From: Lentisphaeria bacterium
Lineage (GTDB): Bacteria; Verrucomicrobiota; Lentisphaeria; Victivallales; Victivallaceae
Assembly (NCBI GenBank): GCA_017505415.1
Contig: JAFVPG010000247.1
Span: forward strand, 1-32,731
Length of the DNA: 32,731 nucleotides
Direction of reading: 5' to 3'
Every line of letters starts with the position of its first letter. The first letter of the stretch is position 1. Below the pieces are notes generated by a model. The model was not told the DNA's origin. It was given only the letters and a program-made list of their open reading frames with translations, and did not search any database. Of the stretch, positions 1 to 32,731 are shown in pieces. Made by a program: the position numbers and the translations under genes.

Positions 1-1
1 A

Positions 2-1930
2 TGGGCTGATGAGGTTACAGAATATGTTCCATTTCATAAAGAAATCACAATAAATAAAATCAATGAACAATCCAAACCGGCTTTCCGCTTCCGCAATATT
101 ACCAACGGATTCAGCCGTTTGACAACTCCGACACGTCTGTTCATGGTACGTTTACGCAGAAATAACTATAACATAAATCCTGCAAAATACGGCAGCGGAG
201 AACATTTCGGCGGGTGTCATACTTTTCATTCATATACCTCAAAAGAATGGCCCGATAAATGGTTTTCCATGAATTCTGCCGGGAAACGCATACGCAGTAT
301 CAACGGAGGCGGCCCCGGACAATTCTGTCTCACCGATCCAGAAGTCCGTCAAGCTGTAAAAAAAGCTCTTCGCAAAAAAATTGCAACTGACCGGAAAAAG
401 TATCCTGCAGCATCATGGCCGATGATTTATGACATCAGTCAGAATGACAATATGATATACTGTGTATGTCCGACTTGCAAAGCTGCCCGTACAAAATATA
501 AAAATTACAGCGGCGTGCTTCTTGAATTTATTAATGATATTGCCGGAGATATTGCTAAAGATTATCCTGAACTTATACTTCAGACTTTTGCTTATGCTTT
601 TACTCTGGCACCGCCTGAAAATATTGTTCCTGCTCCCAATGTTATGATACGTATCTGCAAATTGGGATATGAATTTTATCCTCATGGTTTGGCAGACACT
701 TTATTTCCGAATTCCAATGAACGCAATAAACGTTATCTTGCTGAATTTAAAAAATGGAGCAGTATTTCCAAGCAGATCGCCATATGGGATTACTGGATTT
801 TGTATTCTCCGACAGTTGATTTCCCTTATCTGAATATCAAGGCTGTTGACGAAGATATAAATTTTTATAAAGAAAACAAAGTCAATAATCTTTTTGTGGA
901 GTGTGAAAATACTGTTGCTTCGAGTTTTTCGCAATTCAAGTTCTGGTTCGGTCATAAAAAAATGGTTGATCCGAAACAGGATTTCAACACACTTGCTGAT
1001 ATTTTCTGCCGAGCCTATTATGGGAAAGCAGCTGTTCAGATGCGCAAATATATGGATTATTTGAGTCAGCGTACCACATCATGCAACATTGCTCTTGCCA
1101 AATGCGGTATTTTCGCTATTCCGTATCTTGATAGAGAATTTTTTGAAACGGTCAATGCCTTGCTTGATGAAGCGGAAGATGCCGCAGCAGATGACAAGAA
1201 TGCGTTAAAACATATCGGCTATGAACGTGCAGTAGTTGATTTGGCATTATTGCACCTGAAAAATAAATTCAAAGATTCATTGCCGACGGGTAAAAAATTG
1301 GCAGGCTCCATTGAAAAACTTTTTTACAGATACAAAACAAATTTCATGAATCGTGTCCGTTTTTATTACGGCAACAGTAATGTTTATACTCCTGATATGA
1401 ATATTGTCAATACTAACGAAAAAGTTCTTGAAGCCAAAAAGAGTATTTTCATAAACAATTCCGCCGATAAACTTCCGCCGGAATTTGCCAATAGAAAAGT
1501 AATAGATGTGAACTGGTCTTTTGTCCGTACAATCAAAGACATTGTGACAGACAAAGAAGGAGCATTCAATCATGCAATCAAACTCCGTACTGAAAACACT
1601 CCGAGATACCATCGAATACCATTTGAAATGGCGGTGTTTGATCGTTTCAACAACAGAAATATTGTTCATAAAAAATTGACTTTGCAGGATATTCCGCAGA
1701 ATGAAAAATATAATCTTCTGCATCTCGGCAGAGTAAATATCAAAAACGGCATGCGTTTATGGTGTCATTGGTCATGGTATATTCAATTTCCGCTGGATGT
1801 CGCAGTAGAAAATAACGGAGATAATAAATATGATATTTATGTTTCCATAAAATTCAAAGGGGCACCTTATGTAAAAGATTCAAAATCTCCAACTGCAATT
1901 TTTGTTGACAGAATTTATCTGGTAAAATAA
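2..1930 (+). CDS. DUF4838 domain protein, 5' end outside the window
   Basis: The reading frame is open from base 2, and codons before the first possible internal start (TTG at 119) still read as protein, so this is the 3' part of a longer gene. About 142 residues into the visible part comes YDISQND followed by a CxCxxC cysteine cluster and a conserved helix (SGVLLEFINDIA). This is the signature of DUF4838, a family related to the TIM-barrel GH20/GH67 glycosidases but without an established reaction. The C-terminus (IKFKGAPYVK...DRIYLVK) matches the end of the DUF4838 protein at 15363-17621, so both share a terminal beta-rich domain. It heads an operon with a sialidase-like protein, an aldolase and an FAD oxidoreductase, consistent with glycan breakdown. 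Any export signal is off the window. Family is fairly sure; substrate is unknown. Confidence 0.85.
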   Translation, partial: WADEVTEYVPFHKEITINKINEQSKPAFRFRNITNGFSRLTTPTRLFMVRLRRNNYNINPAKYGSGEHFGGCHTFHSYTSKEWPDKWFSMNSAGKRIRSINGGGPGQFCLTDPEVRQAVKKALRKKIATDRKKYPAASWPMIYDISQNDNMIYCVCPTCKAARTKYKNYSGVLLEFINDIAGDIAKDYPELILQTFAYAFTLAPPENIVPAPNVMIRICKLGYEFYPHGLADTLFPNSNERNKRYLAEFKKWSSISKQIAIWDYWILYSPTVDFPYLNIKAVDEDINFYKENKVNNLFVECENTVASSFSQFKFWFGHKKMVDPKQDFNTLADIFCRAYYGKAAVQMRKYMDYLSQRTTSCNIALAKCGIFAIPYLDREFFETVNALLDEAEDAAADDKNALKHIGYERAVVDLALLHLKNKFKDSLPTGKKLAGSIEKLFYRYKTNFMNRVRFYYGNSNVYTPDMNIVNTNEKVLEAKKSIFINNSADKLPPEFANRKVIDVNWSFVRTIKDIVTDKEGAFNHAIKLRTENTPRYHRIPFEMAVFDRFNNRNIVHKKLTLQDIPQNEKYNLLHLGRVNIKNGMRLWCHWSWYIQFPLDVAVENNGDNKYDIYVSIKFKGAPYVKDSKSPTAIFVDRIYLVK

Positions 1931-1939
1931 AGTAAGACT

Positions 1940-3292
1940 ATGAAAAATAATTATTTTGAAGTAAAAAACAATTCACTTTTTGCGAAAAAAGTGGAGACTT
2001 TAGAAGATATGGATGGAGTGTATCAAATAGGACATCCTGCTCAGCTTGATTGTGAAACGGTTGCCGTCGGACTTAATATCAGATGCTGTGGAGTTAACGC
2101 AATCGACCTCGAAGTAGGCAATGATATACTTATTCTCAAAGATTTTGAACATCCTGAAAACGGAAAATTTCAGATGCTTGACCGACCTTCAAAATTTATA
2201 AATCCATTGTCCGGCAAAGAGGAACTTCTCGCCCGTTATCCTAAAAATATAGGCTTCGTTCCCCTCGGGGCAAAACTTGATGACGATTCCACGCATCCGT
2301 TTGCCGGTACCGGATTCATTATTGGTCAGGTAATGGGTTTCCCTCTTGAAAAACTCGATCGCTCAGATTGTTTTGACGGAATTCCGCAGGAAAAGATTTT
2401 TTACGGTTTTGAAATCGCCCAATGTTCATACGATGGTAAAAATTTCAATGTCGGAGAAAGACAAATATTCAAAATTTCAGAACTTCTTGAAGGTTTTGTT
2501 TTCGGAGGAGGAAGTGTCGGACCTATTCTTCCTGACGGAGACGGTTTGATGATGGCTTATTCCGGTTGTCCGGATTATGGTGATAACAAAGTTTACGGCT
2601 GCGGCATTCTGCGCTGGAAGAATATCAATGGCAAATGGATACCTTCAAAATTTGATTCAGTTTATGAAGACAGAAGAAAATTTGAGACTCTTAACGGTGT
2701 TTCCGGTAATTTAATTGAACCTACTGTTGTGCGTCTTAATGATAATTCATTGCTTTTTTCTGCCCGTGAGGTAGGAAATAATCCTTTCGGTCCCGGTCCG
2801 CAAGAGGCTGAACGTCTCCATATTTGGAAATCAGTTGATAACGGAAAAACATGGATTTTATGCTTCATCGTGCCGCATTTTCATACTTTAACTCCGATGA
2901 GTCTGGATAGCAGTGCAACAGGAAAACCTTTTGTTATTGCCAATGCATACTGCACTTGTAATTCAAAAGGTGAAACAGTTCCTTCCATAATTCTGCGTGA
3001 AAAGCTGCTGGCTTATCCTCTCAAAAATGATTTAACCGGAATTGAAGAGCCGCTTGTGATTCAGGATGGTAATGCCGATTTCGGGATGCCGCCATACAAT
3101 TCGTTTTGGCGGATTGATTTACCGGTGGGCATGACCTTACAGTTCAGAAATAAAAAAATTTGTCATTTGATATTTTACCGGGTTTTGGAACATCTTGAAT
3201 GTGATTCCAATGCTATGCCGACAGAATTTACCGGCTGTCATATTGCAGAAATAAAATCAGACGGCAATGTAATGCCGATATGGAAATTTTAA
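1940..3292 (+). CDS. Sialidase-fold (BNR/Asp-box) protein
   Basis: The 450-residue protein carries EPTVVRLNDNSLLFSARE (260-277), typical of a sialidase-superfamily beta-propeller blade, and a clear Asp box SVDNGKTW at 298-305. I do not see the full arginine triad and Tyr/Glu pair needed to call a true exo-sialidase, so 'sialidase-like' is as far as the sequence goes. No signal peptide or membrane segment is visible (start MKNNYFEVKN), so it probably acts in the cytoplasm, unlike secreted neuraminidases. The ATG lies 9 nt after the preceding stop, with only a weak ribosome site. The aldolase gene follows 14 nt downstream. Together with the N-acetylneuraminate lyase-type aldolase, a role in handling a 2-keto sugar acid is plausible, but this is inference. 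The fold is likely; the substrate is open. Confidence 0.75.
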   Translation: MKNNYFEVKNNSLFAKKVETLEDMDGVYQIGHPAQLDCETVAVGLNIRCCGVNAIDLEVGNDILILKDFEHPENGKFQMLDRPSKFINPLSGKEELLARYPKNIGFVPLGAKLDDDSTHPFAGTGFIIGQVMGFPLEKLDRSDCFDGIPQEKIFYGFEIAQCSYDGKNFNVGERQIFKISELLEGFVFGGGSVGPILPDGDGLMMAYSGCPDYGDNKVYGCGILRWKNINGKWIPSKFDSVYEDRRKFETLNGVSGNLIEPTVVRLNDNSLLFSAREVGNNPFGPGPQEAERLHIWKSVDNGKTWILCFIVPHFHTLTPMSLDSSATGKPFVIANAYCTCNSKGETVPSIILREKLLAYPLKNDLTGIEEPLVIQDGNADFGMPPYNSFWRIDLPVGMTLQFRNKKICHLIFYRVLEHLECDSNAMPTEFTGCHIAEIKSDGNVMPIWKF

Positions 3293-3306
3293 AAAAGGAT
3301 TGATTG

Positions 3307-4191
3307 ATGAATAAAAAAATTTATGCGGCATCAGTAACGCCGTTTTCCGCAAATGATACAATAGACATTGACTCAATGCTCAATATCCTGAAAAGAGTTG
3401 CTGCTGCCAAATGTACAGGAAGTTTTATTTTCGGCACAATGGGAGAATGGGCGCAGATAACTCCATATGAAAGGATTGCTGTTTTGAAAGCAATCGATGT
3501 TGAAAAAAATATAGGAGAAATTCTTGTCGGAATTTCTGAAAACAGCTTAAAAATGACTTTGTTGAATATGGAAAAAAGCATGTCGTACAAATCAGCAGGT
3601 TTTGTTGTCATGCTTCCTAATATGCGGACTTCACAGCTCGATGCGGTGAAATACTTCCATACAGTTTGTGATAATTCTGATCGTCCGGTATATTTTTATT
3701 ATGCTCCGGTCAACAATAATATTCAGCTTTCTGCTGAACAGCTTATGGAAATAGCTTCACACAAAAATTGTGGAGGCATTAAAAATTCTGCTTGTAATAT
3801 AGCTTTGAGAAAAGAGCTTCTATCATGTAAAAAAGATAAAAATTTTGCAATTTTTGAAGGTTGTGAATGGGCAGTTGATGAAGCATTGTTATTAGGCTGT
3901 GACGGTGCTGTTTGCGGTATTGGAGCGCTTGCGCCACGGGCATTGAGCCGGATTGCTGAAATGGTGGAAGATGGTAAATTTACTGAAGCTCGTGATTTAC
4001 AGTATGAGCTGATAAAACTTTTTCATGCAGTTTACGGCACAACCAGTTGGATAGGGCAAAAATATGCATTGAAAACTCTTGGGGTGATTTCCTCAGAACA
4101 GTGTCGGATTCAGCCTTTTGATATGCTCAGTCTTGAACGGCGCAAAGAAATTGAATCGGCAATGGAAAAATATTATGATATTCTGGTGTAA
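3307..4191 (+). CDS. Dihydrodipicolinate synthase / N-acetylneuraminate lyase family aldolase
   Basis: This 294-residue class I aldolase has the landmarks of the DapA/NanA family. GTMGE at 43-47 is the substrate carboxylate loop (GTTGE in DapA), Tyr131 in YYAP is the catalytic tyrosine, and Lys159 in GGIKN is the Schiff-base lysine. Length is normal for the family. A TTG lies just upstream at 3304, but the ATG at 3307 has AAGGA at a good distance and is preferred. The family cleaves or forms pyruvate-containing compounds such as N-acetylneuraminate, 2-keto-3-deoxy sugar acids or dihydrodipicolinate. Its place between a sialidase-like gene and an FAD oxidoreductase, away from lysine genes, favours sugar-acid breakdown over lysine synthesis. 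Which substrate it uses cannot be read from the sequence. Confidence 0.88.
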   Translation: MNKKIYAASVTPFSANDTIDIDSMLNILKRVAAAKCTGSFIFGTMGEWAQITPYERIAVLKAIDVEKNIGEILVGISENSLKMTLLNMEKSMSYKSAGFVVMLPNMRTSQLDAVKYFHTVCDNSDRPVYFYYAPVNNNIQLSAEQLMEIASHKNCGGIKNSACNIALRKELLSCKKDKNFAIFEGCEWAVDEALLLGCDGAVCGIGALAPRALSRIAEMVEDGKFTEARDLQYELIKLFHAVYGTTSWIGQKYALKTLGVISSEQCRIQPFDMLSLERRKEIESAMEKYYDILV

Positions 4192-4193
4192 TA

Positions 4194-5501
4194 ATGAATA
4201 AAACAGTGCAAATCAATCAAAGTGTTCCTGTAAAATACAAAGTTGATGTATGTGTGGCAGGCGGCGGACCTGCCGGTGTTGCAGCCGCTGTTTCCGCTGC
4301 CCGAAACGGAGCAAAAGTTTTTATAGGTGAGAGTTGCGGTTGTTTCGGAGGACTCGGCACCTGCGGATTGGTTCCGGCTTTTTGCGGAGTCGGCAACGGG
4401 AAAAGATTTCTCGGCGGTTCAATCTGTCGTAAAGTTTTTGATATTATGCAGATTCCTTCAGGAGAACTTGAGCGGGAATTCAGTTTTATTGACGTTGAAA
4501 AATTAAAATGCACTTATGACAAAATGATAATTGCAAGCAACGTTCAATATGCGTTTGAGGTAAAAATGATTGCAGTAAATACTGAAAACGGAGTTGTAAA
4601 AAATGCAATATTTGCTGATGGCAGTGATTCAGGTTTATTTGCTGTTGAAGCCAAAGTTTTTATTGACTGTACCGGAAACGGCGATTTGGCAGTTCGGGCA
4701 GGAGCAGATTATACACAGGGAAATGCTAAAGGAATTCCGATGCCTTCAAGTCTGTGTTCTCTATGGAATAATGTCGATTGGGATGAATATAAAAAAGCAA
4801 ATGTCAATCTTTTTCAACTGTTGCTGCAAGCAATAGACGATGGTGTTTTCAAGGAGCCTGACTGGCATCATTCCGGAATGTTTCCGGTCGGCAATTCTCT
4901 TGCCGGAGGAAATTTTTCTCATGCATTCGGTATCAGAGCCAATGAACACCAAGATACCAGTGCGGCATGGATGGATTTGAGACGTAAACTCGAAGAATTT
5001 CAATATTTTTATAACAAATATGTTCCTGGTTTCAGTAACGCGGAGTTATGCATGAGTGCATCTTTGCTCGGAGTACGGGAATGCCGACGTATAATTGGTG
5101 ATTATATTATGACGATTGATGATTTCAATGCCCGCCGTCGTTTTGACGATGAAATAGGACAGTTTGCATATCCGGTAGATATTCATCCGTTAGATGCAAC
5201 AAAGGGGGAATTTGAGCGTTTTCAGCGTGAATTTTACGGAAATCTCCGTTACAAAGACGGGGAATGTTACGGCATCCCATATCGTATACTTATTCCGGCA
5301 AAACTCCATAATGTTCTGACCGCGGGGCGTTGTGTCAGTACCGACCAGCATATGGCAGCTTCAATTCGCGTTATGCCGGGTTGTTTTCTTACCGGAGAAG
5401 CAGCAGGTTGTGCCGCTGCGATGGCTTCAGCAACAGCCAACGGCGAAGTACGCAATATTTCAATTCCCGTCTTACAAAATAAATTGGGTATTTCAAATTA
5501 A
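4194..5501 (+). CDS. FAD-dependent oxidoreductase
   Basis: The 435-residue protein opens with a Rossmann dinucleotide-binding segment (VDVCVAGGGPAGVAAA; GGGPAG at 23-28), followed by a Cys/Gly-rich stretch GCFGGLGTCG. Near the end it has a second FAD-contact region, VLTAGRCVSTDQHMAASIRVM, then GCFLTGEAAG. This layout fits the 'FAD_oxidored' family often found in carbohydrate loci of Planctomycetes, Verrucomicrobia and Lentisphaerota. The electron acceptor and substrate are not known. It has no signal peptide. The ATG lies 2 nt after the aldolase stop, so the two are probably translationally coupled and work on the same pathway, perhaps oxidising the sugar or sugar acid before or after aldol cleavage (inference). 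It is the last gene of the operon. Confidence 0.85.
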   Translation: MNKTVQINQSVPVKYKVDVCVAGGGPAGVAAAVSAARNGAKVFIGESCGCFGGLGTCGLVPAFCGVGNGKRFLGGSICRKVFDIMQIPSGELEREFSFIDVEKLKCTYDKMIIASNVQYAFEVKMIAVNTENGVVKNAIFADGSDSGLFAVEAKVFIDCTGNGDLAVRAGADYTQGNAKGIPMPSSLCSLWNNVDWDEYKKANVNLFQLLLQAIDDGVFKEPDWHHSGMFPVGNSLAGGNFSHAFGIRANEHQDTSAAWMDLRRKLEEFQYFYNKYVPGFSNAELCMSASLLGVRECRRIIGDYIMTIDDFNARRRFDDEIGQFAYPVDIHPLDATKGEFERFQREFYGNLRYKDGECYGIPYRILIPAKLHNVLTAGRCVSTDQHMAASIRVMPGCFLTGEAAGCAAAMASATANGEVRNISIPVLQNKLGISN

Positions 5502-5531
5502 AAAACTGTCAATCAGCATAAAACACACAGA

Positions 5532-5563
5532 CTGTATTATAATCAACATTTTTTATAATACAG
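5532..5563. terminator. Inverted repeat between convergent genes
   Basis: An exact 11-bp inverted repeat (CTGTATTATAA, 5532-5542, against 5553-5563) with a 10-nt AT-rich loop lies between the plus-strand FAD oxidoreductase stop and the minus-strand hisB stop. It probably serves as a weak bidirectional terminator. The T-tract on the plus side is interrupted (CCTGTTTGTATT), so strength is uncertain. Confidence 0.5.
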
Positions 5564-5588
5564 CCTGTTTGTATTATACTGTTGTAAA

Positions 5589-6176
5589 TTACAGTACGCC
5601 TTTGGTTGACATGACACCTTTGATGCGCGGGTCAGTTTGAGTTGCAGCATCGAGAGCCCGGGCGAAAGCCTTGAAAACAGCTTCCAATGCATGATGAGTT
5701 TCTCCTGCACGAATCAAATCAATATGCAGATTCATACCTGATTTTACAGCCAATGCCTGAAAAAATTCATGAAAAAGCTGTACATCAATATCACCGACTA
5801 CCGGAGCCGGACATTTTACATTGTAAACAAGATACGGACGGTTTGACAAATCCAGAGCGACCTGAGCCAGAGCTTCATCCATCGGCAGCAGAAAACTTCC
5901 GTAACGGCAAATTCCTGCACGATCTCCGAGAGCTTTGCTGATGGCATCTCCCATAACCAATCCCAAATCTTCCATAGTATGATGATAATCAACATCTATG
6001 TCACCTTTTGCAACAATTTCGAGATCAAAAAAACCATGTTTGGCAAAAAGAGTCAGCATATGATTGAGAAACGGAATTCCGGTATCGATTTTACTTTTTC
6101 CCTGACCGTCAATATTAAGTTTCAGTTGAATATCAGTTTCTCCGGTAACACGTTTGATTTCAGCAATTCTGTCCAT
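5589..6176 (-). CDS. hisB: Imidazoleglycerol-phosphate dehydratase
   Basis: This is the monofunctional bacterial HisB, catalysing the dehydration of imidazole glycerol phosphate to imidazole acetol phosphate in histidine synthesis, in the cytoplasm. The 195-residue length is standard. The two metal-binding histidine clusters are present: HHTMEDLG (His65, His66, Glu69) and [10 protein letters not shown] (His161, His162, Glu165). The internal repeat of the family and the GVMSTKGVL-type end are intact. The frame could start at a TTG (6185), but the ATG at 6176 has AAGGA at a 9-nt distance and gives the family's usual N-terminus. No phosphatase domain is fused to it. No other histidine gene is in the window, so hisB stands alone here with its own likely promoter, instead of sitting in a his operon. 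Confidence 0.96.
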
Positions 6177-6212
6177 AATAAACAATCCTTTTAAAATTTA
6201 AGTTCATACAAT

Positions 6213-6240
6213 AAAATAACGCCATTTCATGATTTGTCAA
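6213..6240 (-). promoter_or_regulatory. Candidate sigma-70 promoter of hisB
   Basis: On the minus strand, a perfect -35 box TTGACA (6235-6240) is followed after 16 nt by TATTTT (6213-6218), about 37 nt ahead of the hisB ATG. The match is by eye. Confidence 0.5.
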
Positions 6241-6269
6241 AAAAAATTCTCTTAATTAACAAAAAAAAT

Positions 6270-6297
6270 TTGAAAAAATCAAAAAAAGAGCTATATT
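6270..6297 (+). promoter_or_regulatory. Candidate sigma-70 promoter of tRNA-Leu
   Basis: TTGAAA (6270-6275), a 16-nt spacer and TATATT (6292-6297) end 11 nt before the first base of the tRNA, the distance expected for a short leader. Confidence 0.55.
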
Positions 6298-6308
6298 CAA
6301 AGGCAAGT

Positions 6309-6394
6309 GCCCGGATGGCGGAATCGGCAGACGCAACAGACTTAAAATCTGTTATCCATTGGGTGTACGGGTTCAAGTCCCGTTCCGGGTACCA
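6309..6394 (+). tRNA. tRNA-Leu, anticodon TAA
   Basis: A complete 86-nt class II tRNA. The acceptor arm GCCCGGA pairs with TCCGGGT (a G-U pair at 1-72), followed by discriminator A and a genome-encoded CCA. The anticodon stem ACAGA/TCTGT encloses the loop CTTAAAA, so the anticodon is TAA at 6343-6345, reading UUA (and UUG by wobble). A long variable arm and the T-loop TTCAAGT are present. The ends and both arms closely resemble known bacterial tRNA-Leu(UAA). A promoter lies just upstream and strong inverted repeats just downstream, so it is its own transcription unit. Confidence 0.97.
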
Positions 6395-6410
6395 TTAACC
6401 CAGAAAAAAC

Positions 6411-6475
6411 TGTATAAAAAAAGAAAAAAATCAGCGTTGTAAATAAATTTACAGCTGATTTTCTTTTTTTATACA
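6411..6475. terminator. Long bidirectional terminator after tRNA-Leu
   Basis: A 65-bp near-perfect inverted repeat. The left arm starts TGTATA, runs through an A-rich tract to ATCAGC and TGTAAAT. The right arm mirrors it (ATTTACA, GCTGAT, T-rich tract, TATACA). The A-tract and T-tract flanks make it a rho-independent terminator on both strands, placed to end the tRNA transcript and the minus-strand galM operon. Confidence 0.75.
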
Positions 6476-6479
6476 TATT

Positions 6480-6505
6480 TTTTCCCGAAACGGGAAAAGT
6501 TTTTT
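6480..6505 (+). terminator. Second terminator hairpin
   Basis: TTTTCCCG (6480-6487) pairs with CGGGAAAA (6491-6498) around an AAA loop and is followed by six Ts (6500-6505). This is a compact rho-independent terminator just behind the longer one. Confidence 0.6.
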
Positions 6506-6568
6506 CGGGTTGCCCTGCGTTACTCGTCCTTGCTGACTGCTGACATATTTGCCTGATCAATCGGGAAC

Positions 6569-7588
6569 TTAACAGACAACAGAGAATTTATAGCGGGTGA
6601 AACCTTTGAACGGTTTTCCCGGATCAAGCCGGATCGAAGGAAAATTACTGTGGTTCACAGAATCAGGCCAGCCCTGCGTTTCCAGACAAAAACCATTGCG
6701 GCTGCCGTATTTACCATTTTTACCATCACCTTCCAGAAAATATCCCATATATATTTGCAGCCCCGGCCGGTCAGTATCCACTGCAAGACGTATTCCTGAT
6801 TTGTCTCCGGTTACGGTTGCAACATTTTCATGCATTACATTATTTACGGTATCAAGAATGAAATTATCATCAAATCCGCCCTCATATTCTGCATATATTT
6901 CTCTGAATTTTTTACCTTTTCTGACATCAAAACGGGTTCCTGCAACATCAATGATTTCACCCGTCGGAATCAGATTTTCATCAACTTTTGTAACATGTTC
7001 TGCCGTCAACTGCATAAAATGTTCATCGCATACCCCCGAACTTTCTCCATTCAAATTAAAATATGTATGATTGGTAAAATCTGCAACTGTCGGACGGTCG
7101 CTTTCCGCATAAAACTCAATTTCAAGCGAATGTTCTGATGTTATTCTGTAAGTTGTCTGTATTTTCAATTCACCAGGGAAACCGGCATCACCATGCGGAC
7201 TTACAAGGCTTAAAACAAGTTCAGTATCAGTAAATTTTTCAACGTTCCACAAACGGTGAGAATACCCGAATCCTCCGTGAAGCGTACTTGCATTACGGTC
7301 ATTCAAACAGGACTGGTAAGTAACTCCATCCAGCACAAATCTGCCGCCGCCGATACGATTCGGTACTCTGCCGACCAATGCTCCGAGATAGCCCGGATTT
7401 TCAAGATAATCTGCTGGATTTTTCCATCCCAATGCAACATCAAGCAGTTCCCCGTTTTTATCAGGTGCAAAAATAGAGATAACACACCCTCCGAAATTTG
7501 AAATATCAACTCCGAATCCATCTGCCAGGCGCAATGAATAAAGATTTGCAACAGCTCCGTCTTTCATTTGAAAAAATTCTCTTATCAT
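6569..7588 (-). CDS. galM: Aldose 1-epimerase (galactose mutarotase)
   Basis: This 339-residue enzyme interconverts alpha and beta anomers of hexoses, usually galactose or glucose, in the cytoplasm. The active-site set of the family is visible: His104 in LHGG, His174 in NHTYFNL (acid), Asp240/Asp241 in GGFDDNF, and Glu303 in LETQGWPDS (base). The substrate-loop Arg/Asn in GRVPNRIGGG (73-82) is also present. Length and order match GalM. It has no signal peptide. The gene lies 20 nt after an MFS transporter gene in the same direction, so the pair probably imports a sugar and feeds it into metabolism. No galK or galT is nearby, so the symbol reflects the enzyme family and does not imply a Leloir operon. 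Confidence 0.93.
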   Translation of the reverse strand: MIREFFQMKDGAVANLYSLRLADGFGVDISNFGGCVISIFAPDKNGELLDVALGWKNPADYLENPGYLGALVGRVPNRIGGGRFVLDGVTYQSCLNDRNASTLHGGFGYSHRLWNVEKFTDTELVLSLVSPHGDAGFPGELKIQTTYRITSEHSLEIEFYAESDRPTVADFTNHTYFNLNGESSGVCDEHFMQLTAEHVTKVDENLIPTGEIIDVAGTRFDVRKGKKFREIYAEYEGGFDDNFILDTVNNVMHENVATVTGDKSGIRLAVDTDRPGLQIYMGYFLEGDGKNGKYGSRNGFCLETQGWPDSVNHSNFPSIRLDPGKPFKGFTRYKFSVVC

Positions 7589-7608
7589 ATCAAAAAATCC
7601 CTTTCATT

Positions 7609-8820
7609 TCAATCTTTTTTATCTTTTCTGCCGCCGAAAATAAAAAATATTCCTCCGGCAACAGCAAATAAAGTTAATATTCCCCACAATTCAAGCGGTT
7701 TGCAGCGTCCGAAAAGCTGTCCGCCTATCCACGGGCCGACAGCATAACCGATTCCTCTCATCAATGAATATACCGAAAACATACGGCCCGCATTTTCCTT
7801 CACAGTTTGAACTGAAACTGCGGTATAAAGCGACGGCTGAATTATAATTTCTCCGAGAGTAATAACTGCTACTGCGGCGGCTATATAAAAAACATTCAAT
7901 GCAAATCCGAGTTGAAAATATCCTGCCGCATACAGAAATGTTCCCAGCAGAAGCTGCCATACAACAGGCATTTTTATCTTGGTAAGCAATGCAATCAGCG
8001 GGATTTGCAATGCAAGCACCATAAAACCATTCAAAGAATAGACCATTCCGAGCTCTTTTGAGGATATGCCGACATATTTTGTAGAATAAACTGATAACGT
8101 TGAATAAAGTTGTGATACAAGCATTGTAAGCAGTAATGTTCCTGTCAACAACAGCAGAAATTTTCTATTTCCGAAAACATCGGCAAAAATATTACGGTTA
8201 CTTGTATTTATTTTGTCAACAGCTGCCAGTTTGACTTTTTCCAAATTCCGGCAGCAGGCAAATTCAGTGTAAAACGTCCCTATAACACACAAAATACCAG
8301 TCATAATGAAAAATAACCAGAACGGTGTCCGGGCAAAAAATGCCCCAGCCATCGGTCCCAATGCCCAGCCGATATTAAAACCGATACGGATTTTACTGTA
8401 ATATGAGGGCCGCTCATCCAATGAACTTATGTGAAAAAGATATGCATCTGATCCTACCTGAAATGCCGCACCTACCGCAGTATTCAACATCAAAAGCAGA
8501 GCCAACAGCCAGAACGGAGCATTCATATAAACAGCCAATGCCAGAATAAAAAATACTCCACCTCTTGCCAACTGACCCGCAAGCATCATAAATGAACAAC
8601 CTAATTTATCTGTCAGCCAACCGCACGGCAGCGGTGCCAGAATTGCCGCCAGCCCCAATAATGGGAAAATTATACTCACTGTCGAATAATCAAATCCACG
8701 GTCATTGCAAAGATATATCGGAATAAACGGATAGACAATAGCGTATGCAAGCTGATTGAAACTCCAAGCCGCCGCAAGAGAAATGCCTTTATCATTAAAA
8801 ATTTTTTTCAATATTTGCAT
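7609..8820 (-). CDS. MFS transporter
   Basis: The 403-residue protein has about 12 hydrophobic segments in two halves separated by a polar loop (near residues 190-210), the classic major facilitator layout. A motif-A-like sequence GWLTDKLG lies after the second segment (about 67-74). The N-terminus (MQILKKIFNDKGISLAAAWSF) enters the membrane without a cleaved signal. The substrate is not readable from sequence. The following galactose mutarotase suggests a sugar, whereas the general fold also fits drug or metabolite exporters. The gene starts 7 nt after the TRIC-family gene, and GalM follows after 20 nt, so the three are likely co-transcribed. Confidence 0.88.
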   Translation of the reverse strand: MQILKKIFNDKGISLAAAWSFNQLAYAIVYPFIPIYLCNDRGFDYSTVSIIFPLLGLAAILAPLPCGWLTDKLGCSFMMLAGQLARGGVFFILALAVYMNAPFWLLALLLMLNTAVGAAFQVGSDAYLFHISSLDERPSYYSKIRIGFNIGWALGPMAGAFFARTPFWLFFIMTGILCVIGTFYTEFACCRNLEKVKLAAVDKINTSNRNIFADVFGNRKFLLLLTGTLLLTMLVSQLYSTLSVYSTKYVGISSKELGMVYSLNGFMVLALQIPLIALLTKIKMPVVWQLLLGTFLYAAGYFQLGFALNVFYIAAAVAVITLGEIIIQPSLYTAVSVQTVKENAGRMFSVYSLMRGIGYAVGPWIGGQLFGRCKPLELWGILTLFAVAGGIFFIFGGRKDKKD

Positions 8821-8827
8821 TTTTCTT

Positions 8828-9451
8828 TCACTTTCTCAAACGAACTTTCGGCAGCCGCAATTTGTACTGAATTGCCAGAATACGCAACCCGGTAACAACA
8901 AAAAGGACAATAACAAATAAAGCAAAAAACGGCACTCCCGCCTTCATCAACAAATAATACAAAATTCCGCCAATCAACGCCGCTGTCGCATAAAAATCAC
9001 TTTTCAAAACCGTCGGGATCGAACAGACCATTATATCCCTGATAACTCCGCCGCCGATTGCAGTCAGAACCCCGCTTAAAACAATTCCTGTAAAATCCAG
9101 ATTATATTCCACTGCTTTCGCCGCTCCGATAGCAGTAAAAACACCGAGACCTATCGCATCGGCATAACGGATTATATTTTGAGTTTGAGATATTTTCCGG
9201 TAACAGAAAAAGACGATAAATCCGCTTGCTATACATATCAGAAGATATATTTCATTTACCAATGCCGCAACCGGAGTTGCTCCGATGATACAATCCCGAA
9301 CCATACCTCCTCCGGCACCCACAGCACACGCAAGAACAAGCACACCGAGCAGGTCAAGTCTTCTTTCTATCGCCTTGACCGCACCGGTAATCGCAAAAAT
9401 CATAGTCCCGAACAAGTCAAGTGCCAATATCACAATATCAGCTGTCGCCAT
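8828..9451 (-). CDS. TRIC-family (UPF0126) cation channel-like membrane protein
   Basis: This 207-residue inner-membrane protein contains two tandem UPF0126 halves. Each is marked by a glycine-rich GGG-x-x-RD motif: AVGAGGGMVRDCIIG in the first half and AIGGGVIRDIMV in the second. About seven hydrophobic helices are visible, the expected topology. Prokaryotic members of this family form trimeric monovalent-cation channels, but the physiological role is poorly defined. The frame could begin at a TTG (9457), but the ATG at 9451 has GGAG at a proper distance. It lies directly ahead of the MFS transporter (7-nt gap), suggesting co-transcription and not necessarily a shared function. Confidence 0.9.
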   Translation of the reverse strand: MATADIVILALDLFGTMIFAITGAVKAIERRLDLLGVLVLACAVGAGGGMVRDCIIGATPVAALVNEIYLLICIASGFIVFFCYRKISQTQNIIRYADAIGLGVFTAIGAAKAVEYNLDFTGIVLSGVLTAIGGGVIRDIMVCSIPTVLKSDFYATAALIGGILYYLLMKAGVPFFALFVIVLFVVTGLRILAIQYKLRLPKVRLRK

Positions 9452-9525
9452 AATCAAACTCCATTATATTTACATCAGCACAAAAATATACAACATCATT
9501 CTGAAAATTCAAATATCAAAAAAAA

Positions 9526-10230
9526 TTACCGTGATTTATATTTTTCGGCTTCGGCTTTGAGAAGAGAAAAAAAGCCGGGCCCGATGTCATCCATACGTTC
9601 AGGATGGAACTGCACCCCGAGGACCATGCGCTCCCCTTCAAATTCAATCGCTTCAATACTGCCGTCAAATGCTTCAGCCACGACTTTTACACCAACACCC
9701 AATGCCGACGGGGAAACTGCCTGATGATGAAAACTGTTGACTCTGATCTCAGCTCCTTGCGATTTGCCGAGTGCCTGTGCGAAAAATCCGTCATGCAGAA
9801 TTTCAGCACGGTGAAAAACTCCGTTGCGATGCTCATCTGCATTATCAAGATGCTGAATAAGTTTACCGCCGGAAACAATATTCAGAAGCTGACATCCGGC
9901 ACAAATACCCAATACCGGAATCTGCCGCTTCAATACAGCTTTTCCGAATGAAATATCAAAATGAGGACGCAACCGGTCTCGCCCCGCCTCAGGATGCGGC
10001 GGCTCTCCGAAATCAGCCGGATCATAATCCCGCCCGCCAATCAATACAACTCCGTCAGCTATATCCAGCAGAGTTTCTATATTCTCCTCTTTTTCTATTG
10101 ACGGAATCAGCATTGGCACTGCCCCGGAATCACTGACACGCTGGACATACTGGCTGATTATAACTTCATTTTCACGATTATTGATAATATCTACTGCCAT
10201 ATTAAGCAGTATCACGGGTGGATTTTTCAT
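9526..10230 (-). CDS. Gamma-glutamyl-GABA hydrolase-like class I amidotransferase (peptidase C26)
   Basis: The 234-residue cytoplasmic protein has the complete catalytic triad of class I glutamine-amidotransferase-like hydrolases: Cys110 in GICAGCQ, and His209 with Glu211 in QFHPE. IGGRDYDP (64-71) is the diagnostic 'GGxDxxP' stretch of the PuuD/C26 group, which cleaves gamma-glutamyl bonds, for example gamma-glutamyl-GABA in putrescine breakdown. No other Puu genes are in the window, so the natural substrate is uncertain. A GTG at 10245 is possible, but the ATG at 10230 gives a more usual N-terminus (MKNPPVILLN). It lies 74 nt upstream of the TRIC gene and may head the minus-strand operon down to galM. 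Confidence 0.88.
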   Translation of the reverse strand: MKNPPVILLNMAVDIINNRENEVIISQYVQRVSDSGAVPMLIPSIEKEENIETLLDIADGVVLIGGRDYDPADFGEPPHPEAGRDRLRPHFDISFGKAVLKRQIPVLGICAGCQLLNIVSGGKLIQHLDNADEHRNGVFHRAEILHDGFFAQALGKSQGAEIRVNSFHHQAVSPSALGVGVKVVAEAFDGSIEAIEFEGERMVLGVQFHPERMDDIGPGFFSLLKAEAEKYKSR

Positions 10231-10245
10231 TATATTCCGCTGCAC

Positions 10246-10557
10246 CTATATAAAAAATCTTGTTAATGTCCTAAATTTGTGAAAGATAAAATTATTTGAC
10301 AAAAGTTCATCTGACATTTATTTTTTAGTAAGCAAACAAAAAAAAGAAAATAATCAGATGCACAATAAATTTAACATAAAAATGTTGATTTGTCAAGCAG
10401 AGAACAGATTTTCTTTGGATGAATTGAAAAAAATTGACAAAATCATTTAAAAACAAATCTTTTGCTGAGATAAAAAAATGAATTTGCCCCGGACAAAAAG
10501 AGCGGTAATTTGATGGTTATTTTTATTCCGATACTGCAATTTTATATATTCTGATAT
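10246..10557. other. Gene-free AT-rich spacer
   Basis: About 310 bases between two minus-strand genes. I see no convincing short gene, RNA or clear hairpin. It should contain the promoter of the C26 gene and the end of the regulator transcript, but I could not fix either with confidence. An AATTTG direct repeat near 10483-10513 is too short to interpret. Confidence 0.5.
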
Positions 10558-11613
10558 TTATTTACTATTCTCAAACGCATCAAAATCGTCTGAAGATATT
10601 TTCGGAATCAATTCTGTTTTTACAAGCATTGCAGGCAATTCAATCAAACCTGACGGATGACATCCTGCTTTGATTGCTTTTAATAATTCCACACAGCCGG
10701 TATAGCCGATTTGCTGTGGATATTGTTCTATTGTAGCTATGGCAGAATTCTGTTTATATATATTTCCGAATCCGGTAACAACTACATTTTCAGATGCCAT
10801 ATTCGCCCTTTTCAACATATTTATCACACGATAAGCTACATCATCAGCATCTGTCAATATTATAGTTGTTTCAGGATATTTCTGAAAAATCATTTTCAAC
10901 GTCAGATAAATGTTGGTATCTACAAGACCGTGCGGATTAAAAATTCTGTTTTCAACATCTTTTATTCCTGCCTGTATCATCGCATCAGAAAAACCTTCAA
11001 TTCTTTTTCTGCGCGTAAATTCAACCTCTGCCACATCACTTATTATAATGATTTCTCTGTGACCTTTATCAATGACATGCTGCGCCATTTCAAAAGCAGC
11101 TTTGTAATTATCACAGCTGACAGTACAACCATATCTTACATCCGGCAAGCCTGAATCAAGCGCAACTATCGGAAGTTTATAATCAACAGGAGGAGGAAAT
11201 ATACCGCATATCAGCAATCCGTCAATTCCTGCGTTTTCGAGTTTTTCTATATATTGCGGTATCATTGACGGCGAAGGCAGTGCGATATCAAGCATATAAT
11301 CATTCTCAAGGGCGGCAGCTTGAATACCATATACCATGTGCATATAATACAGATGTTTCAACGGCCCGACATACGCAATCCTGCCGACAGGGAAACGTGA
11401 ATTTTTGCAAACCATAGTTCCTGAGCCTTGCACGCCGCGTTTCAAATACCCCTCCGACACAAGCATTGTCGTAATTTTATTTATGGTGGCACGGGCAACC
11501 TTAAAACGGGACATCAGAGCATGTTCTGACGGAAATTTTTTCCCGATTTCATATTTGCCCGTTTCAAGTTCATGCCGCAGAATATTTGTTATTTCTTTTG
11601 CTTTTGCTGTCAT
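10558..11613 (-). CDS. GntR-type DNA-binding domain with LacI-type sensor domain, transcription regulator
   Basis: The 351-residue regulator has a GntR winged helix at about residues 4-70 (KFPSEHALMSRFKVARATINKITTMLVSEGYLKRG...GSGTMV). A LacI/periplasmic-binding-protein sensor fills the rest (GRIAYVGPL..., DGLLICG, VALDSG, DKGHREIIIISD, RIEGFSDAM, VVVTGFGN). Hybrids of this kind (AraR-like) usually repress sugar genes until a sugar binds. The ATG is preceded by AAGGA at good spacing. It is divergent from the pilin-heparinase operon, and two identical palindromic sites lie in the shared intergenic region, so control of that operon is likely (inference). Its own promoter region has a related AAAAGTTT sequence, compatible with autoregulation. 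Confidence 0.92.
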   Translation of the reverse strand: MTAKAKEITNILRHELETGKYEIGKKFPSEHALMSRFKVARATINKITTMLVSEGYLKRGVQGSGTMVCKNSRFPVGRIAYVGPLKHLYYMHMVYGIQAAALENDYMLDIALPSPSMIPQYIEKLENAGIDGLLICGIFPPPVDYKLPIVALDSGLPDVRYGCTVSCDNYKAAFEMAQHVIDKGHREIIIISDVAEVEFTRRKRIEGFSDAMIQAGIKDVENRIFNPHGLVDTNIYLTLKMIFQKYPETTIILTDADDVAYRVINMLKRANMASENVVVTGFGNIYKQNSAIATIEQYPQQIGYTGCVELLKAIKAGCHPSGLIELPAMLVKTELIPKISSDDFDAFENSK

Positions 11614-11636
11614 ATATATCCTTTTTTATTTTCTGT

Positions 11637-11664
11637 AATATAACATAAAAAAACTTTTATGCAA
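11637..11664 (-). promoter_or_regulatory. Candidate promoter of the GntR/LacI regulator
   Basis: On the minus strand, TTGCAT (11659-11664), a 16-nt spacer and TATATT (11637-11642) lie about 24 nt before the start codon. The spacer contains AAAAGTTT, a near match to the half-site of the palindromes at 11742 and 11835. Confidence 0.5.
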
Positions 11665-11741
11665 CAATATTTTTCTGATTTATTGCAAATATAAACTTTT
11701 TCTTTAAAAAAGCATTATTCTATGATATAAAACATATATTA

Positions 11742-11766
11742 AAAAAAGTTGATGAACAACTTTTTT
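11742..11766. promoter_or_regulatory. Palindromic operator candidate 1
   Basis: Arms AAAAAAGTTG (11742-11751) and CAACTTTTTT (11757-11766) are exact reverse complements, separated by 5 nt. The same AAAAGTTG/CAACTTTT core occurs again at 11835-11856. A single half-site, ACAACTTTT, lies between them (11776-11784). The location, just upstream of the -35 box of the pilin-heparinase operon and facing the GntR/LacI regulator gene, suits a regulator binding site. Confidence 0.65.
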
Positions 11767-11788
11767 CACAAAAAAACAACTTTTATAT

Positions 11789-11817
11789 TTGCTTTTTATT
11801 TCAATATGTATTATTAT
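11789..11817 (+). promoter_or_regulatory. Candidate promoter of the pilin-heparinase operon
   Basis: TTGCTT (11789-11794), a 17-nt spacer and TATTAT (11812-11817) lie between the two palindromes. Transcription would start near 11824, leaving a leader of about 105 nt that contains the second palindrome. Confidence 0.45.
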
Positions 11818-11834
11818 TAAAATAACATACAATA

Positions 11835-11856
11835 AAAAGTTGTCTATTCAACTTTT
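11835..11856. promoter_or_regulatory. Palindromic operator candidate 2
   Basis: Arms AAAAGTTG (11835-11842) and CAACTTTT (11849-11856) are separated by 6 nt and repeat the core of the site at 11742-11766. The two centres are about 91 bp apart. This copy lies just downstream of the predicted transcription start, where bound protein would block transcription. Confidence 0.65.
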
Positions 11857-11929
11857 CCCGTATCACATAAAATCTATTGTAAATCAACAAAATTCAATAG
11901 AATTTATCAGCTTAAAGAAAGGCTAAAAA

Positions 11930-13858
11930 ATGAAACAAACAAAATTCACACTAATTGAACTTCTGGTTGTAATTGCCATAATTGCATTTATTGCTGCAAT
12001 TATTATTTTTGTTTACCGTAAAAAAGAAACAGAAAAAACAAACAGCAACTCGACAGAAAACAAAAATATTAATTATTTCGACAAATATATTTCTGAAGAT
12101 TTTTATTCAGGGATAAAAAGCGGCGATTTCAACCGCAATATTTATCCCCGGTTCAGTGACAGAGAAGCATGGGAAAAGGTACGCAAAAACAAGCATGCAG
12201 ATATGATAATTGCCAATGCAGATGCTGTTTTGGGGAAAGACATTCCGCAGTTGAGATTTTCAGAATTCCGCCGATTTGCCACTGACGGTAATAGAGACGG
12301 TTATGAAAAAATATATTATGAACGGCGCAGAAATCTCAACTTTACTGTATTAGCATTGTGCCTGACGGGTGATAAAGCAAAATATATGCCGACAGTTCTG
12401 GATTATGTTGTTGCTATAATGGAAGAATTTACCTGGACATTTCCGGCGCACTCATACTGGCAGGGAAAAAGACTTTCTGATGTTGATAATACAGATCTTT
12501 TCTGTGCAGAAACCGGTGCTATGATGGCGATAATTTATCATATTCTCGGAGAAGAACTGGATAAAGAAATAGAAAATATTTCCGAAAAAATACGCATTCA
12601 GACATTGCAGAGAACTCTTTACAATATTTTTTATACTCCTCATATCAAAGTACACCGAAGACACTGGTGGTTTGATTTCTTTTGGCGGAAAAACAATTGG
12701 ACTCCATGGTGTTCTGCAAACTGTATTTTAACTGCAATATTACTGGAAAAAGACAATGAAAAATTGGCACATTTCATTCACAGGCTTTTGCAGGCCAATG
12801 CGATTTTTGTATCACAGTACAGCGAAGACGGTTTTTGTGAGGAGGGCTGTGATTATTATTATGCTTCGGGGTTAAGGTTATTTGAAATTTTCTATATGCT
12901 GCACAGAATAAAACCCGGCAGCATGGAAAAAGTTATTGCAGTTCCGAAACTCCGGGCAATACTTGAATTTATCGCTCATTGCAATATCAACGATAAATAC
13001 CGGATAAATTTTGCTGACGGCAGTGCATTTGCAACACAAAAAATATCAGCATCCTTAGCCGCATGTGCCAAATTGATTGACTCCCGGATATTACAGGATT
13101 TTGTCGGCAATAAACAGGCAAGTCTGGGGGGATTGGGCAATGAATTAAGTACCTGTATGAAAATACTGTTTGATATGCCGGAACAAAAAGAAGGCAAAAA
13201 AACTGAATTGATTCCTTTCACATACTTCAAAGACCGTATTGCAATATTGAGGTCAAATGATTTTTCAGCGACAATCAAAGCAGGACATAATGCAGAATCC
13301 CATAACCATAATGACCTCGGACACTTTACTGTTTTTTATAAAGGCGAACCGGTAATCGTCGATGCAGGAACTGAAGTTTATTCCAGAATAAATTTCTCCG
13401 AAGAACGCTATACTTTATGGTATACCAGAGGCTCCGGACACAACGCTCCGGTTTTCGATAATATTGAACAGCAGAATGACGGCAAATACAAGGCTGTATT
13501 CGATTCTGCAAGTAAAAATAAAGTCGTTTGCAATTTAAGCAAGGCATATCCACTTGAAGCAGGTGTGAAAAAGTTTATCCGCACGCTGGATTTTTCACCC
13601 GATTGTGTTGCCATATCTGATAATTTTGAACTTGCAAAAACAAAAGATGCAAACATAAAACTTTTGACTTTGTGCGATGTGGAAAAACTTGCAAACGGCG
13701 ATGTCCGAATCGGCAATGTTATAATGAAACTTGATGGTATTGAATTCATAAAAACTGAAAAATTACCCAAAATGAACGGAGGCTGGAAATGTGCTGTAAA
13801 TGAAATTTATTTGAAAAGTTCAAAAAATAATTACTCTATCCGTTTTTCTCAAAAATAA
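11930..13858 (+). CDS. Pilin-type N-terminus fused to a heparinase II/III-like polysaccharide lyase
   Basis: Residues 7-29 are a textbook type IV pilin/pseudopilin start: [22 protein letters not shown], with Glu at mature position 5. A charged linker follows (KKETEKTNSNSTENKN, about 31-46). The remaining 590 residues resemble heparinase II/III-type lyases. An alpha-helical toroid region (about 70-400) includes DGFCEEGCDYYYASG (300-314), and a beta-sandwich part carries GHNAESHNHNDLGHF (452-466) then VIVDAGTEVYS, the conserved His/Asn-rich and DAG metal/active-site region. Such lyases cut uronic-acid polysaccharides by beta-elimination. Members usually have a Sec signal or none; the pilin-type leader is odd and implies inner-membrane anchoring or assembly into a pseudopilus. 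AAAGG precedes the ATG. It is the first gene of an operon with two pseudopilins and a DUF4838 protein. Confidence 0.88.
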   Translation: MKQTKFTLIELLVVIAIIAFIAAIIIFVYRKKETEKTNSNSTENKNINYFDKYISEDFYSGIKSGDFNRNIYPRFSDREAWEKVRKNKHADMIIANADAVLGKDIPQLRFSEFRRFATDGNRDGYEKIYYERRRNLNFTVLALCLTGDKAKYMPTVLDYVVAIMEEFTWTFPAHSYWQGKRLSDVDNTDLFCAETGAMMAIIYHILGEELDKEIENISEKIRIQTLQRTLYNIFYTPHIKVHRRHWWFDFFWRKNNWTPWCSANCILTAILLEKDNEKLAHFIHRLLQANAIFVSQYSEDGFCEEGCDYYYASGLRLFEIFYMLHRIKPGSMEKVIAVPKLRAILEFIAHCNINDKYRINFADGSAFATQKISASLAACAKLIDSRILQDFVGNKQASLGGLGNELSTCMKILFDMPEQKEGKKTELIPFTYFKDRIAILRSNDFSATIKAGHNAESHNHNDLGHFTVFYKGEPVIVDAGTEVYSRINFSEERYTLWYTRGSGHNAPVFDNIEQQNDGKYKAVFDSASKNKVVCNLSKAYPLEAGVKKFIRTLDFSPDCVAISDNFELAKTKDANIKLLTLCDVEKLANGDVRIGNVIMKLDGIEFIKTEKLPKMNGGWKCAVNEIYLKSSKNNYSIRFSQK

Positions 13859-13909
13859 ATTCCCCAAAAACACAAAAATATATATCACCCCTAACAGAAA
13901 GGACAATTT

Positions 13910-14584
13910 ATGAAAAAATTATTTACACTGACTGAACTCGTTATTGTAATGATGATCTGTGTCACTTTTATCGCAATCATTATTCCCTCAGTCAACGCAA
14001 AAGAAGATGCCTTGAAAGTCAGCTGTACCGGTAATTTGAAACAACTTTATGCTATTGAACAGATGTATGCCAACGATAATGGCGGCTATATTTGTCCCAC
14101 TACAGTAAACCGCAAAGGTTATGCACGCAATCTTATTCCTTATGCCAAAGGAAATATGGATATTTTTGCCTGTCCGGATGCAAAAAATGCTCCGTATGCT
14201 AAAAAAATCACCACTAAAAATTGGAAGGAAATACCCGCCGGAAAATATTATCTCGAAAGAACTTATATGCGCAACTCTTGTATCGGCGGCTGGGAACCTT
14301 TCAAAGCATGGCACGGCAAAGCACGCAAATTTGAAGGAACCAGAAAACCTGAACGTTATGTCATGACTTTTGACGGCAACATGTCACAGGGAACATGGGA
14401 AATTATCCGTTACAATGCAAAAACAAAAGTTTCAAAAGGTGTTGAATACCGCCATGATGACAGTGCCAATGTCCTTTTTCAGGACGGTCATATTGCCGCA
14501 TTCAAGCCTGCTGATTTCAAAGGCGGCCGCGGCATCGGCACTCCTGATGAAGGCGGCAACAAATATACTTTTGCCCGCAGATAA
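13910..14584 (+). CDS. Pseudopilin-like protein with H-X9-DG motif
   Basis: The 224-residue protein starts MKKLFTLTELVIVMMICVTF, a prepilin-type segment with Glu at mature position 5, then a single helix and a globular part. Near the end RHDDSANVLFQDGH has the H-X9-DG motif seen in the large pseudopilin families of Planctomycetes and Lentisphaerota (DUF1559-type and relatives). CSCTGNLKQ-like spacing (SCTGNLKQLYAIEQMYANDNGG) matches the region after the helix in those families. It diverges from the standard [19 protein letters not shown] helix, so it is a distinct paralogue. AGAAAGGA precedes the ATG. It lies between the lyase fusion and another pseudopilin, which suggests a minor pilin working with them. 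Function is unknown. Confidence 0.85.
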   Translation: MKKLFTLTELVIVMMICVTFIAIIIPSVNAKEDALKVSCTGNLKQLYAIEQMYANDNGGYICPTTVNRKGYARNLIPYAKGNMDIFACPDAKNAPYAKKITTKNWKEIPAGKYYLERTYMRNSCIGGWEPFKAWHGKARKFEGTRKPERYVMTFDGNMSQGTWEIIRYNAKTKVSKGVEYRHDDSANVLFQDGHIAAFKPADFKGGRGIGTPDEGGNKYTFARR

Positions 14585-14632
14585 TCAAAAAAATAAACAA
14601 TTTGGTAAAAATTAAAAAGAGAAGGAAAATTT

Positions 14633-15343
14633 ATGAAAAAGACATTCACTCTGATTGAACTTCTTGTTGTAATTGCCATCATCGCGATTCTTGCCGGAAT
14701 GCTGCTCCCAGCCCTCAACAATGCGAGAGAAAAAGGACGTTCTGCCAAATGTACCAGCAATTTGAAAACACTCGGACTTGCAGCAACAATGTATATGTCT
14801 GATTATGAAGACTGGATTCCTTCTATGGGAATAGGAAAAATGAACAGCAGTGCCAATGACCGTGTGCTTTATATGTTATCTTCTTATGTAAATAAATACG
14901 CTATCTGGACTTGTCCGTCCGCAAATTATACCACATGGACTCCCACTGGATATCCGAATGCTTATCAGCATTACGGCGTGGAAATTGCTCTTGGCTCCAA
15001 CATGTCAACCAGTTTTAGTTATAGTAATTTGAAAATGAGAAATCTGCTGCATCCGGTCAAAGTTGTCTATGCGGCAGACAGATTTGCCCCGAAAAACGAT
15101 GGCGGTTCAAATGATCCGAATTATGCCTGTGCGGGATACAACAGCGGCGGCGGTGTAAGACATTATGACGCCCGCCACGGAAGCCGCTTCAATATGGTTT
15201 TCATGGATGGTTCAGTTCATTCTTTCAAAGGAACACCGAAAGGTACGGAATATAATAATCCAAGTGCTGATTTTGATGCACATACCAAAGGATATACGCC
15301 TTATTACTACAACAAGAAAAAATTTGACGGCTCAAACAGATAA
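14633..15343 (+). CDS. Pseudopilin-like protein with H-X9-DG motif
   Basis: The 236-residue protein opens with [20 protein letters not shown] followed by [20 protein letters not shown], the standard start of Lentisphaerota/Planctomycete pseudopilins. [13 protein letters not shown] is a clear H-X9-DG motif. Between them comes [10 protein letters not shown], matching the 'Y..DY...P' segment of the family, and WTCPSA, matching its F.CP-type cysteine motif. The N-terminal residue before the predicted cleavage point is Thr, not Gly. The protein would be an inner-membrane or pseudopilus component exposed to the periplasm. It is third in the lyase operon, 48 nt after the previous gene, with AGAAGGA ahead of the ATG, and 19 nt before the DUF4838 gene. 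Confidence 0.92.
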
Positions 15344-15362
15344 TAAATAAAAGGATTTGATA

Positions 15363-17621
15363 ATGATTTACAAAATTATTTGTTCAATATTGGCACTGAC
15401 GGCTTTTTGTGCCTCAGCCATAGAAATAAAACTGCCGGAAAAACCGTCCGTGCATGAAAAAAATGCCGCCGCTTTGCTGCAAAAACATGCAGATAAAATT
15501 GATAAAGACAGCAAAACTCTTTTTAATATAACTCTTGCACCGGATATGGAGTATGGTGCATGGAGCGTTTCATCTGACGGCAAAATTGTAACGTTAAAAG
15601 GCGGCAAACATGGTATCTATCTGGCAGTTGCACATTATTTGCAGGATATTTGCGATGTGATATTTTATTCACCGTTTGAGCGTGAATATCTCAAAAAAGA
15701 ACTGCCTTCAAAGTTCAAATCCATTTCCGGCAAATCTGCTTTTTATTTTAATGAAATTCACTCGATTTACGGCAGAGACAACGGCGAATTTGCGCTTCTC
15801 CGCGGCTTGAACAATGACGGGTACAACAGCATTTCCTCCCGACCGGGATTTTGGAGAGTTTTCGGCAGACCGTACAATATTCATACATTTATGTATTATA
15901 TTCCGGCAAAAAAATATTTTGCATCTCATCCCGAATGGTTCTCTGAAATAAATGGCAAACGTATAAGTCTGCAATCACAACTCTGCCTGAGCAATGCAGA
16001 ACTGCGCAAGGAAGTTTTGAAAAATCTCCAAATATATATTGCCAAAGATATTGCTGATGCTGAAAAAAACAATGTCGAAGCACCACATATTTATGATATT
16101 TCACAGAATGATCATCAACGCTTCTGCCGTTGTAAAAACTGCAATGAACTTGCCGCAAAATATGGTAATACTCAATCCGGACTTTTATTGGATTTTATCA
16201 ATGAGATCGCCCGTGAGATCCGCAAAACCAATCCGGGAATCATGATTTCAACTGCAATGTATCAGTATACCGAAAAAGTTCCATCCAATATCAAACCGGA
16301 GGAAAATGTTATTATCGTTCTTACTGATACTTTGTCCAATGTTCTCTGTCCGCTTACCGATAAACAGAACAAATATTTTTACAACTTGCTTCAGGCCTGG
16401 TCAAAATTGACTCCGAATATCCGCCTCTGGGATTATAATATTACCTACACCCAACCGCAGGAAATGCCCTATAACAGCGAATGGACATATCAATCAGATA
16501 TGAAATTTTTCCGTGACTGCGGCGTAAAACAGTTGTTTACTGAATTTGAAGAAGCTATCCTCGCCGACGTGCGTGATTACAAAATTTATCTCAAAACAGC
16601 AGTTCAGGAAAATCCGGATGTCGATTTTGAAGCTGTACGAAAAAAATTTGTGTATAATTTTTACGGCAAAGCCGGTGATTTGTTTCTGCAATACCGCGAT
16701 GTGCTGAAGAAAGCACAGGAGCGCAAAAATCCGTATCTAGGGATGTATCCTCCGACCGCCGCCAGCAGTCATTTGGATCTGGAGACAATTACAGAAGCAC
16801 AGAAAATTTTTGAAAAAGGTTTTGAACTCCTCAAAGATGATCCCGTCCGTCTCAAACGCTGGCGTTTTGCACGCCTCGGCATCGACCGTGCAACTTTGAT
16901 TATGGCACGTCCGCTGATGGCAGAATATTTGAAGAAAAACGGCTCTCTCAAAGGCTATCCCTTTATGGACCGTAAGGCGATTGCAGAACGTATTATGAAT
17001 ACCGTTACGGAACAGGCAAAAATCCGTCTTTTTCCCTCTCAAATTGAAAAACTGCTCAAATATATGAAGCAGGAAATTGAAAAATGCACTCTGCCGATCA
17101 CTGAACGCAGTTTATATACTCCGGAACAATTCAAAAATATCTCCGCAGACAGATTATTCGATTTTACAATGGAAAACGCTATGCGTTGGAGAAATTATAT
17201 CAAGCTTGTCGACGACCCGGAATCTGATGTAGGAACTGTCGCAAGCATCACTTTCCCCAGTCCGGATAAACGGATAAAATTTGAGGATTACAAACTGCCG
17301 ATTTGGTTTTGTACTTATTCTCCGGCAATCAAAAAGAATCTTTGGGGACAGAGCCTTTTCCCGAGATTTGTGAAAAAATCCGGTTACAACTGGTACAAAC
17401 TCGGAGAAACCAAATTGAGTTCAGATTGCATATTTGTAATTTTCAGAAGCTGGAATCTGCAGCTCGGAGCATCCGGACCTTTTGATATGAATGATCCTGA
17501 CCGCAAATTTGAAGTCTGGGTCAGAATCAAATTTACAGGTCCCGGTTATCCTTTCGGCAAAAAAGATGAGCCTGACGCTTTCTTCATTGAACGTGTAATG
17601 CTGGTAAAAAAAATGAACTGA
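15363..17621 (+). CDS. Exported DUF4838 domain protein
   Basis: This 752-residue protein has a Sec signal peptide (MIYKIICSILALTAFCASA, cleavage likely before IE). An N-terminal hexosaminidase/glucuronidase-like small domain follows (HEKNAAALLQKHADK; GIYLAVAHYLQDI). The DUF4838 core is marked by YDISQNDHQRFCRCKNC around residues 243-260 and WDYNITYTQPQEMP after it. The C-terminus (VRIKFTGPGYPF...IERVMLVKK) matches that of the protein at 2-1930. A TTG at 15357 is possible, but the ATG at 15363 has AAGGA 7 nt before it. The family looks like a glycosidase relative with unproven activity. As the last gene of the pilin-heparinase operon it probably acts in the periplasm on the oligosaccharides released by the lyase (inference). 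A strong terminator follows. Confidence 0.9.
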   Translation: MIYKIICSILALTAFCASAIEIKLPEKPSVHEKNAAALLQKHADKIDKDSKTLFNITLAPDMEYGAWSVSSDGKIVTLKGGKHGIYLAVAHYLQDICDVIFYSPFEREYLKKELPSKFKSISGKSAFYFNEIHSIYGRDNGEFALLRGLNNDGYNSISSRPGFWRVFGRPYNIHTFMYYIPAKKYFASHPEWFSEINGKRISLQSQLCLSNAELRKEVLKNLQIYIAKDIADAEKNNVEAPHIYDISQNDHQRFCRCKNCNELAAKYGNTQSGLLLDFINEIAREIRKTNPGIMISTAMYQYTEKVPSNIKPEENVIIVLTDTLSNVLCPLTDKQNKYFYNLLQAWSKLTPNIRLWDYNITYTQPQEMPYNSEWTYQSDMKFFRDCGVKQLFTEFEEAILADVRDYKIYLKTAVQENPDVDFEAVRKKFVYNFYGKAGDLFLQYRDVLKKAQERKNPYLGMYPPTAASSHLDLETITEAQKIFEKGFELLKDDPVRLKRWRFARLGIDRATLIMARPLMAEYLKKNGSLKGYPFMDRKAIAERIMNTVTEQAKIRLFPSQIEKLLKYMKQEIEKCTLPITERSLYTPEQFKNISADRLFDFTMENAMRWRNYIKLVDDPESDVGTVASITFPSPDKRIKFEDYKLPIWFCTYSPAIKKNLWGQSLFPRFVKKSGYNWYKLGETKLSSDCIFVIFRSWNLQLGASGPFDMNDPDRKFEVWVRIKFTGPGYPFGKKDEPDAFFIERVMLVKKMN

Positions 17622-17680
17622 CATATTTCAGCACAACTAAAAACATTTTCAGATTGACCTTGCAATACTGAATTTACTGT

Positions 17681-17729
17681 GCATCTGACTTTTATTGTAC
17701 TTGCAAAATAAAAGTCGGATGCATTTTTT
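17681..17729 (+). terminator. Rho-independent terminator of the pilin-heparinase operon
   Basis: GCATCTGACTTTTATT (17681-17696) pairs over 16 bp (one G-T pair) with 17707-17722 around a 10-nt loop, and is followed by ATTTTTT. It lies 60 nt after the DUF4838 stop. Confidence 0.85.
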
Positions 17730-17783
17730 GTAAAGTTTTCTGATGATTTACAAATTTCAAGCCAATAACTATCGAGAGGAACA

Positions 17784-17819
17784 GGCTGTTGCTTACCTTT
17801 TTAAAGTTCAGCAACAGCC
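17784..17819. repeat. Inverted repeat near the end of the ADP-ribosylglycohydrolase-like gene
   Basis: GGCTGTTGCT (17784-17793) and AGCAACAGCC (17810-17819) are exact inverted copies around a 16-nt loop. It lies 46 nt beyond the stop of the minus-strand gene at 17865-19316 and could end that transcript, but the minus-strand T-tract is missing, so it may instead limit RNA decay. Confidence 0.5.
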
Positions 17820-17864
17820 AATTTTCTCTACAAAAATTTTTAAATAAAATGTAATGATATGCAG

Positions 17865-19316
17865 TTATTTGCGGCACAGGCAATCACCTAATGCTTCTAC
17901 TACACCGCAATCCGGGCAGCGTGGTACATTTTCACCGGCAGGAAAACCACAAACCTCATCAGGACCTAAAACAGTAAATGCTGTTTTTTTGCCGTTCAAC
18001 ACTACTTCAATCCTGTTACGTGCTGCAACAGCTTTTTCTGAATACAACATAAATTCATTATTATCCAGTTTGCGGCATTCCCAACCTTCAGGTACAATCA
18101 AATCTGCTCCGGCAGAAGGATCACCTTCAACCTCAACTTTTACTTTACGCCATATTCCGGGAAACAATACAGGCTCTCCACCATAATAAAACCATACCTC
18201 ACGACCGTCCAGCAATTCCACACTGGCACAAAGATCCCGTTTCAAAGCACTCTTTGCCTGATCATTAGTAAATAATCTTGTCATAATATCATCAGGTAAA
18301 TTTGTCTCATAATCACCGATCAATATTTCACTGTCAGCAGATACAGCATTTTCTCTCAGGCGAACCAACCGGTCAGTTAATTTCTGAACATCTTCCGGAG
18401 CATCACAGGGTTTAGTAAATTCATGCAGAATTATTTTTTCACCAATCGGCTGTAACCACCGCTCAGGAATAACTTCCGTACCGCCTAAAATGCCGAGAAA
18501 TGAACCAAGCGTAGCCGCAGTGCAATCTGTATCATACCCGCAATTAACAGCCTTGCACAAACAATCTCCAAAATCCTTTCCGTAAAGAAGACCAATAATT
18601 TCAAAACCATGATTGGGAACTGCATCACATGCTTGAGTACCTCCGAAAATTGAATAAATTTTTTCACGTGCCTCTCCCCATGAAACCCCATTATCATAAC
18701 ACCATATTGCCTCCCGGATCACTCTTGCTATACGGCATGAGTGCGGAATCATATTCAACCCGATTCTAAGCAAAGTACGCAAATCTTTCTCGACAAAAGC
18801 CGCCGCTTCCATTGCCGCCCAAAACATTTCCCCATACATTCCTTCTCCGCCGCTGTGATCCATACAGGAATCCCGCCACGCCATTTGCGCAGCACTGTCC
18901 GGATCTCCGGGATTCAGGCAGGCCCATATTTCACTTCTGATCGGAGAACCCATCTCATCAACAAAATAATTTTCAAAACAACCTGCAACAGGAGGACGAA
19001 GACCGCGTGCAAAATTATACAGGAAAAAACCGTATTCATTACACGACCATCTCTGTGAATATCTGTTCCAATAATCTGCAAAAGTTCTCATGGAGGGAGT
19101 CAATCCCTGTTCTTCCACCATTTTCAACCAGACCATCTGCAAATCAAGATCATCATTCGGCATAGGTTCAGTCGGAACCGGATCATAAAAAGAAAAATTA
19201 TGTGTATAATGTTTCCCTTCTGAGGCAGCCCCCAAAGTCCCGCCTATATTCTTGCCGAGCCAGCATGCCAATACTTTATCTCTGTATTCATCTCTGTTTA
19301 TTCTTATAACGTTCAT
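17865..19316 (-). CDS. ADP-ribosylglycohydrolase-family protein with an extra C-terminal region
   Basis: The N-terminal 300 residues are a DraG-type fold: a start GxxxGGTLG-like loop (LGKNIGGTLGAA, 20-31), the metal-binding PNDDLDLQ (53-60), and NCGYDTDCTAATLGSFLG (258-274), with Asp262 and Asp264 as the second metal site. DraG enzymes remove ADP-ribose from proteins, but many relatives in glycan loci have no proven substrate. Residues about 330-483 form an additional beta-rich part (VEVEGDPSAGADLIVPEGW) ending in a cysteine pair cluster, CPDCGVVEALGDCLC, resembling a small metal-binding knuckle. No signal peptide is seen, so it acts in the cytoplasm. GAGG precedes the ATG. It follows a DUF4838 gene after 208 nt, so it may have its own promoter. 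Family is likely; activity is unproven. Confidence 0.85.
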   Translation of the reverse strand: MNVIRINRDEYRDKVLACWLGKNIGGTLGAASEGKHYTHNFSFYDPVPTEPMPNDDLDLQMVWLKMVEEQGLTPSMRTFADYWNRYSQRWSCNEYGFFLYNFARGLRPPVAGCFENYFVDEMGSPIRSEIWACLNPGDPDSAAQMAWRDSCMDHSGGEGMYGEMFWAAMEAAAFVEKDLRTLLRIGLNMIPHSCRIARVIREAIWCYDNGVSWGEAREKIYSIFGGTQACDAVPNHGFEIIGLLYGKDFGDCLCKAVNCGYDTDCTAATLGSFLGILGGTEVIPERWLQPIGEKIILHEFTKPCDAPEDVQKLTDRLVRLRENAVSADSEILIGDYETNLPDDIMTRLFTNDQAKSALKRDLCASVELLDGREVWFYYGGEPVLFPGIWRKVKVEVEGDPSAGADLIVPEGWECRKLDNNEFMLYSEKAVAARNRIEVVLNGKKTAFTVLGPDEVCGFPAGENVPRCPDCGVVEALGDCLCRK

Positions 19317-19477
19317 TTTTTATCCTCAATTCTGTACAATATTTCATAATAAGGCTTCTATTGCCTGTTCTTCTACAATTTTTTATCGTTTTCAACTTAA
19401 TTTTTAATCATCATCATTTCATATTGCAAACTCCCTTATTTTCATAAATCATACTTTGCAGAAACAAAGGCAAATAA

Positions 19478-19493
19478 TTGTAAACTATTACAA
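19478..19493. promoter_or_regulatory. Small palindrome upstream of the ADP-ribosylglycohydrolase-like gene
   Basis: TTGTAA and TTACAA flank ACTA as an exact inverted repeat in the 208-nt gap between two minus-strand genes. It is too short and lacks a T-run for a terminator, so it might be an operator. A weak promoter (TTGCAA, 17 nt, TAAAAA) can be read nearer the gene. Low confidence. Confidence 0.25.
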
Positions 19494-19524
19494 ACAAATT
19501 TAATACAGACAATATCGTGCCGGA

Positions 19525-21660
19525 TCAATCTTTTTTCAATATATCGGTAATCGAACGATTCCAACCGTATATACTTTCATACCAATAAGTGTATGATGCA
19601 CTGTCCGTATCTTTCATATCAACGCTCCGGCGGTAACTGTCCAATTCATCTAAAGCCCTGGCAAAAATTTTGGCATCACCACCTTTCTTGTAAACTCTGA
19701 AAGCCGCTTGAGCAGCAAGAGTCAATTCTGCCCTGCGGAGTCCACGTTCCAGAAAAGCTATCCGGATTTCTGCTTCACTATCACCTTGAGCAGCTTTTTG
19801 TGCTGCATTGATAAGTTCACGTCCTTTTTTCATAACTTCAGGAGTAAATATTGCATCGGCAACGAGAATAAAACCTTTCCATGAATTTCCTCCGGTAGCG
19901 CGGCAAGCCTGATTAAATGATTTATCAGTTATTGCATCCGAGACCTTTTCCCAATGCCGGAAATAATTTTTTACGGCATTTTTTGCACGTCCGAATCCGC
20001 TGTAATATTCATCCAGTATTTCATCTACATTTCTTCCCGGTTCATTGTGTAAACGTGCCAGCACATAAAGATTCGGTCCTTGAGTTGACCATTGCCCGGT
20101 GAGTGAATCAAAGTCTGTTGCAATCATATTATTAGCGGCATAATAATTAAATTCCTCACCCAGTTTCCGGGCATAAAACAAAGGCATGTTATGCCCCGCC
20201 AAAAGCCAATTCGGACGTAATATAACACTTGCACCGGCTGAACTCCAACCAGTCCAGCGGTTACGTGTTTCCAGTCGTTTATTATCCGACCACGGAAAAA
20301 TAAAATTAGGAACAAAAACGATTCCGATACGTTTGTTAAGCCTGGTTTGTACCGGAGCTGAAGCATAATTTGAGTAAGCAAATCCCAGAACTGTGGCATC
20401 CGGGTTGTTTTTTTCGGCTTCTTTCTGAACTGCCAGATAAAATTTTGCATAACGATCGGAAAGTGATCCTAAAAATTGAAACCAGGTCGGATCAGATTTT
20501 GCGAACGCCTTTTGCGCCAGAGATAATCTTTCATTGAAAATAACTTGATTCAGGTCACGGTCATCCCTGCCCTGAACACTATCCATCACATCATCTCCAA
20601 GTTCTGAAATTTTTTTAACAATTATCCCTCTTGTTGCAGGATCAGCTACGTCCCACGCCATACAGTTTGTACAAGTACATTTGCCGGGATTATCATTTTC
20701 TCCTACTTTAATAAAGGGGTCTCCGGGAGTACGGGTACGTTCCCAATTCTTCACAATTTTTTGCCAAAGAGCAGGCTGACTGACACACATTGAAACATTT
20801 GCCGGATGTCCGCGGTAAATAGTAGGATCTGAACGACGTGTACCATCAGGAAGCAAATTAAACAATTCCGGCTCAGTTTTTCCGAAACGCCGCCAATAAT
20901 CTTTGAATGAATGATTAAGCTCCATACTTTTCCCGATGGCAAAACGTTGCCGGCGGAGCCAGACAGCCTGTTTGTAAAGATACTCCTCAAGTGCTTTCGG
21001 AGATGACCATACCGCAGAATGAAAAACATTTACACGATAAGGATTATCCACCAGTCTGGTATGAATGAAATGCGGTTTCCAGATTATATCTAAATGACCG
21101 ATATGGATTTCATTGCGTTTTGGAATAACTTCACCGGATTTACCCGGCCATAACCATTTTACCGCCAGTTGTTTCTGCAAAAATTCATAAACTGCAAACA
21201 AAGTTCCGACACGGGTTGGAATTACGTAAGTTTGCCATGGTCCTTTATTTTTATCAGAACCAAATACCCGATGCGAACTGTCACCGGCAATAAACAAATC
21301 CCCATCAACAGTCTTTACAATGCCGGTATTAGGTTCAAAATTATTCATTTTTATCCCGGCTTCAGCTGTTTGTTTGCATGCACCAAGATAAATCAACCCT
21401 TTTCCCTGCGGTTTTTTCTCTTCTTTTACTATCGGAAGAGTAATCCCTGTTGACTCCTTGATATGATACTGCAACTCTCCGGCGGCATATTTCTCCACTT
21501 TATTGGCGTTATCCGGAATAACAATGACAGCATGTTTCCCATTCCGGTCTGCAATCACTATTGAGGTGTTTTTCCCGTCTTTATTTGAAGCGTCTGCATT
21601 CAAACAATTACAAATTATGATACAGACAAGTAATTTGATTACAATTTTCCCATATTTCAT
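19525..21660 (-). CDS. Exported DUF4838 domain protein
   Basis: This 711-residue protein has a Sec-type signal (MKYGKIVIKLLVCIIICNCLNADA) and a glucuronidase/hexosaminidase-like N-terminal domain (KVEKYAAGELQYHIKESTG, about 56-74). A large TIM-barrel-like region carries the DUF4838 signature KVGENDNPGKCTCTNCMAWD, with the CxCxxC cluster, and late helices GRNVDEILDEYYSGFGRAKN. Its sequence differs markedly from the other two DUF4838 proteins and it lacks their shared C-terminal tail, so it belongs to a separate subgroup and probably acts on another glycan. AGGA precedes the ATG. It lies 96 nt after a pseudopilin gene and 208 nt before the ADP-ribosylglycohydrolase-like gene. Export to the periplasm is likely; enzymatic activity is inferred from the fold only. 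Confidence 0.9.
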   Translation of the reverse strand: MKYGKIVIKLLVCIIICNCLNADASNKDGKNTSIVIADRNGKHAVIVIPDNANKVEKYAAGELQYHIKESTGITLPIVKEEKKPQGKGLIYLGACKQTAEAGIKMNNFEPNTGIVKTVDGDLFIAGDSSHRVFGSDKNKGPWQTYVIPTRVGTLFAVYEFLQKQLAVKWLWPGKSGEVIPKRNEIHIGHLDIIWKPHFIHTRLVDNPYRVNVFHSAVWSSPKALEEYLYKQAVWLRRQRFAIGKSMELNHSFKDYWRRFGKTEPELFNLLPDGTRRSDPTIYRGHPANVSMCVSQPALWQKIVKNWERTRTPGDPFIKVGENDNPGKCTCTNCMAWDVADPATRGIIVKKISELGDDVMDSVQGRDDRDLNQVIFNERLSLAQKAFAKSDPTWFQFLGSLSDRYAKFYLAVQKEAEKNNPDATVLGFAYSNYASAPVQTRLNKRIGIVFVPNFIFPWSDNKRLETRNRWTGWSSAGASVILRPNWLLAGHNMPLFYARKLGEEFNYYAANNMIATDFDSLTGQWSTQGPNLYVLARLHNEPGRNVDEILDEYYSGFGRAKNAVKNYFRHWEKVSDAITDKSFNQACRATGGNSWKGFILVADAIFTPEVMKKGRELINAAQKAAQGDSEAEIRIAFLERGLRRAELTLAAQAAFRVYKKGGDAKIFARALDELDSYRRSVDMKDTDSASYTYWYESIYGWNRSITDILKKD

Positions 21661-21756
21661 ATTTTTTCCTTTTTAAATATTCTTTTCATAAATCAATAAA
21701 TACGGTTCTCTATGCCGTTTCAATAACAACATGTAATTTTTTATCAGCAGTCTGAA

Positions 21757-22455
21757 TCAATTGATTTTTTTACCATCTCTTGTCCAACGGTTATCATCGA
21801 CTGCACTATTTTTTATATCACCGGTATCTGAATAAATATTGGCTTGCCATTCTGCAGTAGTACCGCCTTTGCCGTTTAATGTTTCTGTATGACCGTCAAC
21901 ACAAGCAATATTTGCCTGCTTTTTCGCATGTTTCGGTACCATTTGATGATCAGCAGGTGAACTTGTGGCTATATGCCAGTTGGTAACTTCTCCGAACATA
22001 ACAGTTCTTGACGGATTCAACACCTGATTTATTTTTTTTACAGCAGCAGCTCCCCAACCGTTCCAAAAAAGATCGCTCAATCCGTAACCGGGCAATGACC
22101 ATGGAGAAGCACCGGAATTAGGAACACTGGCTTTGGTAATATGTTTTTTCTGATCAGTCGGACAATAAAAAATATTTGGATCTATAATATATTTTTCCTT
22201 GAATAAATAAGTGGTCCAACGTCCCCCGCTATGGGATTGAGGCATCAAATTTTCATTATTATCATCAAGATACAATATCATAGACAATCCCACCTGCTTC
22301 ATATTTGAAACGCATTTTGCAATTCTTGCACGTTCACGGGCATTGTTCAATGCCGGCAGAAGCATACCTGCGAGTATTGCGATAATGGCAATTACAACGA
22401 GAAGTTCAATGAGCGTGAATTTACCGTTTTCATTTTTCTGGAAGATGTCTTTCAT
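21757..22455 (-). CDS. Pseudopilin-like protein, H-X10-DG variant
   Basis: The 232-residue protein starts at the ATG at 22455, which has a strong AAGGAG site. A longer frame (18 more codons) has no such site. After a 13-residue polar leader ([13 protein letters not shown]) come [16 protein letters not shown] and [20 protein letters not shown], the usual pseudopilin start. IFYCPTD and [15 protein letters not shown] are the conserved later motifs, but here the histidine and DG are separated by ten residues instead of nine. It sits 118 nt after a GntR-type regulator and 96 nt before a DUF4838 gene, repeating the arrangement of the locus at 10558-17621. A TATAAT (minus strand, 22550-22555) without a good -35 box may mark its own promoter. 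Function is unknown beyond membrane or pseudopilus location. Confidence 0.9.
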
Positions 22456-22573
22456 TTTTTCTCTCCTTTTTGTTGGAATTTTTCTTTCATGAGACTGGCG
22501 TGACACCATTTCTCTACTTTTTATTTTAATAATATTCCATTACTGAAAAATTATATAAATATTAATAATCTTA

Positions 22574-23674
22574 TCAGAAAAATACTTTTCTCTCAAAATC
22601 AGGAATGAATTTTATATTTGTCTCTTCCGGTACTCTACCGCTGGCCAGCATCAAAAGAATATTGCAGCAATTTTCAGCCAATTTTAAATGGTCAAAAAAC
22701 ATATACTCACCTTTGGTACGCAGAGGCCACGCAAAACCTGCCTGTTTGCATTCCACATGAATCAGTTCCGGATTCCAGTCATCTTTGCCAAGCTCTCCTG
22801 CTATCCATGTAGCAAGCACGTCATCAGGAATTATAAGCACATCAGGACGACTTTCCGGTTTTAACTTTTTAAGATTATACATCAATAAAATAATCTTTTT
22901 CATGTTTTCTTCCAGACTCCATGACGAATTTTCATCTTCCCGCATAAAAAAACAGAATTGTTCCGGAGCAAAATCTCCGAAATCAAAAATATTACTGCTT
23001 TCAAGAAAAACTCTCCGGAATTCATCAGTAAACGGATATCCTATATGTATAAGCATCGGGCGCTTAAAATTACGCTCATGAACTCTCTGTAATATTTTTG
23101 CAATATCAACGTGATAATGCACGCTCGGAACATTCTGTGATTTACCGTCAAGGCCCATATAACACAATGGAATATCTTCTGTCCGGCAAACAGAAATACT
23201 CTCTTTATCAAGTTTCACCAGCGATATGATACCGTCAATCTCATGTTTTTTAACAGCTTTTTCCAATCCGGCAAACTCTGAAATATGAAAATTATCTTTC
23301 AATTCAGATTCTTTTTTTATGAAAAAATTTATATGACAAGCCCGCTTATTAAGCACAAGCGCAAGAGACTGAACCATACTTGCAGCAGCAGCAAATTCAG
23401 TATCATGGTGACATATAACTCCAATATTCCTGCCGACATATCCCTCAATATTTTCAGAAGCTACAAAAACCCCATGTTTGCCTTTTACCGCCAATATTCC
23501 ATCAGAAGCCAAAGCCTGAATAGCCCTGCCAATAACAGCATTACCAACTCCAAGTTCTTGCCGTAAAACGACTTGTGTTGGTATTCTATCGCCAGTTTTC
23601 AACTGATGATCAATGATATAATTAACGATTTCCCGTTTGACAAGTTCAGTTTGTTTACCTTGATTTTTTTGCAT
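22574..23674 (-). CDS. GntR-type transcription regulator with sugar-binding-protein-like sensor
   Basis: The 366-residue regulator has an N-terminal GntR winged helix (residues about 10-75: LVKREIVNYIIDHQLKTGDRIPTQ...GVGNAVIGRAIQALASDGILAVKGKHGVFVA). A LacI/periplasmic-binding-like sensor follows (RNIGVICHHD, DGIISL, PLCYMGLDG, DVLIIPDDVLATWI). It is divergent in sequence from the regulator at 10558-11613. Upstream starts extend the frame to 402 residues with a hydrophobic stretch (KKIYYFLFFLLTT), but the ATG at 23674 has GAGG correctly spaced and starts just before the DNA-binding domain. The extension also overlaps the promoter. It heads a minus-strand series of pseudopilin and DUF4838 genes, which it probably controls together with itself (inference). 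Confidence 0.9.
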   Translation of the reverse strand: MQKNQGKQTELVKREIVNYIIDHQLKTGDRIPTQVVLRQELGVGNAVIGRAIQALASDGILAVKGKHGVFVASENIEGYVGRNIGVICHHDTEFAAAASMVQSLALVLNKRACHINFFIKKESELKDNFHISEFAGLEKAVKKHEIDGIISLVKLDKESISVCRTEDIPLCYMGLDGKSQNVPSVHYHVDIAKILQRVHERNFKRPMLIHIGYPFTDEFRRVFLESSNIFDFGDFAPEQFCFFMREDENSSWSLEENMKKIILLMYNLKKLKPESRPDVLIIPDDVLATWIAGELGKDDWNPELIHVECKQAGFAWPLRTKGEYMFFDHLKLAENCCNILLMLASGRVPEETNIKFIPDFERKVFF

Positions 23675-23717
23675 TATAAAAGCCTCTTTCATTAACCTAT
23701 TTTTGGGTTTCGGTGTT

Positions 23718-23746
23718 AATATAGCATATAAAAAATTTGTTGTCAA
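23718..23746 (-). promoter_or_regulatory. Strong sigma-70 promoter of the second GntR-type regulator
   Basis: On the minus strand, TTGACA (23741-23746), exactly 17 nt and TATATT (23718-23723) lie about 44 nt before the ATG. This is the best consensus match among the promoters noted in the window. Confidence 0.7.
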
Positions 23747-23902
23747 GAGAAAAAATAAAAAATAATAAATTTTTTTTGACATGCAGATTGAAAAATCAAA
23801 CGCACGTTAATGAGTATTTACTGTAATAAATTTTCATGATTATTTTACGATAAAGTAAAAAACGTTTTCTTTATCATTTCAGATGATATATTTTTTCCGG
23901 AA

Positions 23903-23931
23903 TTGATTCATCGCTGAAAAAGTTGTATAAT
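23903..23931 (+). promoter_or_regulatory. Sigma-70 promoter of the AhpD-like gene
   Basis: TTGATT (23903-23908), 17 nt and a perfect TATAAT (23926-23931) lie about 30 nt ahead of the start codon, with AAAGGAGG in between as the ribosome site. Confidence 0.65.
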
Positions 23932-23960
23932 GTCATTGTCCACAACAAAAGGAGGATTTT

Positions 23961-24338
23961 ATGGCATCAATAAAACTTTACAACAAAACAGGTGATGAAA
24001 AAGCAATCAAAATTCAGGAAAATCTCAAAATGCATTTCGGCAAAATCCCCAACGTCTTCAAAGCTATGGGACGCAACGGCGATTTCCTCGAAGCAGTCCT
24101 GAAACTTTCTGAAACTGCCGGCAAAGGTCTTGACAACAAAACAAAAGAACTCATCATGATTTCCGTCAGCGCAATAAACGGCTGTACATACTGTCTCGAT
24201 GCACACCGTACCGCCGCTCTCAAAAACGGTATCACCGATGAAGAAATAACTGCTGCAATCGAAGTTGCTGCAACCATCTCTTTTTTCAACAGCTTCAACA
24301 AAGCTATCGACCTCGAAAGCGATTTGAAAAGCAAATAA
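23961..24338 (+). CDS. AhpD-like / carboxymuconolactone decarboxylase-family protein
   Basis: The 125-residue all-helical protein has the AhpD redox motif CTYCLDAHR: Cys75-x-x-Cys78 and His82, preceded by the conserved KELIMISVSAINGC helix. In AhpD and its relatives this cysteine pair reduces peroxides or passes electrons, with the nearby His and Glu assisting. It lacks features of the ring-cleavage decarboxylases. It is cytoplasmic and single-domain, with length typical of the small family members. It has its own promoter, a strong ribosome site AAAGGAGG and a terminator right after it, so it is a separate one-gene unit, probably for oxidative stress. Its codons are more GC-rich at third positions (many GGC, CTC, ATC) than those of its neighbours, which suggests high expression. 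Confidence 0.92.
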   Translation: MASIKLYNKTGDEKAIKIQENLKMHFGKIPNVFKAMGRNGDFLEAVLKLSETAGKGLDNKTKELIMISVSAINGCTYCLDAHRTAALKNGITDEEITAAIEVAATISFFNSFNKAIDLESDLKSK

Positions 24339-24348
24339 AATATAAAAA

Positions 24349-24399
24349 CGGGGTATTGCAAAAATGTTTCAAGTTTTACAATACCCCGCCGTTATTTTT
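24349..24399 (+). terminator. Rho-independent terminator of the AhpD-like gene
   Basis: CGGGGTATTG (24349-24358) pairs with CAATACCCCG (24379-24388), extended by AAAA/TTTT inside the loop. It is followed by a short GTT step and TTTTT. It starts 10 nt after the stop. Confidence 0.85.
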
Positions 24400-24426
24400 C
24401 ATATTGCGTATAATTATATGATTTAT

Positions 24427-24456
24427 TTGATATTGCAGGGTTGATTTTTTTATAAA
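24427..24456 (+). promoter_or_regulatory. Candidate promoter of the dsbD operon
   Basis: TTGATA (24427-24432), 18 nt and TATAAA (24451-24456) lie 39 nt before the dsbD start codon. Confidence 0.5.
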
Positions 24457-24495
24457 ACAGGATAACTTAAACAAAGAAAAAACGTGAGGTATTTT

Positions 24496-25977
24496 ATGAA
24501 AAATTTTTTGATCCTGCTTTTTTGTCTTTCTGCTGTTATTCTGTCCGGAGATGAAAACTTTATCTGGTCGCTTGACAAAGGAAAAATCTCTCTGCAAATA
24601 AAAGATAAATGCTATCTCTACAAAAATGAACTCAGAATAAATGCTTTTGACAGTCAGAATAAAACTTTAACTCCCGTCATACCGCATGGAATCAGTTATG
24701 ATGATGAATTCTCCGGAAAAACTCAGATCATCCCTGCCGGAAAATATCTCATTCATACTAAAGAAAACATTCCTGTAACTTCAGCGAAAATCTCTTATCA
24801 AGGCTGTAAATCACCATCAGATAATGAACCAAGTCTCTGTTTCATGCCGCAGGATATAACTCTCGGCTCTCCCGTTGTTCAACAGCAACAAAACACTGCA
24901 CAAACTTCTTTTCTCAATGATTTCAAAGTCATTGCCAAACATGAAGGTACTATGACCGTAAAAGAGATGCTCGCTTTTCTTGACACGTCCACTGTACAGG
25001 AAAATTCAATATCGGCAAATCCGTGGGCAGATAAATCAGTCTTATTGATTCTTTTCATTCTGCTTTCTGGCGGTTTTATGCTCAATTTCACTCCCTGTAT
25101 TCTCCCGATGATACCGATAAATCTTGCCATCATCGGTGCAGGCGGCGAAAAAACTCCGTTTGCAGGATTTTTGCGCGGTGTATATTATGCAGTCGGAATG
25201 ACCTGTGCCTACGGAGTATTGGGGATCGCAGTTGTTGTTTCAGGGGCAAGATTCGGAGAACTCAACTCAAATATGTACTTCAATTTTGTTATTGCGGCAA
25301 TATTTTTTGCACTCTCTCTGGCAATGGCAGGAGTATGGAATCTTGATTTTTCAGCAAAATTGAACTCAATAAATCCGATGAAATGGAAAATCGGACGTCC
25401 TCTGGCAATTTTTTTGATGGGTGCGACTGCGGCACTGCTCGGAGGTGCATGTGTTGCTCCGGCAGTTATCAGCATGCTTTTGCTGGCAGTAACTTTGTAT
25501 GAAACTTCTCCTGCGGCAGGACTTGCGGTTCCATTTGTTTTCGGTTCAGGAATGGGGATATTATGGATCGCTGCCGGTGCAACCATGGGCAAAATACTGC
25601 CGAAACCCGGCAAATGGATGGTATATGTCAAAAATATTCTTGCTGTTGTCATCGCGCTTTTCGGTATCTATTATGCCTTTATCGGTTTTTCCCTTATTCC
25701 CGGCAGATTCGATGCCGCTGCAGAAGTTGCAAAATTGCAGAAAGCCATGTCTGGAAGTGACAGAAAAATTTTCATTGATTTTTATGCCACATGGTGCAAA
25801 AACTGTACATTTATGGATAAAAAAGTTCTTTCCGCTCCGGAAATCAAAGAAAAGTTAAAAGATTTTACCGTAATAAAATTTCAGGCAGAAGATTTGAAAA
25901 ATGCCGGTATTGCCGGTATTTTGAAACACTATAACATTCAGGGATTACCGTCTTTCGTTATCCTTGAAAGAAAATGA
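24496..25977 (+). CDS. dsbD: Thiol:disulfide interchange protein DsbD, short C-terminus
   Basis: DsbD carries electrons from cytoplasmic thioredoxin across the inner membrane to periplasmic thiol enzymes. All three modules are visible in 493 residues: a signal peptide (MKNFLILLFCLSAVILSG); a small periplasmic domain with Cys104 and Cys115 (YQGC...LCFMPQ); eight or so membrane helices (about 180-405) holding the two transfer cysteines, Cys201 in FTPCILPM and Cys319 in GGACVAPAV; and a thioredoxin-like domain with Cys434-x-x-Cys437 (ATWCKNC). The protein stops at GLPSFVILERK, about 30 residues short of E. coli DsbD, losing the final strand and helix of the thioredoxin fold. GAGG 6 nt ahead supports the ATG at 24496 over a GTG at 24484. 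A lipocalin gene follows 8 nt later. Confidence 0.93.
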   Translation: MKNFLILLFCLSAVILSGDENFIWSLDKGKISLQIKDKCYLYKNELRINAFDSQNKTLTPVIPHGISYDDEFSGKTQIIPAGKYLIHTKENIPVTSAKISYQGCKSPSDNEPSLCFMPQDITLGSPVVQQQQNTAQTSFLNDFKVIAKHEGTMTVKEMLAFLDTSTVQENSISANPWADKSVLLILFILLSGGFMLNFTPCILPMIPINLAIIGAGGEKTPFAGFLRGVYYAVGMTCAYGVLGIAVVVSGARFGELNSNMYFNFVIAAIFFALSLAMAGVWNLDFSAKLNSINPMKWKIGRPLAIFLMGATAALLGGACVAPAVISMLLLAVTLYETSPAAGLAVPFVFGSGMGILWIAAGATMGKILPKPGKWMVYVKNILAVVIALFGIYYAFIGFSLIPGRFDAAAEVAKLQKAMSGSDRKIFIDFYATWCKNCTFMDKKVLSAPEIKEKLKDFTVIKFQAEDLKNAGIAGILKHYNIQGLPSFVILERK

Positions 25978-25985
25978 GGTTGAAT

Positions 25986-26510
25986 ATGAGGAAAAAAGTA
26001 TTGAATTTTATGACTCTTATCGGAACTTTATTAGGTGCAGGCTGTACCGGTGTCAGCACTGAAAATATCGAAGCAGTCCGCCCGTTCAAAATCAATTCCT
26101 ATCTCGGAGTATGGTATGAACAGGCCCGGCTGCCGCACTATTTTGAAGAAGGTCTGATCAATCCCAAAGCAACTTACCGCTGGGGCAAAAACGGTCTTAT
26201 CGAAGTCATAAATGAGGGAGTCGATGAAAAAAGCGGCAAAAAACGTATCGCCACAGCCGTGGCAGAAACTTACAAAGGCAGCGATGCCGGTGAACTTAAA
26301 GTCAGTTTTTTCCGTCCGTTTTACGGCAAATACCGCATAATCCATCTTGACGAAAATTATACGCAGGCGATTGTAACTGCGGCAACCAATAATTATTTAT
26401 GGATATTGAGCCGTGAACGCAAACTGCCGCAGAAAGATTTGCAGATGCTGGTTGCAATCGCCGCTGAATACGGTTTTGACACTGACAGTCTGATATATCC
26501 GCAGAAATAA
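25986..26510 (+). CDS. Lipocalin-family lipoprotein (Blc-like)
   Basis: The 174-residue protein has a lipoprotein signal MRKKVLNFMTLIGTLLGAGC, with Cys20 as the likely lipidated residue. The lipobox GAGC has Gly at -3, which is not ideal. The lipocalin GxW motif follows as GVWYEQARLPHYFEEGL (41-57), then ATYRW...GLIEVINEG and the closing YLWILSRERKLP, the pattern of bacterial Blc. Blc proteins sit in the outer membrane and bind lipids or lysophospholipids. An earlier ATG at 25974 overlaps the dsbD stop, but GAGG 6 nt before 25986 favours this one. It lies between dsbD and a pseudouridine synthase with almost no spacing, so the three are one transcript, though no shared job is evident. Confidence 0.92.
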   Translation: MRKKVLNFMTLIGTLLGAGCTGVSTENIEAVRPFKINSYLGVWYEQARLPHYFEEGLINPKATYRWGKNGLIEVINEGVDEKSGKKRIATAVAETYKGSDAGELKVSFFRPFYGKYRIIHLDENYTQAIVTAATNNYLWILSRERKLPQKDLQMLVAIAAEYGFDTDSLIYPQK

Positions 26511-26511
26511 A

Positions 26512-27456
26512 ATGGATTTTGCCGACAAACTTAAACTGCGGGAACGTTACAGCCATGTCCGTGAAAATGAACATGACATGCAGCTTATTGACTATATGAC
26601 TGAAAATTTCAACCGTTTTGACCGCATGCAGTGGCTCGAAAAAATCAATAATCAACAGCTTTTTGTCAATGGGAAAATTGCCGCCGCCGATACGATTCTC
26701 AAAAAACATGACCGGGTCAGTCTGTTTGAAGAATTACAAGACGAACCACACACAAACATTTCATTCAAAACAATTTACGAAGATGAACATTTAATAATAT
26801 TTGACAAAAGTGCAAATCTCTGTGTTCACCCTACCGGACCATTCTATCAAAATACTTTATGGTATCAGGCAGGAAAAAAATATGGAGAACTTTTTTTCGT
26901 CGGCCGTCTCGACCGTGAAACCTCCGGATTGATAATCGCCGGGCGTTCAAAAAAAATTGCTGCTCTCATGCAGACGGATAATTTTAAAATACATAAAGAG
27001 TATCAAGTTCTTGTTCACGGAAAATTTGACAAACCTCTGAAAGCATCAGGTTTTCTTGTCAAAGACAGCACAAGTCTGATTGCCAAAAAACGCCGTTTCA
27101 CTTTTGATTTCTGTCCTGACGGAGAAAGTGCGGATACAGAATTATTTCCGCTTGAAATATATGCAGATAAATTCTCCCTGGTGCGTGCAATTATACATAC
27201 AGGACGCATGCACCAGATCCGTGCTACCATGTTTTCGCTCGGTTTTCCTGTTGTCGGTGATAAACTGTACGGTATTGACGAAAAGCTTTACAACAAGATT
27301 TCAACTCAATCTTTTTCCGAAGAAGACAGAAAAAAACTTATTCTGGACAATCAGGCACTGCATTGTTCCGTCCTCAGCTTTCATCACCCCGTAACAAACA
27401 AAATCATAAATGCAGAATCATCTGCATCCCGTTTCGCTGAAGTAAAAAGACGATGA
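26512..27456 (+). CDS. RluA-family RNA pseudouridine synthase
   Basis: The 314-residue protein converts uridine to pseudouridine in rRNA or tRNA. The catalytic motif GRLDRETSGL (131-140, Asp134) and the family motif IIHTGRMHQIRA are both intact, as is the entry motif IIFDKSANLCVHPTG. Residues about 20-75 look like a degenerate S4-type RNA-binding domain (LIDYMTENFNRFDRMQWLEKINNQQLFVNGK). The target uridine cannot be assigned; RluA, RluC, RluD and TruC all belong to this family. The ATG lies one base after the lipocalin stop with no clear ribosome site, implying coupled translation. Confidence 0.92.
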   Translation: MDFADKLKLRERYSHVRENEHDMQLIDYMTENFNRFDRMQWLEKINNQQLFVNGKIAAADTILKKHDRVSLFEELQDEPHTNISFKTIYEDEHLIIFDKSANLCVHPTGPFYQNTLWYQAGKKYGELFFVGRLDRETSGLIIAGRSKKIAALMQTDNFKIHKEYQVLVHGKFDKPLKASGFLVKDSTSLIAKKRRFTFDFCPDGESADTELFPLEIYADKFSLVRAIIHTGRMHQIRATMFSLGFPVVGDKLYGIDEKLYNKISTQSFSEEDRKKLILDNQALHCSVLSFHHPVTNKIINAESSASRFAEVKRR

Positions 27457-27504
27457 ATTTCAAGATTTTTTGAGGACTTTTGAAATTACCTCTACAATAT
27501 CTGA

Positions 27505-27555
27505 ATAAAAAACGGGCTGCTGCTCTCATTTTTTGAGTTTTTACAACAGCCCGTT
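27505..27555 (-). terminator. Terminator of the small membrane-protein gene
   Basis: AACGGGCTG (27511-27519) pairs with CAGCCCGTT (27547-27555), with extra pairs inside the loop. Read on the minus strand it is followed by six Ts (27507-27512), so it ends the transcript of the 46-residue gene at 27590-27730. It may also slow plus-strand transcription from the pseudouridine synthase gene. Confidence 0.75.
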
Positions 27556-27589
27556 ATATCCGTCAGGAAAAATTTGTTATCATTGTACT

Positions 27590-27730
27590 TTATTTTTCTG
27601 CGGCAATTTCTTTTTCTTTTTTGTCTTTTTTTATGATATACCAGACTCCTCCAATGAGGGTGAAAATAAAGATAGCAATACTGCCGCCAAGCAGCATGAA
27701 AATAGTGAGATTATCGAGAAATTCGTACAT
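27590..27730 (-). CDS. Small single-helix membrane protein, 46 residues
   Basis: The protein reads MYEFLDNLTIFMLLGG, then SIAIFIFTLIGGVWYI, then a lysine/glutamate tail IKKDKKEKEIAAEK. So there is one membrane helix (about 8-33) with a charged, probably cytoplasmic C-terminus. A CGGAG ribosome site lies 6 nt ahead of the ATG, and a proper terminator follows the stop, both of which support a real gene despite its size. The shape resembles small subunits of membrane complexes (for example CcoQ- or OadG-like proteins), but I see no family motif and do not assign one. It lies 114 nt downstream of another membrane-anchored hypothetical gene on the same strand. Confidence 0.65.
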   Translation of the reverse strand: MYEFLDNLTIFMLLGGSIAIFIFTLIGGVWYIIKKDKKEKEIAAEK

Positions 27731-27844
27731 TTTTTGCTCCGTAATTTTACAGAAATATTATTCCGCTCAAACATGCGGATACAATATGCCTGTGAGTGAT
27801 TTATTAATGATTTTGTATGCGTCAAAGCGCATTTACTGTGAAGG

Positions 27845-28258
27845 TCAAACTTCACATGGCCCTGCACGGAGCGGCAGAGCATATTTTAGATAACGTTGAA
27901 AATGCGACCATTCCTCCATATAAAAATAATGCTGTACCGGACTGACGATATGTCCCGCAAGCGGCAGCGATGACAGATCCTGTGTGCGGTAAGCAGGAGG
28001 AACGGGATTAAAATTTCTGCGTGCTGAATTTAATATGGAAAACAGATTAACACTGAAATTGTTCCGCATGGTATACGGAAATTCAGGAATATCCGTCTGC
28101 AATTTATCCGGCAGAGAACCATTGGTAATAACTTCAACCTGAACTGTCGGCAGCTCATTGCAGCACAAAACACTCAAAAGAGAAAAAAGCGAAAACATAC
28201 CGGCAAGCAAAAGCAATAACGGCATGAAATTTCTGAATTTTTTCAATACTTGCAGCAA
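27845..28258 (-). CDS. Hypothetical membrane-anchored protein
   Basis: This 137-residue protein starts at a TTG with a strong AAGGAG site 6 nt before it; no ATG with comparable support is near. A basic start (MLQVLKKFRNF) leads into one hydrophobic segment MPLLLLLAGMFSLFSLLSVL ending in two cysteines, then a roughly 100-residue soluble part rich in Pro, Asn and aromatic residues (FPYTMRNNFSVNLFSILNSARRNF; VQHYFYMEEWSHFQRYLKYA). The CC after the hydrophobic run could be a lipidation site, but the lipobox is poor. I recognise no family. It lies 53 nt downstream of the GH106-like gene, so it may be the end of that operon. Confidence 0.65.
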   Translation of the reverse strand: MLQVLKKFRNFMPLLLLLAGMFSLFSLLSVLCCNELPTVQVEVITNGSLPDKLQTDIPEFPYTMRNNFSVNLFSILNSARRNFNPVPPAYRTQDLSSLPLAGHIVSPVQHYFYMEEWSHFQRYLKYALPLRAGPCEV

Positions 28259-28311
28259 TTTTTTCTCCTTTTTTCTAATTTAGCACAACTAATCAAATTT
28301 TGCAAATTTTT

Positions 28312-30339
28312 TTATTGTTTTATGCGACAAAAAGCATTTTTTAATATTTTTTCATCCGGCATAAACTTCGGGAAATCAAAAATCCTCTCTGAATAACAAT
28401 TAAGATAACTGTTTTTGCGCATAAATTCAATATGTTCAGGTGCAAACAACGCATTTTTCGGAGTCGATGTGATATTCAAAGTAATAATGTTTCTGCCTTT
28501 GTTAAGTTTTACCTGCCATAAATATGGTCCCCAGATTTTCCGTTTAAATTCAGAACCGTTTATTGCAAGTGATGCCATACAGCGAACAGCTTCAGGCAGG
28601 ACGATTTGAGCTTCACAATCATTTCCGCTTTCAACCTCAGCAATATAAGCTGCAGTTCCGCAAAAATCATCATCTGCTTTTTCAACCGTTTTCCCCTCAT
28701 AAAGTCCGTTTTTTCCGACACAAAAAGTCTGTTTTACACCAGAAAATTTGAATTCCAGAGGAATTTCGATAAATTTATTTTCTTCTGCACTCTCTGAATT
28801 TGTACCATTGACAGCAAGCAGTATCAATCCTCCCGCAAAAGGCAAATTACAATCAATAAAACCGTTATTATCAACAGCAACTCTTGAAGATTTTCCATCA
28901 CCGGGATCAAACCAGCGCAATTTGCCGCATGGCGCTTTGAACTTGAAATTTATTGTTTCAATACCGGAATTTACCAGCAGAAAACGTTCCCCCAACGGAG
29001 ATTTGACATGACGTGTCCGGAGATTCAAACAGGGCGATTCAAGCTCAATATCAGATTTTATCCCGTCAATATTTTTCTCTGTATCCTGTACATAATCATA
29101 AGTTATCTGACGGCGGGCAAGTTTCAAACCTTCCTCAAAAAGTTCAGCATCATATTTTCCGCACTGAATATCTTTCAAGGGATAAGGCACAGAGGCTTTG
29201 ACTATCGGCTTTGTGCGATGAAAGAAACAATGCATCCTATGCAGAAAATCATTGAAAATATCATAATACTGCCAGCGTGGGCCATGCTCTGAAAAATTGG
29301 AAAAAGTCACGGCTTGTCTGGCTTCACGGCAGGAATAATGCACACTCATTACAGAAATATTTTCAATGCCGCCGATAAACTGCATATTGGCAATATATTT
29401 CATCTCTGCAAAAGAGAGATCCGGACCGTAAACTGAATATGTTTCACTGATAGTAGGCTTGCCGCCTGCAGCAGATGCCAGCAAACGTGAAAAATCATTC
29501 TCCGGTTCAAGCGGATGTATCTGCCGCCAGATAACATCACAACCCGGCATATCAAGATATTGAGCATGAGTAAAAATATCCGCCCCCCAGAGCCAGCGCA
29601 TGTCTTTGACAAAATTATCTCCGTTGAAATGTCCGGTGAATATCAGATTATTTCGGTGACACCACTCCTGAATCGGCTTGAAATATTTTTCACCGATAAG
29701 TTTGCACCACACAGAACAATAATCTATTTTCGCCTGTTCATCATTTCTGAAAATACGCATGGCACAATCATAAAGAGAATAGTTTTTCTCTTTTTCAAAA
29801 TGTTCCGCAAGTACATCGGAATATGACAGATAGCCGTTTGCAGGGTCAAAACCGCCGAAATACGGTTCATCCGTGAAAATACCGGGAACTGTTTTCCCGA
29901 AATCATCACCGAGATATCGTTTGTATTTCTCATGGACATTATTTATAAAATATTGCACAACAACATCATCAAGCAGATCAGGACGCAAATCTACTGTATT
30001 GATTCTGCCGTCAGAATATATCAACTTGGTCTGCCGGTCAGGATATTTGCGGGAAATTTCACCATTCATCGTACCGCTGGGCCAGCCGCCTTCATCATAG
30101 AGCCACACCTCCATATCCAACTCTCCGGCACAATCGACTGCTGTACGGCAGGCCTTAAAATATTCATCGGACAAATATCCCGGCATGCCGCCGTGAAAAT
30201 CATTATAACGGAAATCTTCCGGCATCGGGTGAATAAAAAATCCACCGATATGCTTATTATGAAATTCTTTTATCTGACGGCATATTTCATTTGGTTCAAG
30301 AACGTCATTCCAAAGCCAGAAAACAAGTGTTTTTTGCAT
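28312..30339 (-). CDS. GH106-like glycoside hydrolase
   Basis: The 675-residue protein begins straight in a TIM-barrel-like domain: VFWLWNDVLEPNEI, GGFFIHPMPE (32-41), EVWLYDEGGWPSG (77-89) and GIFTDEPYFGG (153-163). It continues with GHFNGD and ISETYSVYGPD further in. This order of motifs is that of the GH106 (alpha-L-rhamnosidase-type) superfamily, where acidic residues in these loops act in catalysis. A beta-rich C-terminal part (about 430-675) resembles a carbohydrate-binding sandwich. It lacks a signal peptide and so should act in the cytoplasm on imported oligosaccharides. GAGG precedes the ATG. It follows the AraC-type regulator gene after 12 nt, so the two form an operon. The exact sugar is uncertain. 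Confidence 0.82.
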   Translation of the reverse strand: MQKTLVFWLWNDVLEPNEICRQIKEFHNKHIGGFFIHPMPEDFRYNDFHGGMPGYLSDEYFKACRTAVDCAGELDMEVWLYDEGGWPSGTMNGEISRKYPDRQTKLIYSDGRINTVDLRPDLLDDVVVQYFINNVHEKYKRYLGDDFGKTVPGIFTDEPYFGGFDPANGYLSYSDVLAEHFEKEKNYSLYDCAMRIFRNDEQAKIDYCSVWCKLIGEKYFKPIQEWCHRNNLIFTGHFNGDNFVKDMRWLWGADIFTHAQYLDMPGCDVIWRQIHPLEPENDFSRLLASAAGGKPTISETYSVYGPDLSFAEMKYIANMQFIGGIENISVMSVHYSCREARQAVTFSNFSEHGPRWQYYDIFNDFLHRMHCFFHRTKPIVKASVPYPLKDIQCGKYDAELFEEGLKLARRQITYDYVQDTEKNIDGIKSDIELESPCLNLRTRHVKSPLGERFLLVNSGIETINFKFKAPCGKLRWFDPGDGKSSRVAVDNNGFIDCNLPFAGGLILLAVNGTNSESAEENKFIEIPLEFKFSGVKQTFCVGKNGLYEGKTVEKADDDFCGTAAYIAEVESGNDCEAQIVLPEAVRCMASLAINGSEFKRKIWGPYLWQVKLNKGRNIITLNITSTPKNALFAPEHIEFMRKNSYLNCYSERIFDFPKFMPDEKILKNAFCRIKQ

Positions 30340-30351
30340 ATAATCCTCTCT

Positions 30352-31191
30352 TTAATTAGATATATTTTTACCCTGTATTTTTACGGAAGATTTATAACGT
30401 ACAAGATCAGTTTGCAGCAGAGCGATATGACGGCGGCGGAACGCAGCAGGAGTTATACCCGATTCATTGCGGAATACACGGTAAAATGACTCCACACTGT
30501 TGAATCCGCACATGCTGCATATCTCTTTTATGGTATGATTTGTACTTGAAAGAAGAACTCTTGCTCTTTTCAAACGCTGACGCAAAAGATATTTATGCGG
30601 CGTGGTATTCAAATATTTCCGAAACATATTATGCAGATGTGCCTCACTTAGCTCAACAGTCTTTGCAAGTTCCGCCAACTGCATGGATGCCATATCTTCA
30701 TTCTGCATCAAAGCGATTACTTTGGCAAAAGCAAGAGGCAGTTCATTTTTCGGCGAAACACTTGAAATATAAAATTCCCACAGCAGACGGTGAATCAGAT
30801 AAGCACCGAGAATTTTTTTGTCAATTTCCGGGTCGAAAGTACGGCGCATGGCATCAATGACAAATTCGTCCAAATTGTCAAGATTGTACCATTGCCCGAA
30901 ACGTGCGGGACGATTCCAGTCAGCGAGTTTACGGAAACGTATGGCAAATGATGAAAATTCTTTGCCGGGTGCAGTTCTGCGCCAGATAGTTTCCTCGCCT
31001 GTCTGATGCCACAAAATATCTCCGCGTTTGCAAATACGCTGTTCCCCCCATTCTCCGGAATAAACTTCACCGTCAAGAATGAGTTCTATATAAAAAACAT
31101 CTTCCGGAACAATATTCGGAATGACATTTTTTTTATTTGAATTATAATAACATACTCCCAATAATTCAACTTTGCCGGGCAATTCAAACAT
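30352..31191 (-). CDS. AraC-family transcription regulator
   Basis: The 279-residue regulator has an N-terminal cupin-like ligand domain (about 10-90: ELILDGEVYSGEWGEQRICKRGDILWHQTGE). A C-terminal AraC double helix-turn-helix follows at about 160-255, the first at LAELAKTVELSEAHLHNMF and the second at IKEICSMCGFNSVESFYRVF then GITPAAFRRR. AraC-family proteins of this size usually activate sugar genes. Its start has AAAGGA at good spacing. It is co-oriented with the GH106-like gene 12 nt downstream and divergent from the sugar-isomerase-like gene at 31496. A pair of 9-bp direct repeats beside that gene's promoter is a good target candidate. Confidence 0.93.
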   Translation of the reverse strand: MFELPGKVELLGVCYYNSNKKNVIPNIVPEDVFYIELILDGEVYSGEWGEQRICKRGDILWHQTGEETIWRRTAPGKEFSSFAIRFRKLADWNRPARFGQWYNLDNLDEFVIDAMRRTFDPEIDKKILGAYLIHRLLWEFYISSVSPKNELPLAFAKVIALMQNEDMASMQLAELAKTVELSEAHLHNMFRKYLNTTPHKYLLRQRLKRARVLLSSTNHTIKEICSMCGFNSVESFYRVFRNESGITPAAFRRRHIALLQTDLVRYKSSVKIQGKNISN

Positions 31192-31218
31192 ATTTTATCC
31201 TTTGTTATGCTTTTACAT

Positions 31219-31247
31219 AAAATAACATCAAAAATTGATAATTTCAA
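31219..31247 (-). promoter_or_regulatory. Candidate promoter of the araC-type/GH106 operon
   Basis: On the minus strand, TTGAAA (31242-31247), 17 nt and TATTTT (31219-31224) lie 27 nt before the regulator's ATG. Confidence 0.5.
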
Positions 31248-31398
31248 TAAAAAAACTAAAAAAAATATAGTTTTTGACATATTTTTATAAAAAACATTCT
31301 AAAAATACTTGATTTTTAATTAAAACAAGAATATATTCCGGAAACAGAATTTTCTTTTGACCGATAATTTAAGAAAATTTTTTCATATATCATTACGA

Positions 31399-31427
31399 TT
31401 TTGTCAAAAAATATTGTTTTTTGTCAA
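31399..31427 (+). promoter_or_regulatory. Direct repeat, candidate AraC-type binding site
   Basis: TTTTGTCAA occurs at 31399-31407 and again at 31419-31427, exactly 20 bp apart, about two helical turns. The second copy abuts the -35 box of the following gene. Same-face direct repeats touching the -35 are the usual arrangement for AraC-family activators. Confidence 0.5.
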
Positions 31428-31456
31428 TTGCAGTATTTTAAATGTTAATATATAAT
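31428..31456 (+). promoter_or_regulatory. Candidate promoter of the isomerase/epimerase-like gene
   Basis: TTGCAG (31428-31433), 17 nt and perfect TATAAT (31451-31456) lie 39 nt before the ATG. The weak -35 next to an activator-like repeat fits a positively controlled promoter. Confidence 0.6.
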
Positions 31457-31495
31457 ATATTTACAGAGAAATTTTTGTATTTACAGGAGGGATAC

Positions 31496-32383
31496 ATGAT
31501 AAAATATGCAGTAACGGTCAGGGATTTTTCAGATGACCGTGAGCGTGCTGAATTGTGGATGCAAGCTTTCCGCCGTTCAAAACTAAAAGCGATAGAGCTT
31601 TCATTTTTCCCGAATGTTGAGCCTGACAGTGAATTGACTAAGATTCACGGAGAATATGCACGCAAGCTCAAAAATGAAAAAATAGCAGAAATTGCCAGTG
31701 TTCATCTGCCATTTATGGGGGGCGGAAAATCATGGGATATGTCGCTTGCTGATGAAGATGCACGCAAAGATGTTTCAATGCGTCTGCAGAAAATAATTCG
31801 TGACAATGCGGATTTGATACCCGCTAATGTCACCATGCATTCAAGTATGGAACCGCCGCTGGAAGAACATCCCGCACGGATCGAATGTGTCTGCCGCACG
31901 ATTGAAGAATTGCTGCCTCTGGCTGAAGAAATCGGTTTTTCGCTCAATGTTGAATATCTCCCCCGCAAGTGTATCGGGAATTGCATCGCAGAACTGGAAA
32001 ATATCATAAACCGTTTCGACCCGAAGCATGTCAATTTGTGCATGGACGTCAATCATGTCATGGACAAATACAATGAACTGCCGGACATTATTGCACATCT
32101 TGCACCGAGAATCCGGACTTTCCATTTCAATGACTATGACGGCATTGATGAAAAGCACTGGTTCCCCGGTCAGGGCGTGATAAACTGGGGTGCTGTAATG
32201 AAAGCAGTCAGAGCCATCGACCACGATGTGACTGTCATTATGGAATGTACCAAACAGCTTGAAGTTTTCGGCAGACTGCCTGACCCGTATTTTGCCTTGC
32301 GCCAGACCGAAGCCGCATACTGGTATATTGAAAACTACAATGAAATTGAACAAAGATTAAAGGAGTTTGAAATAAAATACTGA
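31496..32383 (+). CDS. Sugar phosphate isomerase/epimerase-like TIM barrel (AP endonuclease family 2 fold)
   Basis: This 295-residue protein has the metal-binding series of the xylose-isomerase-like TIM barrel: His in VTMHSSME, Glu in LNVEYLP, Asp and His in LCMDVNHVMD, His in TFHFNDYDG, then EKHWFPGQGVINW and Glu in VIMECT. Such enzymes isomerise or epimerise keto-sugars using a divalent metal. The substrate is not evident. The frame could be extended 18 codons upstream, but the ATG at 31496 has a strong GGAGG site and gives a natural start (MIKYAVTVRDF). It has no signal peptide. It faces the AraC/GH106-like operon and could process the sugar released by that glycosidase (inference). Confidence 0.88.
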   Translation: MIKYAVTVRDFSDDRERAELWMQAFRRSKLKAIELSFFPNVEPDSELTKIHGEYARKLKNEKIAEIASVHLPFMGGGKSWDMSLADEDARKDVSMRLQKIIRDNADLIPANVTMHSSMEPPLEEHPARIECVCRTIEELLPLAEEIGFSLNVEYLPRKCIGNCIAELENIINRFDPKHVNLCMDVNHVMDKYNELPDIIAHLAPRIRTFHFNDYDGIDEKHWFPGQGVINWGAVMKAVRAIDHDVTVIMECTKQLEVFGRLPDPYFALRQTEAAYWYIENYNEIEQRLKEFEIKY

Positions 32384-32437
32384 ACAACAACTTCCAATAA
32401 TCTGTACTTTGTCATGTTGTTTGAACTTGTTTTTCAT
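32357..32437 (-). pseudogene. Possible leftover 5' end of a pseudopilin gene
   Basis: The 26-codon frame starts MKNKFKQHDKVQ and is preceded by AACAGAAAGGA, the same ribosome-site sequence found before the pseudopilin gene at 13910. In intact genes MKNKF would continue as FTLIELL; here it does not, and the frame overlaps the end of the isomerase-like gene. It may be a truncated remnant or chance. Low confidence. Confidence 0.2.
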
Positions 32438-32523
32438 ATTTTTTCCTTTCTGTTAAGGGTTGAATTTTCCAATTTTTAACCGCAGATGCGTAAGGCAAAC
32501 CGCCTTGATACGTTTTGCAATAC

Positions 32524-32551
32524 TTACTTTCTTTTTGCAAAAAGAAAGTAA
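32524..32551. repeat. 28-bp perfect palindrome
   Basis: Every base pairs symmetrically around the central GC at 32537-32538. The arms are TTACTTTC followed by T5 and its complement. The long symmetry is too exact for chance in this AT-rich setting and may be part of a mobile or dispersed repeat. Confidence 0.7.
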
Positions 32552-32612
32552 CAAAGAAAAACTTTTCTCCTTTCAAATTCTTCCGTTGTTCGAAGCCCGA
32601 TGCAGTTACGGC

Positions 32613-32649
32613 GCCATCTGCGATTATTTACAATATTTTCGCAGATGGC
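32613..32649. repeat. Inverted repeat with 11-bp arms
   Basis: GCCATCTGCGA (32613-32623) and TCGCAGATGGC (32639-32649) are exact inverted copies around an AT-rich 15-nt loop. No T-tract follows, so it is not a typical terminator. Confidence 0.65.
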
Positions 32650-32731
32650 TTACCCTTCGCCGCTTAAGGCGGCTCGCCCCTCAACGGACTCGCTTCGCTC
32701 GCCTACGCCGGGGAGGCTCGCTTCGGTTAAC

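Follow-up and report, generated by a model that had tools for sequence, protein, structure and literature searches.

The window, the whole stretch of 32,731 nucleotides of Lentisphaeria DNA analysed here, contains a gap between two divergent genes in which two perfect palindromes share the same arm. This layout raises the question of which protein reads the palindromes and which promoters they serve. A sequence-only reading had placed the inverted repeats at 11742-11766 and 11835-11856, with spacers of 5 and 6 nt and a half-site between them, and had assigned them to the adjoining GntR/LacI regulator. Inspection confirmed both perfect palindromes, their unequal spacers and the half-site. The gap, measured from the start codon of the regulator gene on the minus strand to that of the heparinase-like gene on the plus strand, spans 316 bp and has a GC content of 18.7%. 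The genes and sites are as follows:

10558-11613, minus strand: regulator of 351 aa with a GntR winged helix-turn-helix and a LacI-type periplasmic-binding-protein domain
11742-11766, no strand: site 1, AAAAAAGTTG-ATGAA-CAACTTTTTT, a 25-bp perfect palindrome with 10-bp arms and a 5-bp spacer; candidate operator
11777-11784, no strand: extra half-site, CAACTTTT, in the same orientation as the right half of site 1
11835-11856, no strand: site 2, AAAAGTTG-TCTATT-CAACTTTT, a 22-bp perfect palindrome with 8-bp arms and a 6-bp spacer; candidate operator
11930-13858, plus strand: heparinase II/III-like protein of 642 aa (PF07940, E 6.9e-8); presumed first target
13910-14584 and 14633-15343, plus strand: two prepilin-like proteins, presumably in the same operon as the heparinase-like gene
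15357-17621, plus strand: DUF4838 protein (PF16126, E 4.1e-62); presumed last gene of the operon

The core of site 1 is AAAAGTTG-N5-CAACTTTT (11744-11764), and the arm common to both sites is 8 bp long. The centres of the two sites are 91.5 bp apart, which corresponds to 8.7 helical turns and is not a whole number. The extra half-site is displaced 20 bp, or roughly two helical turns, downstream from the right half of site 1 and lies within a 10-bp stretch that directly repeats the right arm of that site; in the 68-bp gap between the sites, 0.008 extra half-sites were expected from a Markov background. In the presumed transcript, site 2 would span roughly positions +11 to +32, and it lies 73 bp 5' of the ATG of the heparinase-like gene.

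The domains of the regulator were assigned by Pfam: residues 5-68 form a GntR winged helix-turn-helix (PF00392, E 1.5e-10, above the cut-off) and residues 86-314 a LacI-type domain (PF00532, E 1.2e-17). This is the arrangement of AraR, with an N-terminal GntR helix-turn-helix and a C-terminal GalR/LacI-type effector domain. The weak matches of the regulator in the PDB include the AraR DNA-binding domain 4egy (E 1.3e-4), and chains of the LacI family in the PDB match it too. The traits of the AraR subfamily found here are the winged helix-turn-helix, the GalR/LacI-type effector domain and, scored by presence only, palindromic candidate operators, some of them paired, near target promoters. On the other side of the gap, the divergent gene group extends over 11930-17621 on the plus strand. 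The heparinase-like protein begins with a prepilin-like leader and has weak prepilin-type and HepC matches below the cut-off. A heparinase-like paralogue on another contig of the same genome (C294) opens with another hydrophobic segment in place of the prepilin-like leader. The heparinase homologues of the same genus sit in other gene clusters, and near the one with 60% identity no matching palindrome was present outside open reading frames.

The sequence-only reading had proposed a scan of the genome for the motif, which was carried out on the assembly (3.15 Mb in 403 contigs, 84.5% complete). The pattern AAAGTTG-N3..8-CAACTTT occurred at four places, namely sites 1 and 2 and two N4 matches (C56 and C387), and the form with N5 or N6 was confined to the gap. 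Shuffling the whole window 100 times produced 0 matches to the exact palindrome pattern. When three mismatches were allowed, 82 (N5) and 89 (N6) matches were obtained, fewer than with the reversed-pattern control (119 and 136), and nearly all of six near matches that were inspected lay within open reading frames. Thus, the motif is not scattered across the assembly, and nothing points to a wider regulon; a genome-wide regulon was rejected on the grounds of the three-mismatch scan. The two N4 matches were rejected as operators since each forms part of another inverted repeat that is longer. This repeat, AAGTGCAC..CAAAAGTTG-N4-CAACTTTTG..GTGCACTT, was seen at C56:20887-20928, C387:6643-6684, C122:17299-17340 and C111:904-922, and presumably resembles two transposon ends placed head to head.

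One of the three-mismatch matches, C193:10612, lies directly upstream of the gene of a regulator paralogue with 30% identity, and for this reason the homologues of the regulator were compared. Both genomes of the same genus lacked a homologue at E<=1e-20, and a query of the genome contigs with the regulator found nothing. Searches of the family and the order yielded homologues with 25-43% identity; the relatives that bear names are assemblies of Lentisphaeria, among them several from ruminant guts. Upstream DNA was collected from 69 distinct loci (29 + 40, after 12 duplicates had been dropped). In the regions of the 11 top-ranked homologues (L096-L106, of which L099, L100 and L103 come from one genus and are therefore not independent), the search for AAAAGTTG-Nx-CAACTTTT with at most four mismatches gave 12 matches at N5 and 4 at N6. 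The other spacers from 0 to 12 each gave 0-5 matches, and shuffled regions gave a mean of 0.73 and a maximum of 3 at N5 (60 shuffles). Paired N5 sites were present in 8 of the 11 loci (L098-L104 and L106) when up to five mismatches were allowed, as exemplified by AATACTTGTAATACAACTTTT and TAAAGTTGTATTACTTCTTTT at L100. L105 has a different half-site, TTGACCCACTCAA, and upstream of the two homologues with the highest identity, L096 (43%) and L097 (40%), where the DNA looks coding, no such site was found. Judged from these counts, N5 is the usual spacer of the family and the N6 of site 2 an exception longer by 1 bp; site 2 may be a weaker-binding variant.

A search for half-sites was less informative. 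AAAGT-N8..11-ACTTT with at most one mismatch was found in 9 of 29 regions (shuffle mean 1.2, maximum 5, 300 rounds) and in only 2 of the 40 regions of the next homologue set. The search was weak since the half that overlaps the -35 is frequently degenerate; when sites were scored as a whole, the signal in the homologues emerged. Two other arrangements were noticed. At L035, L047, L048, L112 and L113, tandem half-sites about 14-15 bp apart lie in the regulator promoter, e.g., GACATATCTGCTTTGACATATCTGCTTT at L047. In two genomes of the same genus as the window, the identical palindrome AAAAGTTGACTTTCAACTGTG (L071:4550-4570 and L073:1563-1583) is found some 190 bp ahead of a prepilin gene that is itself nearly identical.

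The two-site layout was then assessed independently of any motif. The 17-mer around the best promoter-like -35 of each regulator was sought 40-160 bp upstream in either orientation, and of the 69 regions, 6 were dropped for want of a promoter-like pair and 63 were compared with shuffles. The 17-mer recurred upstream at p<=0.05 in 24 of 63 regions and at p<=0.01 in 17, while the other 39 fell short of p<=0.05. The promoter rule was loose and had been chosen after viewing the sequences, and probes swapped between loci with unlike sites served as a guard: they reached p<=0.05 in 10 of 252 cases, compared with 23 of 63 for the own probes in the same rerun. At a score of at least 13, own probes succeeded in 20/63 and swapped probes in 2/252. 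The centres of the pairs were 85-110 bp apart in 21 of the 24 regions, as opposed to 20% of the best matches in shuffles, and clustered at 87-92 bp (11 pairs) and 97-108 bp (10 pairs). Rayleigh values for helical phase, computed on loci that are related to one another, were similar for periods of 10-12.

In the relatives, the near copy overlaps the predicted -35 of the regulator gene and the far copy is situated ahead of the divergent gene. The half-sites vary among the homologue loci and agree within each locus, as would follow if every regulator recognises a site of its own. Of 14 homologue loci viewed, 9 have a first divergent gene that encodes a prepilin-type leader, and the same holds for the window. 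The window sites are farther from the genes than those of the relatives; the centre of site 1 is 141 bp from the regulator ATG, compared with 32-79 bp for the 24 paired loci. A locus of another family, L160, has a pair at 101 bp in its divergent gap. At six of seven distinct loci of that other family, no pair was seen by eye, and the upstream DNA is mostly coding-like. An all-against-all repeat search picked out 10 of 70 regions, a mild enrichment that no shuffle in 40 equalled. This search did not pick out the window, for which 32 of 40 shuffles were equally good, owing to the very AT-rich gap and the unequal spacers.

The reading that we prefer, with a probability of about 0.86, is that the palindromes are operators of the divergent AraR-type regulator, through which it would control both its target and itself. 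The assignment to the adjoining regulator made by the sequence-only reading is thus supported, most strongly by the comparative evidence from the N5 pairs of the homologues and from own and swapped probes. Each site of 21-22 bp would bind one dimer, and each winged helix would read one AAAAGTTG half-site. The position of site 1 matches that of the operator at the regulator's own promoter in the relatives, and site 2 falls within what is presumed to be the 5' untranslated region of the heparinase-like, prepilin and DUF4838 genes. Without the inducing sugar, the regulator would occupy both sites, so that the polysaccharide genes would be repressed and its own synthesis limited. The conserved spacing of the pair suggests that the two dimers might help each other, perhaps via a short loop; a loop between the sites is speculative.

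Which promoters the pair serves is a separate question, and the promoter positions in the gap are uncertain. Two candidates, both weak and picked by eye, bear on it:

11731-11759, minus strand: possible regulator promoter overlapping site 1, TTGTTC-N17-TATGTT, in the same register as in the relatives
11789-11817, plus strand: possible promoter of the heparinase group, TTGCTT-N17-TATTAT

According to the sequence-only reading, the sites flank one promoter, one upstream of its -35 and the other just after the start of transcription. The palindromes would then serve the heparinase-like genes only, by looping over that promoter, and the regulator would not be autoregulated. Part of this claim held, as TTGCTT-N17-TATTAT does lie between the sites; the consensus promoter scan, however, called no plus-strand site and only two minus-strand sites, fewer than the shuffle mean. 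The best-looking promoter of the regulator by eye, TTGCAT-N16-TATATT, is nearer to its ATG and has no good site, which also favours control of the heparinase-like genes alone, and loops over two boxes are described for AraR (PMC4218819). The same source states that AraR loops require sites in phase; the window centres are 8.7 turns apart. Moreover, the TTG...TATGTT register is present on the regulator strand at both window sites, and the relatives, with one site over the predicted -35 of the regulator and the other near the divergent gene, point to two divergent promoters. Control of a single promoter therefore appears unlikely, if still a serious contender. Going by the near and far copies in the relatives, the regulator probably acts on its own gene through site 1 and on the target through site 2, so that the pair probably serves two divergent promoters, for autoregulation and target control, instead of flanking one.

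The palindromes might alternatively act as RNA, with site 2 as a leader hairpin that affects attenuation, stability or access of the ribosome, and with site 1 as a weak terminator or a hairpin at a transcript end. The presumed leader (11825-11932) did fold better than all of 200 shuffles (z -4.9), and site 2 forms one of the stems. Any DNA palindrome folds as RNA by construction, and the strong fold is due in part to the palindrome itself; two further stems are present as well, so that the leader may still play some role. These lie in 11857-11932, one with 13-bp arms (11867-11879/11895-11907) and the other near the ribosome site. No Rfam family matched the presumed leader, and no terminator-like site was called. 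Protein binding accounts better for an arm that occurs identically both inside and outside the presumed leader, and for the imperfect halves in the relatives, which match as DNA sites in either orientation. A role of the palindromes as RNA is accordingly judged very improbable.

An equally poor prospect is that the sites belong to some other regulator, for instance one encoded elsewhere. A second GntR-type regulator is apparently encoded in the window at 22574-23782, as read from the translation, and would be a candidate. Against this, the half-sites change from locus to locus along with the adjacent regulator, and own probes outperformed swapped ones by the counts given above. Chance in an AT-rich gap is the least credible account: a single perfect 8-bp palindrome is unremarkable, since at least one arose in 938 of 3000 dinucleotide shuffles of the gap, but two centres with an identical arm arose in just 19 of 3000, the N5/N6 form is found nowhere else in 3.15 Mb, and the homologues repeat the half-site, the spacing and the pairing.

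With the operators of a divergent AraR-type regulator as the preferred reading, the locus can be set beside known systems. In B. subtilis, AraR binds paired 16-bp boxes cooperatively and forms a small loop at some promoters; the box is given as At(T/A)tGTaCGTAcaa(A/T)T (PMC4218819). Like B. subtilis AraR, the window combines a GntR winged helix and a LacI-type sensor with polysaccharide or sugar genes and palindromic sites. Its sites differ from this 16-bp box: they are 21-22 bp long with a different half-site, their GT and AC are 9-10 bp apart, the centre of site 1 is of odd length, and the ara box itself is not matched. As a further difference, the family of the window's regulator probably has one site per divergent promoter, with the pair about 90 or 97-108 bp apart.

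For FadR- and HutC-type regulators, PMC4494728 divides the double sites of divergons into two classes, one with constant distance, presumably cooperative, and one independent. The window shares with these divergons a regulator gene divergent from its target and two sites in the gap. The motifs reconstructed there are those of FadR, HutC and YtrA and not of the AraR type, whereas the family of the window has a LacI-type sensor domain. The weaker extra boxes reported there are 7-12 nt away from the centre of the site; the window half-site, which begins at a distance of 23 bp from the site 1 centre, is not clearly of this kind. The layout of the window belongs to the known AraR and divergon kinds, with a longer operator. 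In the open-licence literature of PubMed Central, no paper on such sites in Lentisphaeria was found, and little on gene regulation in the group. The switch itself would be of an ordinary kind, and the more notable part is the conserved two-site layout in Lentisphaeria.

A broader proposal, to which we would give somewhat less than even odds, is that the large and diverse AraR-type family of Lentisphaeria keeps a fixed module: an operator in the regulator's own -35 region and a second copy, at a distance of about 90 or 97-108 bp, ahead of divergent polysaccharide genes that are often prepilin-led, with paralogues rewriting the half-site code while length and distance are kept. If this were true, a tetramer or a loop would act as a ruler, and the code of each regulator would be readable from its sequence alone. 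For the uncultured Lentisphaeria, a guess from one sequence has become a prediction that names a regulator and its target. The family offers natural variation of the half-site against the recognition helix, and throughout the group the conserved layout provides a simple means of assigning operators and polysaccharide targets to their regulators.
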